Assembly: GCF_900111765.1 (NCBI RefSeq)
Contig: NZ_FOIB01000013.1
Location: 186,001 to 250,000, forward strand
Reading direction: 5' to 3'
From: Myxococcus fulvus
GTDB lineage: Bacteria; Myxococcota; Myxococcia; Myxococcales; Myxococcaceae
Length of the DNA stretch: 64,000 bases
Below are positions 1 to 64,000 of this stretch, piece after piece; the stretch's first letter is position 1, and each line of letters opens with the position of its first letter. Position numbers and translations under genes: made by a program. Under the pieces are notes generated by a model. It was not told where the DNA came from. It saw only the letters and a list, made by a program, of their open reading frames with translations, and did not search any database.

Positions 1-1235
1 ATCTTCGCGTGGGTGCCGGCGGACGGATGCCAGTCCTCGGCGACTCCGTCCACGGACGGGTTCTGCACGGCCATGACATGGCGGTGGACGCGCGCGTCGC
101 CCTGTTGATTCCGCTCCGCGACCAGCTCGGTGAGCCAGTCGCCCACGTGGACGGAGGTCACCTGGCCGCCCTGCTCGTGCTGCTTGTATCCATCCGTCAT
201 GCTGCCCAGCGTGCACACGAGGTGTGCTTGCGGATGCAGCGTGCGCAGGCGGGTGAGGAACGTCCGATAGGCGGACTTGAAGGCCGCTTCATCCGGGAGG
301 AACACGTCGGTGCCGTGGCCGGCGAGGGTGTCGTTGCTCCCGGCGTTGATGACAATCACGTGCGGTGATTCACCGGAGGAATCCCAGGGCGCGCTGTGGC
401 CGGGGACCGCGAGCTCGTAGAGGGCGGGGACCAGCCCCGCCGTCGACAGGTCCAGGTTGCGGTACACGCCGTGGCCCGAGTGGCAGATGAGCGAGGCCTC
501 CGCGCCCAGCTGTCGGGCCGTCAGCCACGCGTAGGTCCGCGTGGGGTTCTCGTTCTTGGAGGTGAAGGTGGGCGCTCTCCAGGAGGGGGAGGGCGGGATG
601 ATGGAGACGTCGGTGCCGTAGCCGCAGGTGATGGAGTCTCCGACGAACTCCATCCGCAGCGCCGCGCGAGGCGGCGGCTCCCGAAGCTCACCGTGGACAT
701 CGAGCGCTTCGAATGTCGTCGCGCCCACCGAGGTCTCGGTGCGCTTGATGACCTCCACCGTGTGGAGCCCCAGCGGGAGTCCGGTGGCGAGCGGGTAGGT
801 GGCCGGACCGCTCTTCACCTCCAGCTTCTGGGGCGTGCCCCCGTCGACGATGACGTCGAAGTAGTTGGTCTTCGTGTCGCCGCCCAGCCCCGCGTCGTCG
901 AGGCGGATGCGCAGGGCATCTCCCCAGAACCGCACGCGAATCGTCACGCCGGGGTGGGAGAAGACCACGCGAGTCCCGGAGCGGTACGCACGCCCGATGA
1001 CCTGCACCCGCGAGTCGGACGCGGGGATACCGAGCCATGAGGGCATCTGAGCGGGGGCTTGCACGAAGGGCGCGGACTCCGATGAGACGAGGTGCGCGGC
1101 GTTGTCGTTCGGAGTCTGGGAGGAGGACCGGCACGCGGTCATCGACATCGCGAGTCCGAGCCCGAGTGTCGGCAGGCCGCGAGAGTGGCCTCGGGGCTTC
1201 GGGTGACGCGCGCGGGGAAGGGTGGGGTGCTTCAT
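1..1235 (-). CDS. SGNH/GDSL carbohydrate esterase (CE2-like) lipoprotein, 3' end cut off
   Basis: The 411 visible residues start at an ATG at 1235 and run off the left edge. The N-terminus is a signal peptide ending in an imperfect lipobox (Met-Thr-Ala-Cys). Residues about 60-190 look like a beta-sandwich domain, followed by an SGNH hydrolase domain: block I GDSIT with nucleophile Ser201, block III NAGSND starting at Asn297, and block V with Asp401 and His403 just before the edge. Sandwich plus SGNH is the layout of CE2 deacetylases that remove acetyl groups from plant polysaccharides. The start overlaps the stop of the upstream gene by ATGA, so translation is probably coupled. Only the last few residues are missing. 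Substrate is inferred from family only. Confidence 0.8.
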   Translation of the reverse strand, partial: MKHPTLPRARHPKPRGHSRGLPTLGLGLAMSMTACRSSSQTPNDNAAHLVSSESAPFVQAPAQMPSWLGIPASDSRVQVIGRAYRSGTRVVFSHPGVTIRVRFWGDALRIRLDDAGLGGDTKTNYFDVIVDGGTPQKLEVKSGPATYPLATGLPLGLHTVEVIKRTETSVGATTFEALDVHGELREPPPRAALRMEFVGDSITCGYGTDVSIIPPSPSWRAPTFTSKNENPTRTYAWLTARQLGAEASLICHSGHGVYRNLDLSTAGLVPALYELAVPGHSAPWDSSGESPHVIVINAGSNDTLAGHGTDVFLPDEAAFKSAYRTFLTRLRTLHPQAHLVCTLGSMTDGYKQHEQGGQVTSVHVGDWLTELVAERNQQGDARVHRHVMAVQNPSVDGVAEDWHPSAGTHAK

Positions 1236-2281
1236 GGCGACCTCCGAGAGGCCATCTTGCGCCGCGCGGCCGTGGAGGGGCGGGAGGTCTTGAACAGCAG
1301 TGTCCAGCGCTCGCCATCGAAGAGGGAGGCGCCTCGGCGGCTCGCGCTCAGCATCCGCGTGCCATCCGGGCTGAGGCCGATGCGGCCGGAGCACTTCGCC
1401 ACGTCCGCCTTCATCCTGGAGTCCACCTCGCGCACGGGTCGCAGCCGTCCTTGCTGGGTCTTCACCCACAGGCCCTCATGGGTTCCACAGTAGAGCGCAC
1501 CCGCGAACCACGCGCTGTCACTGAACTCCGACAGGGGCAGCCCTCCAGCCTGGAGTCGCTTCCACTGCTTCCCCCGGCCGACCCAGAGCGTGCCCCGGTG
1601 GCCGGTGATGTAGACGTTCCCATCACCCGCGCAGCACACCGTGTGCACCAGCGTGTCCTTGGGGAAGGGCAGCTTCGTCCAGTCCATCCCATCGAAGTGC
1701 CAGACGTCACCGAAGCCGCCCACGGCGTACAGGTCGTCGGAGGCGAAGCCATCGAGGTCGTTGAAGCCCGTGCTCCATCCCGTCGCGCGAGGGAAGGGCG
1801 CCCCCTTCGCGCTCGCCGCGAGCGACACCCACCGTTGCGCGCCCTGGCGTCGGAGGATTTCACGGGCATCGGTGAGCGCGTAGACGTGGCGGCCCACGCG
1901 CTTGAGGTTCCTGACGTGGCCCTCGTGGTGTTTCAGGCGAGGTCTCCATGGCAGCGAGGGTGCGTCCTGGGTGGGCGCACCCCGGCCCGGACACCGGTAG
2001 AGCAGCCCCGCGGGGTCGACCGCGACCAGCTCCAGCGAGGGGGACGTGGCCACCGCGCTGCGCACCGGACCGAGATTGAGCGCGTCCACATGGGAGAACC
2101 GCCGCGCGGCGGGCGCGTCCAGGTCGCAGCAGAGGAAGCGCGTGTCGGGGTCGAGGCTGAAGCCCGCCTCGCCTTCATCCAGGACGAGGGTGAAGTGGAG
2201 CCGCCCCGCATGGGAGATGGCGCAGTCATGGATGGCGTAGCCGCGCAGGTGCCGGCTCCACGTCCTCGCGTCGAAGAGCAT
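1232..2281 (-). CDS. Hypothetical propeller-like protein
   Basis: 349 aa, no signal peptide or membrane segment. The sequence has repeated short blocks of the kind GFGDVWHFDGMDWTKL, GHRGTLWVGRGKQWKRL and THEGLWVKTQQGRL, each a few beta strands with a conserved Trp or Gly. This is typical of uncharacterised myxobacterial proteins predicted as beta-propellers. The gene ends in ATGA overlap with the downstream SGNH esterase, so the two are probably co-translated. I recognise no catalytic motif; a binding or scaffolding role is a guess. ATG at 2281 is the first usable ATG, but no clear Shine-Dalgarno precedes it, so the start is uncertain. Confidence 0.7.
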   Translation of the reverse strand: MLFDARTWSRHLRGYAIHDCAISHAGRLHFTLVLDEGEAGFSLDPDTRFLCCDLDAPAARRFSHVDALNLGPVRSAVATSPSLELVAVDPAGLLYRCPGRGAPTQDAPSLPWRPRLKHHEGHVRNLKRVGRHVYALTDAREILRRQGAQRWVSLAASAKGAPFPRATGWSTGFNDLDGFASDDLYAVGGFGDVWHFDGMDWTKLPFPKDTLVHTVCCAGDGNVYITGHRGTLWVGRGKQWKRLQAGGLPLSEFSDSAWFAGALYCGTHEGLWVKTQQGRLRPVREVDSRMKADVAKCSGRIGLSPDGTRMLSASRRGASLFDGERWTLLFKTSRPSTAARRKMASRRSP

Positions 2282-2436
2282 GTGCCGGCCGATTCTGCCT
2301 CGCCGTCCTCCCGAGGACGAGACCGGGTCATGCGGGACGCGCTGGACCTCGCCCCGTTGGCCCGAGATGCACTGGCTGTCTTCTTCCAGGTGCGTGACTT
2401 CGCCGAGGTCGCGGCGAAGGGGGCGTCACGACAAGC

Positions 2437-2550
2437 ATGAAGACGTGTCTGTGTCTGGGAATGCTGCTGCTCGCGCCCGCTTGTGGTGGCCTCTCCGAAG
2501 TGCCGGGGCGAGACGCAGGCGCTCGTGCTGACCCGACGGTGGGGCCCTCA
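2437..2550 (+). pseudogene. Possible 5' remnant of a lipoprotein gene
   Basis: Starting at ATG 2437, the first 24 codons read as a clean lipoprotein signal: Met-Lys, a Leu-rich core, a lipobox ending Ala-Pro-Ala-Cys, then Gly-Gly. A short stretch with Asp-Ala-Gly follows, as in many lipoproteins of this genome. After about 35 codons the frame enters the antisense of the NmrA gene that ends at 2548 and has no further protein-like character. The likeliest reading is a decayed or truncated gene. A chance signal-like frame cannot be excluded; no ribosome binding site is visible. Confidence 0.25.
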
Positions 2551-3405
2551 GGCGCCCTTCAGGCCCACGCTCACCGCCTGGGCCAGGGGCGTGGTGGCCC
2601 GGCCGATGAGGCGCCGCAGCTCGCCGCTCCGGTCATCCAGCTCACCCCGCGCGATTCCCGCGTCGGCGCTCGCGAGCATCTGCGCCACCGGGCCCGGCAG
2701 CCCGAAGCCGCGCAGCGTCTCCTCGTACTGGTCCTGGGGCAGGTCGTTGTAGGCCACGGGCTTGCCGGACTGGCGTGACACCTCCGCGGCGAGCTCGGCC
2801 ATGGTGAAGGGCGAGTCCCCCGCGAGCTCGTACACCTTGCCCTCCTGGCCCGGCGTGGTCAGCACGGCCACCGCGGCGGCGGCGAAGTCGGCGCGGGCGG
2901 CGGCGGCGATGCGGCCCTCCTTCGCGGCGCCCAGCAGCACGCCGTGCTGGAGCGCGGAGCCCAGGTTCTCGGTGTAGTTCTCCAGGTACCAGCCGTTGCG
3001 CAGCAGGGTGAACGGTATCCCGGAGGCGCGCAGGGCCTTCTCCGTCGCCAGGTGCTCCGGCGCGAGCGAGAGGCCGGAGGTGTCCGCGTGCAGGAGGCTC
3101 GTGTAGGTGATGTGCTGGACGCCCGCCTTCTTCGCCGCCGCGATGGCCGCCTCGTGCTGCCTCAGGCGCTTGCCCACCTCGTTCGAGGAGATGAGCAGCA
3201 GCGAGTCGATGCCCTGGAACGCGGCGTCGAGCGTCGCGGGCTTCTCGTAGTCGCCCTGGCGCACCTGCACGCCCCGCTCGGCCAGGTCCCTGGCCTTGTC
3301 GGGCGAGCGGACGACCGCGACCACCTGGGTGGCGGGGACCTTGCGCAGCAGCTGGTCGATGACGAGGCGGCCCAGGTGGCCGGTGGCTCCGGTGACGGCA
3401 ATCAT
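2548..3405 (-). CDS. NmrA-family NAD(P)-binding protein, QOR2-like quinone reductase
   Basis: 285 aa. The N-terminus has the atypical-SDR nucleotide-binding motif GATGHLG, followed by VVRSPDKA at strand 2 and YTSLLHA in the region of the active-site Tyr. Similar proteins (E. coli YtfG/QOR2) reduce quinones using NADPH, which protects against electrophiles. The start is set at ATG 3405 because GGAAGGA lies 8 nt upstream; an alternative start at 3444 would add 13 residues. The gene is divergent from an HxlR regulator at 3504, and an imperfect operator dyad lies between them. This pairing matches known quinone-responsive HxlR/reductase modules. Substrate is inferred. Confidence 0.85.
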   Translation of the reverse strand: MIAVTGATGHLGRLVIDQLLRKVPATQVVAVVRSPDKARDLAERGVQVRQGDYEKPATLDAAFQGIDSLLLISSNEVGKRLRQHEAAIAAAKKAGVQHITYTSLLHADTSGLSLAPEHLATEKALRASGIPFTLLRNGWYLENYTENLGSALQHGVLLGAAKEGRIAAAARADFAAAAVAVLTTPGQEGKVYELAGDSPFTMAELAAEVSRQSGKPVAYNDLPQDQYEETLRGFGLPGPVAQMLASADAGIARGELDDRSGELRRLIGRATTPLAQAVSVGLKGA

Positions 3406-3466
3406 GAGGGGTCCTTCCGATGGGGGTGGGCTGACATGAGTCACCCTAACGACCTTGCTTTCTGTT

Positions 3467-3499
3467 GGTAAGTACCCACCTTGAAGTAAGGTACTAACC
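3467..3499. promoter_or_regulatory. Operator-like dyad between NmrA gene and hxlR
   Basis: GGTAAGTACC (3467-3476) and GGTACTAACC (3490-3499) form an inverted repeat with 9 of 10 matches and a 13-bp spacer. It lies in the 98-bp gap between two divergent genes. HxlR/YodB-type repressors bind dyads rich in AGTA/TACT, so this is the natural operator for the product of the gene at 3504. It abuts that gene's start codon, consistent with autorepression. Confidence 0.55.
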
Positions 3500-3503
3500 C
3501 ATC

Positions 3504-3944
3504 ATGGCGACGCGGAAGCGGAACACGGAAGTGTTGAAGCGGTTGAGCGGGCAGGCCCAGGGCCCGTCGCGCGGGGACGTGTACGCCCCGATGTGCCCCT
3601 CGCGAGGGGTGCTCGAGCACGTGACGAGCCGCTGGGGCGTGCTGGCGCTCGTGGCCTTGTTGGAGGAGGGCACGCACCGCTTCAGCGAGCTGCGGCGCAA
3701 GGTGGCGGGCGTGAGCGAGAAGATGCTCTCGCAGACGCTCCAGGCCCTGGAGGCCGACGGCTTCGTCACGCGGGAGGTGTTCCCGGAGGTGCCGCCGCGC
3801 GTGGAGTACAGCCTCACGCCGCTGGGGGAGGAGGTGGCCCAGCAGGTGGAGGGCCTGACGCTGTGGATCGAGGACAACCTGTCGCGCATCCTCGCCGCCC
3901 GGGCCCGTCAGCCGCCCCGCGCCGGCGGGAAACGCGCTTCGTGA
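3504..3944 (+). CDS. HxlR-family transcriptional regulator
   Basis: 146 aa winged-helix protein. CPSRGVLEHVTSRWGVLAL (residues 31-49) and the wing segment FPEVPPRVEYSLTPLG are the hallmarks of the HxlR family. Cys31 sits at the position used for redox or quinone sensing in YodB/QorR-type members, so quinone sensing is a fair inference. It is divergent from an NmrA-type reductase, with an imperfect dyad in between, and probably represses that gene and itself. The C-terminal 15 residues are basic and likely disordered. Confidence 0.9.
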   Translation: MATRKRNTEVLKRLSGQAQGPSRGDVYAPMCPSRGVLEHVTSRWGVLALVALLEEGTHRFSELRRKVAGVSEKMLSQTLQALEADGFVTREVFPEVPPRVEYSLTPLGEEVAQQVEGLTLWIEDNLSRILAARARQPPRAGGKRAS

Positions 3945-3969
3945 GCGGGCGCATTGAATAGCGCGCGCT

Positions 3970-3988
3970 CCCCGCCGTATAGGCGGGG
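3970..3988 (+). terminator. Hairpin after hxlR
   Basis: CCCCGCC (3970-3976), a 5-nt loop, then GGCGGGG (3982-3988), 26 nt after the hxlR stop. There is no T-run beyond a short TTT, as is common in high-GC genomes. It probably separates hxlR from the gene at 4028. Confidence 0.45.
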
Positions 3989-4027
3989 GCCCGTTTCATC
4001 CCTGGGCCTGGAAGGAACCGATACATC

Positions 4028-4606
4028 ATGGGTGTGCGCTGGATGCTGGGCTGGACTCTTCCGCTGGTTGCCCTCGGCTACGCCGAGGCGTCGTCCGAAG
4101 CCGTGGTGACCCCGAGCACCCAGGGTGCTCCCGCGCCGGAGTCTCCGCCGCGCGTGGAGCTCTCCTATCAGGACCCGAGCTGCAACCCGGCGGAGGCGCA
4201 GCAGTGCCTGTGCGTGGGCAGCGTGGGCTCGGCGGAGTCCGCGCTGCGCGAGCTCGGGCTGGATGCGCAGGTGCTCCGCACGACGGGCGTGCCCTGCATC
4301 CGGGGCGACTTCGACAAGGACGGCGCGCCGGACTACGCGTTCCCGGGCAAGGGCTTCTCGTGCAACGGCTCGGTGCCCGTGCGCGTCCTCTTCACGAGCA
4401 AGGGGCTCGTGCGTGAGGTCCAGTCACTGCCCCGCGAGGTGAGCTGCCTCCAGCTCTACCTCCCGAACAAGAAGCCCGGCCGCCATGGCGTGCCCGCGAC
4501 GAGCCGGGACGCGCTCGTGGACTGGGGCGAGGGCAACGCCACCTGGTTCTATCGCTATGATGGCAAGCGCTGGAACGCCACCCGCCACCTGTCCGAGTCG
4601 CACTGA
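4028..4606 (+). CDS. Secreted hypothetical protein with an FG-GAP-like calcium loop
   Basis: 192 aa. An N-terminal hydrophobic segment (residues 5-20) predicts export by Sec. Two early Cys clusters (PSCN, QQCLCVG) and later Cys residues suggest disulphides. The segment GDFDKDGAPDYAFPG resembles a calcium-binding loop of FG-GAP/VCBS repeats but occurs only once, so this is not a propeller by itself. An ATG at 4028 follows a GAAGGAA sequence by several bases. It converges on the large VCBS lipoprotein, leaving only 19 bp between the stops. Function unknown. Confidence 0.7.
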   Translation: MGVRWMLGWTLPLVALGYAEASSEAVVTPSTQGAPAPESPPRVELSYQDPSCNPAEAQQCLCVGSVGSAESALRELGLDAQVLRTTGVPCIRGDFDKDGAPDYAFPGKGFSCNGSVPVRVLFTSKGLVREVQSLPREVSCLQLYLPNKKPGRHGVPATSRDALVDWGEGNATWFYRYDGKRWNATRHLSESH

Positions 4607-4625
4607 CCCGGGGCCTTCGCCTGTC

Positions 4626-7600
4626 TCAGGGCGGCACGCAGACGTTCAGCACCATCGTCGCCGCCTTGGCGTCCACGCTGCTGAAGGCCAGGTCGGGCAG
4701 GCCGTCCGCGTTCCAGTCCGCGATGAGCCCGTCGCGGGCGGTGCGTCCCCAGCCGGGCACGGGGCCCAGGGCGAAGGTGTTGGGCGCGGTCTGCATCACC
4801 ACCTTGCCCCCGAACGGCTCGAAGGAGAACGTGTCCGTGAGGCCGTCGGCGTTGAAGTCCGCCGTGAGGATGCCGTCGCCAGCGCCGATGCCCAGGCTGT
4901 GCCTGGGCGTCAGCGTGGGCTGACGGGCCGAATCATAGGTGAGCAGTCCCACCTCGCCCCGGTCGATGAGCAGGCCCACGTTGCCCTGTCCGTCCAGGTC
5001 CGCGCGGCCCATGGCGCGGTGCCTGTACTCGCCGGTGAAGTTCGTCTGCCCGGTGAAGGTGCCGTCGCCATTGCCCCAGATGACGTACACCTCGCCCTTG
5101 TCGATGTCGGGGCTGCCCGGGCGCAAGAGCGCCAGGTCCATGTGGCCATCCCGGTCCAGGTCCGCGGAGACCAGGGTGTGCACCTCGTAGTTGGCCGTCA
5201 CCTCCACGGTGGTGGCGGGCGCGAACTTCCCGCTGCCCAGGTTGAGCCACACGCCGAGCTGGATCTTCGAGGAGGTGAACCGCTCCGTCGTCACCAGGTC
5301 GAAGCGGCCATCCTCGTTGAGGTCCACCGCGATGAGCTCCGCCTGCGTCCAGTCCTCGTCATAGCGCTCCGCGGGCGCGAAGCCTCCGCCCGGCAGGCGC
5401 TTGAAGACGACGAGCTGGGGCAGCACGCCCGTGGACGGCGTCGTGGACGTGGTGAGCGCGGCCAGGTCCTCCCGGCCATCACCGTCCAGGTCCACGGAGA
5501 CCAGGTCCTGCACGCCGCCGGTGACCTTCTTGCCCGCCGGAGGCACGAACACCGGTGACAGCATGGCGGTGCTCCGCTCCGGGCTCCCCGACAGCGACAT
5601 GAAGATGGCGTTCTTCTCGTTGCTGCCGGCGGCCAGGTCGGCGAGGCCGTCCGCGTTGAAGTCGCCGCTGGCGAGTCCGCCTGGGGCGCCCTCGAGCTGG
5701 AGGCTCTCCGTCACGGTGCTCGCGCCCCAGAACATCTGGACGGACATGTAGCCGGTGAGCGCCACGTCCGTGAAGCCATCGCCATCGAAGTCACCCGCGG
5801 CGGGCGCGTAGTGCTCGCCGTTGTAGCCGAGGCTTCGCGGCGTGGAGAAGGGCAGGGGGCCGGCGCTGCCCGGCAGGAGGTTGAGCTGTCCGCCCGGGGC
5901 GCTGGTCCAGAACAGGTCCTGGCGGCCATCTCCGTTCATGTCGGCCAGGAGGGGAGGGCGGACGGTGGAGCCGAACGGACGGGCGAAGGGCATCTCGGAC
6001 GCGAGGGCCAGCGTCCCACCCGAGGGGCTGAAGACGCGGACCTTCTCGGGGTGGAGCAGGGCCAGGTCGTCCACGGCGCCGTCGTGGTCGAAGTCACCCG
6101 CCACCAGGTTTCCGTAGCAACTGGTGCACGGCGCGTAGACGGGGACCCGGAACGAGCCGGTGCCTGTGCCGTTGACCTGCACGATGCGGTTGTTGGCGCT
6201 GTCGAGCCGGGCGTAGTCCATGTTCTCGTCCCCGTTGAAGTCGGCGACGACAGGGCAGTCGTACGTGTCGGAGGAGATGACGGTGGTGGGGGCGAAGAAC
6301 GTCCCGTCCCCCTTGCCGCGATAGAGCAGCGTGCGTCCCAGGTGGACATGGGCGAAGAGGTCCAGCTTCCCGTCGCGGTCGAAGTCCCGGGCGGTGAGGC
6401 AGTTGAAGCTGGTGGTGACGTTGGTGCCCAGCGGCGTCGACAGGGGCGTCTGGAAGGTGCCCGTGCCCCGGCCGAGGTAGACGGTGAAGCCGCCCGTCCT
6501 GTCATCGCTGTCGGTGCCCAGGATGGCTGCGACATCCAGCTTCCCGTCGCCGTTGAAGTCCGCCACCACCGGGGGCTCCGAGCTGAGGACGTTGCCGGCG
6601 CTGGCGGAGTTGGCCAGCCGCGTGAAGCCGCGCCCGGGCCCGCTGGCGAGCACGGTGATGTCGAACAGGTTGCCCACCAGGACGTCCTGGCGCGAGTCCC
6701 CGTTGAAGTCTCCGGCGCCCATGAAGTCTCCCCCCGTGGGGTAGGCGAACTGGGACACGGGCGCGAAGGACGGCGTCTGGCACGCCAGGGGCACGACGTG
6801 GCGGTGGAAGGCGGGCGCGGAGGGCCGTCCGTCACCCGCGCTGTTCCGGGCCTTCACCTGGAACAGGTAGGTGGTGCCGGTGGTCAGCCCGGGGAGCGTC
6901 GCCACGCGGGCGCTCGCCGGGACGGTGACGGAGCTGCCGCCGGGTGTGGCGGTGACGACGTACTCGGTGACGGGGTCCGTGGCGGGCGAGGAGGCCGGGT
7001 TCCAGCGCACGACGGCGCCCGCGCCGGTGGAGTGCACACGCACGTCGGTGGGCGCGCGGGGCTGGGCGCGCAGTTGGATGGGCGCGGAGGTGGTGGCCGG
7101 GCCGGAGCCCACGCTGTTCGCGGCGGTCAGCGTGAAGGTGTAGGTGGCGCCGGGCGTGAGCGTGGAGAGGCGGGCCACGGTGGGCGAGGCCGGGAAGCTC
7201 TGGTCCACGCCCGCGGGGGAGGAGACGAGCCGGTAGCTGGTGACGGGCCGGCCGCCGTCGTTGGCGGGCGGCTGCCAGTCCAGCTCGAGCTGCCCCGCGT
7301 GGTAGACGCCGGTGAGGTGGACGGGGGCCGACGGCGGCGCGGGGAGCGTCACGGAGGCGGTGGTGGCGGTGGCGCCCACGCCCGACGAGTTCTGCGCGGC
7401 CACGCTGAAGCTGTACGTGGCGCCGTCGGTGAGGCCCGTCAGGTAGAGGCTGGTCGCCGTCGAGGACGCCTGCTGGGACGCGCCCGTCGGATGCGTGGTG
7501 ACGACGTAGCCGGTAATCGCGGCGCCGCCGTTGTTCGCGGGCGCGGTCCACCGCACCTCCGCCGCGCGGATGTACGGCGTCACCGTGACGTTCTGGGGCG

Positions 7601-8417
7601 CGCTCGGCAGGGCGGCGACGCGGACGGAGGAACTGGTGTTGGGCGTGGACGTCCCCACGGCGGTGGTGACCACCAGCGTGAAGGTGTAGCTCTGGCCGTT
7701 GGTGAGGCCGGTGACGAGCGCGGACCGCTCGGTCGTGTTGATGACCTGCCCACCCGGCGCCACGGTGATGGTGTAGCCCTGGATGGGCTGGCCGCCGTCC
7801 GACGGCAGACTCCACTCCAGCTCCACCTTCTGGTCCCCGCCCTTCAGGCGGGTCCAGGTCGGCGTGGCCGGCAAGGAGAAGGTGCGCACGGCGGCGGACT
7901 GGGTGGAGGTCTGCCGGGTGCCATCGGCGTAGATGGCGGTGACGGTGAAGCGGTACTGCGTGCCATTGGCCAGGCCGGTGACGACCGCCGTGCGAGCGGC
8001 GGCGCCCGCGCCGACCTTGATGCTGGAGGGCGTGGCGGCGACCTCGAAGGAGGACAGCGCGCTGCCCGTGGAGGAAGGGGTGTAGCTCCAGGCGACGGTC
8101 ATCTCGCGGATGCCCGGCGTGGCCGTCACTTGAGTCGGCGCGGTCAGCGTCGTGGTGCCCGCGTCACTCCGGCCTGCGTCGGGCGTCCCGGCATCCTCGC
8201 GGCCCGCGTCGGGTGCTCCCGCGTCCGGAACTCCGGCATCCTCGGTTCCAGCGTCCGTCTCACCCGCGTCGTCCTCCTCGGGCTTGCCCGCGTCGCGAGA
8301 ACCCGCGTCACTCACGAGGGAGTCGCCGGGGTCCTCGGAGGAGGACTTGCCTCCACAGCCCACGGCTCCGAAGCCGACGAGAATCGTCGCGGTCAGCAGG
8401 AGGATGAATGCTCGCAT
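4626..8417 (-). CDS. Giant surface lipoprotein: five FN3 domains plus FG-GAP/VCBS repeats
   Basis: 1263 aa from ATG 8417; GGAGAG precedes it. The signal peptide ends in a lipobox (GAVGC). A low-complexity linker with about eight Asp-Ala-Gly units follows (residues about 30-75), then five fibronectin type III domains (residues about 80-540; PSAP..V starts, DGGxPIxxYxV cores). The rest holds about 14 FG-GAP/VCBS loops of the type DFNGDGxxDL, enough for two seven-bladed propellers, each loop binding calcium in known homologues. The protein is predicted to be anchored in a membrane and displayed outside. The architecture suggests adhesion or substrate binding rather than catalysis; no catalytic domain was recognised. 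Confidence 0.85.
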   Translation of the reverse strand: MRAFILLLTATILVGFGAVGCGGKSSSEDPGDSLVSDAGSRDAGKPEEDDAGETDAGTEDAGVPDAGAPDAGREDAGTPDAGRSDAGTTTLTAPTQVTATPGIREMTVAWSYTPSSTGSALSSFEVAATPSSIKVGAGAAARTAVVTGLANGTQYRFTVTAIYADGTRQTSTQSAAVRTFSLPATPTWTRLKGGDQKVELEWSLPSDGGQPIQGYTITVAPGGQVINTTERSALVTGLTNGQSYTFTLVVTTAVGTSTPNTSSSVRVAALPSAPQNVTVTPYIRAAEVRWTAPANNGGAAITGYVVTTHPTGASQQASSTATSLYLTGLTDGATYSFSVAAQNSSGVGATATTASVTLPAPPSAPVHLTGVYHAGQLELDWQPPANDGGRPVTSYRLVSSPAGVDQSFPASPTVARLSTLTPGATYTFTLTAANSVGSGPATTSAPIQLRAQPRAPTDVRVHSTGAGAVVRWNPASSPATDPVTEYVVTATPGGSSVTVPASARVATLPGLTTGTTYLFQVKARNSAGDGRPSAPAFHRHVVPLACQTPSFAPVSQFAYPTGGDFMGAGDFNGDSRQDVLVGNLFDITVLASGPGRGFTRLANSASAGNVLSSEPPVVADFNGDGKLDVAAILGTDSDDRTGGFTVYLGRGTGTFQTPLSTPLGTNVTTSFNCLTARDFDRDGKLDLFAHVHLGRTLLYRGKGDGTFFAPTTVISSDTYDCPVVADFNGDENMDYARLDSANNRIVQVNGTGTGSFRVPVYAPCTSCYGNLVAGDFDHDGAVDDLALLHPEKVRVFSPSGGTLALASEMPFARPFGSTVRPPLLADMNGDGRQDLFWTSAPGGQLNLLPGSAGPLPFSTPRSLGYNGEHYAPAAGDFDGDGFTDVALTGYMSVQMFWGASTVTESLQLEGAPGGLASGDFNADGLADLAAGSNEKNAIFMSLSGSPERSTAMLSPVFVPPAGKKVTGGVQDLVSVDLDGDGREDLAALTTSTTPSTGVLPQLVVFKRLPGGGFAPAERYDEDWTQAELIAVDLNEDGRFDLVTTERFTSSKIQLGVWLNLGSGKFAPATTVEVTANYEVHTLVSADLDRDGHMDLALLRPGSPDIDKGEVYVIWGNGDGTFTGQTNFTGEYRHRAMGRADLDGQGNVGLLIDRGEVGLLTYDSARQPTLTPRHSLGIGAGDGILTADFNADGLTDTFSFEPFGGKVVMQTAPNTFALGPVPGWGRTARDGLIADWNADGLPDLAFSSVDAKAATMVLNVCVPP

Positions 8418-8525
8418 GATGCTTGGCTCTCCAGGGCGGGGGCGCCCAAGGGCGTTGTCCTCATCAACGTCCCGTCCGGGAGAATGTCGCGACGAATCAG
8501 GCCCAACGACGGTGGGCACCCGCCG

Positions 8526-9323
8526 TCACGGTGACGGCCCGCTCCACAGGCCCCGCGCGAGCACCTCGTCCAGATTCCGCCGGTGGAAGAATGCCTCGGT
8601 GTCGGTTCCCGGCATACCCGCGGGCAGACACACCTGCAACTCGATGGCGAGAATCCGCTCCGGGGCTCCGCGGGCCTCGCGCACCGCGGCTTCCAGCGCG
8701 CGCAGGTAGTGTCTCGCGGTGCTCAAGGTGCTCGCGGGGGACACGCCGCCATGTCCCTGGATGACGCGGGTGCGTCCCCGGGCTTCGGCGCGCGCCAGCG
8801 CCGCGTCCACGTCCGAAGGCTCGCCATAGGCGATGTAGGCCATGTTCCCCACGGCGATGTCGGCGCTGAGCAGCACGTCCAGCTCCGGGACATCCAGGTT
8901 CAGCGTGCTCGCCGTGTGGCCGGGATTCGGGAAGACCTCGATGTCGTGACGTCCCCAGCGCATCCGCAGCGGGGCCTCCAGGACGTGGTCCGGCGCGCGG
9001 TAGAAGCCCGCCTCCTCGCTCGAGCGGAAGCGCTCCGCCTGGAACGTCTCCTCGAACCGCGCGTGTGCCAGCACCGACGCCTCGGGGAAGCCCTGGAGCG
9101 CCGCCAGGTGGTCGCTGAACCCGTGGGTGCAGACCACCTGGCGCACACGCGCGCGCAGCGTGTCGGAGACCCAGGCCCGGAGCGCCTGGGCGTCCTCGCG
9201 ACTGCCCAGGGCATCCACCATCAACGCCTCGTCTCCCTGGAGGAAGAGGGTGGCGTTCGAGGCGTAGGCCTCCCCCGTGACGAGCCACGCGTCGGGGCCC
9301 AGCGGCTGTGTTCGAAGACTCAT
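8526..9323 (-). CDS. Metallo-beta-lactamase-fold hydrolase with degenerate metal motif
   Basis: 265 aa. GGGAGGAA precedes ATG 9323. The order of MBL-fold motifs is present: THGFSDH at residues 66-72, PGHTAST, SADIAVGN and GHGG. The usual HxHxDH is changed to His67-Gly-Phe69-Ser-Asp71-His72, so the second metal-binding His is Phe. The remaining ligands (later His, Asp, His) are kept. The enzyme may bind one metal or a different metal, or be inactive. The gene is divergent from a LysR regulator 100 bp away, and the large VCBS lipoprotein lies 108 bp downstream on the same strand. Substrate unknown. Confidence 0.8.
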   Translation of the reverse strand: MSLRTQPLGPDAWLVTGEAYASNATLFLQGDEALMVDALGSREDAQALRAWVSDTLRARVRQVVCTHGFSDHLAALQGFPEASVLAHARFEETFQAERFRSSEEAGFYRAPDHVLEAPLRMRWGRHDIEVFPNPGHTASTLNLDVPELDVLLSADIAVGNMAYIAYGEPSDVDAALARAEARGRTRVIQGHGGVSPASTLSTARHYLRALEAAVREARGAPERILAIELQVCLPAGMPGTDTEAFFHRRNLDEVLARGLWSGPSP

Positions 9324-9396
9324 GCGTGTTCCTCCCGAGTGTTCCTTCGAGCCCGGGTTCTCGCCGAGATGGATGCATGTGTCCAACGCATCCTCC

Positions 9397-9410
9397 GCAT
9401 GGATTCATGC
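9397..9410. promoter_or_regulatory. Palindrome in LysR/MBL divergent promoter
   Basis: GCATG-GATT-CATGC is a perfect 5-bp inverted repeat 14 bp before the LysR start codon. A related GGATGCATG block lies at 9371-9379. LysR proteins usually bind such imperfect dyads between themselves and a divergent target, so this is a candidate binding site. Confidence 0.4.
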
Positions 9411-9423
9411 GAGAATCGAATGG

Positions 9424-10323
9424 ATGAACCTGGACGTGAGACATCTGCGGTTGGTGGCGGCGGTGGTGGACACCGGCTCGGTGACGGCGGCGGCGCGGGT
9501 GCTGCACCTGTCCCAGCCGGCGCTGAGCCACCAACTGCGCGACGTGGAGGAACGGCTGGGGACCGAGCTGTTCCACCGTCAGGGCCGCCGCATGGTGCTC
9601 ACCGAGGCCGGGCGCCGCGTCCTCGACGCCGCGCGCAAGGTGGTGTCGGAGCTGGAGTCCGTCGAGGCGGACGTGGCGAGGCTCGCCCACGCGTCAGGAG
9701 GCGTCCTCCGGCTCGCCACCGAGTGCTACACGGCCTACCACTGGCTCCCGGGCGTCCTGCGCCGCTTCTCGTCCCGGCACCCGGAGGTGGAGGTGCGCAT
9801 CGCGCTCGAGGCCACGCGCCGTCCCGTGGAGGCGCTCCTGGCGGGGAGCCTGGACCTGGGCATCGTCAGCGAGCCGACGCGTCACCGGCGCCTGTCCCAC
9901 GCGCCGCTCTTCGAGGACGAACTGGTGGCCGTCATGGCGCCCTCGCATCCGCTGGCGGGGCGGAGCGTCCTGCACGCCGCGGATTTCGCGCGTGAGCACG
10001 TGCTGCTCTACAGCATCCCGTTGACGCAGAGCACCCTGGTCCAGCAGGTGCTCGTCCCAGCCGGTGTCACGCCCGCGCGGGTGTCCCATGTGGAGCTGAC
10101 CGAGGCGCTCATCGAGCTGACCAAGGCCGGGCTCGGGGTGGCGGTGCTGGCGCGCTGGGCGGTGGCGCCGGAGCTCGCGCGCGGGACGCTCGTCGCCATC
10201 CGGGTGACGCGACGAGGGCTGCGCCGGCACTGGCACGCGGTGTGGCCCCGCGCGGTGCGGCCCGCGCCCCACGTCGCCTCGTTCGTGGAGCTGCTGGCGA
10301 AGGCGGGACCTCCGGGGCGCTGA
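9424..10323 (+). CDS. LysR-family regulator, MetR-like
   Basis: 299 aa. The N-terminal helix-turn-helix MNLDVRHLRLVAAVVDTGSV...LSQPALSHQL is typical LysR. The effector domain starts with LATECYTAYHWLPGVLRRF, which closely resembles MetR (VECHTCFDWLMP), including the Cys and Trp. MetR proteins respond to homocysteine and control methionine genes, but no such genes are seen here, so the ligand is open. It probably controls the divergent MBL-fold gene. An upstream in-frame extension exists, but homology begins at the ATG at 9424. Confidence 0.88.
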   Translation: MNLDVRHLRLVAAVVDTGSVTAAARVLHLSQPALSHQLRDVEERLGTELFHRQGRRMVLTEAGRRVLDAARKVVSELESVEADVARLAHASGGVLRLATECYTAYHWLPGVLRRFSSRHPEVEVRIALEATRRPVEALLAGSLDLGIVSEPTRHRRLSHAPLFEDELVAVMAPSHPLAGRSVLHAADFAREHVLLYSIPLTQSTLVQQVLVPAGVTPARVSHVELTEALIELTKAGLGVAVLARWAVAPELARGTLVAIRVTRRGLRRHWHAVWPRAVRPAPHVASFVELLAKAGPPGR

Positions 10324-10377
10324 GCCCCGCGCCCGGGATGACGCGGTGAGCCGTCGTGCCCGCCTGTCTGGTCCTGG

Positions 10378-10403
10378 AAAAAAGCAAGCGTGCTTGCTTT
10401 TTT
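10378..10403. promoter_or_regulatory. Perfect 26-bp A/T-capped palindrome upstream of acyl-CoA dehydrogenase
   Basis: AAAAAAGCAAGC (10378-10389), GT, GCTTGCTTTTTT (10392-10403). This could be a bidirectional intrinsic terminator for the LysR gene: the stem is followed by T6 on either strand. Alternatively it is an operator for a TetR-type lipid regulator; the core resembles the KstR2 motif AnCAAGnnCTTGnT but with a 4-bp spacer between CAAG and CTTG. It lies 141 bp before the dehydrogenase start. The rest of the 220-bp gap (10324-10543) has no gene I can support. Confidence 0.6.
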
Positions 10404-10543
10404 AGAAGCCCGGGATGCAGACTCGGGTCTCATCGGTAGGGAGGGTGTGCTGGACGCTCGTTGGGTGCGCGCATCGCGCCGCGCCAGGGTGGCGCCCTCC
10501 CATCGTCGACCCTTCTCTGGCTCCCGAGCCACCGAGGCAGCGC

Positions 10544-11710
10544 ATGCAAGAGACCCAGGAACACCGCGCCATCCGTCAGACGGTCCGCAAGTTCGTCGAG
10601 CAGGAGCTCAACCCGTACGTGGACGCGTGGGAGGACGCGGAGCTCTTCCCCGCGCGGGAGGTGTTCAAGAAGCTCGGGGAGTTGGGGCTCTTGGGCATCA
10701 CCAAGCCCACGGAGTTCGGCGGGCTGGGGCTGGACGCCTCGTTCTCGGTCGCCTTCGCGGAGGAACTGGGGCACTGCACCTGCGGCGCGCTGCCCATGGC
10801 CATCGGCGTCGTCACCGACATGGCCACCCCCGCGCTCGCCCGCTTCGGCAGTGACGAGCTGCGGCGGGAGTTCCTCGCGCCCACGCTCGCCGGGGAGCGT
10901 GTGTGCTCCATCGCGGTGAGCGAGGCCGGCGCCGGCTCCGACGTGGCGAGCGTGACGACCACCGCGCGCCGTGACGGCGACGACTACGTCATCGACGGCG
11001 GCAAGATGTGGATTACCAACGGCCTGCAGGCGGACTGGGTCTGCCTGCTCGCCAACACGGGGGACGGCCCGGCGCACGCGAACAAGTCGCTCATCATCGT
11101 CCCCATGGACCGGCCCGGCATCACCCGCGCGAAGATTCGCAAGCTCGGCATGTGGGCGTCCGACACCGCGCAGCTCTTCTTCGACGGCGTGCGCGTGCCG
11201 GTGCGAAACCGCATCGGCGACGAGGGGCGCGGCTTCGCCATGCAGATGCAGCAGTTCCAGGAGGAGCGCCTCTTCGTGGCCGCGAGCAACCTGGTGACGT
11301 TCGACCGGCTCATCACGCAGACGGCCGACTACGCGCGGGAGCGCAAGGCCTTCGGCCAGTCGATTCTCGACAACCAGTCCGTGCACTTCCGGCTCGCGGA
11401 GCTGCAGACGGAGGTGGAGGCGCTCCGCGCGCTCATCTACCGCGCCGTCGCCCTCTACATCGAGAACAAGGACGACCCGCAGGTGGTGAAGCTCGCCTCC
11501 ATGTGCAAGCTCAAGTCGGGGCGGCTCGCCCGGGAGCTGGTCGACGGCTGCCTCCAATACTGGGGCGGCATGGGCTTCACCTGGGACAACCCGCTGGCGC
11601 GCGCGCACCGTGATTTGCGCCTGGGGTCCATCGGCGGCGGCGCCGACGAGGTGATGCTCGGAATCATCAGCAAGGCCATGGGCACCCTGCCTCGCAAGTC
11701 GCGAGGCTGA
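10544..11710 (+). CDS. Acyl-CoA dehydrogenase, long-chain/isovaleryl type
   Basis: 388 aa flavoprotein catalysing alpha-beta desaturation of acyl-CoA, passing electrons to ETF. Signature VSEAGAGSDVASV (middle domain), ITNG and the C-terminal QYWGGMGFT are present. The usual catalytic Glu of medium-chain enzymes (YEG near the C-terminus) is replaced by GGGADE. Instead FQEERLF carries a Glu in the helix-G position used by isovaleryl- and long-chain-type enzymes. This argues for a branched or long-chain substrate. An acyl-CoA ligase follows 55 bp downstream, so the pair probably activates and then desaturates one acid. Confidence 0.92.
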   Translation: MQETQEHRAIRQTVRKFVEQELNPYVDAWEDAELFPAREVFKKLGELGLLGITKPTEFGGLGLDASFSVAFAEELGHCTCGALPMAIGVVTDMATPALARFGSDELRREFLAPTLAGERVCSIAVSEAGAGSDVASVTTTARRDGDDYVIDGGKMWITNGLQADWVCLLANTGDGPAHANKSLIIVPMDRPGITRAKIRKLGMWASDTAQLFFDGVRVPVRNRIGDEGRGFAMQMQQFQEERLFVAASNLVTFDRLITQTADYARERKAFGQSILDNQSVHFRLAELQTEVEALRALIYRAVALYIENKDDPQVVKLASMCKLKSGRLARELVDGCLQYWGGMGFTWDNPLARAHRDLRLGSIGGGADEVMLGIISKAMGTLPRKSRG

Positions 11711-11765
11711 AGTGCATGACGGGGGGACCACTCGCGCGCCCGAGTCGGGCGGGAAGGAGCACACG

Positions 11766-13361
11766 ATGGGACAGACCCCGGAAGCCGTCTACAAGCACAT
11801 CAGCCGCGTCTCGCTGGGAGACGTCATCCGCCGCTCCGCGCTCCGCTGGCCGGAGCGCACGGCGCTCATCGACGGTGAGCTGGAGCTGTCGTACGCGGAG
11901 CTGGACCGGCGGGCCAACGCGTTCGCCCACCACCTGCTCGGCCAGGGGCTCGCCCCGGGAGCGCGGGTGGCCATGCTCTGCGGCAACTCCGCGCAGATGG
12001 TCACCGCCTTCTTCGGCATCTACAAGGCGGGCCTGGTCTGGGTGCCCATCAACACGGGGCTCTCCGTGGAGGCCATCGGCTACATCCTCGAGCACGCCGA
12101 GGTGTCGCGGGTGGTCATCGACCTGGAGCTGCTCGCGAAGCCGGAGCTGCGCGCGATGCTCGACGCCAGGGGCCTGGGCCTCATCGTCTGTGTCCCCGAG
12201 GGACAGGCCGCGCCCGGAGGCGGCGCCGTGGCCTTCCTGGACACGCTGAAGGGCCAGCACGGCACGCCGCCGGCGGTGGACATCGAGAGCACGCAGCTGG
12301 CGCAGATCATGTACACCAGCGGGACCACCGGCCAGCAGAAGGGCGTGATGCACTCGCACGCGTCCATCCACTCGGCGCTCAGCGGGAACCTGTTCGAGCT
12401 GGAGCTGCGTCCCAGCGACGTGACGTTGTGCGTGCTGCCGATGTTCCACTGCGCGCAGCACGCCGTCTCCGTGTCGTTCCTGATGGCGGGCGCCACCGTC
12501 ATCGTGCGGCGCGTGTTCGAGCCCGGCGCGATGCTCGCCACCATCGAGCGGCGCGGCGTCACCTTCCTGTTGGGCCTGCCCATCATGTACGGCGCCATGC
12601 TGGCGCACCCGGCGCGTCCGACGACGAAGCTGTCCAGCCTGCGCATGTGCCTGTACGTCATGGCGCCCATGGCGCGCACGATGCTGGTGGAGCTCTTGGA
12701 GAAGTTCTGTCCGGGCGGGTTCGCGCTCGCGTCGGGGCAGACGGAGATGTACCCGGCCACGACGATGTTCAAGCCCGAGCAGCAGCTCAAGCGGTTCGGC
12801 TCGTACTGGGGCGACTCGGTGGTGACGAACGAGACGGCCATCATGGATGACGAGGGCCGGCTGCTCGGCCGCGGCGAGGTGGGCGAAATCGTCCACCGCG
12901 GGCCGAACGTGATGCTCGGCTACTACAAGGACCCGGAGGCCACCGAGCGCGCGCGGGCGTTCGGCTGGCACCACACCGGGGACCTGGGCATGTTCGACGC
13001 CGACGGTCAGCTGCTCTTCGTGGACCGCAAGAAGGACATGATCAAGACCGGCGGAGAGAACGTCCCGTCCATCAAGGTCGAGGAGGTCCTCCTGCGCCAC
13101 CCCGCCGTCCTGCAGGTGGCGGTGGTGGGCCTGCCGCACCCGCGCTGGGCGGAGGCCGTCACCGGCTTCGTCGTGCTCAAGCCCGGCGCCTCGGCCACGG
13201 CGCCGGACCTCATCACCCACTGCCGTCAGCACCTCGGCGGCTTCGAGGTGCCCAAGTCCGTTGTCCTGCTGGAGGCCATGCCGCAGACGTCCACCGGCAA
13301 GGCCCAGAAGTTCGTGCTCCGTCAGCGGTTCGAGCAGCACTACCAGGACGGCGCGGCGTAG
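11766..13361 (+). CDS. AMP-forming acyl-CoA ligase
   Basis: 531 aa; AAGGAG precedes the ATG at 11766. All ANL-superfamily motifs are present: the P-loop YTSGTTGQQKGVMHSH, GWHHTGDLGMFD, the hinge DRKKDMIKTGGENV and the C-terminal catalytic Lys in TSTGKAQKFVL. The reaction is carboxylic acid + ATP + CoA to acyl-CoA. The hinge and GENV segment place it with medium/long-chain fatty acid or cinnamate-like ligases rather than NRPS adenylation domains. It is in an operon with the upstream acyl-CoA dehydrogenase. The exact acid cannot be read from sequence. Confidence 0.92.
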   Translation: MGQTPEAVYKHISRVSLGDVIRRSALRWPERTALIDGELELSYAELDRRANAFAHHLLGQGLAPGARVAMLCGNSAQMVTAFFGIYKAGLVWVPINTGLSVEAIGYILEHAEVSRVVIDLELLAKPELRAMLDARGLGLIVCVPEGQAAPGGGAVAFLDTLKGQHGTPPAVDIESTQLAQIMYTSGTTGQQKGVMHSHASIHSALSGNLFELELRPSDVTLCVLPMFHCAQHAVSVSFLMAGATVIVRRVFEPGAMLATIERRGVTFLLGLPIMYGAMLAHPARPTTKLSSLRMCLYVMAPMARTMLVELLEKFCPGGFALASGQTEMYPATTMFKPEQQLKRFGSYWGDSVVTNETAIMDDEGRLLGRGEVGEIVHRGPNVMLGYYKDPEATERARAFGWHHTGDLGMFDADGQLLFVDRKKDMIKTGGENVPSIKVEEVLLRHPAVLQVAVVGLPHPRWAEAVTGFVVLKPGASATAPDLITHCRQHLGGFEVPKSVVLLEAMPQTSTGKAQKFVLRQRFEQHYQDGAA

Positions 13362-13376
13362 CGCCCCGCGGGCCTC

Positions 13377-13404
13377 GGACAGGGGCCTCCTCTCACCCCT
13401 GTCC
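13377..13404 (+). terminator. Hairpin after the acyl-CoA ligase
   Basis: GGACAGGGG (13377-13385), 10-nt loop, CCCCTGTCC (13396-13404), 15 nt beyond the ligase stop. The stem is a perfect 9 bp without a T-run. It may end the dehydrogenase-ligase transcript or attenuate reading into the gene at 13461. Confidence 0.5.
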
Positions 13405-13460
13405 CTCCCACCGGAAAGACGCCGCGGCGCACTCGGGGCCGTGGCCACGAAGGGAGTCAC

Positions 13461-14174
13461 ATGGACGGCCGGATGTGGCCCGGAGAGGAGACGCACGTGC
13501 AGACGCAGACGCAGGACCCGACGGGGTGGGTGGCGCTCTTGGACCAGGAGGCGAGGGCGCTGGTGGCGGTGCTGGACGTGCACCCGGACGCGCGGCGGCT
13601 CTTCGACGGCACCCTCGACGAGGCGGGCTACATCCACTACCTCGTCCAGACGTACCACTACGCGCGCTGGAGCACGCCGATGCTGGGCGACGCCGGGCGC
13701 CGGCTGCGGCGGCTGGGCACGCACCCGTGGCTGGCGGAGCTGCTGCTCCAGAAGGCGGACGAGGAGCGCGGCCACGAGAATTGGCTCCTGTCGGACCTGA
13801 AGAACCTGGGCGTCCCGGCCGAGCGCGTCGAGCGCGCGGTGAAGACGCCCGCCGTGGAGGCCTACACCGGCTGGAACTTCTTCACGTCCCGCTCGGGCGT
13901 GCCGACGGCCGTGCTGGGGACGGCGTACGTCCTGGAGTACCTCTCCCAGACGCGCGCGAGCGGCGCGGTGGAGCGCCTCATCGCCGTGGACGCCATCCCC
14001 CACATCCGCGAGTCGGTGACGTTCCTGCGCAGCCACGGCGCGCTGGACGAGGGCCACGTGGCGGAGATGAACACGGTGCTGCGCGAGTTGACGGACCCCG
14101 AGGAGCAGGCCGCGGTGGTCCTCTCCGCGCGCGCCACGCGCAGCATCTACCCGGGCATCTTCCGGGAGGGCTGA
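13461..14174 (+). CDS. Heme-oxygenase-fold iron-dependent oxidase candidate
   Basis: 237 aa, all-helical. It has the motif pattern of the TenA/heme-oxygenase-like diiron oxidase superfamily: YHYARWSTPML, DEERGHENWLLSDLKNLG (Glu-x-x-His), GTAYVLEYLSQTR (Glu) and LDEGHVAEMN (Asp/His). These residues bind two irons in UndA and CADD-type enzymes, which act on fatty acids or amino acids with O2. The gene follows an acyl-CoA dehydrogenase and ligase on the same strand, so a lipid substrate is a reasonable guess. AAGGGAG lies 4 nt before ATG 13461; an alternative GTG at 13497 also has a good ribosome site. A TenA-like or catalytically silent role is possible. Confidence 0.65.
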   Translation: MDGRMWPGEETHVQTQTQDPTGWVALLDQEARALVAVLDVHPDARRLFDGTLDEAGYIHYLVQTYHYARWSTPMLGDAGRRLRRLGTHPWLAELLLQKADEERGHENWLLSDLKNLGVPAERVERAVKTPAVEAYTGWNFFTSRSGVPTAVLGTAYVLEYLSQTRASGAVERLIAVDAIPHIRESVTFLRSHGALDEGHVAEMNTVLRELTDPEEQAAVVLSARATRSIYPGIFREG

Positions 14175-14181
14175 AGCGGGC

Positions 14182-14203
14182 CTCTACCTCCGTGGAGGTA
14201 GAG
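14182..14203. promoter_or_regulatory. Perfect 22-bp palindrome
   Basis: CTCTACCTCC-GT-GGAGGTAGAG, 7 bp after the stop of the heme-oxygenase-fold gene and 64 bp before the DUF3892 gene. The 2-nt centre is too small for a good RNA loop, although partial stems could form. Palindromes of this shape serve MerR-family activators, but no MerR gene is in the window. Operator and terminator are both possible. Confidence 0.5.
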
Positions 14204-14267
14204 ACACCTCCCGCCTGGACGGCGATCCTCCGCCCTCAACCGTGGCATTCGAACCGGAGGCGACTTC

Positions 14268-14528
14268 ATGCGCTACATCACCCAGATACGACTCGAGGGG
14301 GGCGCGCTCCACGAGCACATCACCCGCCTGCGCTGGGTCGAGGCGACCCACGCGGGAGAGTGCACCCGCGCGGAGCTGGTCCTGTGGGTCCAGAAGGGCG
14401 GGGATGCGCGGGTGCGCAACAGCCCCATGGACGTGAAGGTGGAGGTCGTCGAGGCCACGCCTCCGTACCTGCGCACGAAGGCGAACGGCATCTCCACCGA
14501 CAACCTGCTCGCGCTCCCGCGCTTCTAG
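14268..14528 (+). CDS. DUF3892 family protein
   Basis: 86 aa. The sequence matches the DUF3892 pattern throughout: ITQIRLEGG near the start, HEHITRLRW, an alternating middle, then TPPYLRTKANG and the C-terminal DNLLALPRF. No signal peptide. GGAGG precedes the ATG by 8 nt. Proteins of this family are short, widespread and uncharacterised. It converges on the LuxR gene with 14 bp between stops. Confidence 0.82.
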   Translation: MRYITQIRLEGGALHEHITRLRWVEATHAGECTRAELVLWVQKGGDARVRNSPMDVKVEVVEATPPYLRTKANGISTDNLLALPRF

Positions 14529-14542
14529 GCGCGCGGGGCGGC

Positions 14543-15625
14543 TCAGATGGGCCGGTTGAGGTGCGAGGCCTGGTAGAGGAAGTCCGCGCGGTTGTCGACC
14601 TTCAGCCGGCCGAAGATGTCGCGCACGTGGGTCTTCACCGTGTCCTCGGAGAGCTTGAGGTGCTCGGCGATCTGCTCGTTGGACCAGTTGCGCAGGATGC
14701 CCTGGGCGATGTCGACCTGACGGGGCGTGAGCTGCTGGCGCATGTGCTGCGGGAGGGGAATCGACATGGGGACCTCGTTGATGGACAGGGCCCACTGGGC
14801 GGGGCCCTCGGGCTGGGGAAGCTCGATGAACCGCACCACCAGGTACGTCTCGCCGCGCAGCGCCACGAGCGGGTTGTGCTTGAGCCGCTCGTCCGGGTGC
14901 ATGCGCGCCAGGGCGTTGAGTCGCTCCAGCAACATGCCCGGGATGCCCGACGCGTGGAGGTCGGACGGCGTGAACCACTTGTCCAGGAGCACCTTGGCGC
15001 GCTCCGAGCGCAAGAGCTCGTGGCTGGGCGGGAGCACCACCAGGAAGCCCGCGTCCGGCCGGTTGTAGAGCTCCTCCAGGAGCCTCGCGCCGCTCCGGGC
15101 CGCCTGCATGTCGCGGCAGTTGCGAAGCGCGTTGGTGAGGTGGGGCGTGAGGCTCGTCAGGAGCGCGGCGTCGTGCTCGGAGAACTCCACCCGCTGGTCC
15201 CGGTACAGGGTGAAGGCGCCGAGCAGGGTCTCCTTGGCGGGCAGCAGCACGGCCATGACGTGCTCCAGCCGCAGGTCCAGCTCCTGGCTGCGTCGGTACA
15301 GCGCGCTCGCTTCCAGCGCCCTGCGCGGCAGCATCTGCGTGTCCCGGAGCACCACGTTGGGCTGCGCGAAGATGGGCCCGCGCACGAAGTCCGAGTCGGC
15401 CCACCGGGGGTACTCGTCCAACAGCGTCAGCCGGTGGCCGGGGACCAGCCACTGGAAGTCGAGGGGTGGCCCTGGCGTCATCACGCACAGGCCCATGTGG
15501 TCCGCGGGGGTGAGCTCGAGCAGTGGGGCCCGCGTCGCCTCCAGGACCAGCGGGAGGGACAAGGAGCTGTGGAGGGCCGTGATGATTCTCTCCCTCAGTT
15601 CGAGTTCCTTCGACGTGAAGTGCAT
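14543..15625 (-). CDS. LuxR-type regulator with a GAF-like sensor
   Basis: 360 aa. The C-terminal 65 residues form a LuxR/GerE helix-turn-helix: LTPRQVDIAQGILRNWSNEQIAEHL followed by SEDTVKTHVRDIFGRLKVDNR. The N-terminal 200 residues resemble a GAF-type ligand-binding region, with no homoserine-lactone signature and no receiver Asp motif, so the input signal is unknown. It is divergent from the DUF2147 gene, and the 257-bp gap holds a perfect inverted repeat at 15749-15767. Confidence 0.85.
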   Translation of the reverse strand: MHFTSKELELRERIITALHSSLSLPLVLEATRAPLLELTPADHMGLCVMTPGPPLDFQWLVPGHRLTLLDEYPRWADSDFVRGPIFAQPNVVLRDTQMLPRRALEASALYRRSQELDLRLEHVMAVLLPAKETLLGAFTLYRDQRVEFSEHDAALLTSLTPHLTNALRNCRDMQAARSGARLLEELYNRPDAGFLVVLPPSHELLRSERAKVLLDKWFTPSDLHASGIPGMLLERLNALARMHPDERLKHNPLVALRGETYLVVRFIELPQPEGPAQWALSINEVPMSIPLPQHMRQQLTPRQVDIAQGILRNWSNEQIAEHLKLSEDTVKTHVRDIFGRLKVDNRADFLYQASHLNRPI

Positions 15626-15748
15626 CGCCGTGAACGTCCTCCAGTTCGTGCTGCGCCTGGCCTCTTGAATAGGCGCGCGCCCGGAGGCTGTCGCTCACCC
15701 CTGGGGGGTAGGCCCCGGGCTTGACGGGGGCTCGTGGCGAACGGGTTC

Positions 15749-15767
15749 GATGCCGCACAGCGGCATC
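15749..15767. promoter_or_regulatory. Inverted repeat between LuxR and DUF2147 genes
   Basis: GATGCCGC (15749-15756), ACA, GCGGCATC (15760-15767): a perfect 8-bp dyad midway in the 257-bp divergent gap. It could be a binding site for the adjacent LuxR-type regulator. No convincing promoter boxes were identified. Confidence 0.4.
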
Positions 15768-15882
15768 CGTGCGCGTCACGTGGGGCTGCCTCCTGGTGTG
15801 ACGTTGGAGTACAACCGGGCTGGTGGGGCGCTCGAGCGCAAGCCCCCTCCGACGTGAGCCCCGCGCGCAAGGACCTCAAGAC

Positions 15883-16410
15883 ATGAAAGCAACCCGGTGG
15901 TTCGGACTCACTTCCCTGTGTCTGATGATGGCCTCGAACGCCCTGGCCCAGGACGCGGCGCCCGCCGCGGCCCCCGCCGCCGAGGCTCCCGCCGCCGCCC
16001 CCGCCGCGAAGGCCCCCGCCGCCCCGGCGACCGGTCCCACGGGTCGGTGGACGACCATCGATGACGAGACCAAGAAGCCCAAGTCCGTCATCGTCATCAC
16101 CGAGCAGGACGGCAAGCTGTTCGGCAAGATTGAAAAGCTCTTCCGCGAGCCGACCGAGGACCAGAACCCGGTCTGCGACAAGTGCCAGGGTTCGCTCAAG
16201 GACCAGCCCATCATCGGGATGACCATCCTCCAGAACCTGAAGAAGGACGACGACGAGTGGACGGGCGGCACCATCCTCGACCCGGCCAACGGCAAGACCT
16301 ACAAGTGCAAGGTCGCCGTCGAGGACGGTGGCAAGAAGCTGAAGGTGCGCGGCTACATCGGCATGTCCCTCTTGGGCCGCACCCAGCACTGGGTCCGCGC
16401 CACGGAGTAG
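15883..16410 (+). CDS. Secreted DUF2147 domain protein
   Basis: 175 aa. Signal peptide (residues 1-21, ending NALAQ), then an Ala/Pro-rich linker of about 25 residues made of APAA repeats. The DUF2147 domain occupies residues about 50-175: GRWTTIDDETKKPKSVI at the start, FREPTEDQNPVCDKCQG in the middle and the GRTQHWVRA end. The CDKC pair may form a disulphide. Family members are periplasmic or outer-membrane lipocalin-like proteins of unknown role. The start is ATG 15883, where the signal peptide begins. Confidence 0.88.
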   Translation: MKATRWFGLTSLCLMMASNALAQDAAPAAAPAAEAPAAAPAAKAPAAPATGPTGRWTTIDDETKKPKSVIVITEQDGKLFGKIEKLFREPTEDQNPVCDKCQGSLKDQPIIGMTILQNLKKDDDEWTGGTILDPANGKTYKCKVAVEDGGKKLKVRGYIGMSLLGRTQHWVRATE

Positions 16411-16437
16411 TGAAGTCCGCTTGATGCGCCCGGCGGC

Positions 16438-16461
16438 GGGCTCCCCATCCCGGGGGAGCCC
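16438..16461 (+). terminator. Hairpin between DUF2147 gene and gap
   Basis: GGGCTCCCC (16438-16446), 6-nt loop, GGGGAGCCC (16453-16461): a perfect 9-bp stem 28 nt after the DUF2147 stop and 35 nt before the GAPDH start. It probably ends the upstream transcript. Confidence 0.55.
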
Positions 16462-16495
16462 CCGCCATCCCTTCTTCCCAAGGAGACCTGACGCA

Positions 16496-17512
16496 ATGAC
16501 CCGGAAACTCGCCATCAACGGCTTCGGCCGCATCGGCCGCTGCATCGTCCGCGCGATGTTCGAGCGAGGCATCAAGGACCTGGAGCTCGTCGCGCTCAAC
16601 GATTTGACGGACGCCGCGACGCTCGCGCATCTGTACAACTACGACACCGTCCACGGCCGCGCCACGCACCGGGCCGAGGCGCGGGACGGCAAGCTCGTCA
16701 TCGAGGGCCGTGAGATTCGCGTCGTCGCGGAGAAGGACCCGGGCAAGCTCCCCTGGAAGGAGCTGGGCGTGGACATCGTGCTGGAGTGCACGGGCCTGTT
16801 CACCGACAAGGAGAAGGCCGTCGCGCACCTGTCCGCCGGAGCGCGCAAGGTCATCATCGGCGCGCCGGCCAAGGGCCACGACGCGACCATCGTCCTGGGA
16901 GTCAACACGCAGGACTACGACGGGGCGAAGCACCACGTCATCTCGTGCGGCTCGTGCACCACGAACTGCCTGGCGCCGGTGGCGAAGGTGCTGCTGGACG
17001 GCTTCGGGCTGGAGCGCGGCCTGATGACGACGACGCACTCGTACACCAATGACCAGGCGCTGCTCGACGTGCCGCACCGCAAGGGCGACCTGCGCCGGGC
17101 GCGCGCCGCCGCGCAGAACATCATCCCCGCGTCCTCCGGGGCCGCCAAGGCGCTGAGCGAGGTCATCCCGTCCCTCAAGGGCAAGTTCGATGGCCAGGCG
17201 ATGCGCGTGCCGACGATGGACGTCTCGCTCGTGGACCTCACCTTCGAGAGCACCCGGCCGCTCACCAAGGACTCGATTCACGCCGCGATGAAGGCGGCGA
17301 GCGAGGGGCCGATGGCGAACATCCTCGGCTACACGGAAGAGCAGCTGGTCTCCAGCGACTACCTGGGGGATGCGCGCTCCTCCATCTTCGACGCCACGCT
17401 CACCCAGGTGCTGGGCGACCGCTTCGCCAAGGTCTTCGCCTGGTACGACAACGAGTGGGGCTTCTCGAACCGGATGATCGAGCTCTCCCAGCTCGTGGCC
17501 TCCAAGCTCTGA
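16496..17512 (+). CDS. gap: Glyceraldehyde-3-phosphate dehydrogenase, type I
   Basis: 338 aa. The Rossmann motif INGFGRIGR, the active site SCTTNCLAP with catalytic Cys154, the His in THSYTNDQ and the C-terminal WYDNEWGFSNR are all intact. It converts glyceraldehyde-3-phosphate + NAD + Pi to 1,3-bisphosphoglycerate in glycolysis. Asn-Asp after ELVAL (ALND) at the end of strand 2 favours NAD. The residues just before the active site are SCG instead of the usual SNA, adding a Cys two before the SCTT block. AAGGAGA precedes the ATG. No pgk or tpi gene follows; a RibD-C reductase is 14 bp downstream. Confidence 0.95.
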   Translation: MTRKLAINGFGRIGRCIVRAMFERGIKDLELVALNDLTDAATLAHLYNYDTVHGRATHRAEARDGKLVIEGREIRVVAEKDPGKLPWKELGVDIVLECTGLFTDKEKAVAHLSAGARKVIIGAPAKGHDATIVLGVNTQDYDGAKHHVISCGSCTTNCLAPVAKVLLDGFGLERGLMTTTHSYTNDQALLDVPHRKGDLRRARAAAQNIIPASSGAAKALSEVIPSLKGKFDGQAMRVPTMDVSLVDLTFESTRPLTKDSIHAAMKAASEGPMANILGYTEEQLVSSDYLGDARSSIFDATLTQVLGDRFAKVFAWYDNEWGFSNRMIELSQLVASKL

Positions 17513-17526
17513 TGAGGAGAGGGACC

Positions 17527-18219
17527 ATGAAGGACGCGAAGCGGCCGTATGTCATCTGTCACATGGTCCCCTCTCTCGACGGACGCATCGTCACCCAGGG
17601 GTGGAAGCTGCCACCCCGGGCGATGGCCGAGTACGAGCGCACGGCGGAGACCTATGACGCGGACGCGTGGATGATTGGCCGCATCTCCATGGCGCCATAC
17701 GCCGGCAAGGCGAAGGTGCCCGTGCGCAAGGCGGGCGCGCCGATTCCCCGCGAGGACTTCATCGCGCGGCGCGACGCGGAGTCCTACGCCATCGCGCTGG
17801 ACCCGTCGGGGAAGCTCACCTGGAAGTCGGGCTCCATCGACGAGGAGCACGTCATCACCATCCTCACCGAGCAGGTCTCCGACGACTACCTGGCGTTCCT
17901 CCAGGGCAAGGGCGTCTCGTACCTGTTCGGCGGCAAGGACTCGCTGGACTTGAAGAAGGTGCTCGCGAAGCTCCGGAAGGTGTTCGGCATCCGCAAGCTG
18001 CTGCTGGAAGGGGGAGGGAAGATCAACGGCTCCTTCCTGGCTGCGGACCTCATCGACGAGCTGAGCATCCTGGTGGCGCCCATCGCGGATGGCGGCGTGG
18101 GCACGCCCGCGCTGTTCGACGTGGAGGGGAAGCGGGGGCGCGCGCGTCACCTGAAGCTCGTCTCCGTCGAGAAGCGCTCGGGGGATCTGCTCTGGCTGCG
18201 CTACAAGCCGAAGCGCTGA
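17527..18219 (+). CDS. RibD C-terminal / dihydrofolate-reductase-fold reductase
   Basis: 231 aa. Start motif VICHMVPSLDGRIV, WMIGRISM and LLLEGGGKINGSFLAADLIDELSI are diagnostic of RibD_C (NADPH-dependent DHFR-fold reductases). There is no deaminase domain, so it is not a full RibD; stand-alone members often have unknown substrates. GGAGAGG precedes the ATG. Only 14 bp separates it from the GAPDH stop, so it is probably in the same transcript. Confidence 0.87.
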   Translation: MKDAKRPYVICHMVPSLDGRIVTQGWKLPPRAMAEYERTAETYDADAWMIGRISMAPYAGKAKVPVRKAGAPIPREDFIARRDAESYAIALDPSGKLTWKSGSIDEEHVITILTEQVSDDYLAFLQGKGVSYLFGGKDSLDLKKVLAKLRKVFGIRKLLLEGGGKINGSFLAADLIDELSILVAPIADGGVGTPALFDVEGKRGRARHLKLVSVEKRSGDLLWLRYKPKR

Positions 18220-18290
18220 GCGCGAGGCCCGGGCACTCCTGCTACGGTCCCCGGCGCCTCTTCTTCCTGCGTCCCCGGAGTACCTCCACC

Positions 18291-19649
18291 ATGACCGACC
18301 GGCTCATGTCCCTGGCCCACAACCCGTTCACCCGTGGGCTCGTGAAGGCCCTCGGCCTGCCCCAGCCCACGCAGCTGGCGCGGGCCGAAGGGGGCTGGGC
18401 GGCGCAGCCCTTCGCGAACCGCGTCGTGGTGCTGGGCGCGGCCCCGGGTGGCTTCGCCGCAGAGGGCGCGCAGGCCGCGTTCACGAACGGTGGCGCCAGG
18501 GTGCTGGATGGTCCCCCCGCGGACGCCTCCCAGCGCGTGGACGCGGTCCTCTTCGACGCCACGGGCCTGGGTGGCCCCCAGGACACGCGCGCGCTCTATG
18601 ACTTCTTCCACCCGCTGCTCCCCCGGCTCGCGCGCAACGCGCGGGTGCTGGTGCTGGCGGCGGTGCCGGACGAGGCCCCGAGCCCCGCGGCCTCCGCCGC
18701 CGCGCGAGGCGTGGAGGGCTTCGTGCGCAGCCTGGGCAAGGAGGTGGGCCGCCAGGGTGTCACCGCGAACGTCGCCTACGTGGCGCGCGGCGCCGAGGAG
18801 CGGCTGGCCGGCCCGGTGCGCTTCTTCTGCGGCGTGGGGAGCACCTATGTGTCGGGACAGGCGCTCCACCTCTCCGGCGACGTGCGCGCGGCGTCGGCCG
18901 TGCCGCTGCACGCGGCGTTGAGCGGCAAGGTGGCCCTGGTGACGGGCGCGGCGCGCGGCATCGGCGCGGCGACGGCGGAGCGGCTGGCCCAGGAGGGCGC
19001 GCGCGTGGTGTGCCTGGATGTGCCCGCGCTCGCGGACGCGCTGAAGGAGACCGCCGCGCGCGTGGGCGGTGATGCGCTGGCGTTGGATGTCACCTCACCG
19101 GATGCGCCGGTGACGCTGGTGGCCGCGCTGAGGGCGGGCTCGGGCGGGGTGGACATCGTCGTGCACAACGCGGGCATCACCCGCGACCGCACGCTCGCGA
19201 AGATGACGCCCGAGCAGTGGGAGCAGGTGCTCGCCGTCAACCTCGCGGCCATCGTGGCGATCGACGAGGCGCTGCTCGGCACCGGCGCGCTGCGCGACGA
19301 GGGGCGGCTGGTGTACCTGTCCTCCATCAGCGGGGTGTCGGGCAACTTCGGCCAGACGAACTACGCGACGAGCAAGGCCGCGCTCGTCGGCTACGTGGCG
19401 GCGCTCGCGCCCCGGCTCGCCGCGCGGGGCATCTGCGCCAACGCCGTGGCCCCGGGCTTCATCGAGACGGCCATGGTGGCGAAGATGCCGCTGATGACGC
19501 GCGAGGTGGGCCGCCGGCTCAACTCCCTGTCCCAGGGCGGACAGCCGCGCGACGTCGCGGAGCTCGTCACCTTCCTGTCGAGCCCCGGCGCCCACGGCGT
19601 GACGGGCAACACGGTGCGCGTCTGCGGTCAGGGGCTCATCGGCGCCTGA
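18291..19649 (+). CDS. Two-domain 3-oxoacyl-ACP/CoA reductase (FabG4-like)
   Basis: 452 aa, about 200 longer than ordinary FabG. Residues about 40-205 are a vestigial Rossmann domain (VVVLGAAPGGFAAEG) lacking a Tyr-x-x-x-Lys active site. Residues about 210-452 are a complete SDR: TGAARGIG, HNAGITRD, SSISG with Ser, and YATSK. This matches high-molecular-weight FabG4 enzymes, which reduce 3-oxoacyl-CoA with NADH. An acyl-CoA dehydrogenase and ligase lie 5-8 kb upstream but in another transcript. Confidence 0.88.
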   Translation: MTDRLMSLAHNPFTRGLVKALGLPQPTQLARAEGGWAAQPFANRVVVLGAAPGGFAAEGAQAAFTNGGARVLDGPPADASQRVDAVLFDATGLGGPQDTRALYDFFHPLLPRLARNARVLVLAAVPDEAPSPAASAAARGVEGFVRSLGKEVGRQGVTANVAYVARGAEERLAGPVRFFCGVGSTYVSGQALHLSGDVRAASAVPLHAALSGKVALVTGAARGIGAATAERLAQEGARVVCLDVPALADALKETAARVGGDALALDVTSPDAPVTLVAALRAGSGGVDIVVHNAGITRDRTLAKMTPEQWEQVLAVNLAAIVAIDEALLGTGALRDEGRLVYLSSISGVSGNFGQTNYATSKAALVGYVAALAPRLAARGICANAVAPGFIETAMVAKMPLMTREVGRRLNSLSQGGQPRDVAELVTFLSSPGAHGVTGNTVRVCGQGLIGA

Positions 19650-19657
19650 GGGCAGGG

Positions 19658-20308
19658 CTACTTCCGGGCGGGCTTCCGGCGCGCCGGGTTCGCCTCCAAC
19701 CCGGTCATCATCGCCTCCAGGCCCAGCTCGAACTCCTTCTCCACGTCGTGGCTGTCCAGCACGCGCGCGATTTCGTGGACGCGGGGGAAGTCCTTCTCGT
19801 TGAGCTGTTGATAGGCGGGGTGTGAGCGCGCGTCGTCGGGCTGGGGCGCATAGCTGGAGAGCGAGTGGCCCACGACGAAGGCCATCAACACCTGTAGCGC
19901 GCTGAGCGCCTCGTCCGGACTGAAGCCCGCGTTGCGGAGCGTGTCGAGCACCGCCTCCACGTGGGCGATGGCCCCGGGCGTGACGGCGGCGCGCGTCGCG
20001 AACAGGGGCAGCGTGTTCGGGTGCGTGCGCAGGGCCTTGCGCAGCGCCTGGGCCCGCTCCCTCAACGCCACCTGCCAGGTCCCCGCGCGCTTCGCGGAGG
20101 GCACCTCGGCGAGCACCGTCTCGAAGAGCCCGTCGAGGATGGCCGCCTTGTTGGGGACGTGGTTGTAGAGCGACATCGCCTCCACGCCCAGCGCCTGACC
20201 CAGACGACGCATGGAGATGGCCTCCAGCCCCTCGCGGTCGACGATGTCGAGCGCCGCGCTGAGGATCCGCTCCCTCGAAAGGGGTTCCCGTTTGTTCGTC
20301 TGCTTCAT
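19658..20308 (-). CDS. TetR-family repressor with TetR_C domain
   Basis: 216 aa. Helix-turn-helix RERILSAALDIVDREGLEAISMRRLGQALGVEAMSLYNHVPNKAAIL at residues 12-58. The C-terminal half resembles the tetracycline-repressor-type ligand domain (PF02909). It is divergent from an M28 peptidase gene only 46 bp away; a near-perfect 12-bp dyad fills that gap. It most likely represses both genes. Ligand unknown. Confidence 0.88.
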   Translation of the reverse strand: MKQTNKREPLSRERILSAALDIVDREGLEAISMRRLGQALGVEAMSLYNHVPNKAAILDGLFETVLAEVPSAKRAGTWQVALRERAQALRKALRTHPNTLPLFATRAAVTPGAIAHVEAVLDTLRNAGFSPDEALSALQVLMAFVVGHSLSSYAPQPDDARSHPAYQQLNEKDFPRVHEIARVLDSHDVEKEFELGLEAMMTGLEANPARRKPARK

Positions 20309-20314
20309 GTCGAC

Positions 20315-20352
20315 TTGACGTACTTACATCATAAGCTTACTAAGTAAGTCAA
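20315..20352. promoter_or_regulatory. TetR operator dyad
   Basis: TTGACGTACTTA (20315-20326) and TAAGTAAGTCAA (20341-20352) match as an inverted repeat at 11 of 12 positions with a 14-bp spacer. It fills the 46-bp gap between the divergent TetR and peptidase genes, so bound repressor would block both. Confidence 0.65.
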
Positions 20353-20354
20353 TC

Positions 20355-21245
20355 ATGGTCATTCGAGAGCGAGCAGCGGAGGCGGTGGTTTCATTTCCCG
20401 ACAGGGCGGTCGTGGAGGCCGAGGCGCGGTTGCTCCGGTGGGTGGAGCATCTGGCCATCCCGCGTCACTTCGTCGTGAACGCGCGCAACAACGCCTGGGT
20501 CCGGGACGCGCTGGCGGAGGCGTTCGAGCAGCTGGGGCTCGAGGTGCGAATCCAGGGGCGCTACGGGAACGTGGTGGCGCTTCCGCGGAGCGCGAAGGGG
20601 CGCACGGTGACCTTCGTGGCGGCCCACTACGACAGCGTCCCGAACTGTCCCGGCGCGGACGACAACGCGAGCGGGCTGGCGGTGATGCTCGAGTGCGCCA
20701 GGACGCTGGCGCTCCGCGGTGCGGGCGAGGGCGTCGGCTTCCTCGCGTTCAACGCGGAGGAGGATGGATTCCTGGGCAGCTACGACTTCGTCACCCATGG
20801 CGTGCCCGCGCTGCCATGCGGGCTGGGGACGACGCACGTGTTGGAGATGGTCGGCTTCCGCGAGCGCTCGGGCGTGGCGCAGCAGCTGCCGCTGCCGTGG
20901 GTGCCCAAGGGCTTGCGGTCTCCGGACTTCCTCGGGCTGCTCGCGAAGGGGCGCTCCAATGGCGCGGTGGACCGGGCCCTCGGCTCGGACGCGGCGGCGG
21001 GGCTGCGGTTGATGGGCGCGAAGACGTGGGGGCCGCTCTACCGGCTGCTGCCCGACCTGGCCCGCAGCGACCACGTCCCGTTCTGGCTGGCCGACCGCCC
21101 GGCGGTGCTCTGGACCGATACGGCGAACTTCCGCAACCCCCACTACCACCGCGCCACGGACACGCCGGACACGTTGGACCCCTCGTTCATGCGCGAGGTG
21201 TCCGAGCTGCTCGTCGCCGTCGTCTCCGCGGAATCGGCCGCCTGA
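20355..21245 (+). CDS. M28-family metallopeptidase
   Basis: 296 aa. Zinc-peptidase motifs in order: VAAHYDS (His, Asp), PGADDNASG (bridging Asp), FNAEEDGFLGS (general base Glu and ligand Glu) and the final His in YHRATDTPDT. The usual Asp after the Glu pair appears as LEMVG. No signal peptide, so it is predicted cytoplasmic, unlike many M28 aminopeptidases. It is controlled by the divergent TetR through the dyad before its ATG. An aminopeptidase role is likely; specificity is unknown. Confidence 0.85.
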   Translation: MVIRERAAEAVVSFPDRAVVEAEARLLRWVEHLAIPRHFVVNARNNAWVRDALAEAFEQLGLEVRIQGRYGNVVALPRSAKGRTVTFVAAHYDSVPNCPGADDNASGLAVMLECARTLALRGAGEGVGFLAFNAEEDGFLGSYDFVTHGVPALPCGLGTTHVLEMVGFRERSGVAQQLPLPWVPKGLRSPDFLGLLAKGRSNGAVDRALGSDAAAGLRLMGAKTWGPLYRLLPDLARSDHVPFWLADRPAVLWTDTANFRNPHYHRATDTPDTLDPSFMREVSELLVAVVSAESAA

Positions 21246-21264
21246 GCGCAGGGCCTTGCGTGGC

Positions 21265-21311
21265 TTGACAGGGATTCGGAAATCGTTATTTTGAAAGTCG
21301 TCAAACAATCG
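21265..21311 (+). promoter_or_regulatory. Promoter and operator of the sdpR operon
   Basis: TTGACA (21265-21270) and TATTTT (21287-21292) with a 16-bp spacer form a sigma-70-like promoter. An inverted repeat CGTTATTTTGA (21284-21294) / TCAAACAATCG (21301-21311), 8 of 11 matched, overlaps the -10 box, as expected for autorepression by the ArsR-type product. Confidence 0.55.
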
Positions 21312-21321
21312 AAAGGTCCTG

Positions 21322-21606
21322 ATGCGGACGCAGGAGGTCTTCAAGGCGATTTCGGACCCGACGCGGCGCAAGGTGCTCAAGCTCCTGCAGGGGGGCTCGA
21401 AGAGCGCGGGTGAGCTCGCGGAGGCGTTCGACATCACGAAGGGCTCGCTCTCGCATCACTTCAACGTGTTGAAGGCCGCGGACCTGGTGCGCAGCGAGCG
21501 ACGGGGACAGCAGATTGTCTACTCCCTCAACACGACGGTGTTCGAGGACGTGGCGGCGCTGTTGATGGACCTCTTCAAGGTCGAGAAGAAGAACGGGGAG
21601 CCGTGA
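21322..21606 (+). CDS. sdpR: SdpR/ArsR-family autorepressor
   Basis: 94 aa winged helix: VFKAISDPTRRKVLKLLQGGSKSAGELAEAF, recognition helix TKGSLSHHFNVLKAADLV. This matches SdpR-type ArsR proteins. No metal-binding Cys motif is present. The stop overlaps the ATG of sdpI (TGATG). In Bacillus, SdpR represses sdpRI, and the toxin SdpC pulls it to the membrane protein SdpI. No sdpC-like toxin gene is seen here. Confidence 0.87.
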   Translation: MRTQEVFKAISDPTRRKVLKLLQGGSKSAGELAEAFDITKGSLSHHFNVLKAADLVRSERRGQQIVYSLNTTVFEDVAALLMDLFKVEKKNGEP

Positions 21607-22280
21607 TGCGAATCAGTCGCTCGAACGCAGTGAGTCTGGGGCTCGTCATCGTGTCGTTCGCGCTGGCGGCGGTGTTCTACGAGCGGCTGCCGGACTCCAT
21701 CCCCACGCACTGGAACGCGAAGGGCGTGGCGGATGGCTACACGGCGAAGCCCTGGGGGCCCTTCATGCAGCCGCTGGTGATGGCGGGCGTGTACCTGGTG
21801 ATGCTCGTGCTCCCCCGCATCTCGCCCCGGGGCTTTCGGATGGAGCGGTTCCAGTCGGTCTACGAGTTCCTCATGGCGATGCTGCTCGCGTTCCTGTTCC
21901 TGGTGAACGGGCTGGTGCTGCTCGCGGGGCTGGGCGTGGACGTGCCCATGGCGCGGGCGCTCCACGCGGGGACGGGCCTGTTCTTCATGACGCTGGGCAA
22001 CTTCATGGGGAAGGTCACCAAGAACTTCTTCTTCGGCATCCGCACGCCCTGGACGCTCGCGAACGACGAGGTCTGGCTGCGCACGCATCGGTTGGGCGGA
22101 AAGCTCTTCGTGCTCGCGGGCCTCGCGCTCGTCGTCACGGGGTTGATGGGGTACGGGCCTGACTTCGTGATGGTGCTGGTGGGCGTGGTGGTCGTGATTC
22201 CAGTCATCTACTCGTATGTCATCTCCCGCCGTCTCGAGGGCGGGTCGACGAATGGCGAAGGCTCTCGGCGGTCTTTGTGA
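21606..22280 (+). CDS. sdpI: SdpI-family membrane protein (DUF1648)
   Basis: 224 aa with about six membrane helices. The DUF1648 motif LPDSIPTHWNAKGVADGY follows the first helix, and the SdpI signature GNFMGKVTKNFFFGIRTPWTL is in the middle. Family members give immunity to the SdpC cannibalism toxin or act as signal-transducing membrane sensors. The start is ATG 21606, overlapping the sdpR stop; a GTG one codon earlier is possible. An alpha/beta hydrolase lipoprotein follows after 11 bp in the same operon. Confidence 0.87.
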   Translation: MRISRSNAVSLGLVIVSFALAAVFYERLPDSIPTHWNAKGVADGYTAKPWGPFMQPLVMAGVYLVMLVLPRISPRGFRMERFQSVYEFLMAMLLAFLFLVNGLVLLAGLGVDVPMARALHAGTGLFFMTLGNFMGKVTKNFFFGIRTPWTLANDEVWLRTHRLGGKLFVLAGLALVVTGLMGYGPDFVMVLVGVVVVIPVIYSYVISRRLEGGSTNGEGSRRSL

Positions 22281-22291
22281 GGGGAGGGAAC

Positions 22292-23248
22292 ATGCGTCGC
22301 GCTCTTCGAGGTTCGATTCTCACGGCCTGTGTGGTGCTCGGTGGTTGCGCGAGCTCGTCGTCGTCAAAGGCTCCCGAGGTGGCCGCGGCCTTCCGGAGCG
22401 AGGAGGTGTCGGTGGGGAAGGCGCCCTGGGTGCTGAAGGGGACGCTGACGGTGCCCGCGGGCACGGGGCCCTTCCCAGGCGTCATCCTGGTCCATGGCTC
22501 CGGTCCCCATGACAGGGATGAGACGGCGGGGCCCAACAAGCCGTTCAAGGACCTGGCCGAGGGGCTCTCCTCGCGAGGCATCGCGGTCCTGCGCTACGAC
22601 AAGCGGACGAAGGTGTACGCGCAGCAGTCTGCGGCGGGCATCTCGATGGATGACGAGGTCGTCGTCGACGCCGTCGCCGCCGTGGAGACCCTCAAGGCCC
22701 GCGCGGACATCGACCCGAAGGGTATCTTCGTGGTGGGGCACAGCCTGGGGGCGCTGCTGGCGCCGGAGATCGCCGTCCGCGCGGCCCCCGTCGCGGGCGC
22801 CGTCCTGCTGGCGCCTCCGGGGCGCGCGCCGTGGGACATCATCCTCGCGCAGCTGCGCTACCTCGAGCAGCCCCCGGAGCTCATCGCCAGCATCGAGAAG
22901 GACGTGGAGCTGCTGAAGGCGGGGACGCTTGGTGACAAGAAGCTCCTGGGTGCCCCCGCCGCGTACTGGCGGGACTGGGCGTCGCGGGACGGCGTCGCGA
23001 TGGCGACGAAGCTCGCGCGGCCTCCGCTCATCCTGCGCGGTGAGCGCGACTACCAGGTCACCGAGGAGGACGTGGCGGTGTGGAAGAAGGGGCTGCCCCG
23101 GGCCGAGGTGGTGACGATTCCAGGGGCCAACCACCTGTTCATCCAGGGCACCGGAAAGCCCAATCCCGCCGAATATCAGACGCCAGGGCATGTGGACGCG
23201 CGAGTCATCGACACGCTCTCGGCGTTCATCCGGACGTCGTCGAGGTGA
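22292..23248 (+). CDS. Alpha/beta hydrolase lipoprotein
   Basis: 318 aa. Lipobox VVLGGC at residue about 20. Core: HGSGPHDRD (oxyanion loop), nucleophile in GHSLG, Asp in GERDYQ, His in GANHLF. It resembles exported dienelactone-hydrolase-like esterases or acyl-peptide hydrolase relatives. It is the third gene of the sdpR-sdpI operon. GAGGGGAGGG precedes the ATG. Its 3' end overlaps the convergent quinone-reductase gene by 23 bp. Substrate unknown. Confidence 0.87.
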   Translation: MRRALRGSILTACVVLGGCASSSSSKAPEVAAAFRSEEVSVGKAPWVLKGTLTVPAGTGPFPGVILVHGSGPHDRDETAGPNKPFKDLAEGLSSRGIAVLRYDKRTKVYAQQSAAGISMDDEVVVDAVAAVETLKARADIDPKGIFVVGHSLGALLAPEIAVRAAPVAGAVLLAPPGRAPWDIILAQLRYLEQPPELIASIEKDVELLKAGTLGDKKLLGAPAAYWRDWASRDGVAMATKLARPPLILRGERDYQVTEEDVAVWKKGLPRAEVVTIPGANHLFIQGTGKPNPAEYQTPGHVDARVIDTLSAFIRTSSR

Positions 23249-24047
23249 GTCGGTGCTGCTCCGGCTCACCCGGCTGGAGCAGGTGGATGCGCGTGCCCCC
23301 CGCGCCGAGCCCGAGGCCGGGCTTCAACACCTGCTGGGTGTCGTAGTGCCCGCCGTTCTGCCTGCGGAACGGAATGGGCGTATCCGTGAACAAGCCGTCC
23401 AGCCGAGTCTTGTAGGCCTCCTCCACGGACGGCCATTCCTCGGGCGTGAGGCGGTCCGACATGTAGAGGCTGAACGGCGGGAGCGCCTCCATCCCGGGGT
23501 AGTAGATGACGCCGTGCTGGATGGGGAAGAGCAGGTCGTCGAGCGCGCCATTCACACCGCGCTCCGTGTAGTGCGGCGCCCTTCCTCCAATCGTGACGGA
23601 GAGCATCGCGCGTCGGCCCGAGAGGGTGCCCTCGCCGTAGCGGTCTCCCCAGCGCTCTCCGCCGTGGACACCCACGCCATACGCGAACCCGTAGGCGAAG
23701 ACCCGGTCGACCCAGCCCTTCAGGATGGCCGGCATCGAGAACCACCACAGCGGGAACTGGAAGATGACGGCCTGGGCCCAGAGCAGCTTCTCCTGCTCGG
23801 CCACCACGTCCTCGCGCTGCGTGCCGCCCGCGAACGCGGCCTTCGAGGCCCGCGCATAGGCGAGCCGCTCCCCCTCGGGGTGCGACAGGAAGTCGCCCGC
23901 GTCGGCGGTGGCCTTCCAGTTCATGGCGTACAGGTCGGAGACGCGCACCGTGTGCCCGAGCCCGGTGAGGTGGCTCACCGCCAGGTCCTTCAGCGCGCCA
24001 TTGAGCGAGCGGGGCTCGGGGTGCGCGTAGACGAGCAGGACGTTCAT
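23226..24047 (-). CDS. Flavodoxin-fold NAD(P)H:quinone oxidoreductase
   Basis: 273 aa. FMN-binding motif YAHPEPRSLN (residues 6-15), FPLWWFSMPAILKGWVDRVF and GGRAPHY match the NQO1/MdaB/KefF family of two-electron quinone reductases. Its ATG overlaps the stop of the upstream MDR oxidoreductase (ATGA). Both are divergent from an HxlR regulator, so together they form a two-enzyme electrophile-detoxification module. The C-terminal 30 residues are Gly-rich and specific to this protein. Confidence 0.88.
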   Translation of the reverse strand: MNVLLVYAHPEPRSLNGALKDLAVSHLTGLGHTVRVSDLYAMNWKATADAGDFLSHPEGERLAYARASKAAFAGGTQREDVVAEQEKLLWAQAVIFQFPLWWFSMPAILKGWVDRVFAYGFAYGVGVHGGERWGDRYGEGTLSGRRAMLSVTIGGRAPHYTERGVNGALDDLLFPIQHGVIYYPGMEALPPFSLYMSDRLTPEEWPSVEEAYKTRLDGLFTDTPIPFRRQNGGHYDTQQVLKPGLGLGAGGTRIHLLQPGEPEQHRLTSTTSG

Positions 24048-25057
24048 GGGAGGCTCACCACGACCTTGCCCAGGTGCTGCGCGCTGGCCAGGTGCTCCCA
24101 GGCGGCGCGGGCGTCCTCGAAAGAGAACACGCGGTCGATGACGGGCTTGATGCGGTTGTGCTCCAGGGCCGCGACGAAGCGCTCGAACATGGAGACCGAG
24201 CCCACGTAGACGCCGTGCACCGTCTGTCGCCGCTGGAACACCGCGCCCAGGTTGACCTCGCCCCGGGCTCCGGTGAGCACGCCGAGCATGCTCATGGAGC
24301 CCCCGTAGCGCAGCGCCGCGGAGGACTGGTCGAAGGTGGCCTGGCCGCCCACGTCGACCACCAGGTCCACGCCCCGGCCTCCCGTCAGCGCCTTCGCCCG
24401 CTCGCCCCACTTCGCCTCCGCGCGGTAGTCGATGACCTCCTCCGCGCCCAGCTCGCGCAGCCGCGCCGCCTTGTCCGCGCTGCTCGACGTCATCAGCACC
24501 CGCGCGCCCGCGGCCTTCGCCAACTGCAGCGCGAACACGGAGACGCCGCCCGAGCCCTGGAGCAGCACCGTCTCACCGGGCCTGAGCGAGGTGACCTCGA
24601 ACAGCGCCTGCCACGCGGTGAGCCCGGCGCAGGGGAGGGTGGCCGCCTCCTCGAACGAGTACCCCTTCGGGATGCGCACCCAGGCGTGCTCGGGGAGCAC
24701 CACCTCCTCTCGCAGCATGCCGTCGGCGAGCGAGCCGCCGAGCGCGCTGGCGTGGTGCGCGTCGCTCAGCTCACCGTCCACCCAGTGGGGGAAGAAGTTG
24801 GCCATCACCCGGTCGCCCACCTTCCAGCGGGTGACGGCCGAGCCCACCTCCAGCACCTCGCCGGCGCCGTCGGAGACGGGCACGCGAGGCGAGGAGAGGT
24901 TCTTCTCCGCCCCTCGGGTGATGAGCAGGTCGCGATAGTTGAGCGACACCGCCCTGACGCGGACCTTCACCTCGTGCGAGCCCACGCTCTGAGACGGACG
25001 CTCGGCCCGCGTGAGTGCATCGAACCCCGGCCTCGGCTGCAGTTCCCATGTCTTCAT
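24044..25057 (-). CDS. MDR-family NAD(P)H oxidoreductase (quinone-reductase-like)
   Basis: 337 aa. GroES-like N-terminal domain (VRAVSLNYRDLLITRG), then a Rossmann domain with LQGSGGVSVFALQLAKAAGA. The catalytic-zinc Cys/His of alcohol dehydrogenases are absent at the usual place, which favours a zinc-free quinone or enone reductase. It is the first gene of a two-gene operon with the flavodoxin-like reductase, opposite the HxlR gene at 25132. Confidence 0.87.
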   Translation of the reverse strand: MKTWELQPRPGFDALTRAERPSQSVGSHEVKVRVRAVSLNYRDLLITRGAEKNLSSPRVPVSDGAGEVLEVGSAVTRWKVGDRVMANFFPHWVDGELSDAHHASALGGSLADGMLREEVVLPEHAWVRIPKGYSFEEAATLPCAGLTAWQALFEVTSLRPGETVLLQGSGGVSVFALQLAKAAGARVLMTSSSADKAARLRELGAEEVIDYRAEAKWGERAKALTGGRGVDLVVDVGGQATFDQSSAALRYGGSMSMLGVLTGARGEVNLGAVFQRRQTVHGVYVGSVSMFERFVAALEHNRIKPVIDRVFSFEDARAAWEHLASAQHLGKVVVSLP

Positions 25058-25091
25058 GGTGCAGACGTACGTTTCGGGTTATTTCTCCGCA

Positions 25092-25121
25092 AGTACGCAC
25101 AAGTTTGGTCAGTACGCACAA
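25092..25121. promoter_or_regulatory. Direct repeats between the MDR gene and hxlR
   Basis: AGTACGCACAA occurs twice (25092-25102 and 25111-25121), exactly 19 bp apart, in the 74-bp divergent gap. The AGTAC core is shared with the operator at 3467-3499, so this is the probable site for the HxlR protein encoded at 25132. Confidence 0.55.
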
Positions 25122-25131
25122 AAAGGGAACC

Positions 25132-25476
25132 ATGGCTCGCAAGCGCGACGATGACTCGAAGACGAACTGCGCGGTGGAGGCCGCCCTCGGCGTCATCGGT
25201 GGGCGCTGGAAGGGCGTGGTGCTGTACTGGTTGCTCAAGGGTACGCATCGCTTCGGGGAGCTGCGCAAGCGGCTGCCGAACTGCAGCCAGCGCATGCTCA
25301 CGCTCCAGCTGCGCGAGCTGGAGGAGGACGGGCTCGTCAAGCGCACCGTCTACCCGGAGGTGCCGCCCCGCGTGGAGTACGAGCTCACCCCGTTCGGCCG
25401 CTCGCTGGAGCCGGTGCTCCTGGGGCTGCGCGATTGGGGAGACCGGTACAAGCGCCGCTTGCAGCGCGCGGCGTGA
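25132..25476 (+). CDS. HxlR-family transcriptional regulator
   Basis: 114 aa. The N-terminal Cys in TNCAVEAALGVIGGRWKGVVLYWL and the wing YPEVPPRVEYELTPFG define the family. It is the second HxlR of the window and shares the wing sequence EVPPRVEY with the one at 3504. It is divergent from two reductase genes that it probably represses. A second Cys (PNCSQRM) could pair with the first. AAAAGGGAAC precedes the ATG. Confidence 0.9.
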   Translation: MARKRDDDSKTNCAVEAALGVIGGRWKGVVLYWLLKGTHRFGELRKRLPNCSQRMLTLQLRELEEDGLVKRTVYPEVPPRVEYELTPFGRSLEPVLLGLRDWGDRYKRRLQRAA

Positions 25477-25498
25477 GGTGACTCGGTCGCGCGCTCCA

Positions 25499-25789
25499 TC
25501 AGAGGTCGCGTCCCGGAGGCGCGACGAACGGGACGCCGCACGCGGGGCAGGCCCGGGCACTCGCGGCGCCTCCCAGGTACTTGTGGCACCGGGGGCAGCG
25601 CCAGACCACGAGCACGGGCACCACCGTCACCACGATGGCGCCCATGAGCAGCGTGCCCAGGAGTGACGCGTGCTCCTCCGGCCACGGCAGGAAGGACAGG
25701 CTCAGCAGCCCTGTCGTCACGACGATGGCGGCATTGAGGATGCGCCGGCGCGCCCTGAACCTCGCGACGACCTCCGGGTCGAACGTCAT
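25499..25789 (-). CDS. Small membrane protein with a C-terminal zinc ribbon
   Basis: 96 aa. Two hydrophobic helices (residues about 18-36 and 43-62) are followed by CPRCHKYLG...CPACG, a zinc ribbon on the cytoplasmic or periplasmic side. Function unknown; such proteins are common in myxobacteria. Its ATG overlaps the stop of a possible 31-codon ORF (ATGA), and the RND operon lies just upstream on the same strand. Confidence 0.7.
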   Translation of the reverse strand: MTFDPEVVARFRARRRILNAAIVVTTGLLSLSFLPWPEEHASLLGTLLMGAIVVTVVPVLVVWRCPRCHKYLGGAASARACPACGVPFVAPPGRDL

Positions 25790-25881
25790 GGCTGGCGCCC
25801 GAAGCCCACCGCGGCGGCCTGGAGCGTCGCGCCCGCCTCGGAGTCATTCGAGGACACCTTCATGCGGTCTGGGGTCTTCAT
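25786..25881 (-). CDS. Possible 31-aa ORF
   Basis: ATG 25881 to TGA 25786, 13 nt after the TolC stop and overlapping the next start as ATGA. GGAG lies about 9 nt upstream of the ATG. The peptide has no signal or motif I recognise (starts MKTPDRMKVSSNDSEAG). Position and overlap favour translation, but a leader role for the next gene or chance are equally possible. Confidence 0.3.
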   Translation of the reverse strand: MKTPDRMKVSSNDSEAGATLQAAAVGFGRQP

Positions 25882-25894
25882 GCCGTGCTCCGGC

Positions 25895-27322
25895 CTACGG
25901 CTTCGCCAGCGAGTGGCCGGTGGGGTCGAACAGGCCCATCGCCCGCGCGAGGGCCAGTCGTGACAGCTGCACGTTGAGCGCCTCGGCCACGGAGGAGAGC
26001 TGCGCGCCGGCGAGCGTCGCGTTGACGTCCGTCACCTGGAGGTACGTCGAGGCCCCGGCATCGAAGCTCTCCTTCGCCAGCCGCGCGCTCTCCACGGCCA
26101 GCTTCACCCGCTCCTCGGCCGTGGCGAGGTTGACCTCGGCCGTCTCCAGCTCGCTGCGCGCCTTGCGCACCTGGTCGCGAATCTGCTCCTCCGCGCCCCG
26201 CAGGTCGGCGTTGGCTTCAGCGATCTTGCCCGAGGACTCGCGCAGGTTGGCCTCGCGCAGCCCGCCGTCGAACAGGTTCCAGGACAGGGCCAGCCCCGCG
26301 GTCCACGTGGTCGTCTGTCCCGTGAGGCCCGCCGTGTTCGTCGCCGAGTAGGCGCCCGTGGCGTGCAGGCTGGGGAGGTACTCGGCGAGGACCTGCTTGC
26401 GGCCCCCCTTGGCCACGTCCACGTTGATGCGCGCGGCGGCGACATCCGGCCGGCGCTCCAGCGCCGTCTTCTCCGCCGAGGCCGCGTCCTTCGCCTCGGC
26501 GGGCACCGCGACGGCGGTCGCCTGGGGCGGCGCGACGTCGAAGTCCACGGGGCGCCCGAGCAGCGCGGCCAGCGCGCTCTTCGCGTTGGCGTAGGCGTTG
26601 CGGCTTCGCACCACCTCCTGCTCGGCCTCCTTGCGGTCCAGCGTCGCGCGCAGCAGCGCCAGCCGCTCCACGTCCCCCACCTCGAAGCGGTTCTTCGCGT
26701 CGCGCTCGAAGCCCCGGCGGACCTCCAGGAGCTGCTCCTGCACGGCCATCGCCTCGCGCAGGCTCGCGGCGCCCAGGTAGGCCTGGGCGACGGCGAACAG
26801 CGTCTCGCGGCGGGTGTTCTCCGCCGTCAGCTCCGCGGCGCGCTCGCCCAGGTAGGCGTTCTTGATGGCGGGCCACAGCGTGGGCACGAGCACCGCCTGC
26901 TGCGCGTTGAGCTGGCCCGCGAGCTGGTTCTGCTTCTGGAGCGGGATGGGGCCCGGGGCGCCGGGGAGCGTGAAGCTCAGCTCCATGGGGAAGCGGGTGT
27001 ACGAGCCGCTCGCGGTGATGCTCGGCAGGTATCCGGACCAGGCCTTGTTGCCCAGCTCCCGGGACTGCTGGAGCCGCGCGCGGGCCGCGTCGAGGCTGGG
27101 GCTCTGCTTCTCCGCCAGCTCGAGCGCCTCGGTGAGGGAGAGCAGGGGCAGCGCGGGCCGCTGGGCCGCGTCGGAGGCGCTGGTGTCCTCCGTGGAGGGC
27201 GGACGCACCGGCGCGTCGCTCGGGGCGGGCGCCGCCTGGGCCGTCGGTGCACGCGTGGGCGTGGTGGGGACGGCGGGGGCCTGGGTCAAGAGGAGGCTGG
27301 AGACGAGCGCTGGGATGAACAT
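25895..27322 (-). CDS. TolC-family outer membrane efflux protein
   Basis: 475 aa. Signal peptide from ATG 27322 (MFIPALVSSLLL), then a Pro/Ala/Thr-rich segment, then two OEP repeats with long coiled-coil helices, each opening LTLxEALELAEKQSPSLDAARARLQQS-like. This is the outer channel of a tripartite efflux pump. It is the last large gene of the adaptor-permease-channel operon, 140 bp after the permease. A GTG at 27352 would add 10 residues before the signal and is less likely. Confidence 0.92.
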   Translation of the reverse strand: MFIPALVSSLLLTQAPAVPTTPTRAPTAQAAPAPSDAPVRPPSTEDTSASDAAQRPALPLLSLTEALELAEKQSPSLDAARARLQQSRELGNKAWSGYLPSITASGSYTRFPMELSFTLPGAPGPIPLQKQNQLAGQLNAQQAVLVPTLWPAIKNAYLGERAAELTAENTRRETLFAVAQAYLGAASLREAMAVQEQLLEVRRGFERDAKNRFEVGDVERLALLRATLDRKEAEQEVVRSRNAYANAKSALAALLGRPVDFDVAPPQATAVAVPAEAKDAASAEKTALERRPDVAAARINVDVAKGGRKQVLAEYLPSLHATGAYSATNTAGLTGQTTTWTAGLALSWNLFDGGLREANLRESSGKIAEANADLRGAEEQIRDQVRKARSELETAEVNLATAEERVKLAVESARLAKESFDAGASTYLQVTDVNATLAGAQLSSVAEALNVQLSRLALARAMGLFDPTGHSLAKP

Positions 27323-27462
27323 GGCGGAAGACCGGGAGTGGAGCGGGCGCACGACGGGCGTCGCGGCGCCGGGATGGGAGCCGAGGGATGCGGCGTGAGA
27401 GGGGAAGGGGCGGAAGCCCGGTGAGGGGCTCCGCCTTCAAGCAGACGCGGAAGGCAGTCAGG

Positions 27463-30576
<3,114 letters not shown>

Positions 30577-30612
30577 GTCGGTGGCGAGCGGTGAAGAGGG
30601 GAGGGAAGAGCG

Positions 30613-31722
30613 CTACTGGACGACCTGGAGCGCGGTGCCGTTCTGCAGGGGCAGGCTCGCGTCCGCGACGACGCGCTCCTGGAGACCCAGGCCCTGCACC
30701 ACGCGCACGTAGCCCGGCAGCACGCGCTCCACCTTGACGTCACGACGCTGGGCCTTGCCGTCCTGCACCACCCAGACGAAGCCCTGCTGACCGCGCGCGT
30801 TGACGGCCTGCGAGGGGAGGAACAGCCCCGCCTGCGCCTCGTCGGCGGCGAGCGTGCCGGAGAAGTCGAGCTCCACCAGGGCGCCCGCGCGCAGCAGGGG
30901 GCCCTCGCCCTTCGCGGGCACCACGTCCGCGAGCACCTCCACGGTGCGCGTCTGCGGGTCGATGACGGCGCCCAGGCTGCGCACCTTCGCCTCGAACGGC
31001 GCGCCCGACGGGTTGAGCGCGCCCTTCACGAGGGTGCCCACCTTCACGCGGTCCACGAGCGCCTCGGGCACCGGCGCGCGCACCTCGAGCGCGTGCGGGT
31101 TGACGAGCCCGAAGACGGCCGTGCCCGGCGTCACGTAGTCGCCCTCGTTGCGCGAGCGGCTGGTGATGACGCCGTCGAACGGCGCGGTGAGCGTCGCGTC
31201 GCGCAGCGCCTCCTGCGCGGTGGCGAGCGCCGCGGCGGTCTGCTCCGCCTGCGCCTGGGCCTGTCGGTAGCCGACCTCGGCCTTGTCGAGCGAGGCCTTC
31301 GCCAGGCTGCCGGACTGCGCCAGCGTCCGCGCGCGCTCCACCTCCGTCTTCGCGCCCTCCAGCGCCGCGTCCGCCGCGGCCCGCGACGCCTTCGCTTGAT
31401 TCACGGCGAGGCGCGCGTTGGTGGTGTCGAGCTGCGCGAGCACCTGGCCCTTCTTCACCGCGTCGCCCACGTCCACCGCGATGCGGGTGAGGGGACCGGT
31501 GCCCTCCGCGCTCAGCGTCGCCTCCTGCCGGGCGCGCACGTTGCCGGTGGCCTGCAGGACGCTCGCCTCCAGCTTCGGCGCGGGCGCCACGGCGCGCACG
31601 CCCACCGGCTTCTGGACCACCTGCGCGGAGGCCGCCGGAGGCGTCGCCTTGCCCCCACCGCACGCCGCCCCAGCCACCACCGCCGCCACCACCACCGCTG
31701 CCTTCAAGGTCGTCTTCGTCAT
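30613..31722 (-). CDS. RND efflux periplasmic adaptor lipoprotein
   Basis: 369 aa. Lipobox VAGAAC at about residue 20. Lipoyl-like halves (LTRIAVDVGDAVKKGQVLAQLD and APFDGVITSRSRNEGDYVTPG) flank an alpha-hairpin coiled coil; a beta-barrel and membrane-proximal domain follow. It connects the RND pump to TolC. It is the first gene of the operon; GAGGAAAG precedes the ATG, and a 26-bp operator lies 51 bp upstream. Confidence 0.93.
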   Translation of the reverse strand: MTKTTLKAAVVVAAVVAGAACGGGKATPPAASAQVVQKPVGVRAVAPAPKLEASVLQATGNVRARQEATLSAEGTGPLTRIAVDVGDAVKKGQVLAQLDTTNARLAVNQAKASRAAADAALEGAKTEVERARTLAQSGSLAKASLDKAEVGYRQAQAQAEQTAAALATAQEALRDATLTAPFDGVITSRSRNEGDYVTPGTAVFGLVNPHALEVRAPVPEALVDRVKVGTLVKGALNPSGAPFEAKVRSLGAVIDPQTRTVEVLADVVPAKGEGPLLRAGALVELDFSGTLAADEAQAGLFLPSQAVNARGQQGFVWVVQDGKAQRRDVKVERVLPGYVRVVQGLGLQERVVADASLPLQNGTALQVVQ

Positions 31723-31773
31723 CGCTTCTTTCCTCGTCGAGGGGCCGGGGAGGCCCTGGAATCCGATACTGAG

Positions 31774-31799
31774 TGACTGGATTGGTTTTTTGGTCAGTC
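31774..31799. promoter_or_regulatory. RND-operon operator (copy 1)
   Basis: TGACTGGATT (31774-31783), 8-bp centre, GGTCAGTC (31792-31799). The outer 18 positions are identical to the copy at 32433-32458 in front of the TetR gene; 22 of 26 bp match overall. The dyad arms are GACTG/CAGTC. It lies just upstream of the adaptor gene. Confidence 0.75.
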
Positions 31800-31841
31800 G
31801 CGGGCGTGCGAAAGCCCGCTCCGCACGGGGTCGGAGGGGCG

Positions 31842-32432
31842 TCAGCTGGTGGGGAGAGGGGGGACCGTGAGGCCCCGGATGAAGACCTCGAAGGAGGCGT
31901 CGAGGGCCTTCTGGGACTGCTCGTCCGGTTCAGAGGTCAGCATCCAGGGGCCGAGGACCATGATGAGCTCCACGAGGCCGCGGGCCACCTGCCGTGAATT
32001 GCCCGCGTGGAACACGCCCTGGATGACACCGTGCTCGATGATGGCCGCCAGGACGCTCGTCTCCTCGTCGACCATCTGGGGAATCATGTGGGCGGCCGCC
32101 TCGCCGAGCTCGAGCACCGTCGCCATCTCGATGCGCGGGTCTTCAGGCTTCCGGGTGTGCTGCTCGATGCGGCAGCGGATGTACGTGCGGACCTGCTCCA
32201 CGGGCGTCTTCGCGTCGCGCAGACGGGCCCGGAGCTCGACGAAGCCTCGGGCGACCTCCTGTTTGACGCAGGCCTCGAACAGGGCCTCCTTGTTCTCGAA
32301 GTGCAGGTAGATGCTGCCCTTGCCCACCCCGGCGCGCTTGGCGATGTCCTCGACCGAGGCCTTCTTGAAGCCATAGCGGCCGAAGACCTCTCCGGCGGCG
32401 TTGAGGATGGCGGTGCGTGGGTCAGAACTCAT
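31842..32432 (-). CDS. TetR-family regulator of the RND operon
   Basis: 196 aa. Helix-turn-helix RTAILNAAGEVFGRYGFKKASVEDIAKRAGVGKGSIYLHFENKEALFEA is at residues 6-54. The ligand domain is generic. It is upstream of the efflux genes on the same strand, and identical operator arms precede both, so it should repress the pump and itself. A promoter ending at its start codon predicts a leaderless transcript. Inducer unknown. Confidence 0.92.
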   Translation of the reverse strand: MSSDPRTAILNAAGEVFGRYGFKKASVEDIAKRAGVGKGSIYLHFENKEALFEACVKQEVARGFVELRARLRDAKTPVEQVRTYIRCRIEQHTRKPEDPRIEMATVLELGEAAAHMIPQMVDEETSVLAAIIEHGVIQGVFHAGNSRQVARGLVELIMVLGPWMLTSEPDEQSQKALDASFEVFIRGLTVPPLPTS

Positions 32433-32469
32433 TGACTGGATTTGTAGTCTGGTCAGTCAGTCAGCGCAA
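32433..32469 (-). promoter_or_regulatory. TetR promoter with operator (copy 2), leaderless
   Basis: On the minus strand TTGCGC (32469-32464) and TACAAA (32446-32441) are 17 bp apart. The -10 box ends 8 nt before the ATG, so transcription should start at or next to the A of the start codon. The operator copy (32433-32458, TGACTGGATT ... GGTCAGTC) covers the -10 box and most of the spacer, as expected for autorepression. Confidence 0.65.
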
Positions 32470-32519
32470 GCCCTTGGCGCTTTTCCTCACGGCTGCCTGC
32501 TCTACGAAAGAATGACTAG

Positions 32520-32539
32520 ACGACCGGTCTACTGGTCGT
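32520..32539. promoter_or_regulatory. TetR operator before the gene at 32553
   Basis: ACGACC-N8-GGTCGT is a perfect 6-bp inverted repeat 13 bp before the start codon. TAGAC at 32517-32521 and GTCTA at 32527-32531 form a second, overlapping dyad. Such TAGAC/GTCTA sites are typical of TetR/NemR-type repressors, so this is the likely autoregulatory site. Confidence 0.55.
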
Positions 32540-32552
32540 TAGCCATGGGCCC

Positions 32553-33146
32553 ATGAGCGCGAGCGGGGCCTCACAGGACGTCCGGCGGCACATCCTCGAG
32601 GCGGCGCATCCGCTGCTGGTGAGCAGGGGCTTCACGGCGGTGGGGCTGGCCGAGGTGCTGGCGGCGGCGAGGGTGCCGAAGGGCTCGTTCTATTACTACT
32701 TCGGCTCCAAGGAGGCGTTCGGCGAGGCGGTGCTCGACGCGTACTTCGCCGACTACCAGTCGCGGATGGATGCGCTGCTGGCGGCGCCGGGTTCTTCCGC
32801 GCAGCGGTTGATGGCGTACTTCGAGGACTGGCTCGCGTCGCAGACGGACGCGTCGGCCGCGAGCCGCTGTCTCGTCGTGAAGCTCGGCGCGGAGGTCTGT
32901 GACTTGTCGGAGAGCATGCGCGCGGCGTTGGAGCGCGGCACGCAGGGCATCATCGACCGGCTGGAGCGCTGTCTCGAGGCGGGGCGCGAGGACGGCTCGC
33001 TGACGGCGCCGGCGCACACGCGGGCGCTGGCGCTCTCGCTGTACCAGACGTGGCTCGGGGCCGGGCTGCTCGCGAAGATTTCCCGAGACCGCACGCCGCT
33101 CGACACGGCGATGACAGACACCCGGCGGCGGCTGGGCATCACCTAG
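32553..33146 (+). CDS. TetR-family regulator, NemR/AcuR-like
   Basis: 197 aa. Helix-turn-helix VRRHILEAAHPLLVSRGFTAVGLAEVLAAARVPKGSFYYYFGSKEAFG. FYYYFGSKEAFGEAVL is characteristic of the NemR/AcuR subgroup, whose members sense electrophiles. Two Cys (SRCLVVKLGAEVCDLSES, residues about 108 and 117) sit in the conserved CLVxxLxxE(V/I) motif; in NemR, Cys residues sense quinones and bleach. A CurA-like reductase follows 97 bp downstream on the same strand and is its probable target. Confidence 0.88.
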   Translation: MSASGASQDVRRHILEAAHPLLVSRGFTAVGLAEVLAAARVPKGSFYYYFGSKEAFGEAVLDAYFADYQSRMDALLAAPGSSAQRLMAYFEDWLASQTDASAASRCLVVKLGAEVCDLSESMRAALERGTQGIIDRLERCLEAGREDGSLTAPAHTRALALSLYQTWLGAGLLAKISRDRTPLDTAMTDTRRRLGIT

Positions 33147-33243
33147 ATTTCTTCACATCGTCGGCCGGTCCACGCGGTGCTCGCCGCGTCGTGGGCTCGT
33201 GCGCGTCGAAGCCTTTCCCGTCACACCCCAGGAGTCCGCAGCC

Positions 33244-34281
33244 ATGAGTCAGAGCGATGTCCGCAACCGTCGAGTCGTCCTCGCCGCGCGTCCGCGTGGG
33301 CTTCCGACGTCCCATGACTTCCGCATCGAGGAGACGGCCGTCCCGACGCCGGGAGAAGGACAGGTGCTGCTGCGCACCCTGTACCTGTCGCTCGACCCGT
33401 ACATGCGCCCGATGATGAATGAAATCCCTCCGGCGTATGCCGACGCCTCCGTGGCGGTGGGAGCACTCATGGTGGGCGGCACCGTCAATCGCGTCGTCGC
33501 CTCGCGCAATCCCAGCTTCCGCGTCGGCGACCTGGTGCTCGGCAACGCGGGCTGGCAGGACCATGCGCTGTCGGATGGGAAGGACCTGGTGGCGCTCGGG
33601 GACATGAAGCAGCCGTCGCTGGCGCTCGGGGTGCTCGGCATGCCCGGGTTCACCGCGCATGTGGGGCTGCTCGACATCGGTGAGCCGAAGGCGGGGGAGA
33701 CGGTGGTGGTGGCCGCGGCGACCGGGGCGGTGGGCGCGGTGGTGGGGCAGGTCGCGAAGCTGAAGGGCGCGCGGGTGGTGGGAATCGCCGGGGGCGCGGA
33801 CAAGTGCCGCTACGCCGTGGAGGAGCTGGGCTTCGACGTGTGCCTGGACCGGCGCGAGCCGAGGCTGGCCGAGCGTCTGGCCGCCGCCTGCCCGCGGGGC
33901 ATCGACGTCTACTTCGAGAACGTGGGCGGTGAAGTGTTCGAGGCGGTGGTGCCGCTGCTCAACCACCACGCGCGCGTGCCGTTGTGCGGGACCATCGCCA
34001 GCTACAACGAGGACGCGCCGCCGCCCGGTCCGAACCTGCTGCCGAAGGTGATGTCCGTCTTCCAGACGAAGCGCGTCCGCGCGCAGGGCTTCATCATCCT
34101 GGACCACTACGGCGCGCGCTACGACGCCTTCCGCCGGGACATGGACGCGTGGGTGGCCGAGGGCCGCGTGAAGCTGCTCGAGGACACGGTCGTCGGGTTG
34201 GAGAACGCGCCTGGGGCGTTCATCGGGATGCTCCAGGGGAAGAACGTCGGCAAGCTCGTGGTGCGCGTCAGCGAGGGATGA
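33244..34281 (+). CDS. NADP-dependent enone/quinone oxidoreductase (CurA/PTGR-like MDR)
   Basis: 345 aa. LDPYMRPMMNE and GMPGFTAHVGLLDIGEPKAGETVVVAAATGAVGAVVGQ are diagnostic of the zinc-free leukotriene-B4 12-hydroxydehydrogenase/CurA/YncB group, which reduce alpha-beta-unsaturated carbonyls with NADPH. The downstream ENVGGE and RVPLCGTIASYN agree. It lies beside the NemR-like TetR gene, a common electrophile-stress pair. Its last 14 bp overlap the convergent gene at 34268. Confidence 0.9.
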   Translation: MSQSDVRNRRVVLAARPRGLPTSHDFRIEETAVPTPGEGQVLLRTLYLSLDPYMRPMMNEIPPAYADASVAVGALMVGGTVNRVVASRNPSFRVGDLVLGNAGWQDHALSDGKDLVALGDMKQPSLALGVLGMPGFTAHVGLLDIGEPKAGETVVVAAATGAVGAVVGQVAKLKGARVVGIAGGADKCRYAVEELGFDVCLDRREPRLAERLAAACPRGIDVYFENVGGEVFEAVVPLLNHHARVPLCGTIASYNEDAPPPGPNLLPKVMSVFQTKRVRAQGFIILDHYGARYDAFRRDMDAWVAEGRVKLLEDTVVGLENAPGAFIGMLQGKNVGKLVVRVSEG

Positions 34282-35449
34282 GCTTGACGGGGAAGACGTA
34301 GCGGCCTTCCTCGGGGACCCGCGCGCCCCTGTCCCGCTGCTCGCCGACGATGCGGATCCATTCGTCGGCCTGGTGCCTGCCTCCGAACGCGGAGGCGAGC
34401 ACTCGGTCGATGTCCTCGGGGGAGGTCACTTCGAATCGGATTCCCCCGATGCGCGCCGGGCCCTCGAAGAGGAAGGGCAGGTCCTGGCCCGCCCGCGAGT
34501 AGCGCGCCTCCCAGCGCACCTTCAGGTCCGCGCCGGAGCGCTCCAGCACCGTCAGCCGGTTGCCTCCCATCGAGGGCGCGTCCGGGCCGAGCCACGCATC
34601 CCAGGGCTCCTCCTGCCCCACGACGAGCCCGGGCCACTCGGCGAGCGTCGGGTGTCGTCCCTGGTTCGCTTCGGTGACTGGCATCGCCGAGGCGTAGGGT
34701 GCCGGCTGTCCGTCCTCATCGGAGGTCGAGTCGACGCGAAGCTCCAGGTCGTACCGCGCCGTGGCCCGGTCCGGCTGGTAGCGCCAGGCGGAGGCTCCCT
34801 CGTCGCGGAGGAGCGTGGTGACGCGGATGTCCAGCCGCGCGTCCTCCACGGTGTGCCCATGTCCGGCCAGCACGAGTGGCTTCTCGGGTGTGGGGACGTC
34901 CGCTGGAACCTTCTCCAGCGATTCGGCGGGCGTCGGCTCCTCCAGGGGCGGCGTGAAGAAGCGCGGGCCCTCAGGGAGGGGCACGAGCCGGGCGAGGAAC
35001 TCGCCGAAGGACGCCGCGCAGGCGCTCGGCACGTAGAGGTCCGAGGTCTCTGTCTCCGCGTTGCAGTCGAAGAACCAGACCGTGCCCCGAGGTGAGTCGG
35101 GCCGGTCGACGAGCTGCAGGCCGAAGCGGTTGACGCTGCCCCGCTGCTGCGTGAAGACCAGGATGTCCAGGGGGATGTCCGTGCCGCCGAGCCGGAGCGG
35201 GGTCCAGTCGTGGTCATGCAGGCCGAGCAGCTCGTCGATGTGCACCTCGTCCCCGAGCGCGTCCCGGAGCCCCGTCGCGCACGGGTCCAGGTAGAGGCCG
35301 TTGTACGCGACCAGCACGTCACGGAAGTCCGGGGGCAGGGGCTGTGGAAGCCCCGCTTCGAACCGCTCCAGTCGCTCGCGGGTGAGGTGGGGGTTCTGCG
35401 AGTTGCGCCGGGCTCGCGCCGCGAGGACTGGGGGGAGGGCGGACGACAT
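34268..35449 (-). CDS. SMI1/KNR4 (SUKH) family protein
   Basis: 393 aa. Residues about 20-160 have the SUKH pattern: LERFEAGLPQPLPPDFRDVLVAYNGLYLDP, VHIDELLGLHDHDW, TVWFFDC and SFGEFLARLV. The C-terminal 220 residues are an unrecognised domain. SUKH proteins are often immunity partners for polymorphic toxins, but no toxin gene is adjacent, so this could be an orphan immunity or housekeeping member. ATG 35449 is preferred over the GTG one codon earlier. Confidence 0.75.
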   Translation of the reverse strand: MSSALPPVLAARARRNSQNPHLTRERLERFEAGLPQPLPPDFRDVLVAYNGLYLDPCATGLRDALGDEVHIDELLGLHDHDWTPLRLGGTDIPLDILVFTQQRGSVNRFGLQLVDRPDSPRGTVWFFDCNAETETSDLYVPSACAASFGEFLARLVPLPEGPRFFTPPLEEPTPAESLEKVPADVPTPEKPLVLAGHGHTVEDARLDIRVTTLLRDEGASAWRYQPDRATARYDLELRVDSTSDEDGQPAPYASAMPVTEANQGRHPTLAEWPGLVVGQEEPWDAWLGPDAPSMGGNRLTVLERSGADLKVRWEARYSRAGQDLPFLFEGPARIGGIRFEVTSPEDIDRVLASAFGGRHQADEWIRIVGEQRDRGARVPEEGRYVFPVKLIPR

Positions 35450-35462
35450 CACCCCATTCTAG

Positions 35463-37013
35463 TCAGGGGCGCTGGGTCGCCGTGCCCGCTTTCGCGCCCG
35501 CGGCGGGTGGCGGGAACGTGGGCCGCGGGAAGCTGGGCAGCGGCAGCGTCACGTGGTGTGGAAGGCCCGTCATCTTCCCCGTCTTGAGGAACTCATACAC
35601 GGCCTGGCTCGCGGCCTCTTCGCTCCGCAGGAGGTAGAAGGTGCCGTCGTGGCCGCCGCGGTGGGTGATGATGGTGTGGCCGTTGGGGAAGTACGGCAGG
35701 AGGCCCAGCGTGTTCTCGACCGGCGTCGAGGTGTCCCAGTCCCCTTGCACGAACACGACGGGGACGGGGCTCGCGACGGGCGTTCGCACCTCGTCGCCGA
35801 TGTCCGGGGTGGGCCAGTCGGCCGCGGAGGCGAAGTTCGCCTCGAAGTTCCACGTCCCCAGGAACTCGACGGCGGGGTCGGTGCGCAGCTGGTGCTCACG
35901 CTCGGCGGTGGTGCGCAGGCTGCTGTCGATGAGCGGGCCGATGAGCTTGTTCTTGCCCGCGGCGCGCTGCTCGATGACCTCGCGTGCCCACGCCTCGTAG
36001 TGCCCGTGGTACAGCGAGAGGATGAAGGCCGGCCAGTTCTCGCCCTCCGTCGTATGGGAGAGCAGCGCGAGCTGCAGGTCCTCGAGTCCCAGCACGACTG
36101 TCTGGGCCTTCCCCGCGTCGTCGCGCACCTCCACCCGCACCGGCTCCTGGGCGAGGCGACGGCGCAGGGTGCGCACGGCCTCCATCAGCCCGCCCGCGGG
36201 ACGGTAGGGCGCGAGCCCGGCATCCTGGTCCGCGTCGTACGCGATGCGCTGGAGCGCGGCGAAGGTGTGCGAGGGCATGTCGAAGGCGTTGTTCAAGGGC
36301 TCCACGCTGGACAGCACGGCGCGCGCGACGATGTCCGGGTGCAGCCGAATCACCGCGAGGCTCCACTGCGAGCCGAAGCTGCCGCCGAACAGGCTGATCT
36401 TCTTGTAGCCGAGCGCGCGCCGCAGGGAGTCCACGTCGGCGGCGAGCTCGCCGATGTTGTACCCGGACAAATCCTTGCCGGAGTGCTCCGTGATGGCCCG
36501 CTTCGCCAGCGCGCGCATGGCCTGGGCCTCCGCGTGGATGGACCCCGGCTGCTCCAAAGGCATCGCGTCGCTCGTCGACTCGAGCATCTCCCCGCGCCGG
36601 GTGTAGCCTCGCTGTTCGAGGACCACCACGTCGGCGCTCCGCTGGCTGAAGTTCGCCCACAGGCGCGCCTTCCCCCGGGTGGACGGGTCGTTGTCGGTGA
36701 GTGAGCCGAGCACGCTCAGGCCCGGTCCCCCCGGCAACCAGAACACGGGCGGCGCCCCCGTGGGTCTGGCCGCCTTGATGCGCGCGAACCCCACTTCGAT
36801 GAGTCGGCTGTCCGGCTTCTTTCGGTTCTCCGGGACGTAGAGCGAGCCAATCTCGTAGGCGACCTTCTTCCCCGGCTCGAGCTCGATGCTGCCGCGCTCG
36901 ATGACCACTTCGCCTGGTTTGCGCGGTGCGGCCCAGGCTCCTGCTGTCGGGAGCACCAGCAGCAGGCACGGCAGGACACTTCGCCACGACGGCATCGATG
37001 AGAAAGAGCGCAT
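35463..37013 (-). CDS. Secreted S33-type alpha/beta hydrolase (TAP-like)
   Basis: 516 aa. Signal peptide VLPCLLLVLPTAGAWAA. LPGGPGLSV (oxyanion), LEQRGYTRRG, nucleophile in FGGSFGSQW, Asp in GDWDTSTP and His in RGGHDGTF define the tripeptidyl/prolyl aminopeptidase-like group (S33 with a TAP C-terminal domain). It probably removes N-terminal residues from peptides in the periplasm or outside, in line with predation, but a lipid or ester substrate is possible. No ribosome site is clear; starts at 37043 or 36995 are alternatives. Confidence 0.85.
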   Translation of the reverse strand: MRSFSSMPSWRSVLPCLLLVLPTAGAWAAPRKPGEVVIERGSIELEPGKKVAYEIGSLYVPENRKKPDSRLIEVGFARIKAARPTGAPPVFWLPGGPGLSVLGSLTDNDPSTRGKARLWANFSQRSADVVVLEQRGYTRRGEMLESTSDAMPLEQPGSIHAEAQAMRALAKRAITEHSGKDLSGYNIGELAADVDSLRRALGYKKISLFGGSFGSQWSLAVIRLHPDIVARAVLSSVEPLNNAFDMPSHTFAALQRIAYDADQDAGLAPYRPAGGLMEAVRTLRRRLAQEPVRVEVRDDAGKAQTVVLGLEDLQLALLSHTTEGENWPAFILSLYHGHYEAWAREVIEQRAAGKNKLIGPLIDSSLRTTAEREHQLRTDPAVEFLGTWNFEANFASAADWPTPDIGDEVRTPVASPVPVVFVQGDWDTSTPVENTLGLLPYFPNGHTIITHRGGHDGTFYLLRSEEAASQAVYEFLKTGKMTGLPHHVTLPLPSFPRPTFPPPAAGAKAGTATQRP

Positions 37014-37133
37014 TGGAGGGGACCGGCCCTGGAGGGTGCTCATGGACGGACGACGTCCAGTGAAGGCTCCAGGGCCGGAAATATTCCGGGCAGGGCCCGG
37101 AATCCGAGTCCGCCGGCTGGTATCAGGGATGCA

Positions 37134-38684
37134 TCAGTAATTCCATGCCGTGCAGTCGGTCGTCGTGCGCGTGACGAACTCGGCGAGTGTGCGCAGGTTC
37201 CGGACGAAGGTGCTCGTGTCGAGGTAGTCGCCGGGCGTGGCGCCGCTGCGAGGTCCACCCGGGCTGTAGTTCGTGAGCCACTTCTCGTTGTTGACCGCGG
37301 CGTCGACGGCCTGCGCGGTGTCGTAGCGCAGCTGCTGGCACGAGCGCTTCATCACGGTGGTGTCGCTGGCCAGCCGGTTGTACTCGGCGCGGAGGGCGGC
37401 GAGCTGCGAGGGGACCTCCCAGGCGTAGTTCTGGTAGGTGGGCGGCGCGGAGGAGAAGCGGACTGGATAGCCGCCGGCTTTCACGGTGTAGAAGCCGAGG
37501 TTCGACGGGGCCGTGTCATCGAGCTCGATGTAGCGGTGGATGAGCGTGTCGTTGGCGAAGTCGACCGTCTCCAGGTAGGCGAGCGCGGTGGCGACGGCAT
37601 CGCGATTGGCGGGGACGCTCGGGTCGAGCTGGTAGAGGCGGAGCAGGGCCCACATGACGTCCTGGCTCTCCTGGCCGGCGATGGCGGGGGCCTCCCAGCT
37701 GCGCGCCCAGCGGGGCTGCATCTGGCTGTCATACTGCTGTGCCCAGGCGGGCTGGGGCTGGGGCATCTGGGCCCGGCGCAGGAAGTCGCCGAAGGCCGAG
37801 CGCATGGACTGATACGTCGCGGCGCGGGCGGGATAGATCTCCTGGGCCCAGTACAGCATCTCGACGAAGGCGGTCGCGAGGTTGTCGTTCAGCGTCGGGT
37901 CATCCCAGTACTCGGTGGTGTACGCATTCGCGTGGCACTGGGCCAGGCCGCACGAGGTTCCGATGGACGGAGGGTAGCTGGCCGAAAGCGCGGGCCGGGC
38001 GGCGACGGGGGCGGAGAACCCCTGGGGGAAGCCGCCGTGCGTGGGGTACTGCGAAGTCTCCATCCGCGCGCGGGCGTATGCGGATGCGCTGGAGATGTCC
38101 GCGTTCGCGAACCCGAGGAGCTGGTCCACGCGCATCATCGCGATGAGGGCGTTCTGGGTGACCTGGTCGTCGTAGGCCGTGGTGGTGCAGCCGCCGCAGC
38201 CACAGTTCGCCGTGGTGTTGAGGTAGCAGGCCCGCAGCGTCGGCGTCGGCTTGAAGTCGGCGTAGAGGCGCCAGCCTCCCGACTTCACCTGTCCGTGACG
38301 CAGCGCCATCGCCGTGTCCAGCGCGTAGGTCTTGAGCGCGGGCGTGGCGGGGTCGGCGAGCGCCGCCTCGACGAAGGCGATGGCGACGTCGGAGGTCCCG
38401 GGGGACTGAATCATGATCTGCTCTTCGTCGAGCTGGATGTCCCCCCAGCGCTCGCTCAGGTTGCTGGCATTGTGGTGCCACGCGTAGCCGCCATGCCGCG
38501 CGACGTTGTCGTGGAAGTACTTCGCCGCGTTGCGCATGCGCCCGAGCGCCTTCGCGCGCAGCGGCGTCACGGCGGCCTGGGGAGCCTCACCCGTCTGGGC
38601 CTCGCCGTCCGGCGGGCCCTCCGTCGGAGCGCAGGCGAACATCGAGAGGAGTGGCAGGAACAGGAGTCTGGCGTGGTTTCTCAT
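37134..38684 (-). CDS. Pectic-acid-lyase-like (PL10-like) lipoprotein
   Basis: 516 aa. The lipobox is MFAC at residue 18. The middle follows the pectic acid lyase family (PF09492) as I know it: QLDEEQIMIQSPGTSDVAI, MRVDQLLGFANADI, SQYPTHGGFPQGFS, NDNLATAFVEMLYWAQEIY, RAQMPQPQPAWAQQYDSQM and APAIAGQESQDVMWALLRLY. These fit an alpha/alpha-toroid fold. NCGCGGC and other Cys add disulphides. Family enzymes cleave polygalacturonate by beta-elimination; whether this one acts on pectin or on a microbial polysaccharide is open. Confidence 0.68.
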   Translation of the reverse strand: MRNHARLLFLPLLSMFACAPTEGPPDGEAQTGEAPQAAVTPLRAKALGRMRNAAKYFHDNVARHGGYAWHHNASNLSERWGDIQLDEEQIMIQSPGTSDVAIAFVEAALADPATPALKTYALDTAMALRHGQVKSGGWRLYADFKPTPTLRACYLNTTANCGCGGCTTTAYDDQVTQNALIAMMRVDQLLGFANADISSASAYARARMETSQYPTHGGFPQGFSAPVAARPALSASYPPSIGTSCGLAQCHANAYTTEYWDDPTLNDNLATAFVEMLYWAQEIYPARAATYQSMRSAFGDFLRRAQMPQPQPAWAQQYDSQMQPRWARSWEAPAIAGQESQDVMWALLRLYQLDPSVPANRDAVATALAYLETVDFANDTLIHRYIELDDTAPSNLGFYTVKAGGYPVRFSSAPPTYQNYAWEVPSQLAALRAEYNRLASDTTVMKRSCQQLRYDTAQAVDAAVNNEKWLTNYSPGGPRSGATPGDYLDTSTFVRNLRTLAEFVTRTTTDCTAWNY

Positions 38685-39026
38685 GGGGGCTCGTGCTTAC
38701 AGCCTCTGACAAGGGGCAGGGTAGTGGCAGCGTGGGAGCATGAAGCCACGACCGAGGATGGGGACGCCGGAGTGGACACCGGCACCCACGGTCGTCTCGG
38801 ACTCGACTCGCTCGTGAGGCTCTGCTCCGGCAAGGCAATCTCAATCATCTGAGTGGGTCTGGCGTGACGCTCCCCGTAGGGCGTGGTGGATGTTTGCATT
38901 TGGGTTGCAAAGTGGGCGCGCCCGGGCGCCCGCCGTGAGGAATCATTGACAGACTGTTGCGTGGATGGTTTACGGGTATTCGTGACTATTCTTGAATTGT
39001 TCGTACAGAGCGCCAGTGGGGTGTCC
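38685..39026. other. 342-bp divergent intergenic region
   Basis: It separates the lyase-like gene (minus) and the lectin gene (plus). The right half is clearly AT-richer than the genome. TTGACA (38946-38951), a 17-bp spacer and TTTACG (38969-38974) form a weak sigma-70-like promoter toward the lectin gene. No ORF or repeat that I can support. Confidence 0.5.
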
Positions 39027-39878
39027 ATGGGAAGCAATGGAATGACGATGTGCGCGCGAGGCGCCTTGTCTGGAATCGCGCTGCTCGTGAGTGCATGTGG
39101 AGCCGGTGAGGACGCGAGCGCGCGGGATGAGGTGCTCGCGGAGTCCTCGCAGGCGATCTCCTACGGTGGTCACGACTACATCTTCGTGACGTCGTGGCTG
39201 ACGTGGGATTTGGCGCAGGCGCACTGCAGGGCGGCCGGCTACGAGCTCGTGACCATCGACAATTCAGCGGAGGAGACGTTCCTCCAGGCGCACCAGTCCA
39301 CCCTGACGGTGCCCAATTGGTGGATTGGGCTCAATGACCAGGCGCAGGAAGGGCGCTTCGTCTGGTCAGGGGTGCCTTCGACCTCCAGCTACTCGAACTT
39401 CTACCCGGGAGAGCCGAACAACGGTGGGGGCGCGGAAGACTGTGTCGTGGATCGCTACCAGAGTCCGGATGGTACGGTCAGCACCGAGTCCTGGCACGAC
39501 CAGCCCTGCACCAATCGCCACCCCTTTGTCTGTGAGAAGGGGCAGGAGGCCACGACCAGCAACGGGAGCTTCTCGTACTCCGCGACGAACACGAACAGTG
39601 GCCAGCAGAACACGGTGACTCATTCCGTCACGTTGACCGCGGGGACGATCTTCACCGTGGCGACCTGCGGTGTCCTCGGCGCCTCCGCGCAGGGGGATAC
39701 GCTTCTGAGGTTGCTCGACCCGTATGGGGTGGAGGTCGCGGGGAATGATGACTTCGGCGGGGTGTGTGGGAGGGCGTCGAGCATCTCGCTGAGGCTTCTG
39801 TCCTCGGGTTCCTACACCATCGTCGCGGGTTGCTATGGGAGCGGAAGCTGCAGCGGAGTGGTCTCGTTCAGGTACTGA
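39027..39878 (+). CDS. C-type lectin-domain lipoprotein with a PPC-like C-terminus
   Basis: 283 aa. Lipobox LLVSAC at about residue 24. Residues about 45-170 are a C-type lectin-like domain: the WDLAQAHCRAAGYELVTI start, WWIGLNDQ, FYPGEPNNG (EPN, the mannose-type calcium/sugar motif), ESWHDQPC (in place of WND) and FVCEK. The C-terminal 100 residues resemble a bacterial pre-peptidase (PPC) domain: GDTLLRLLDPYG, AGNDDFGG. A surface sugar-binding protein is likely. The start is ATG 39027; ATG 39042 is an alternative. Confidence 0.85.
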   Translation: MGSNGMTMCARGALSGIALLVSACGAGEDASARDEVLAESSQAISYGGHDYIFVTSWLTWDLAQAHCRAAGYELVTIDNSAEETFLQAHQSTLTVPNWWIGLNDQAQEGRFVWSGVPSTSSYSNFYPGEPNNGGGAEDCVVDRYQSPDGTVSTESWHDQPCTNRHPFVCEKGQEATTSNGSFSYSATNTNSGQQNTVTHSVTLTAGTIFTVATCGVLGASAQGDTLLRLLDPYGVEVAGNDDFGGVCGRASSISLRLLSSGSYTIVAGCYGSGSCSGVVSFRY

Positions 39879-39897
39879 GTCTGGGATGTGAGCAGGG

Positions 39898-39933
39898 GCC
39901 GGGAGGCGCTCTTCGGTGTTGGCGCCTCCTGGC
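39898..39933 (+). terminator. Long hairpin after the lectin gene
   Basis: GCCGGGAGGCGC (39898-39909) pairs with GCGCCTCCTGGC (39922-39933), 12 bp including one G-T pair, loop 12 nt, 20 nt after the stop. The rest of the 212-bp gap to 40090 has lower GC and no supported gene. Confidence 0.6.
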
Positions 39934-40090
39934 GGATGCTAGGGTCCTGACAAAAAATCGCCTCGCCAGTGGCCATACCCATCGGGGGATTCGCTCACCC
40001 TGCTGGAGGTGTCAGGCCCTCTTCGCGCATTGGGAAGGAACTCTTCGCCCCCCTTTGCAACTGGGCGATGCGCTGTCGCAATATGCAGCC

Positions 40091-41023
40091 ATGTCGTTCC
40101 CTGAATTCCAGCGCTACTTGGCTAGCGAGTACATCTCACGCAAAACAGGGTCTCCGCTCAGGCCCGAAGCAGCAAGTGACTACGCCTCGCGGCTGCGCCG
40201 ACTTGAAGCGGTGACGGGGTGGCAAGTGGAGGAGGCGAGCCCCGACATCTTGCGTGCGTTCGTGGACCGCATCCGAGAGGACCAGGGACTGGCTGACAAA
40301 CTGGGCCCAGGAGGAGACTCAGACGTCCAGGTAGCTCTCAGGCGTTATGCTGACTACTTGTCACGCCCTCGCACCCATGCTGCTGCTCCAACGGCTGATG
40401 CCTCCGATGCGCCAGCGATGACGGAGCCTCAATCCGTGAGGAGGCAGTCTCGTGCGCCGCGCTCCTTCGATCCCACTCAGACTGTTTCTGCCTTCGTTCC
40501 GAGTGAAGAGTACGAGGATCCAGAGAAGACGTTGACCCGCCGCGAGAAAGCCACCAAGGAGCACCGCGCCCTTCTCATCGCTCTCCACCGACACTTGGTG
40601 GATGCGGGGTGGACCGAGATTCAGGAGATCACTACATCCGTGGACTTGTGGGCAACGAACCCGGCCGATGGGCGCCGCGTCATCTTCGAAGCGAAGACTC
40701 TTGATGCCAGTACCGAGGTAAAACAGACCCGGTACGCGCTCTCGCAGCTCCTGGAGTATCGCTACTTCGACGGAAGCAGCGAGGATCGACTCTGCTTGGT
40801 GACGAACGCCCCGATCGGTGATGCGCGCGAGCAGTTCCTGAGGACGCAGGGGGTGGCCGTGCTCGTGCTCGATGGCGAAGGCGGCCATGCGGTGGGGGCG
40901 CTCGCGCACGAGTGGTTCGGAGCCTTGATTGGCATCGGAGCTTCTGCGGCGCCGAACCGCACGGATGGCGCGGAGGACTCAATGGACGCCCTCTATTCTC
41001 GAACGGTTCGTGGCGTCAGGTGA
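40091..41023 (+). CDS. Orphan PD-(D/E)XK nuclease with an integrase-like N-terminal domain
   Basis: 310 aa. Residues about 5-95 look like a SAM-like/core-binding helical domain (SPLRPEAASDYASRLRRLE, LRAFVDRIRED, YADYLSRP). After a Pro/Ser linker, residues about 150-285 form a restriction-endonuclease-like domain: Asp in SVDLWATNPADG and Glu-Ala-Lys in VIFEAKTL, followed by a conserved QLLEYRYF. This fits Mrr-like or other nucleic-acid-cutting enzymes. Codon use is less GC-rich than the neighbours, suggesting transfer. No methylase, helicase or partner gene is next to it. A DNA-defence role is inferred, not shown. Confidence 0.65.
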   Translation: MSFPEFQRYLASEYISRKTGSPLRPEAASDYASRLRRLEAVTGWQVEEASPDILRAFVDRIREDQGLADKLGPGGDSDVQVALRRYADYLSRPRTHAAAPTADASDAPAMTEPQSVRRQSRAPRSFDPTQTVSAFVPSEEYEDPEKTLTRREKATKEHRALLIALHRHLVDAGWTEIQEITTSVDLWATNPADGRRVIFEAKTLDASTEVKQTRYALSQLLEYRYFDGSSEDRLCLVTNAPIGDAREQFLRTQGVAVLVLDGEGGHAVGALAHEWFGALIGIGASAAPNRTDGAEDSMDALYSRTVRGVR

Positions 41024-41303
41024 CCTGCGAACCTGGTGGAGTGGTCTTCAGCTCCGACGGACATGGCCACCGGCGAGGCGGTTTGTCAGGACCTCCGAGC
41101 TGGGTTCACTCATCTGTGTCCTTCGCGCGGCCTCACTCTGCCGCGCCACTCTCTCCGTCTATTTCACGGTGGTGCATCGAATCGATGAACCTGGGCACCA
41201 TCAATCAACGCGTCCTGAACCACGCTTCCTGAGCGACTGAGTCCAGGGGCCGGCCTGTCCCGCCGGTCCCTTCGGCCCACTCAGTGACGACACCTCGGAA
41301 ACA
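41024..41303. other. Gene-free 280-bp stretch downstream of the nuclease gene
   Basis: I see no supported gene. Frames here are short, and one begins inside the nuclease gene out of frame. It contains the bidirectional terminator at 41236-41285. Confidence 0.5.
41236..41285. terminator. Bidirectional terminator between convergent units
   Basis: ACTGAGT (41236-41242) pairs with ACTCAGT (41279-41285), and inner GGGGCCGG (41246-41253) with CCGGTCCC (41263-41270). It lies between the nuclease (plus) and the Cys-rich lipoprotein (minus). Confidence 0.5.
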
Positions 41304-41693
41304 CTAACACTGCCACATGTTCCTCGGGGAGCCTGGCTCGCAGGTGCACGAGACAGGCCTGGAGCTGTTGTCGCAGCACGGCCTCTGCAACCCAATCTGG
41401 CCGCAGGGCTTGCCCTGAACGCTCGAACACAGAATCGTCGGAGTGGAGCAGGTCGGGGTCGGCGGACAGGCCTTGAATACCCCGTCACACGTCACTCCGA
41501 CATTGTTCGTCGCGGAGCAAGTGGTCGTCGTGGCCGGACAACTGACCGTACCCGTGGAACACGTGGCCGAGCACGCCGTGAGCTCCTCGGAAGACACCGC
41601 GAGCTCCTCAGCCGCGACATCACCTGTCGCGCCACCACAGCCGACCCACGACAGACCGACAAACACAACCAACATCGTCAGGACACGATGCAT
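41304..41693 (-). CDS. Cys-rich lipoprotein
   Basis: 129 aa. Signal peptide with lipobox LSWVGC (residue 19). The mature part has about 16 Cys in short spacings (ACSATCSTGTVSC, TCSATNNVGVTC, PCCDN, CTCEP), so it should be a disulphide-stabilised surface or periplasmic protein. AVSSEEL before the Cys-rich part is a motif often seen in myxobacterial exported proteins. No family name recognised. Confidence 0.75.
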   Translation of the reverse strand: MHRVLTMLVVFVGLSWVGCGGATGDVAAEELAVSSEELTACSATCSTGTVSCPATTTTCSATNNVGVTCDGVFKACPPTPTCSTPTILCSSVQGKPCGQIGLQRPCCDNSSRPVSCTCEPGSPRNMWQC

Positions 41694-41960
41694 CCGTGAA
41701 CCTCCAGACCGGAGTTGAGCACGCCTCGTTGGCCCGAGCTGTGGTTCGTGGAGAATCGCCGTGTGAGGGGCCCCCCATCATTCCCCAGCAAGGGAGGGGA
41801 TCACCAGCACTCCCTCGGCTCGCCGGGATTCCAGCGGCAATCGATTGCTAAAGACACACGCTCATCAGCCGTGCCTTGTTGCGTTATCGAGACAGGGAGC
41901 ACGGGGCGTCCGGACCGACCCGGGGTCCTTTCCCGTGGGAAAGGGGATAGAATTCCTCCC

Positions 41961-42623
41961 ATGGACAGGGTCGCCCTCTTCTTCTGGCTGTGGGTGCTGT
42001 TCCTCGCGGTCAACGTGATGTGGGCGCTGGCCCAGGCGGTGGTGGCGAGTGCCTTGGGGGCACGGCCGCTTGCGGTTCGCATCGGCTATGGGCCCCAGTT
42101 GGTGGCGTGGCGCATGGCGGGCATCGGCTGGAGTCTGCATCCCATCACCCTGGGCAGCTCCGCGTCGTTCGTGCCAGAGGCCGAGGAGGGCTCGACGGAG
42201 CCGCTCAAGAGCCGGCTGCTCAAGCTGCCACCCCCGCTGCATGCACTGGCCCTGGCGGTGCCCTGGTACGTGCAGATTGGCGTCGCCATGGCGTGCCTGG
42301 GGCCCGCGGAGGGCTTCCATCAATTCACCGAGGGCTTCCCCGCCGTGTTCAATCTCTCCGCGCTGCCGGGCCGCGTGGAGCGCTTCGTCGGCTTGCTCCG
42401 TGAAGGAGAGCTGGTGCGGGCCTGGGGCATCATGAGCGCGCGGATGGCGTCCCTGAACCTGCTCCCCATTCCCTCCCTGGCGGGCGGCTACCTGATGCTC
42501 CTGCCCTGGCGTGACAAATCGCCGACGCCGACATGGGTCCGGCCCATCGCCGCCGTCCTGCTCGCCATCTCGCTCGTCTGGGCCGTGTGGGTCGCGTCCC
42601 TCTTCGTCAGGGCCATTCTCTAG
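41961..42623 (+). CDS. Catalytically inactive site-2-protease-like membrane protein
   Basis: 220 aa with about four membrane helices. The topology follows RseP/M50 proteases: the first helix is followed by RIGYGPQ (as in RseP GFGP), and the later helix has NLLPIPSLAGG (Asn166 onward). The zinc motif HExxH is replaced by Leu-Ala-Gln-Ala-Val at residues about 23-27, and the LDG Asp is Ala. Both catalytic elements are lost, so a non-proteolytic membrane role (sensor or binding) is inferred. ATG 41961 follows CCTCCC; no strong ribosome site. Confidence 0.7.
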   Translation: MDRVALFFWLWVLFLAVNVMWALAQAVVASALGARPLAVRIGYGPQLVAWRMAGIGWSLHPITLGSSASFVPEAEEGSTEPLKSRLLKLPPPLHALALAVPWYVQIGVAMACLGPAEGFHQFTEGFPAVFNLSALPGRVERFVGLLREGELVRAWGIMSARMASLNLLPIPSLAGGYLMLLPWRDKSPTPTWVRPIAAVLLAISLVWAVWVASLFVRAIL

Positions 42624-42733
42624 ACGCGAGGCTGTTCGCCGCGAATCTCGCGCAGCCGTTCAGGACTTCCTCAAGCAGGGCGTCAGGCGCGACGCACGGG
42701 TGAACCTCTCACCCTGCGTCCCCGGAGTCCCCC

Positions 42734-43645
42734 ATGGCCTTTGACATCCTCTTCGACATGGAGACGAGCGACCCCGACGATGCGCTCACCCTCTGCTTGT
42801 TGGCCACGCACCCCGCCGTCACGCTGCGGGCGGTGACCGTGACGCCGGGCACGCTCGCCCAGGTGGGAATGGTGAGACACCTGCTCGCGCGGGCTGGCCG
42901 GAGTGACGTGCCCGTGGGCGCGCGCAATCCGGAATCACAGAAGGAGAGCCTCTCCGCCTTCCACACGAAGTGGCTGGGACCCCTGCCTCCCGCCGCCCCG
43001 GATGCCCTGGCGCACGAGGTGCTGGCTCGCGCGCTCAGGCGGTTCCCCGAGGCGACGCTGCTGACGGGCGCGCCGCTCCAGAACCTGCGGCTGCTCCTGG
43101 AGCATCACCCGGATGTCCACCTGCACCGGTGGGTGGCGCAGGGCGGCTTCGCGGGCGACAACGTGGTCCCTCCGGAGCACCGGCTGCCCAAGTTCGCGGG
43201 CCTGCGCACCTGCCCGACCTTCAACTTCAACGGAGACCCCAAGGGCGCGCTTCTGGCCTTGTCCTCGGACCGGGTGGGTCGCCGCGAGCTGGTGTCCAAG
43301 AACGTCACCCATGGACTGGCCTACGACGGCGCCTTCCACGAGCGCATGAGGCCCCTCGCCTCCGCGACGCCCGGGCTGGCGCTCATCTTCGAGGCCATGG
43401 AGCGCTACCTGGCGCAGCGGCCCGAAGGCAAGCTCCTGCACGACCCCCTCGCCGCGTGCGCGGCCATCGACCCGGGAATCGTCACCTGGGCACAGGTGGA
43501 CGTGGTGCGCGAGCGCGGGGAGTGGGGCTCCGAGCCGGCACAAGGCACCCGGACGTTCATCTCGGTGGCCATGGACCCCGAGCGCTTCTTCCGGACCTTC
43601 GTGGGACTCGGTCCCCTTCACGACCCGCCGCCCGCTCCCCGCTGA
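42734..43645 (+). CDS. Inosine/uridine-preferring nucleoside hydrolase family protein
   Basis: 303 aa. Active-site calcium motif: DMETSDPDDALTL at residues 8-20, a variant of DTDPGxDDA. Then LTGAPLQNLRLLLE (as TGPLTNLA), FNFNGDPKGA and KLLHDPLAACAAIDP (as HDPLA). The enzyme would split N-glycosidic bonds of nucleosides. The insertion after the first Asp is unusual; the remaining ligands look intact. It converges with the gene at 43652, 6 bp apart. Confidence 0.85.
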   Translation: MAFDILFDMETSDPDDALTLCLLATHPAVTLRAVTVTPGTLAQVGMVRHLLARAGRSDVPVGARNPESQKESLSAFHTKWLGPLPPAAPDALAHEVLARALRRFPEATLLTGAPLQNLRLLLEHHPDVHLHRWVAQGGFAGDNVVPPEHRLPKFAGLRTCPTFNFNGDPKGALLALSSDRVGRRELVSKNVTHGLAYDGAFHERMRPLASATPGLALIFEAMERYLAQRPEGKLLHDPLAACAAIDPGIVTWAQVDVVRERGEWGSEPAQGTRTFISVAMDPERFFRTFVGLGPLHDPPPAPR

Positions 43646-43651
43646 CACCGC

Positions 43652-45085
43652 TCAGGAGATGGCGCGGATCTTCCGCGCCGAATGCGCGAGGAGCGTCCAG
43701 CCATCTCCCTCGACCTCGCCCAAGCGCCCGCCTTCGTCGCGCACGACGAGGTTGCTTCCCGTCACCTCGATGCCATGGACCCCATGGTGGGCAAGGCGGC
43801 GGACCAGCTGGTCCACGGCGGAGCCCAAGGCGGGCCGCGTGTACTGCTCGGCGACCTGGAGCGCTCCGAAGATGGGGGTGCTCGACTCCGCGTCGTACCC
43901 GAGTCCGCCCATGCAGATGGACAGGTTGATGGTGAGCAGGCCGCGCTCGCCCTTCACCCCCGCCCGGTCCTGCCGCTGGCCGTCAGGCTGGCGCTCCGGC
44001 TCGAGCCCATTGGCGTACAGCCAATCTCCGACGAGCGCGCCCCGGACGCTGTCGCCCTCCATGAAGAGGTTGCCCCTCCCGTCACCATGGGAGCTGACGC
44101 GAAGCTTGCCGCGATGGAGCGGGTCGGTCACCCATTGCACCATACTGCCTCCGAGTCCGGAGGGGAGTTGCCGGGCAATGTCTTGCATCGAGATGATGGT
44201 GGCGAAGTAGCTCGAGGCCGGCGCGTCGTCGTCGTCCGGGTCGTAGTCCTCGAGCCGACCCTCCAGGCGGGTGAGCTCGTTGCGGTACTCGCGCAACTGG
44301 TCCAGCGCCGGGTCGAGCCGGGAACGGATGACCCCGAACTCCGCCGCCCTCGCTTGGGGGTTCCTCCAGCAGGACTGGAGCAGGCGCTGGGCGTCCGCGA
44401 TGGCCAGGGTGAAGACCGAGAACTGCTTCTTCACCTCGGGCTGCTGGGGAAGCGCCTCGAGTCTGCCCACCTCGTTCGCGAATTCATCCTGCAAGTACGC
44501 GGTCAGCCTCCGGGCGGGCGCGTTGCCGAGCCCCACAATCTCTCCCTGGCGCGCCTGGCAGAACTCGACCATCCGCTGGAGGGCGGAGATCTGCGCGCGG
44601 AGCGAGGCGCGGAAGTCCCGCGCGATGCGCCAGGACACGCGGATCCGCCCGTCGCCGGGGCGCCAGCCGGGCCGGTTCGCGTTCTTGCGCTCCTGGTAGT
44701 GCACCTCCGGGAGGATGTTCAGGCAGAAGTCGTACCACCCATGGTGGTCGGTCAGGTGCAGGTCCCAGAACCGCGTGTACGCCGGGGGGCGCAGCAGCGG
44801 CTCGGGGAGGGGCCGCGGGGGCGGTGGTCGCGGGAAGAGCCGCTGGAGGCTCTGCCCGGAGAGGTCGAAGATGGGGATGGGCTCGGGGGCCTGCCCGTCA
44901 TCGTCCACCAGGGGAGGGAGGTCGTCGGGCTCGCCCACGTCGTACTCCCGGACGACGGCATGCCCGGGAATGATGCACGTCCCCCTGTCACACCAGATGC
45001 ATGGCATGCACACGTCTCCGATGCTGCGAGGTGGGCCGCACCGTGCAAGACACGAGCCCGGGCTCCATTCCCCACAGGTGAGCAC
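43652..45085 (-). CDS. Unknown protein with Cys-rich N-terminus and a possible clan-CD protease domain
   Basis: 477 aa from GTG 45085 (AAGGG 6 nt upstream); an ATG at 45007 is the other choice. Residues 1-45 contain seven Cys ([29 protein letters not shown]). A Pro-rich segment ([11 protein letters not shown]) follows, then a helical coiled region (about 170-290). The C-terminal third has RVSSHGDG (His333) then [11 protein letters not shown] (Cys391), with His before Cys on the ends of two beta-strands, as in caspase-like and C80 peptidases. No signal peptide. Divergent from a glycoside-hydrolase-like gene. Unrecognised overall. Confidence 0.65.
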
Positions 45086-45344
45086 GGCCCTTCTGCGTGT
45101 CCCGGGGAGGTCGAGCGGCACGCCGCGTCCGGGGCGCACGCGGTGGCGTCCAACTAGAACGCCTCCTGCGACCTGTCTGGCATCAGCCTCGACGTGGCCT
45201 CGCCCAATCCCTTGCTTCCCGCCGTGGGGCCGGACCTGTCGGACCGCTTGGGTCGGGATTGGGGCTGCATGTATATCCATGGGGGCGGGCCGGTGGGGAG
45301 GGAGCGGTTTCCTCCCGGGCCTCGTCATTCCTGGAGCGTGGGAC

Positions 45345-46910
45345 ATGCATCTGGCATTGAGTCGATGGAGCGGAGGGCTGTGTGCCCTCGCGTTGGCCGT
45401 GGTGGTGGGGCTTCCGTCCGTGGCGGTGGCGGACCTGCCCTATCCCACGCGGAGCGGCTACCGCATCAAGGGCATCCAGCCCGACTTCTGGCCGAGCTAC
45501 GCCGAAATCGCCGGCAACAACGCCGGGGGCGTGGCCATGAACCTGGTGTGGGCCCAGTGGGAGCCCTCGCTCAAGGCGCCGCCCTGCGCGGCGGGTGAGG
45601 TGGAGTACAACGCCCACTGTTTCCAGGTGCCCGCCATGGTGGACACCGCCATCCGCGAGTGGTCCGCGAGAGGCGTGGTGGTGACGGCGGTGGTGTACGG
45701 CGTGCCAGCCTGGGCCCGGGTGGGGCGCACCTGCACGCCCGCGTCGGCGGGCTTCGAGATCTTCTGCGCGCCCAACAACGCGGCGGACTACGGCCGCTTC
45801 GCGGGCATGCTGGCCAGGCGCTACGACGGCCTGAACGGCCACGGTCGCATCGCGGACTTCGTCATCCACAACGAGGTCAACGCCAACGATTGGTTCGACA
45901 TCGGCTGTGGGCAGGGCGCCGGGGCCTGCGATACCGCCGCGTGGCTGGACGCCTACGCCGCCAACTACAACGCGGCCTATGACCAGGTCATGGCGTGGCA
46001 GCCGTCCGCGAAGGTGCTCATCTCGCTGGAGCACCACTTCGGGCCGGAGTTCGACGCGCCCGCCGCCTCCAGCCCGCTCTTGTCCGGAGTGACGTTCCTG
46101 ACCGGCTTCGCGGCGCGCGTGGGTTCGCGCTCCTGGCGCGTGGCGTACCACCCGTACGCTCCCGACCTGCGCCGGCCGGAGTTCTCCCCGCTCGACTATC
46201 CCCGGGTGACGTACGGCAACCTGGGCGTGCTGTTGGGGTGGCTGCGCCAGACGTTCCCCAACCGCCCCCATGCCTGGGAGGTCCAGCTCACGGAGAGCGG
46301 CATCAGCTCCGCCTCGCCGTCGTCGGAGGCCGCGCAGGCGACGGCGGTGTGCAACAGCTTCCACAACGTGCTGGGGACGCCCGGCATCGAGAGCTACATC
46401 TACCACCGCATGCAGGACAACGCCGGGGAGGGGGGATTGGCGCTCGGGCTGATGCGCGTGGACGGCTCCGCGAAGCCCGCGTGGGCCACGTGGGCCCTGG
46501 CCAACCGCAATGACCTGAACCCGCCACGGTTGTCCTGCGGCTTCGAGGCGCTGCCGTACACGCGGCTGCGCCGGGGCAACCACGCGTCGCGGGGGCACTG
46601 GGCGTCGTCGCGGCTCCTCCCGTCGGGCTTCACCGTGGAGGCGTCATGGCGTCTGTGGCGAGACCCCGTGGCGGGCACCCGCATGCTCTACGAGTGCCAG
46701 GTGGGCAACCACAACCTCATCAGCGGGGAGGTGGGCTGCGAGGGCCTGCGTTCGCTGGGACCGGTGGGCTACATCCACACCAGCCAGGTGGCGGGCTCCG
46801 TGCCGCTCTACCGCTGCCGTATCGGGGCGGGGCAGGACCACTTCATCTCCCCCGCGTCCAACTGCGAGGGGCACGTCACCGAGCAGCTGCTGGGCTACGC
46901 CTTCCCGTGA
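45345..46910 (+). CDS. Secreted glycoside-hydrolase-like protein with a C-terminal DUF5648-like module
   Basis: 521 aa; signal peptide (residues 1-29, ending VAVAD). The body is a TIM-barrel of the DUF5722/GH-A type: the acid/base Asn-Glu in [11 protein letters not shown] and the candidate nucleophile Glu in VQLTESGIS are at the expected strands. Residues about 405-521 form two repeats of the type [26 protein letters not shown], as in DUF5648 surface modules. Its substrate polysaccharide is unknown. It is divergent from the unknown gene at 45085 across a 259-bp gap in which no clear repeat was found. Confidence 0.75.
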
Positions 46911-46911
46911 A

Positions 46912-46948
46912 CCCACGGGGCGGGTGGTGCTCCCACTCGCCCCGTGGG
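46912..46948. terminator. Strong bidirectional hairpin
   Basis: CCCACGGGGCG (46912-46922) pairs perfectly with CGCCCCGTGGG (46938-46948): 11 bp, 15-nt loop, between the converging stops at 46910 and 46956. Confidence 0.65.
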
Positions 46949-46955
46949 CGATGGC

Positions 46956-47285
46956 TCAGCAGTGCTTCCTGATGAGCGCCTGGCAATGCTTGATGGCCTG
47001 GGCGATGGTGCAGCCGGTGGCCGTGCAATGCGGCCGCCCCGTATCCGGGTGCCGGCAATAGTTGAGCACCACCCAGCAGGCGAGACCGTCCTCGTCCACA
47101 CTCACGTTGGCGGCATCGACGTCTGGAGCCTCCTCCCCCGGCTCGGCCGAGCGCTGCTCGATGACCAGCTCGCGGCCATCCTCGGTGGTCACCACCTGCC
47201 CGGTCTCCGGCAGGTTCGCCTCCTCTGTGCCACAGCCGACGAGCGACAGCGTTGCCAGGAACATTCCCAGGAGCAGCTTCTTCAT
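46956..47285 (-). CDS. Small Cys-rich lipoprotein
   Basis: 109 aa. MKKLLLGMFLATLSLVGCG is a textbook signal with lipobox LVGC. The C-terminal half has six Cys (ACWVVLNYC, HCTATGC, HCQALIRKHC), so three disulphides are likely. ATG 47285 is preferred because AAAGG lies 7 nt upstream; ATG 47291 is two codons earlier. No family recognised. Confidence 0.75.
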   Translation of the reverse strand: MKKLLLGMFLATLSLVGCGTEEANLPETGQVVTTEDGRELVIEQRSAEPGEEAPDVDAANVSVDEDGLACWVVLNYCRHPDTGRPHCTATGCTIAQAIKHCQALIRKHC

Positions 47286-47463
47286 GGTCATGCCTTTCTT
47301 TGGACGTGAGACGCCAGCGGGCGCCGCCAGATTTTCAGATAAATCCAGCACTCCATGTCTAAGGCGTGAAATAGATGAATACAAACGCGTCGGCCCGAAC
47401 GGCAGGCATCAGACAATCGGGCTGTGGCATTCTGGTGAGATGTGCCGGGGAACTCGTGCGGGG

Positions 47464-47480
47464 CCCCGCTCTTTGCGGGG
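47464..47480 (-). terminator. Hairpin after the lysR gene
   Basis: CCCCGC (47464-47469), TCTTT, GCGGGG (47475-47480), 40 nt past the stop of the minus-strand LysR gene. A moderate stem, no T-run. The remainder of the gap 47286-47519 is AT-richer near 47330-47390 (promoter of the small lipoprotein) and has no gene. Confidence 0.4.
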
Positions 47481-47519
47481 GCTACCTGCGGGGAGGCGAT
47501 GTCTGTGTTTCGCGAGGTC

Positions 47520-48494
47520 TCACTGCTTGCGCGTGGCCACGGCGAGCGCGGTGGGAATCAGCTCGCGCATCAGGGCCACGAACTTGCGCAGCCTCGCGGG
47601 ATGGAACCGCGCGGCGGGGTAGAGCAGGTACATCGGCAGGACGGCGGCTTGCCACTCCGGCACCAGGTGGACGAGCCGACCCTTCACGATGTCCTCATGC
47701 AGCACCCACGCGGACGCCACGCAGATGCCGAGCCCCTTCAGCGCCGCGCTCCGGAGCGCATAGAGACTGTCGGTGCTCACGCGCGGCTGGAAGACGATGG
47801 TCTGGGCCTCACCGGTGGCCACGTGGGTTAGCGACAGCTCGTTGCGATAGAAGGTGCGCAGCGACAGCCAGGGCAGTCGCGCCAGCTCGTCGGGGTGGGT
47901 GGGCCGGGAGCGCCCCGTCAGCACCGAGGGCGCGGCGGCGACGATGCGCGGCACCTCCGCCACGCGGAGGGCGACCACGCTGGGGTCCTTCACCTCGCCG
48001 ACGTGAATCGCGCAGTCGATGCCGTCCGCGATGAAGTCCACCGCGCGGTCGTGCAGCAGCCACTCGACGCTGACTCGCGGGTGCCGGTGGAGGTACTCCG
48101 TCAGCGGCTCCACCAACAGCTGCTGTCCGAAGGCATGGGGCACGACGACGCGCAGCGTGCCCTCCGGCTCGTCGCTCGCGCCGCGCAGGTCGGCCTCGAA
48201 CATCTCCCAGTTGGCGAGCAGCTCCTTCGCCCGCTCGTAGCAGCGCGCGCCGTCATCGGTGAGCTTCATCGCGTGGGTGGAGCGCTGCAGCAGCCGCAGG
48301 CCGAGCGAGCGCTCCAGCGCCTGGAGGCGCCGGCTCACCGTCGGCTGCGTGGTGCCGAGCTGCGCGGCGGCCGACGACAGGCTCCCCGCGTCGACGATTC
48401 GCAGGAAGGTCTGCATCAGCTCGAGCCGGTCGGCGGTGGTGGGCGGCGGCTTCGGGAGGGCACGCGGCCGAGCGGACTTGGGAGGGCGGGGCAT
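47520..48494 (-). CDS. LysR-family regulator
   Basis: 324 aa. MQTFLRIVDAGSLSSAAAQLGTTQPTVSRRLQALERSLGLRLLQRST is the LysR helix-turn-helix, then a type 2 periplasmic-binding-like effector domain (LRVVVPHAFGQQLL, GIDCAIHVGEVKD). It is divergent from an MFS transporter with a perfect dyad just before its ATG, the typical regulator-exporter arrangement. A basic Pro-rich N-terminal extension precedes the helix-turn-helix. Confidence 0.9.
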   Translation of the reverse strand: MPRPPKSARPRALPKPPPTTADRLELMQTFLRIVDAGSLSSAAAQLGTTQPTVSRRLQALERSLGLRLLQRSTHAMKLTDDGARCYERAKELLANWEMFEADLRGASDEPEGTLRVVVPHAFGQQLLVEPLTEYLHRHPRVSVEWLLHDRAVDFIADGIDCAIHVGEVKDPSVVALRVAEVPRIVAAAPSVLTGRSRPTHPDELARLPWLSLRTFYRNELSLTHVATGEAQTIVFQPRVSTDSLYALRSAALKGLGICVASAWVLHEDIVKGRLVHLVPEWQAAVLPMYLLYPAARFHPARLRKFVALMRELIPTALAVATRKQ

Positions 48495-48497
48495 GAC

Positions 48498-48514
48498 TAT
48501 ACGTGGAGCGTATA
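48498..48514. promoter_or_regulatory. LysR operator candidate
   Basis: TATACG-TGGAG-CGTATA, a perfect 6-bp dyad with 5-bp spacer and an outer T-N-A pattern, 3 bp before the LysR start and 82 bp before the MFS start. It fits LysR autoregulation of the divergent pair. Confidence 0.55.
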
Positions 48515-48596
48515 TCCGCTGTGCGAGCCCCGCTACTACCGTGGGTCGTCGCTCTGGGACACCTTCACCTCGACTCGTGGCACCCAGGTGAACGTC

Positions 48597-49868
48597 ATGT
48601 CCTTCATTCGCGCTGTACATGAACCCGCGGGAAGAGGAGCGCTGCCCTTGGACGAGGCCCGCGCGCCTCGCCTCGCACTGGTGGGCCCCGGAGACTCGGG
48701 CTCGATGTCCAGGGGGCTGCGCCTGCTCCTGGCGGCGAGCGCCGGGTTCTCGGTGGCCTCGCTCTACTACAGCCAGCCGATGCTGGGAGTGATGGGCTCC
48801 TCCATCGGCGCCTCGGACACGGCGGTGGGGCTCTTGCCCACGCTCACCCAGCTGGGCTACGCGCTGGGCATCCTGCTGCTGACGCCCCTGGGGGACCGCT
48901 TCGACCGGCGCCGCATCATCCTCATCAAGGTCGGCCTGCTCGCGGTGGCCCTGCTGCTCAGCGGCCTGGCGCCCGCCATCGGTCCGCTGCTGGTGGTGAG
49001 CTTCGTGGTGGGGCTCACGGCGACGGTGGCGCAGGACATCGTGCCCGCCGCGGCGACCCTGGCTCCCGAGAGGGAGCGCGGCGGTGTCGTGGGGACGGTG
49101 ATGACGGGCCTGCTGCTCGGCATCCTGCTCTCGCGCGTCGTCAGCGGCGTCGTGGCCGAGCAGCTCGGCTGGCGCGCCATGTACCTGATGGCCGCGGGCA
49201 GCGTGGTGGTGATTGGCGCGGTGGTGTGGCGCGGGCTGCCGGCCTTCCATCCGACGAGCACGCTCTCCTACGGCGCGCTGCTCGGCTCGCTCGTGGGCCT
49301 GTGGCGCAAGTACGGCGCGCTGCGCCGGGCGGCGCTGGCCCAGGGGCTGCTCTCGGTGGGCTTCAGCGCGTTCTGGTCCACGCTCGCGGTGATGCTGCAT
49401 GGCGCGCCGTTCCACCTGGGCAGCGCGGCGGCGGGCGCCTTCGGCCTGGCGGGCGCGGCGGGGGCCCTGGGCGCGCCCATCGCCGGGCGCGTGTCGGACC
49501 GCTTCGGTCCCGAGGTCGTCACGCGGCTGGGCGCGGGGCTGACGGCCGTGGCGTTCGCCGCGATGTTCGCCGCACCGTGGCTCCAGCCGGATGCGCGGCT
49601 GTGGTTGTTCGGCGCCAGCGCGATTGGCTTCGACCTGGGCGTGCAGATGACGCTGGTGGCGCATCAGACGATGGTGTTCGGCATCGACCCGGCCGCGCGC
49701 AGCCGGCTCAACGCGGTGCTGTTCGTCTGCGTGTTCATCGGCATGTCGCTGGGCGCGGTGAGCGGCAGCCTCGTGCTGGCCGGGTGGGGCTGGGGCGCGG
49801 TGACGTTGCTGGCCACGGTCTCCGCGCTGGCGGCCCTGGTGGTGCGCCTGTGGCCGGCGGCTCGCTGA
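48597..49868 (+). CDS. MFS transporter (exporter type)
   Basis: 423 aa, about 12 membrane helices after a 40-residue soluble N-terminus. The MFS loop motif GDRFDRRRIILIK is between helices 2 and 3; LRRAALAQGLLSVGFSAFWSTLAVML and GRVSDRFGPEVV are in the second half. This matches YbjJ/YgaY-like and arabinose-efflux-type permeases. AGGTGA precedes the ATG 48597; a start at 48705 would remove the soluble part. Substrate unknown, likely set by the divergent LysR's ligand. Confidence 0.9.
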   Translation: MSFIRAVHEPAGRGALPLDEARAPRLALVGPGDSGSMSRGLRLLLAASAGFSVASLYYSQPMLGVMGSSIGASDTAVGLLPTLTQLGYALGILLLTPLGDRFDRRRIILIKVGLLAVALLLSGLAPAIGPLLVVSFVVGLTATVAQDIVPAAATLAPERERGGVVGTVMTGLLLGILLSRVVSGVVAEQLGWRAMYLMAAGSVVVIGAVVWRGLPAFHPTSTLSYGALLGSLVGLWRKYGALRRAALAQGLLSVGFSAFWSTLAVMLHGAPFHLGSAAAGAFGLAGAAGALGAPIAGRVSDRFGPEVVTRLGAGLTAVAFAAMFAAPWLQPDARLWLFGASAIGFDLGVQMTLVAHQTMVFGIDPAARSRLNAVLFVCVFIGMSLGAVSGSLVLAGWGWGAVTLLATVSALAALVVRLWPAAR

Positions 49869-49889
49869 GTCTTGGAAAGGCGCCCTCGG

Positions 49890-51188
49890 CTACCAGGTGC
49901 CGAGGGTGCCAATCACGTTGCCCGTCTTCGCGTCGAAGACATCCAGCCACATCCAGTGGGGCACGTAGAGCCGGTCCCCCTGCTTGCGAAAGCTGGTGAC
50001 GAGCGAGCCGTCCTTGGAGCGGGGGACGGGCACGTCCCAGACGACGGCCCCCGTCCTCACGTCCCGGCGCACCAGGTGCATGCCGCCAGCCCTCAGCCGA
50101 TAGGCGACGAAGAGGGCGTCCTCGGAGATGTCGAGGGCCTCCGGCGTGGTCTCCAAGACCTGCTCGATGTCCATGTCGGCGATGGCGCCGTGCCACAGGG
50201 GCTGCTTCGCGCCCTTCTCGAACACCGCCGCCATGGGGACGCGCGTCCCCGGGTTCCGGGCGCCCAGCACCACGTCGAGCCCATGCGCCGTGTAGATGTA
50301 TTGCCCGCGGAAGCCCGGGATGGACGGGGCCTGGACGGCGAGCGAGCACGGCAGATGCGTCTTCCGGTGGATGGCGGGAGAGCAGTCGTAACGGGTGCGC
50401 TCGGGGCGCTGGCAGTTGGGAGGCGTCTGGGAGGCGGGGCGCGCGGTCGCCGTCGCCGTGTCGAGCAGGATGTTCTGCTGGTCCACCACCGAGACCCACA
50501 CGGCGGAGGTGTCCTCCTGGGGGATGCAGAGCTTGTCGGGCTTGTCCGACAGCGCCACGCGCCCCACGACCTTGCCGGTCGCCAGCTCCAGCAGGCTCAC
50601 CGCCATGGCCTCCCGTCGCACCAGCCGAGCGCCCTGCCGGATGTAGCGCTCACGGGACGCGAGGTCCGTGGGGGCCGCGCCTTCGATGGGCACCTCCCAG
50701 AGGGGCTCGAGCGTCTTCCCGTCGAAGGCGGCCGTGGAGTAGCGGTCGAACGACGTGCCGCGACGAATGGTCCCGATGATGTCGTCCGTGCCGTCCCCGT
50801 TGACGTCCGTCACCGTGGGGGTGTTGTCCATGTCCCACGCGAACCTCGGCTTCGGGGGCGGCGCGGGCGGCACCTGCGCGGTGGGGGGCGGGGGGACCGG
50901 CTCGGCGCGTGAGGGCGGGGGCGTGTAGGGCTCGCTCGAGCCCCCCATGGCGAAGAAGCCCGCCATGGCGCCCAGCAGCATGATGGCAATCCCCATTCCC
51001 AGGGCGAGCGGCAACCTGTTGGGCCCCGTCGCCGACGGAGCCTGGTAGAGCGGACGCGGCGCCTGCTCTCCCCTCGTATCGATGGACGCGTTGCAGTAGT
51101 GACAGGTGTACAGGACCTGCTCGGCGACCAGCGTGAACGGTGCGTTGCACCGAGGGCAGCGTGGCGATGTGGGACGAGGGCGAGCCAT
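49890..51188 (-). CDS. Zinc-ribbon / membrane / PQQ-like propeller protein
   Basis: 432 aa. Residues 10-35 are a zinc ribbon (CPRCNAPF...CHYCNAS), one membrane helix at about 62-80, a Pro-rich linker, then a beta-propeller-like domain with an EF-hand-like VTDVNGDGTDDIIG and repeats of the type AFDGKTLEPLWEVPIEG and VRTGAVVWDVPVP (PQQ-like). The ribbon would be cytoplasmic and the propeller outside. Function unknown. Divergent from the M43 metalloprotease gene. Confidence 0.75.
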   Translation of the reverse strand: MARPRPTSPRCPRCNAPFTLVAEQVLYTCHYCNASIDTRGEQAPRPLYQAPSATGPNRLPLALGMGIAIMLLGAMAGFFAMGGSSEPYTPPPSRAEPVPPPPTAQVPPAPPPKPRFAWDMDNTPTVTDVNGDGTDDIIGTIRRGTSFDRYSTAAFDGKTLEPLWEVPIEGAAPTDLASRERYIRQGARLVRREAMAVSLLELATGKVVGRVALSDKPDKLCIPQEDTSAVWVSVVDQQNILLDTATATARPASQTPPNCQRPERTRYDCSPAIHRKTHLPCSLAVQAPSIPGFRGQYIYTAHGLDVVLGARNPGTRVPMAAVFEKGAKQPLWHGAIADMDIEQVLETTPEALDISEDALFVAYRLRAGGMHLVRRDVRTGAVVWDVPVPRSKDGSLVTSFRKQGDRLYVPHWMWLDVFDAKTGNVIGTLGTW

Positions 51189-51270
51189 TCCTTCTTCCTA
51201 CCATTCCACCCCCCATGCGCCCACCCCGGCCACTTGGAAGGCGTCAGCGCGGCTGGGTAGCGTGAAGCCC

Positions 51271-52197
51271 ATGCTCCCAGCCCATGCCCTCGTGTCCTCC
51301 GTCCTGGCGCTGTTCTCCTCGGAGGTCTTCTCGTTGCACGCGGACCGCTGTGTCGCGCCCGAGCCGGCGCCCGCGCTCCGGGTGGCGAGCTTCACGCCCT
51401 CGGATTGCTCCCTGGCGCAGACCGTGCCCGGGCCGTTGTGGCAGCCCACCACGGTGCGGCGCATCCCGGTGGTGGTGCACCTCATCTCGGATACGGCGTG
51501 CGCGAACGGCAACATCTCGGACGCGCTGGTGCACAGTCAAATCACGGTCCTCAACGAGGACTTCCGCGCGCTGACAGGGACGCCGGGAGCCGCGGGCGTG
51601 GACAGCAAGCTGGAGTTCTTCCTCGCCACCGAGGACCCCGCGGGCAACCCGACGACGGGCATCCAGCGCTATTGCAACACGACCTGGTACCAGGACCAGG
51701 GCAGCTACTGGAACACCCTCGCGTGGGACCCGACGCGCTATCTGAACCTCTACACGAACAGCGCGGGCGGCTCGCGCGGGTATGTGCCGTTCCTTCCCGC
51801 GGACCCCTCGGGCGCGGTGGGGCAGCCGCAGGACCGGGTGGTCATCAACTGGCTGGCCTTCGGCCGCGTGGGGCCCGTGGTGCCGTACCACCAGGGGAGG
51901 ACCGTCACCCACGAGGTGGGGCACTACCTGGGCCTGTTCCACACGTACTACGCGGGCTGTGGCATCGCCACGGCGCCGGACTGCTACACGACGGGCGACC
52001 GCATCTGTGACACGGCGCCCAACGTCACGTCCCACAAGGGCTGCCCCGTGGGGCTCACCAGCTGTGGGGGCGAGCCCGTCCCCGTGCAGAACTACATGGA
52101 GCTGACCGACGACGCGTGCATGACGGGCTTCACCGCGGAGCAGGTGCAGCGCATGCGGTGCACCCTGGCGTCGTATCGCTCCACGCTGGCGCAATAG
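51271..52197 (+). CDS. M43-family (pappalysin-like) zinc metalloprotease
   Basis: 308 aa. An N-terminal hydrophobic segment suggests export. The metzincin motif is His214-Glu215-x-x-His218-x-x-Gly221-x-x-His224 (HEVGHYLGLFH), with the Met-turn in NYMEL. Cys pairs around the site (GCGIA, DCYTT, ICDTA, GCPVGLTSCGG) match the disulphides of cytophagalysin/ulilysin. It would cut extracellular proteins. The start could be GTG 51262; the start region lacks a clear ribosome site. A PQQ-propeller gene follows after 22 bp. Confidence 0.88.
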   Translation: MLPAHALVSSVLALFSSEVFSLHADRCVAPEPAPALRVASFTPSDCSLAQTVPGPLWQPTTVRRIPVVVHLISDTACANGNISDALVHSQITVLNEDFRALTGTPGAAGVDSKLEFFLATEDPAGNPTTGIQRYCNTTWYQDQGSYWNTLAWDPTRYLNLYTNSAGGSRGYVPFLPADPSGAVGQPQDRVVINWLAFGRVGPVVPYHQGRTVTHEVGHYLGLFHTYYAGCGIATAPDCYTTGDRICDTAPNVTSHKGCPVGLTSCGGEPVPVQNYMELTDDACMTGFTAEQVQRMRCTLASYRSTLAQ

Positions 52198-52219
52198 GGT
52201 TGTGGTATCCCGGCGTGTC

Positions 52220-52708
52220 ATGAATGACACCTCGCCAGCGCCTGGCTCCCTGCTCATCACGGCCTTCAACGGACTCGTCGCGGCGTATGACCGCGCCAGC
52301 GGCGACACGGTGTGGACCTTCGCCGTGCCCGGCAAGTCGGTGCCGGGCGTGCGGCCCCGGCCGACATCCGCGGAGCTCCGCGAGGGGCGCGTGTTCGTGT
52401 TCTCCGGCGGGGCCGAGGGAACGTTCACGAAGAGAGTCTTCCTGGAGGTCCACGCGCTCGACGCCGGGAGCGGGCGCCTGCTCTGGGCCCAGCGCGTGGA
52501 CTCCGAGCAGTCGTCGACGTTCGCTGGCGGAACGATGCTCGTCGAGCAGGGGCAGGTCATCGTCTCGCACCGGGAGACCCTGACGGCGTTCGACGCGGAC
52601 TCCGGCGAGCCCCAGTGGAGCCGCGTCAGCGAGCATGGGGGCGGCGGGCTGCATTCGCCCCTGCTGCAGCTGGTCGTCGAGGGCGCGCGGGGGCGGCTGC
52701 TGACCTGA
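52220..52708 (+). CDS. Short PQQ-like propeller protein
   Basis: 162 aa, four repeats of the PQQ-binding type: AYDRASGDTVWTF, ALDAGSGRLLWAQ, AFDADSGEPQWSR and an incomplete one. That is half a propeller, so it may pair with itself or another protein, or be a shortened gene. No signal peptide. It begins 22 bp after the M43 protease gene. Confidence 0.7.
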   Translation: MNDTSPAPGSLLITAFNGLVAAYDRASGDTVWTFAVPGKSVPGVRPRPTSAELREGRVFVFSGGAEGTFTKRVFLEVHALDAGSGRLLWAQRVDSEQSSTFAGGTMLVEQGQVIVSHRETLTAFDADSGEPQWSRVSEHGGGGLHSPLLQLVVEGARGRLLT

Positions 52709-52730
52709 GCCCCCGGCGCTTGCGACCTGG

Positions 52731-53090
52731 CTACTTCTTCAGCTCGACCACCGGCGCGAAGCCGCCGTAGATCATCCGCGTGGCGTCGAACGGCATCGGG
52801 TTCTTCTCCGGGCTCATGTCCGGGTCCTCCATCATCTTCGCCATGCCGGCGTCGCGCGTGGCCTTGTCGGGCCACTCGACCCAGGAGAAGACCACCGTCT
52901 CGTCGTCCTTGGCCTGCACGGCCCGGCGGAAGTCGGTGAGCTTGCCGCTCGGCACGTCGTCCCCCCAACACTCGAGCACGCGCAGGGCCCCGTACTTCAT
53001 GAAGACGGGGTCGCCCTTGCTGGCGTGGTCGATGAACTTCTGCTTGTTCGCGGTCGGCACGGCGATGACGAAACCATCGATGTAGGACAT
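52731..53090 (-). CDS. DUF1428 family protein (YbaA-like)
   Basis: 119 aa. MSYIDGFVIAVP, ECWGDDVP and EKNPMPFDATRMIYGGFAPVVE are diagnostic of DUF1428. Dimeric alpha-beta barrel fold in related proteins; no known reaction. AGGAG precedes ATG 53090. Cytoplasmic. Confidence 0.9.
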   Translation of the reverse strand: MSYIDGFVIAVPTANKQKFIDHASKGDPVFMKYGALRVLECWGDDVPSGKLTDFRRAVQAKDDETVVFSWVEWPDKATRDAGMAKMMEDPDMSPEKNPMPFDATRMIYGGFAPVVELKK

Positions 53091-53243
53091 GGGAACTCCT
53101 CCAGGTGCGAGAGGGTGCCGAAAAGGCGCCTTCAAATCGGCGACGAATATCGAAGGGGAAGATCGACACGCCCCCTCCTGATGCCCAGCCCGGAATTTTC
53201 CGCGTCAGGGGCGCTCCTCGCGTTGACGCGTCCGCGCCATCCA

Positions 53244-53298
53244 TGACGTGTCAGCGCCCTCCGTCCTCCAACCAGGGCGGCTGAAGCCTGACACGTCA
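53244..53298. promoter_or_regulatory. Long dyad, candidate enhancer-binding sites
   Basis: TGACGTGTCAG (53244-53254) and CTGACACGTCA (53288-53298) are perfect 11-bp inverted copies. An inner CGCCCT (53255-53260) / AGGGCG (53274-53279) pair extends the dyad. Each arm is itself nearly palindromic (TGACgTGTCA), so these are probably two protein sites about 44 bp apart, placed 75-130 bp upstream of the sigma-54-like promoter. Confidence 0.5.
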
Positions 53299-53359
53299 AT
53301 GCCTGCCCCCGCTCCGCCGCAAGTCCTTGAAGGCAGACGAAAGGCAGTCGTGAATTTGG

Positions 53360-53375
53360 TGGTGCAGGGATTGCA
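53360..53375 (+). promoter_or_regulatory. Sigma-54-like (-24/-12) promoter
   Basis: TGGTGCAGGGATTGCA has GG and GC separated by exactly 10 bp and the TTGCA end of the consensus TGGCAC-N5-TTGCA; two positions of the -24 box differ. The -12 GC is at 53373-53374, placing the start near 53386, 40 nt before the operon's first ATG. Confidence 0.5.
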
Positions 53376-53425
53376 CGGGAATTCCCTGAAATAGGGCACG
53401 GTGCCCCATCCCCTGAGAGGCAGAC

Positions 53426-55189
53426 ATGTCGCGAGTGAATCCACCCCCGATGGACACGGGAATGGACGACGGGCTCCAGCTCGACGTCGCCATCATCGGT
53501 GCGGGCGTCTCCGGGCTCTACACGGGCTGGCGGCTGCTCGTCGGGGACCTCGCGGAGGGTGCCACGCGCCCTTCCTCGGTGCACCTCTTCGAGTTGAGTG
53601 AGCGATTGGGCGGCCGCATCGAGTCTGTCTTCCTGCCCGGCATCTCCCTGGCGGCGGAGATTGGCGGCATGCGCTACCTGCAATCGCATGTCATCGTCGA
53701 CTCGCTCATCTCCGACGTCTTCTCCCAGGAGCTGACGCCCCAGGACTTCCCCCTGGGCGACGACAAGCACCACTACCGCTACCTGCGTGGCCAGCGCTTC
53801 AAGGCCGACGAGTGGGCGAACGCCCAGGCGGACCGCCGCACGTTCAAGACGCGCTACTTCCTGCCCGACGAGGTGGTGGGCTTCGACTCGGACCAGCTCT
53901 TCAACAAGGTCATCTACGACGTCCTCATGGCCGACCCCTGGTTCCAGGAGCGCTACTCGAACCAGGTGAAGTTCACCGCGCCCTACGACTACACCTTCGA
54001 GCTCACCGCCCGGGACTGGGACGACATCAAACCCAATCTGACCTATCGCAAGCCAGGGCCCTACCAGGGCAAGAAGGTCAATGACCTGGGCTTCTGGAAC
54101 CTCCTGAAGGACCAGGTGGGCCAGGAGGCCTACGAGTTCCTGGCGGTGGCCGGCGGCTACTACTCCAACACCATCAACTGGAACGCCGCGGAGGCCTTCC
54201 CGTACCTCGTGGGCGACTTCTCGCTCGCGAGCGTGGAATACCAGACGCTCAAGGGCGGCTATGACCAGCTGGGCAACACGCTCGCCCAGCGCTTCGTCGC
54301 CCAGGACCCGAGCGGAAAGCGTGCCCACCTCTGGGGACAGAACGGCCTGACGGCGCTCACCCCCGCGCCGGAGGGCAGCCCGTACCGGTATGTCCTCACC
54401 CTGAACAACGTCCAGAGCGGCAAGTCGTGGACCGTGTACGCCAATGCCGTGGTGCTCGCGATGCCGCGGCGCGCGCTGGAGCTGATTGGCGCGGACCGGT
54501 TCTTCACCCAGCCACAGGTGAGCGCAGAGGTGCGCAAGAACCTGGACGCCGTCATCTCCGAGCCGTCCTTCAAGCTGCTGATGGGCTTCGAGTCCCCCTG
54601 GTGGAACCAGGAGTTCCAGGCCGTGGCGGGCGAGTCGATTACCGACCTGCCCATGCGGCAGTGCTACTACTTCGGTACGGATTCGGTGAACAGCCACTCC
54701 ATCCTGCTCGCCAGCTACAACGACATGCGGACCACGCCCTTCTGGTCCGCGCTGATGGACTCGCCCCACCAGCAGCTCGAGCGCTTCAAGCCCCGGCCCA
54801 CGGCCCTGGCCTCACGCGAGGCGCTGGCCCAGGTGGAGGACCTGCAGGCCCCGGCGGTGATGGTGGCGGAGGCCGTGAGCCAGCTCCAGGAGCTGCACGG
54901 GCCCGCGAACCCCGTCCCCCAGCCGTACGTCTCCTACTTCCGCAACTGGACGGATGACCCCTACGGCGGTGGGTATCACGCGTGGCGCGCCGGGGTGAGC
55001 GTGCGGGACGTGATGCCCTTCATGCGCCGGCCGGACCCGGACGAGCACCTCCACATCTGCGGCGAGGCGTACTCGGACCAGCAGGGCTGGGTGGAGGGCG
55101 CCTTCTGCGAGGCGGAGAAGATGCTCCAGGCGCACTTCGGGCTCGCGTGGCCCGCCTGGTTGGACAGCCAGTACTACCTCGGCTGGTAA
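53426..55189 (+). CDS. Flavin amine oxidase / L-amino-acid oxidase-like protein
   Basis: 587 aa. FAD-binding VAIIGAGVSGLYTG (residues about 21-34), FELSERLGGRIES, the GG(M)RY region and the C-terminal ICGEAYSDQQGWVEGAFCEAEKML are the hallmarks of the monoamine oxidase/L-amino-acid oxidase family. The reaction would be oxidative deamination, making an imine, ammonia and hydrogen peroxide. No signal peptide. First gene of a five-gene operon; GAGAGG precedes the ATG. Substrate unknown: L-amino acid or a protein side chain are both possible. Confidence 0.87.
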   Translation: MSRVNPPPMDTGMDDGLQLDVAIIGAGVSGLYTGWRLLVGDLAEGATRPSSVHLFELSERLGGRIESVFLPGISLAAEIGGMRYLQSHVIVDSLISDVFSQELTPQDFPLGDDKHHYRYLRGQRFKADEWANAQADRRTFKTRYFLPDEVVGFDSDQLFNKVIYDVLMADPWFQERYSNQVKFTAPYDYTFELTARDWDDIKPNLTYRKPGPYQGKKVNDLGFWNLLKDQVGQEAYEFLAVAGGYYSNTINWNAAEAFPYLVGDFSLASVEYQTLKGGYDQLGNTLAQRFVAQDPSGKRAHLWGQNGLTALTPAPEGSPYRYVLTLNNVQSGKSWTVYANAVVLAMPRRALELIGADRFFTQPQVSAEVRKNLDAVISEPSFKLLMGFESPWWNQEFQAVAGESITDLPMRQCYYFGTDSVNSHSILLASYNDMRTTPFWSALMDSPHQQLERFKPRPTALASREALAQVEDLQAPAVMVAEAVSQLQELHGPANPVPQPYVSYFRNWTDDPYGGGYHAWRAGVSVRDVMPFMRRPDPDEHLHICGEAYSDQQGWVEGAFCEAEKMLQAHFGLAWPAWLDSQYYLGW

Positions 55190-55228
55190 CGACAGACACC
55201 CTCCTCCGAAACGAAAGCAGACGAAGAC

Positions 55229-56407
55229 ATGGACTCCTATGACGTGGTCGTCGTGGGCGCGGGCGCCATCGGTCTGTCCGCGGCCTGGTGGTGCTCGAAG
55301 GCTGGCAAGAAGGTCCTGCTGTTGGACCAGTTCGACTTCGACAACGCCTTCTTCTCCTCGAAGGGCGAGTCGCGCTTCTTCCGGGTGATGTACTCGGACC
55401 CGCACCTGTCCCTGCTCGCGCAGTCCGCCTATCCGCTCTGGCGGGAGCTGGAGTCGGACAGCGGCCTGAACGGCATCCTCAACGACACCTCGCTCCTGTT
55501 CTTCGGTCCGCCCAGCGGCGTGGACACGCCCGAGGGGGACTTGAAGGACTCCGAGGCCGTCCTGGAGGAGCAGGGCCTGCCCTTCCAGCGCCTCACCGCG
55601 GCGGACTTCCCGGAGCGCTTCCCCGTGCTCCAGGGCCTGAGCGACGACGTGGTGGGCCTGGTGCAACCCCAGGCGGGCGTCATCGCTGCGGACCGGGCGC
55701 TCCGCGCGCTCGCCGAGCAGTGCCGCGAGCGGGGCGTGGACATGATTCCCCGCCGGACGGTCAGCCGCATCCAGGACGCGCCTGGCCAGGTCACCGTCAC
55801 CACCGCGCAGGGGACCTACACCGGCAAGAAGCTCATCCTGGTGCCGTCCGCGTGGACCAACGGCGTGCTCGACAGCCTGAACATCCAGCTCGCGCTCGAA
55901 ATCTGGAGCATGACGTATGCCTATTTCGAGGTGTCCCCGTCCCAGTACACGTACCCGCTGTGGTTCTACTTCGGCGCGCCGAAGTTCCCCGGGGACGACA
56001 CCACGACCTACTACGGGCTGCCGCCGCTGTTGACGCCCGGCCGCATCAAGGTGGGCACCGACTTCACCTTCCTGAAGTCGCCCCTGCCGCCCACCTCGCC
56101 GCCCCAGGCGGACCCACGCATGGTGGACCTGCTCAACACCTTCATGCGCGAGCACTTCCGGGGGCTGCAATCCCTGGCGGTGGACCCCGTGGGCTGTCTG
56201 TATACGATGACGCCCGATTTGAACTTCGTGCTGGATGTCCTCCCTGGGCATCCGGACGTGCTGCTGTTCACCGGTGACACGGGGCAGGCGTTCAAGTTCG
56301 CGCCGCTGCTCGGGCGAATCCTGTCGGAGCTCGCGCTCACGGGCGTCACGCGCACCAACATCCAGCCCTTCTCCATCCAGCGGCCCGGAATCCTCCGGCC
56401 CCGCTGA
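55229..56407 (+). CDS. Monomeric sarcosine oxidase / N-methyl-tryptophan oxidase-like flavoenzyme
   Basis: 392 aa DAO-family protein. DVVVVGAGAIGLSAAW is the dinucleotide motif. SSKGESRFFRVMY matches the SSHGDTRIIRHAY active-site loop of MSOX, keeping the Arg. Cys323 in VGCLYTMTPD aligns with the Cys that covalently binds FAD in MSOX. It should oxidise a secondary amine or amino acid, releasing peroxide. Second in the operon, 39 bp after the amine oxidase. No signal peptide. Confidence 0.88.
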   Translation: MDSYDVVVVGAGAIGLSAAWWCSKAGKKVLLLDQFDFDNAFFSSKGESRFFRVMYSDPHLSLLAQSAYPLWRELESDSGLNGILNDTSLLFFGPPSGVDTPEGDLKDSEAVLEEQGLPFQRLTAADFPERFPVLQGLSDDVVGLVQPQAGVIAADRALRALAEQCRERGVDMIPRRTVSRIQDAPGQVTVTTAQGTYTGKKLILVPSAWTNGVLDSLNIQLALEIWSMTYAYFEVSPSQYTYPLWFYFGAPKFPGDDTTTYYGLPPLLTPGRIKVGTDFTFLKSPLPPTSPPQADPRMVDLLNTFMREHFRGLQSLAVDPVGCLYTMTPDLNFVLDVLPGHPDVLLFTGDTGQAFKFAPLLGRILSELALTGVTRTNIQPFSIQRPGILRPR

Positions 56408-56440
56408 GCACTCCACCCCGGCAGCACCCCAGAGGTCGTC

Positions 56441-56974
56441 ATGGCAGATACCGAGAACACCGCCAATGTCTTGATTGTCGTGGACGCGGAGAACCTCTAC
56501 CTGGACTACCAGGGGAAGTTCAGCACGGACTCCAATCACCCCGTGGACCTGGGAGAGCCCACCCCGTACGTCTACATGTTCATCCGCTACGACGAGATGC
56601 TCTCGGGCCAGGCCACGGATGACCTGAACATCGTCGTCAACACCAACAACAACATCCGGTGGCGCATCACCTCGCTGACGGGCAACACGCGCTTCAGCGT
56701 CGCGCTCAACGGGTGCGACATCCTGAGAGGGGAGGGCTGCATCACCTCGCCCATCCTCATCGAGCCCACGGTGACGGTGCCCCTGCCGTCGGTGCACGGC
56801 AATCAGGTCACGGTGGACTCGAAGCAGACGTACAAGGATGCCTACTTCCAGGCGACGGCGGTGAACCCGACGACGACGCCCCTGGTCTACACCTTCACGT
56901 TCGCCCTGGCGAACAACGACGGGAACATCCTGAGCTACTTCTCCTGGGACCCGAAGATCACCATCACCGCCTGA
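56441..56974 (+). CDS. Inclusion-body protein, AidA/PixA family (copy 1)
   Basis: 177 aa. The family pattern is present: ANVLIVVDAENLY, YVYMFIRYDE, NNNIRWRITSLTGN (W-R-x-x-S) and the C-terminal SYFSWDPKITI. PixA forms crystals in Xenorhabdus cells and AidA is a quorum-controlled protein of Burkholderia/Ralstonia; their molecular role is unclear. AGAGGT precedes the ATG. Central gene of the oxidase-peroxidase operon, 33 bp after the second oxidase. Confidence 0.87.
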   Translation: MADTENTANVLIVVDAENLYLDYQGKFSTDSNHPVDLGEPTPYVYMFIRYDEMLSGQATDDLNIVVNTNNNIRWRITSLTGNTRFSVALNGCDILRGEGCITSPILIEPTVTVPLPSVHGNQVTVDSKQTYKDAYFQATAVNPTTTPLVYTFTFALANNDGNILSYFSWDPKITITA

Positions 56975-57037
56975 CGCGGGCCGCGCGGGTGGATGTCTGG
57001 AGTTGTCTCGACTCGAACTGCAAGGAACAGGTGCGTC

Positions 57038-57571
57038 ATGGCTCAGGATGATGGCTTCATCGATGTGCTTACCGTGGTGGATGTGGACAAGGTGCTGAAG
57101 GAGTACGGCGCCAACGGCTCGGCGGACGAGCCGGGGGTGGCCATCGCGGACTGTGTGTACATGCTGGTGCGCAAGGACGATGCGGTGGGCATGGAGGCCA
57201 TCTCCGAGCTGACCGTCGCGGCCAAGACGAGCGACACGCTGCGCTGGCGGATGGCGTCGCTGACGCTCAACACCAGCTACTCGGCGGTGCTCTACAAGAT
57301 GCGCGTCTCCGGCAATGCCCAGTGCATCTCGCCGCCCCAGCCCCTGGTGTCCCACATCAAGGTGCCGGTCCCCGAGGTCGCCGGTGGCCAGGTGGATGGC
57401 TACAACACCCAGCCCTATGTGGACTTCTTTTTCCAGTCCACCGCGCTGCAGCCCACCGCCGCGCTGACGGACCAGAAGGTGACCTACCAGCTCTACGTCC
57501 AGGTGACGGACAACCTGGGCAACAAGGTGGGGACGTACTCGTGGGACCCGTACATCACCATCACCACCTGA
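57038..57571 (+). CDS. Inclusion-body protein, AidA/PixA family (copy 2)
   Basis: 177 aa, equal in length to the gene before it and clearly a divergent paralogue: IDVLTVVDVDKV, DCVYMLVRKDD, SDTLRWRMASLTLN and GTYSWDPYITI line up with copy 1. Identity is low outside these blocks, so the duplication is old or the pair was acquired together. Two Cys (IADCVYM, NAQCISPP) occur. An ATG at 57038 is chosen since AGGAACAGGTG precedes it. Confidence 0.87.
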   Translation: MAQDDGFIDVLTVVDVDKVLKEYGANGSADEPGVAIADCVYMLVRKDDAVGMEAISELTVAAKTSDTLRWRMASLTLNTSYSAVLYKMRVSGNAQCISPPQPLVSHIKVPVPEVAGGQVDGYNTQPYVDFFFQSTALQPTAALTDQKVTYQLYVQVTDNLGNKVGTYSWDPYITITT

Positions 57572-57602
57572 GCCACGCCGCTCGACACACAGGAGATTCG
57601 TC

Positions 57603-59114
57603 ATGAGTGACAAGATTCCTCCGCGCGTCACGGCCGCGCTCCCGGGCAGCGGCTGTCCATTCCACCGGGGCACCGGGTCGGCCATGTTGTCCAAGGCGCC
57701 GTCCGGCAACCTGGTGCGCCCCCACGGCGTCGTGGGCCCCGCCGTCTCCAGCAAGTCCGCGCAGTCCCTCACCGGGGACAACGGCCCCGTCGTCTCCGAC
57801 TTCTTCCGCATGTTCCCGGACCTGCGTCCCTCCGTCTTCAACGTGGAGGACCTCCGCGCCCTCACGCTGCCGGGCGGGCCCATGGACGATGCCCGGCTGG
57901 GCCCGAGCGTGCCGCAGGACAACCCCACCATCTCCGCGGGCTACACGTTCCTGGGCCAGTTCCTGGACCATGACCTGACGTTCGACGTGTTCTCGGACAT
58001 CAACAGCCGGGGCACCCAGCCCAACCAGACGCGCGACGCCATCACCCCGACCCTGGACCTGGGCAACATCTATGGCCGGGGGCCGGTGCAGGACGCCTTC
58101 CTGTTCGACGCGAAGGACGGCGCCACGCTCTTGTTCGGGCGGCAGGACAACCCGGACGGGGACGTGCTGCGCAACGTCCAGGGCACGGCCATCATCGGAG
58201 ACCCGCGCAACGACGACAACATGTTCGTCAATCAGCTGCACCTGGCCTTCATCAAGTTCCACAACCAGGTGGTGAAGGACCTGTCGGGCTCGTTCTCCGG
58301 AGGTGCGCTCTTCGCCGAGGCCTCACAGCGAGTGCGCTGGCACTACCAATGGATCGTCTACCATGACTTCGTGCGCCGCTTCGTCGGCGACGAGCTCTAC
58401 GGCAAGCTGGTGAACCAGGGGCCGCAGTACTTCCCGCCCAACCTCCAGCAGATCCCCATCGAGTTCTCCGCCGCCGCCTACCGCATGGGGCACGCGACGA
58501 TTCGGGAGACGTACACCGTCAACGCGAGCTACTCGAACGTGCAGATCTTCGACCTGCACCAGCCCGGGACGTTCCTCAGCCCGGAGAAGCGCGTGGACTG
58601 GAAGAACTTCTTCAACCTGGGCTCCGGCGTCACTCCGCAGGGCGCCAAGCTGTTCGACACGTACCTGGCCTCGGAGCTGTTGAACCTGCCGGAGGCCCTC
58701 ATCCCGGGCTTCGACCATCCGCAGTACCAGGGCAAGCCGGACCCGCTGTACCTGTCGCTCGCGGGGCGCAACCTGCTGCGCCAGAACGAGTTCACCCTGC
58801 CGGCCGGACAGACCGTGGCCGAGGCGCTGGGGACGACCCGCTACGCCAACTCCCAGCTGGGTCTGCCGCAGGGGTGGGGGAGCACGGTGGCGCCGCTCTG
58901 GTACTACATCCTCAAGGAGGCGAACCTGGCCAACCAGGGCCGCTTCCTCGGACCGGTGGGTGGGCGCATCGTCGGGGAGACGTTCTTCAGCGTCCTGCTC
59001 AACGACCCCACGTCCTTCCTCCAGAACAAGGGCTGGAAGCCCACCTACGGCTCGGGCGGAGACTTCACCATCGCGGACCTGCTGCGCATCGCGGACGCGT
59101 ACAAGAAGTCCTGA
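57603..59114 (+). CDS. Animal-type heme peroxidase (peroxicin-like)
   Basis: 503 aa. QFLDHDLTFD carries the distal His123, IGDPRNDDN the catalytic Arg, and YRMGHATIRETY the proximal His297, all as in animal heme peroxidases (PF03098). LYILKEANLANQGRF-like and VGGRIVGETFFSVLLNDPTSF at the C-terminus are conserved in bacterial members. It would use peroxide to oxidise halide, thiocyanate or an organic substrate. A CPFHRG near the N-terminus precedes the domain. No signal peptide. Last in the operon; AGGAG precedes the ATG. Confidence 0.9.
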   Translation: MSDKIPPRVTAALPGSGCPFHRGTGSAMLSKAPSGNLVRPHGVVGPAVSSKSAQSLTGDNGPVVSDFFRMFPDLRPSVFNVEDLRALTLPGGPMDDARLGPSVPQDNPTISAGYTFLGQFLDHDLTFDVFSDINSRGTQPNQTRDAITPTLDLGNIYGRGPVQDAFLFDAKDGATLLFGRQDNPDGDVLRNVQGTAIIGDPRNDDNMFVNQLHLAFIKFHNQVVKDLSGSFSGGALFAEASQRVRWHYQWIVYHDFVRRFVGDELYGKLVNQGPQYFPPNLQQIPIEFSAAAYRMGHATIRETYTVNASYSNVQIFDLHQPGTFLSPEKRVDWKNFFNLGSGVTPQGAKLFDTYLASELLNLPEALIPGFDHPQYQGKPDPLYLSLAGRNLLRQNEFTLPAGQTVAEALGTTRYANSQLGLPQGWGSTVAPLWYYILKEANLANQGRFLGPVGGRIVGETFFSVLLNDPTSFLQNKGWKPTYGSGGDFTIADLLRIADAYKKS

Positions 59115-59130
59115 GCCGCGCTCCTCCAGA

Positions 59131-59169
59131 CGGGCCGCATGGGACCTCGTGTCCGTTCCCTGCGGCCCG
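59131..59169. terminator. Terminator after the peroxidase gene
   Basis: CGGGCCGCA (59131-59139) pairs with TGCGGCCCG (59161-59169), 9 bp, with an inner GGGA/TCCC pair. It ends the operon and also the convergent gene at 59194. Confidence 0.6.
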
Positions 59170-59193
59170 GTCTCCTGGGCGAGGGCTGATGCG

Positions 59194-60486
59194 TCAGCGG
59201 CGCGCCTTGTGCTGGCCCGCGTTGGTGGCGTCCGCGCGGAGGCACATCACCGAGTACAGGTTCATCGTGTAGAGGTTGTTCTCCGGCGCCAGGTCGGAGG
59301 CCTTCTGGAACAGGGCCGTGGCGCGCTCGTAGTCCCGGTGGTGGTTCAGCAGAATCATCCCCAGGCGGTTGTAGAGCGGTGCGGGGTGGGGGAGCAGGCC
59401 GATGCCCCGCTCCAGCAACTCGATGGCCTCCGCCCACCGTCCCGCCTGCTCCAACCGGATGACGCGCTGGAGGACATCCTCGTTGGCGTCCTCCACGAAG
59501 GGCTTGGGCACCGCGCGCCCGGCCTGCGCCACTGAGGGAACGGGCGGAGGCGTCGGCTCGGCCGGGACGGAGGCCGCGCGGGCTGTCGGCGCGGGGGGCT
59601 CGTAGAGCCGGGTGACGCCCCGTTCCCCGAGCGACGCGAAGAGCGCGCGCAGCTCCACCTCCGCGAGCTGGGTGATGAGCGACAGGTCCGACAGCGACGT
59701 GTGCCCGTCGACGAGGGAGAGCACATACGCCTCGAAGGGGCTGAGCCGCAGGTTCGTCACGCTCAACCCGCCCACCAGGAACGGCCGGGCCTGTGAGCCC
59801 TCCTGGGCCGTGTCGAACGGCGCCAGCCGCGTGGCCTCCGACTGTGGAGCGCGAGGGGTGCCCGAGGTGCCCTGTCGCTCGGGCTGGGTCAGGAGCGCGC
59901 GGACCAGGGAGACGTTGTCGCGGGGAGGCAGGTCCTCGACGTGGCGCACCAGCAACAGCTCACAGCGGGGGCACTGGAAGCCCTTGGGGAGCGTGGGCGC
60001 GCCGCAGTGGGGACAGGCCTCGTCCTCCGGCGGATGCTCGAAGGCGTCCGCCACCGCGTAGTAGTGCTTGCGGATGGCCGCGCGGATGGACCTGCGCACG
60101 GCGACGAAGGGCAGCACCTGCGTGACGCCCACGGTGCGGACAATCTCCTCCAGCGCGCGCTGGCGCTGCGGCTCCGCGATGGCCACGTAGAGGACGCCCT
60201 GGGCCAGTCGCAGGGGCATGAAGTCGAAGCCCTCTGCGAGCCGCACGGGGACCTTCTCCAGCAGGGCGGGGTCCACCTTCGCCAGCTTGAGCTTCTCGGT
60301 GGAGACGAAGCGCGTCGAGAGCGTCTGCGCCAGCAGCCGCAGCACCGGTGTTTCGTCCACGCCCAGCCGCACCAGGCACTCACCCAGCTTCTGGCCCGTC
60401 TCTTGTTGATGCGCGAGCGCTCGCGACAACAGCTCCGGCGTCAACACGCCTTCCAGCACCAGCCGCTCGCCGAGTCTCCGCGTCAT
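59194..60486 (-). CDS. MshEN (GspE-N) domain protein with zinc ribbon and TPR
   Basis: 430 aa. Residues 3-140 hold tandem MshEN-type repeats: RRLGERLVLEGVLTPELLSRAL and QKLGECLVRLGVDETPVLRLLA, the pattern that binds cyclic-di-GMP in MshE. There is no Walker ATPase. A zinc ribbon CPHCG...CPRCE (about 160-180), a DUF4388/winged region (about 235-290) and about two TPR units (AIELLERGIGLLPHPAPLYNRLGMIL) follow. A cytoplasmic c-di-GMP-responsive adaptor is inferred. The next gene divergently upstream is at 60777. Confidence 0.75.
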   Translation of the reverse strand: MTRRLGERLVLEGVLTPELLSRALAHQQETGQKLGECLVRLGVDETPVLRLLAQTLSTRFVSTEKLKLAKVDPALLEKVPVRLAEGFDFMPLRLAQGVLYVAIAEPQRQRALEEIVRTVGVTQVLPFVAVRRSIRAAIRKHYYAVADAFEHPPEDEACPHCGAPTLPKGFQCPRCELLLVRHVEDLPPRDNVSLVRALLTQPERQGTSGTPRAPQSEATRLAPFDTAQEGSQARPFLVGGLSVTNLRLSPFEAYVLSLVDGHTSLSDLSLITQLAEVELRALFASLGERGVTRLYEPPAPTARAASVPAEPTPPPVPSVAQAGRAVPKPFVEDANEDVLQRVIRLEQAGRWAEAIELLERGIGLLPHPAPLYNRLGMILLNHHRDYERATALFQKASDLAPENNLYTMNLYSVMCLRADATNAGQHKARR

Positions 60487-60776
60487 GCGGCGGATTCAAG
60501 GACGGCATCCCTCGTCCCGTCCACCTCGGAGAAGGTCTTGTCGTCGGAAGGATGGGGAAGGGGTTCTCCTGAATCGTGACTCAGGTCTCACCCGAGAGGC
60601 GCCCTATGATTCCGCGCGCTTATGGGGCGTGGAACGGGGGGGCACCTGGGCGGGGCCGAGGGGACTCGCCTCCAGGGGGAGTCGTCCACCGCCGGAATCG
60701 TGGCGCTCACCGATGCCGGGCGGCGCTTCGCAGATGTGCCGCACACGGGGTGAGCGGGTTCCGGAATCCTCCGCGC
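60487..60776. other. 290-bp divergent intergenic region
   Basis: Between the MshEN gene and the serine hydrolase. I see no supported gene, strong repeat or clear promoter. In-frame codons upstream of 60777 exist but lack a signal and a ribosome site. Confidence 0.4.
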
Positions 60777-62492
60777 ATGAGACCTTCTCTTTCCCTCCTG
60801 CTGTGGGTGGCCCTCGTCTCGTGGGGGCTGGTGGTTCCTGTCGCCCGAGCCCAACCGGTGCGAGAGACCCGGGCCCAGCGTCACGCCCGCGTCGATGCGC
60901 TCTTCGCGACCTGGCGCGGCAAGGCGTCGCCCGGCTGCGGCGTGGGCGTCTCGCGCGACGGCACGCGCGACTACATGAAGGGGCATGGCCTGGCGAACCT
61001 GGAGTTCGGCGTGCCGCTCACCCCGCGCTCCTCGTTCAACCTGGCGTCCATCACCAAGCAGTTCGTCGCGTTCTCCATCGGCCTGTTGGCGCAGGAGGGG
61101 AAGCTGTCGCTGGATGACGATGTGCGCAAGCACGTGCCGGAGCTGCCCGACCACGGCAAGCCCATCACCGTCGCGCACCTGATGCACCACATCAGCGGGC
61201 TGCGCGAACAGGGCCAGCTGCTCTCCCTGGCGGGATGGCGCTCCGAGGACCTGTACACCGAGGAGGATGTCCTCTGGGTCCAGTCGCGGCAGCGCGGGGT
61301 GAACTTCGCGGCGGGCGAGGAGGTCCTCTACGTCAATGCCGCGTACTCGCTGCTGGGCGTCATCGTGCGACGCGTGTCCGGCAAGTCGCTGCGGGCGTTC
61401 GCCGACGAGCGCATCTTCAAGCCGCTCGGCATGGCGGACACCTCCTTCCGCGACGACCAGGAGCCGCCCATTCCCCAGCGTGTGACGGGATACATGCCCC
61501 GCGCGGAAGGAGGATGGCGGTTGAGCGCGGCGGACCTCGGGTTCAAGGGCACGAGCGCCGTGTACTCGTCGGTGAATGACATGCTGACGTGGCAGCAGAA
61601 CCTGCTCGATGGCCGCCTCGGTGGGACGGCCCTGAGGGACCTGCTCCAGACCTCGGGCCGATTGAACGACGGCAGGGAGACGGGCTACGGCGGTGGGCTG
61701 CGGCTGGGGACGTACCGGGGGCTGCGCACGGTGACCCATGACGGGTACATGGTGGGCTTCCGCACGGAGAGCATCCTCTTTCCCGCGCAGAAGCTGGCCA
61801 TCACCGTGTTGTGCAACGACGGGAAGATCGACCCGACGGTGCTCGCGCGGAAGGTGGCCGAGGTGTACCTGGGCAACCTCCTGAAGGACACGACCCCGCC
61901 CGCCGTGGTGGTGCCCGAGGAGGAGCTGGCGGCGCTGGCCGGCAACTACTGGAGTCCCCAGACGGACGAGGTGGTGCGGCTGGAGGTGAAGGAGGGCGCG
62001 CTGCGCGAGGTGGGTTCCCCCTCGAAGTTGACTCCCATCGGTCAGGGGCAGTTCCTGCCGGCGGAGCCGACGCCGGGACTGTGGCGCTTCGATGCCTCGG
62101 CGGCGCCCGGCGCGCCCGCGTTGGGCATCCGGGACTTCTGGCCGACGACGCGAGAGTTCATCCGCGTGCGCGAGCCGATGCCCACGGCGGGCGAGCTGGA
62201 GGCCCTGGTCGGGAAGTACCGCAGCGACGAGGTGGACATGACGTACACGGTGCGACTCGTCGACGGGAAGCTGGCGCTGAGCTGGTTCCGTCGCGACGAC
62301 CTCATGCTCGAGCCCGTGGGAGGCAATCGCTTCGTGAGTTCGTTCGGCGCGGTGTCCTTCACGAAGGGGGCGTCTGGCGGCGTCGATGGCATGTTGGTGA
62401 GCAGCCGGCGCCTGCGCCGCTTCCGCGCGGAGCGCGTGTCGCAGCCCGCTCCCGTGCCCTCCGTGAGCACCAGTACTCCCGGCCCGCGCTGA
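60777..62492 (+). CDS. Class-C beta-lactamase-family serine hydrolase
   Basis: 571 aa. Signal peptide (MRPSLSLLLWVALVSWGLVVPVARAQ). SxxK in LASITKQF (nucleophile Ser), YVNAAYSLLG (YxN) and THDGYMVGF (HxG, third motif) form the complete active site of the class C/DD-peptidase/esterase family. The C-terminal 180 residues hold two lipocalin-like domains (LAGNYWSPQTDEVVRL, LVGKYRSDEVDMTYTV) as in Pab87-type D-aminopeptidases. It acts outside the cytoplasm. Likely substrate: D-amino acid peptides or esters, not penicillins. Confidence 0.88.
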   Translation: MRPSLSLLLWVALVSWGLVVPVARAQPVRETRAQRHARVDALFATWRGKASPGCGVGVSRDGTRDYMKGHGLANLEFGVPLTPRSSFNLASITKQFVAFSIGLLAQEGKLSLDDDVRKHVPELPDHGKPITVAHLMHHISGLREQGQLLSLAGWRSEDLYTEEDVLWVQSRQRGVNFAAGEEVLYVNAAYSLLGVIVRRVSGKSLRAFADERIFKPLGMADTSFRDDQEPPIPQRVTGYMPRAEGGWRLSAADLGFKGTSAVYSSVNDMLTWQQNLLDGRLGGTALRDLLQTSGRLNDGRETGYGGGLRLGTYRGLRTVTHDGYMVGFRTESILFPAQKLAITVLCNDGKIDPTVLARKVAEVYLGNLLKDTTPPAVVVPEEELAALAGNYWSPQTDEVVRLEVKEGALREVGSPSKLTPIGQGQFLPAEPTPGLWRFDASAAPGAPALGIRDFWPTTREFIRVREPMPTAGELEALVGKYRSDEVDMTYTVRLVDGKLALSWFRRDDLMLEPVGGNRFVSSFGAVSFTKGASGGVDGMLVSSRRLRRFRAERVSQPAPVPSVSTSTPGPR

Positions 62493-62644
62493 CGCGCCGC
62501 GCGGGCATGTGTTTGATTGCATGGGAATCGTACAGCGCGCTGCTCGTTTCGCCGAAGAATGCACCGTCGGTGATGACCAGGATTCACCAGGGTTTCGTAT
62601 CTCTCACGGCTATCTCAGCCGATGTTCCTTCCAGGAGAGAGAGA

Positions 62645-63337
62645 ATGTTTGGAGCCGTGCGAATTTCCAAGCTCGTGACATCCCTTGCAGCCGCCATCGT
62701 CGCACTGGTCTCGGGCCCCGCTCTCGCAGGGATTGTCTTCTTCGACACGACGGCCGCCGACAGAAGCGCGGGGGGATATCCCATCACGAATCGTAACGAC
62801 GTGGGCTGGGCCTACGCGAACCGCAGCGCCGAGCGGGTGTGTGCCAACTATGGCTATGCGCGAGGCATGTATACCGGAGAGCAGTCTGGTGAGCTGATGG
62901 GCATCCATTGCTTCACCTCCGACATGGTGACCTGGCAGGACCTCCCTGGCTCGGATGCGCGGGCGTGGGCCCTGTGGCAGGGCAGCTCCACCTCGCTCGA
63001 TTCGCAGGCGGCGTACAACGCGGGCGCCATCGCCGACAGGGAGTGTGGCTCCGTCTACAACACGGGGTTCTTCACGGGCTTCCAGAACACGTCGGCGGAC
63101 CTGATGGGCCTGGTCTGCGTCCCGAGCACCCACGTGGCGCCTCGCGGAGTCGATACCGATGACCCCCGGTTCCCGTTCCTCAGCGGCATGAACCCGCCGT
63201 TCACCTCGTGGTGGCACCTGCGTTCGTCCATCAACCGGGTCTGCCAGTACTTCGGCTACACCACGGGCACGATGAACCTCTACGCCAACACGGGGGTCCC
63301 GTTCGTGCTGAACCTCGGACTCCAGTGCATCTACTGA
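62645..63337 (+). CDS. Secreted hypothetical protein
   Basis: 230 aa. Signal peptide VTSLAAAIVALVSGPALAG, mature from about residue 30. Three related blocks (ERVCANYGYARGMYTGEQSGELMGIHC, DRECGSVYNTGFFTGFQ...LMGLVC, NRVCQYFGYTTGTMNLYANTG...LGLQC), each with a Cys pair, indicate a three-repeat disulphide-stabilised fold. No family recognised. AGGAGAG precedes ATG 62645. The 152-bp gap from the previous gene is AT-richer and gene-free. Confidence 0.75.
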   Translation: MFGAVRISKLVTSLAAAIVALVSGPALAGIVFFDTTAADRSAGGYPITNRNDVGWAYANRSAERVCANYGYARGMYTGEQSGELMGIHCFTSDMVTWQDLPGSDARAWALWQGSSTSLDSQAAYNAGAIADRECGSVYNTGFFTGFQNTSADLMGLVCVPSTHVAPRGVDTDDPRFPFLSGMNPPFTSWWHLRSSINRVCQYFGYTTGTMNLYANTGVPFVLNLGLQCIY

Positions 63338-63372
63338 GTCGAGAGGACCTTCTCGCCTCGGATTGAAGTCGA

Positions 63373-63402
63373 GGAGGGGCCCGTGCGTGAGCTGGCCCCT
63401 CC
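63373..63402. terminator. Bidirectional hairpin
   Basis: GGAGGGGCC (63373-63381) pairs with GGCCCCTCC (63394-63402) over a 12-nt loop, between the converging stops at 63337 and 63449. Confidence 0.6.
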
Positions 63403-63448
63403 CTCGCTTCGTCCCCGCTGGTGCTCGCGTACGCGGGCGGGGGCGAGG

Positions 63449-64000
63449 CTATGGGCGCGTGGGAGCCCAGATGGCGCTGTGGGGCTCCGGCGCGTCCGTG
63501 GAGACCTCCGCGGTGTAGAAGTAGGCGGCGACCGCGGCGCGACCTCGTCCCTCGGGACAGTCCAGTGGGGAGGGGTGGCCGTGCCAGTGGTCATCGCCGT
63601 GCGCCATCACCACCAGGCGGTCGAGCACCGGTGAGATGCGTGTCTCGCATCGCGTGAGGTCGGCGTTCCACAGCTCCAGGTCGCCGCCCCAGGCGGGCTG
63701 CCAGTCCGGGTTCAGGTAGTAGAGGACGGTGAGCCGACGGGTGAGGGCTCGGAAGCGGTCGCGGTTGAAGTCGGCGTGCAGCGCCAGGTGTCCTCCGCGC
63801 AGCGTGAGGTGCAGGCCGGCGCCCCGGAAGTGCGGATCCGGGATGAGCCCCTGCACGCCGGTGACGGTCTCCAGGAAGTCGATGAACGACATGCCGGAGA
63901 ACTCCGAGAGCAGATGCCGGAGCGGGCCGGGGACGTCCTCGAACGCCTTGCGCTGGAGCTGTCCCAGGCGGGCCGCCTGCTCCACGTGGTCCCTGCGCTT
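63449..64000 (-). CDS. 2-oxoglutarate/Fe(II) oxygenase, 5' end beyond the window
   Basis: At least 183 residues; the frame is open to the edge, so the N-terminus is missing. Iron-binding His-x-Asp in LALHADFNRDR, the distal His in WHGHP and the 2-oxoglutarate Arg in GRGRAAVAAYFYTAE match prolyl-4-hydroxylase-like PF13640 enzymes. YYLNPDWQPAWGGDLELW is the typical core strand. Hydroxylation of a protein or small molecule; substrate unknown. Confidence 0.87.
   Translation of the reverse strand, partial: KRRDHVEQAARLGQLQRKAFEDVPGPLRHLLSEFSGMSFIDFLETVTGVQGLIPDPHFRGAGLHLTLRGGHLALHADFNRDRFRALTRRLTVLYYLNPDWQPAWGGDLELWNADLTRCETRISPVLDRLVVMAHGDDHWHGHPSPLDCPEGRGRAAVAAYFYTAEVSTDAPEPHSAIWAPTRP

Follow-up and report, generated by a model that had tools for sequence, protein, structure and literature searches.

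A candidate single-gene restriction endonuclease of Myxococcus fulvus that joins a PD-(D/E)XK nuclease to a short, predicted helical module

The gene described here lies in a 64,000-nucleotide stretch of DNA (the window; G000:C13:186001-250000) within the 10.8-Mb genome of Myxococcus fulvus. Our best explanation is that it encodes a single-gene, modification-dependent (type IV-like) restriction endonuclease, a reading to which we give a probability of about one half, and whose modification dependence is drawn from sister proteins. As proposed, a helical module of about 95 aa at the N-terminus would bind a particular feature of DNA – most probably phage or plasmid DNA that is modified or foreign in some other way – and a flexible linker would let the C-terminal PD-(D/E)XK domain cut nearby, with D185, E200 and K202 holding the metal ion for cutting. 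Host DNA would be without the target feature, and we therefore propose that no partner methyltransferase is needed. What the analysis shows is the two domains with their conservation, the predicted fold of the nuclease, the pairing of reader and nuclease in sister proteins and a patchy spread; we infer DNA cleavage, the role of the N-terminal module as the specificity part and modification as the target. The parts of the gene and their surroundings are listed in Table 1.

Table 1. Position and properties of the gene, its parts and adjoining features (window coordinates).
Feature	Coordinates	Strand	Remarks
Intact ORF, 310 aa	40091..41023	+	ATG at 40091, stop at 41023; dN/dS 0.26 against the G017 copy
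N-terminal module, aa 1-95	40091..40375	+	low-confidence helices 3-19, 25-42, 51-71, 76-90; dN/dS 0.23
Linker, aa 96-122, unconserved	40376..40456	+	dN/dS 1.39 over 27 codons; block pLDDT 40-47 over aa 91-120
PD-(D/E)XK nuclease domain, aa 123-285	40457..40945	+	H158, D185, E200, K202, Q219, Y223
38-bp conserved element, directly 5′ of ATG	40053..40090	+	possible leaderless promoter, TTGCAA, 18 nt, CAATAT
GC-rich inverted repeat in the gap between lectin gene and nuclease gene	39891..39940	+	no T-run after repeat
Accessory block	38668..41813	.	beside homologous flanks, G005 carries other DNA up to contig ends

The open reading frame is real and is under purifying selection. Comparison with the copy in genome G017 – a single pair – shows constraint on the module and on the nuclease, and its absence from the linker (Table 1), a pattern that two functional domains joined by a tether would be expected to show. 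The same comparison bears on the possibility that the gene is a remnant, in decay and retained as an accessory gene through chance. Degraded copies, broken or deleted, are indeed present elsewhere (L022, L027 and L031), and the copy at L021 has lost the catalytic Asp; but the window ORF is intact with all of its motifs, and dN/dS comes to 0.26 for the whole ORF and 0.16 for its nuclease part, so that we regard decay as highly improbable. Two of these loci, L021 and L022, occupy the same site. The M. fulvus genome itself holds only one convincing copy, a second match having an E value of 0.025.

Searches with the window protein returned nothing significant in Pfam, NCBIfam, PADLOC, PHROGs or, by sequence, the PDB, where phmmer gave no match to any chain at E up to 10. 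The weak Pfam matches – Bse634I (E 0.11 for the whole protein, 0.038 for the domain), XisH (two of 12 members, best 0.16) and LAIKA (one of 12 members, 0.2) – were below cut-off or attributable to chance, and those in NCBIfam were likewise below cut-off or treated as chance.

Evidence that the C-terminal half is a PD-(D/E)XK nuclease, as the first-pass annotation had proposed, comes from conserved motifs, an AlphaFold model and structural matches, and the assignment is well supported. Both stretches on which that proposal was based, VDLWAT and VIFEAKTL, are present in the protein. Every one of the 12 aligned rows has H158, E200, K202, Q219 and Y223, and 11 of them have D185 as well; a conserved QxxxY accompanies the D ... 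(D/E)-x-K active-site motif (D185, E200-x-K202). The model, built from a six-sequence alignment in which five sequences covered the nuclease domain only, reaches block pLDDT values of 83-95 over aa 151-270 and has the alpha-beta core fold of the superfamily. The leading Foldseek matches are mostly to what we take to be PD-(D/E)XK enzymes (best E 0.0015, none at or below 0.001). VIA-align, for which a best Z of 7 to 8 is common in models without a clear match, gave Z 8-11 to Can2, XisH, Cdn1, Card1 and EndoMS: 11.0 to the Can2-type structure 8bao (145 aligned, rmsd 4.5), 10.0-10.4 to XisH (best with 111 aligned, rmsd 2.6), 10.3 to Cdn1, 10.0 to Card1, 9.8 to a Pyrococcus repair endonuclease and 9.2 to EndoMS. 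Hjc is also structurally similar. Metal-dependent cleavage of DNA is the predicted activity of this half.

The fold alone does not say restriction, for its nearest solved neighbours include the cA4-activated Can2 and Card1, the excision factor XisH and the repair nuclease EndoMS. That Can2, XisH, Cdn1 and Card1 are the best structural matches would fit a nuclease gated by a ligand or a partner, in which the N-terminal module serves as a dimerisation or signalling domain and the logic is like that of Can2/Card1 or XisH. The likeness, however, covers the nuclease fold only; Pfam reported no CARF family for the window protein at E up to 10, and the five neighbours scanned include no CRISPR or recombinase gene. 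We consider a gated nuclease decidedly unlikely.

The argument for restriction draws on the company that the same nuclease keeps in sister proteins. In those from the same bacterial family it comes after a ScoMcrA-type head and an SRA domain, an arrangement known from type IV, modification-dependent, restriction enzymes. At five loci (L023-L026 and L028) the part in front of it is some 260-280 aa long and opens with a head of this type, and the head at L024 matches the ScoMcrA structure 5zmm by phmmer at E 1.1e-11. PADLOC assigned mREase_IV to three of the six relatives scanned (L024, L023 and L029); it returned nothing for the window protein, L032 or L037. Alignment placed a ScoMcrA head and/or an SRA domain in L025, L026, L028 and L037, the last a Solirubrobacter protein in which an alignable SRA stretch follows another head. 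The protein at L034, which is the same contig place as L024, was modelled with a mean pLDDT of 71.5 and holds an SRA domain (Z 12.3 to that of SUVH5, 128 aligned, rmsd 2.9); the model also matches ScoMcrA, TagI, AspBHI and LpnPI, as well as MspJI over both domains but with an rmsd of 14. Every partner identified by a tool – by PADLOC in L023, L024 and L029, by fold in L034, by alignment in L025, L026, L028 and L037 – is thus a ScoMcrA head and/or an SRA domain, and the identified partners appear, from sequence and model comparisons, to be DNA-reading or type IV modules. These sister proteins, with the nuclease placed behind a ScoMcrA head and SRA, are what lends support to the restriction role that had been raised as a possibility.

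Other relatives carry partner domains that no tool matched (L032, L112 and L033). The protein at L112, in a viral contig, begins with another module, for which Pfam gave no match, and that at L032 (the same protein as L114) has an EVE-like domain recognised by eye only, without Pfam support. The occurrence of one nuclease behind varied N-terminal modules makes it look like a mobile effector domain. Three further observations concern these proteins. On viral contig L114 the gene at 8876-10048 (minus strand), which adjoins that for the EVE-like (by eye) plus PD-(D/E)XK protein, has a weak match to SduA_C (Shedu) at E 0.001, below cut-off. The remote nuclease relatives L128, L130 and L133 share a further N-terminal module with a GFGHEEWLFN-type motif, and another module (FTERxYxK ... 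IDWG) is found in L112 and L131 and as a broken copy in L022.

A central issue is the nature of the N-terminal module. Residues 1-95 match the G017 protein and the start of a protein in genome G108 (locus L030; 50% identity over 90 aa), which has the module at its start and an HNH_2 nuclease at its other end. A three-row profile of the module matched six of 195 genomes: the full module is present in G000, G017 and G108, fragments are present in G124 (just the first 22 residues) and G114 (without the module start), and the match in G193 (L043, E 0.003) was judged to be chance from the protein read at that locus. Viral contigs contained no relative of the module.

The first-pass annotation had described this region as integrase-like, a core-binding-like helical domain followed by a linker. 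AlphaFold predicts four helices at low confidence (pLDDT about 45-60, from a single sequence), and the linker is unconserved; homology to core-binding domains found no support in sequence. Set by hhalign against 32 Phage_int_SAM_1 (PF02899) domains from related genomes – one of which, L151, was taken from the wrong strand – the module, with a query profile of three rows only, scored a probability of 1.6%, a value exceeded by two of 20 column-shuffled controls, whereas a true member scored 99.2%. Pfam gave no core-binding family match in the window protein, and structure searches listed no core-binding domain for aa 1-95, a low-confidence part of the model that they barely covered. Homology to the ScoMcrA head or to SRA was rejected on the same grounds (hhalign 0.1% each, with 50 head shuffles reaching up to 3.0% and positive controls at 99-100%), although a profile of three rows may miss remote homology. 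Against the PDB the best matches of the module profile were tRNA hydroxylases at E 0.26 or worse, and no DNA-reader family was recognised in aa 1-95 by Pfam, NCBIfam, PADLOC, PDB sequence search, PHROGs or hhalign. The charge of the module is balanced (15 K+R, 15 D+E) and offers no obvious DNA-binding surface. Its pairing with two different nucleases, PD-(D/E)XK and HNH_2, is as a specificity module would be.

These properties would also suit a DNA-targeting nuclease that is independent of modification, in which the module would pick out a sequence or a structural feature, such as one belonging to a mobile element, and the PD-(D/E)XK domain would cut it: no known modification reader was found in aa 1-95, the module occurs with two nucleases, and the distribution of the gene is accessory. 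Set against this is the fact that all relatives with a tool-identified partner carry a ScoMcrA head and/or SRA. We hold modification-independent targeting to be somewhat unlikely.

The 38 bases directly 5′ of the ATG are conserved at 32/38 positions in G017, 34/38 in G124 and 30/38 in G108. The G108 figure is higher than the nucleotide identity over all of the DNA that this locus shares with the window, which is 68% with the element counted in, although the sequence beyond the element on its 5′ side differs. Allowing up to two mismatches, a pattern for the element was found at exactly four places in the 195 genomes, all carrying the module start, and a backwards control gave none; the pattern was built from those four loci, and the finding is therefore its absence elsewhere. 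The G114 fragment, which has no module start, has no element. A coding explanation was rejected: read in that frame, the differences among the window, L020 and L030 are, by eye, mostly non-synonymous, and the stretch was on this account taken as regulatory DNA. The spacing TTGCAA-18-CAATAT could represent a leaderless promoter, which would place the start of transcription at the ATG itself; a sigma-70 scan of 38600-42000 listed no site at the element. We put forward, tentatively and as a possibility that may well prove wrong, that the module represents a novel type of DNA reader, all-helical and distinct from the SRA, EVE, SBD and winged-helix families, that fits both PD-(D/E)XK and HNH nucleases and moves together with the control element at its start, promoter and reader forming one transferable unit.

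The composition of the locus sets the gene apart less sharply than had been claimed. Lower GC than the flanks is borne out for the ORF itself (GC 62.4%; GC3 0.70, where the 47 window ORFs of at least 150 aa called under a simple GC3 rule have a median of 0.92), and among those 47 only an over-extended version of the same ORF has a lower GC3 or odder codon use. The low-GC zone, however, runs from about 38.5 to 42.0 kb and takes in the lectin-like and Cys-rich neighbours; the dip extends over both and so does not mark the nuclease gene alone. Terminator hairpins on both sides, a further part of the claim, found no support: a consensus scan of 38600-42000 gave two sites, with 1.9 predicted from chance and none on the plus strand, and the idea of a terminator-bounded cassette was rejected.

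A single-gene insertion is plausible, but unproven. In G005, the genome with the most similar flanks, homology extends up to window position 38667 and resumes at 41814; past these limits G005 has different DNA, 291 bases on the first side and about 1,950 on the second, the longer piece with two ORFs resembling (by eye) cytochrome b561 and an oxidoreductase, and then the contig ends. With other DNA and contig ends on both sides, no clean empty site can be read. In G003, G011 and G008, different genes lie upstream of the M50-peptidase gene that is downstream of the nuclease in the window. Normal codon use together with conserved synteny, the pattern named beforehand as speaking against the first-pass reading, was accordingly not seen.

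Five flanking products were scanned – a pectate-lyase-like protein, a C-type lectin, a Cys-rich protein, an M50 peptidase and a nucleoside hydrolase – of which one had no match at all. None matched a methyltransferase, and no defence, CRISPR or recombinase gene was found among them. The gene is an orphan, as first described, and no defence association was found at the locus within these five products. The gene directly upstream (39027-39878, plus strand; GC3 0.82) encodes a C-type lectin domain (Pfam Lectin_C, E 5.6e-17) and lies in the same low-GC accessory block. The small Cys-rich, lipoprotein-like ORF at 41304-41693 (minus strand) has no Pfam match, and the roughly 125 bases that precede it have similar stretches (85%) elsewhere in G011 and G008.

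The gene is accessory and patchily inherited. With the whole protein as query (E up to 0.001), matches were found in four of the 27 genus genomes and in 13 of the 195 phylum genomes, its own being counted in both. A nuclease-domain profile raised these numbers to six and 22, the extra matches being remote and partly fragmentary. The same full-length layout is present only in G017 (81% identical by alignment, 74% over the tblastn match), where the gene occupies a different location, with 194 bases separating it from the 3′ end of a tRNA-Pro gene that itself adjoins an ihfA-like gene (by eye). That tRNA-ihfA stretch exists in all 27 genus genomes and, among the matches listed, holds the nuclease only in G017. 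A tRNA gene lies somewhere in six of 14 larger stretches around relatives (L020, L021, L023, L024, L026 and L033), a raw count without a background rate, in which L024 and L026 are the same site; proximity to tRNA genes is only suggestive. Of the five relatives whose records are named, four come from Corallococcus. A search of contigs gave no loci in a first scan and five in a second scan with alignment. Three nuclease relatives lie in IMG/VR viral contigs; phage records contained no match to the window protein, and plasmid records one weak match (E 0.008). Beside the decayed nuclease copy at L027, positions 7091-9750 hold genes that by eye are OLD-type ATPase nuclease-like and transposase-like.

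This distribution bears on a last alternative, that the protein has a housekeeping role in DNA repair, as a nuclease like EndoMS or Hjc, to both of which the domain is structurally similar. Whole-protein matches in just four of 27 genus genomes, atypical codon use and different chromosomal sites all run counter to it; the patchy distribution refutes it in practice, and we allow it only the slightest chance.

In weighing the evidence for modification-dependent restriction we counted in its favour the conserved motifs and confidently modelled nuclease, the sister proteins that combine reader and nuclease, the pairing of the module with two nucleases, the constraint on both domains but not on the linker, the patchy spread with its degraded copies, the relatives in viral contigs and the lack of a methyltransferase among the five neighbours. 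We counted against it the lack of a known reader in aa 1-95, the balanced charge, the lack of a defence gene among the five flanking products, the nuclease folds of other function among the closest matches and the PADLOC nulls.

A reader and a nuclease in one chain, the layout seen in the sister proteins, is also that of MspJI, LpnPI and AspBHI, which have an SRA-like domain and a nuclease of the PD-(D/E)XK type; the window protein, in contrast, has no detectable SRA and carries the short, predicted helical module instead. ScoMcrA (5zmm) is composed of head, sulfur-binding, SRA-like and HNH domains, ending in the HNH (PMC6224610); its head and SRA domain are common to the sister proteins, whereas the window nuclease has a PD-(D/E)XK rather than an HNH fold and no ScoMcrA domain was detected in the window protein. 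The EVE-PD-(D/E)XK and EVE-HNH endonucleases are likewise built of interchangeable reader and nuclease modules (PMC7641849), but no EVE was detected in the window protein and the EVE-like reading of L032 is by eye only. The PD-(D/E)XK-wH adenine-methylation-dependent endonucleases also combine a PD-(D/E)XK nuclease with a small DNA-reading domain, and adjoining methyltransferase genes are rare among them (PMC11037411); their reader is a winged helix, of which none was detected here. CMoRE, a single-component GIY-YIG type IV enzyme, is a case of one-gene, modification-dependent restriction (PMC12923530) in which the nuclease superfamily differs. MspJI-type, ScoMcrA, EVE-fusion and wH-fusion enzymes may thus be seen as published relatives in logic (PMC6224610, PMC7641849, PMC7461809, PMC11037411, PMC12923530). 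No description of the present layout was found in the literature covered, which is weak evidence of absence given that subscription papers fell mostly outside that coverage.

In modification-dependent restriction enzymes, readers and nucleases are interchangeable parts. We have followed one nuclease family from ScoMcrA-head/SRA and several other partners to a module that matches no family found and that also fronts an HNH protein. If the module reads a DNA mark, it would add a class of reader and a possible tool for mapping modified DNA. The gene is a compact and testable candidate for one-gene defence from the myxobacteria.
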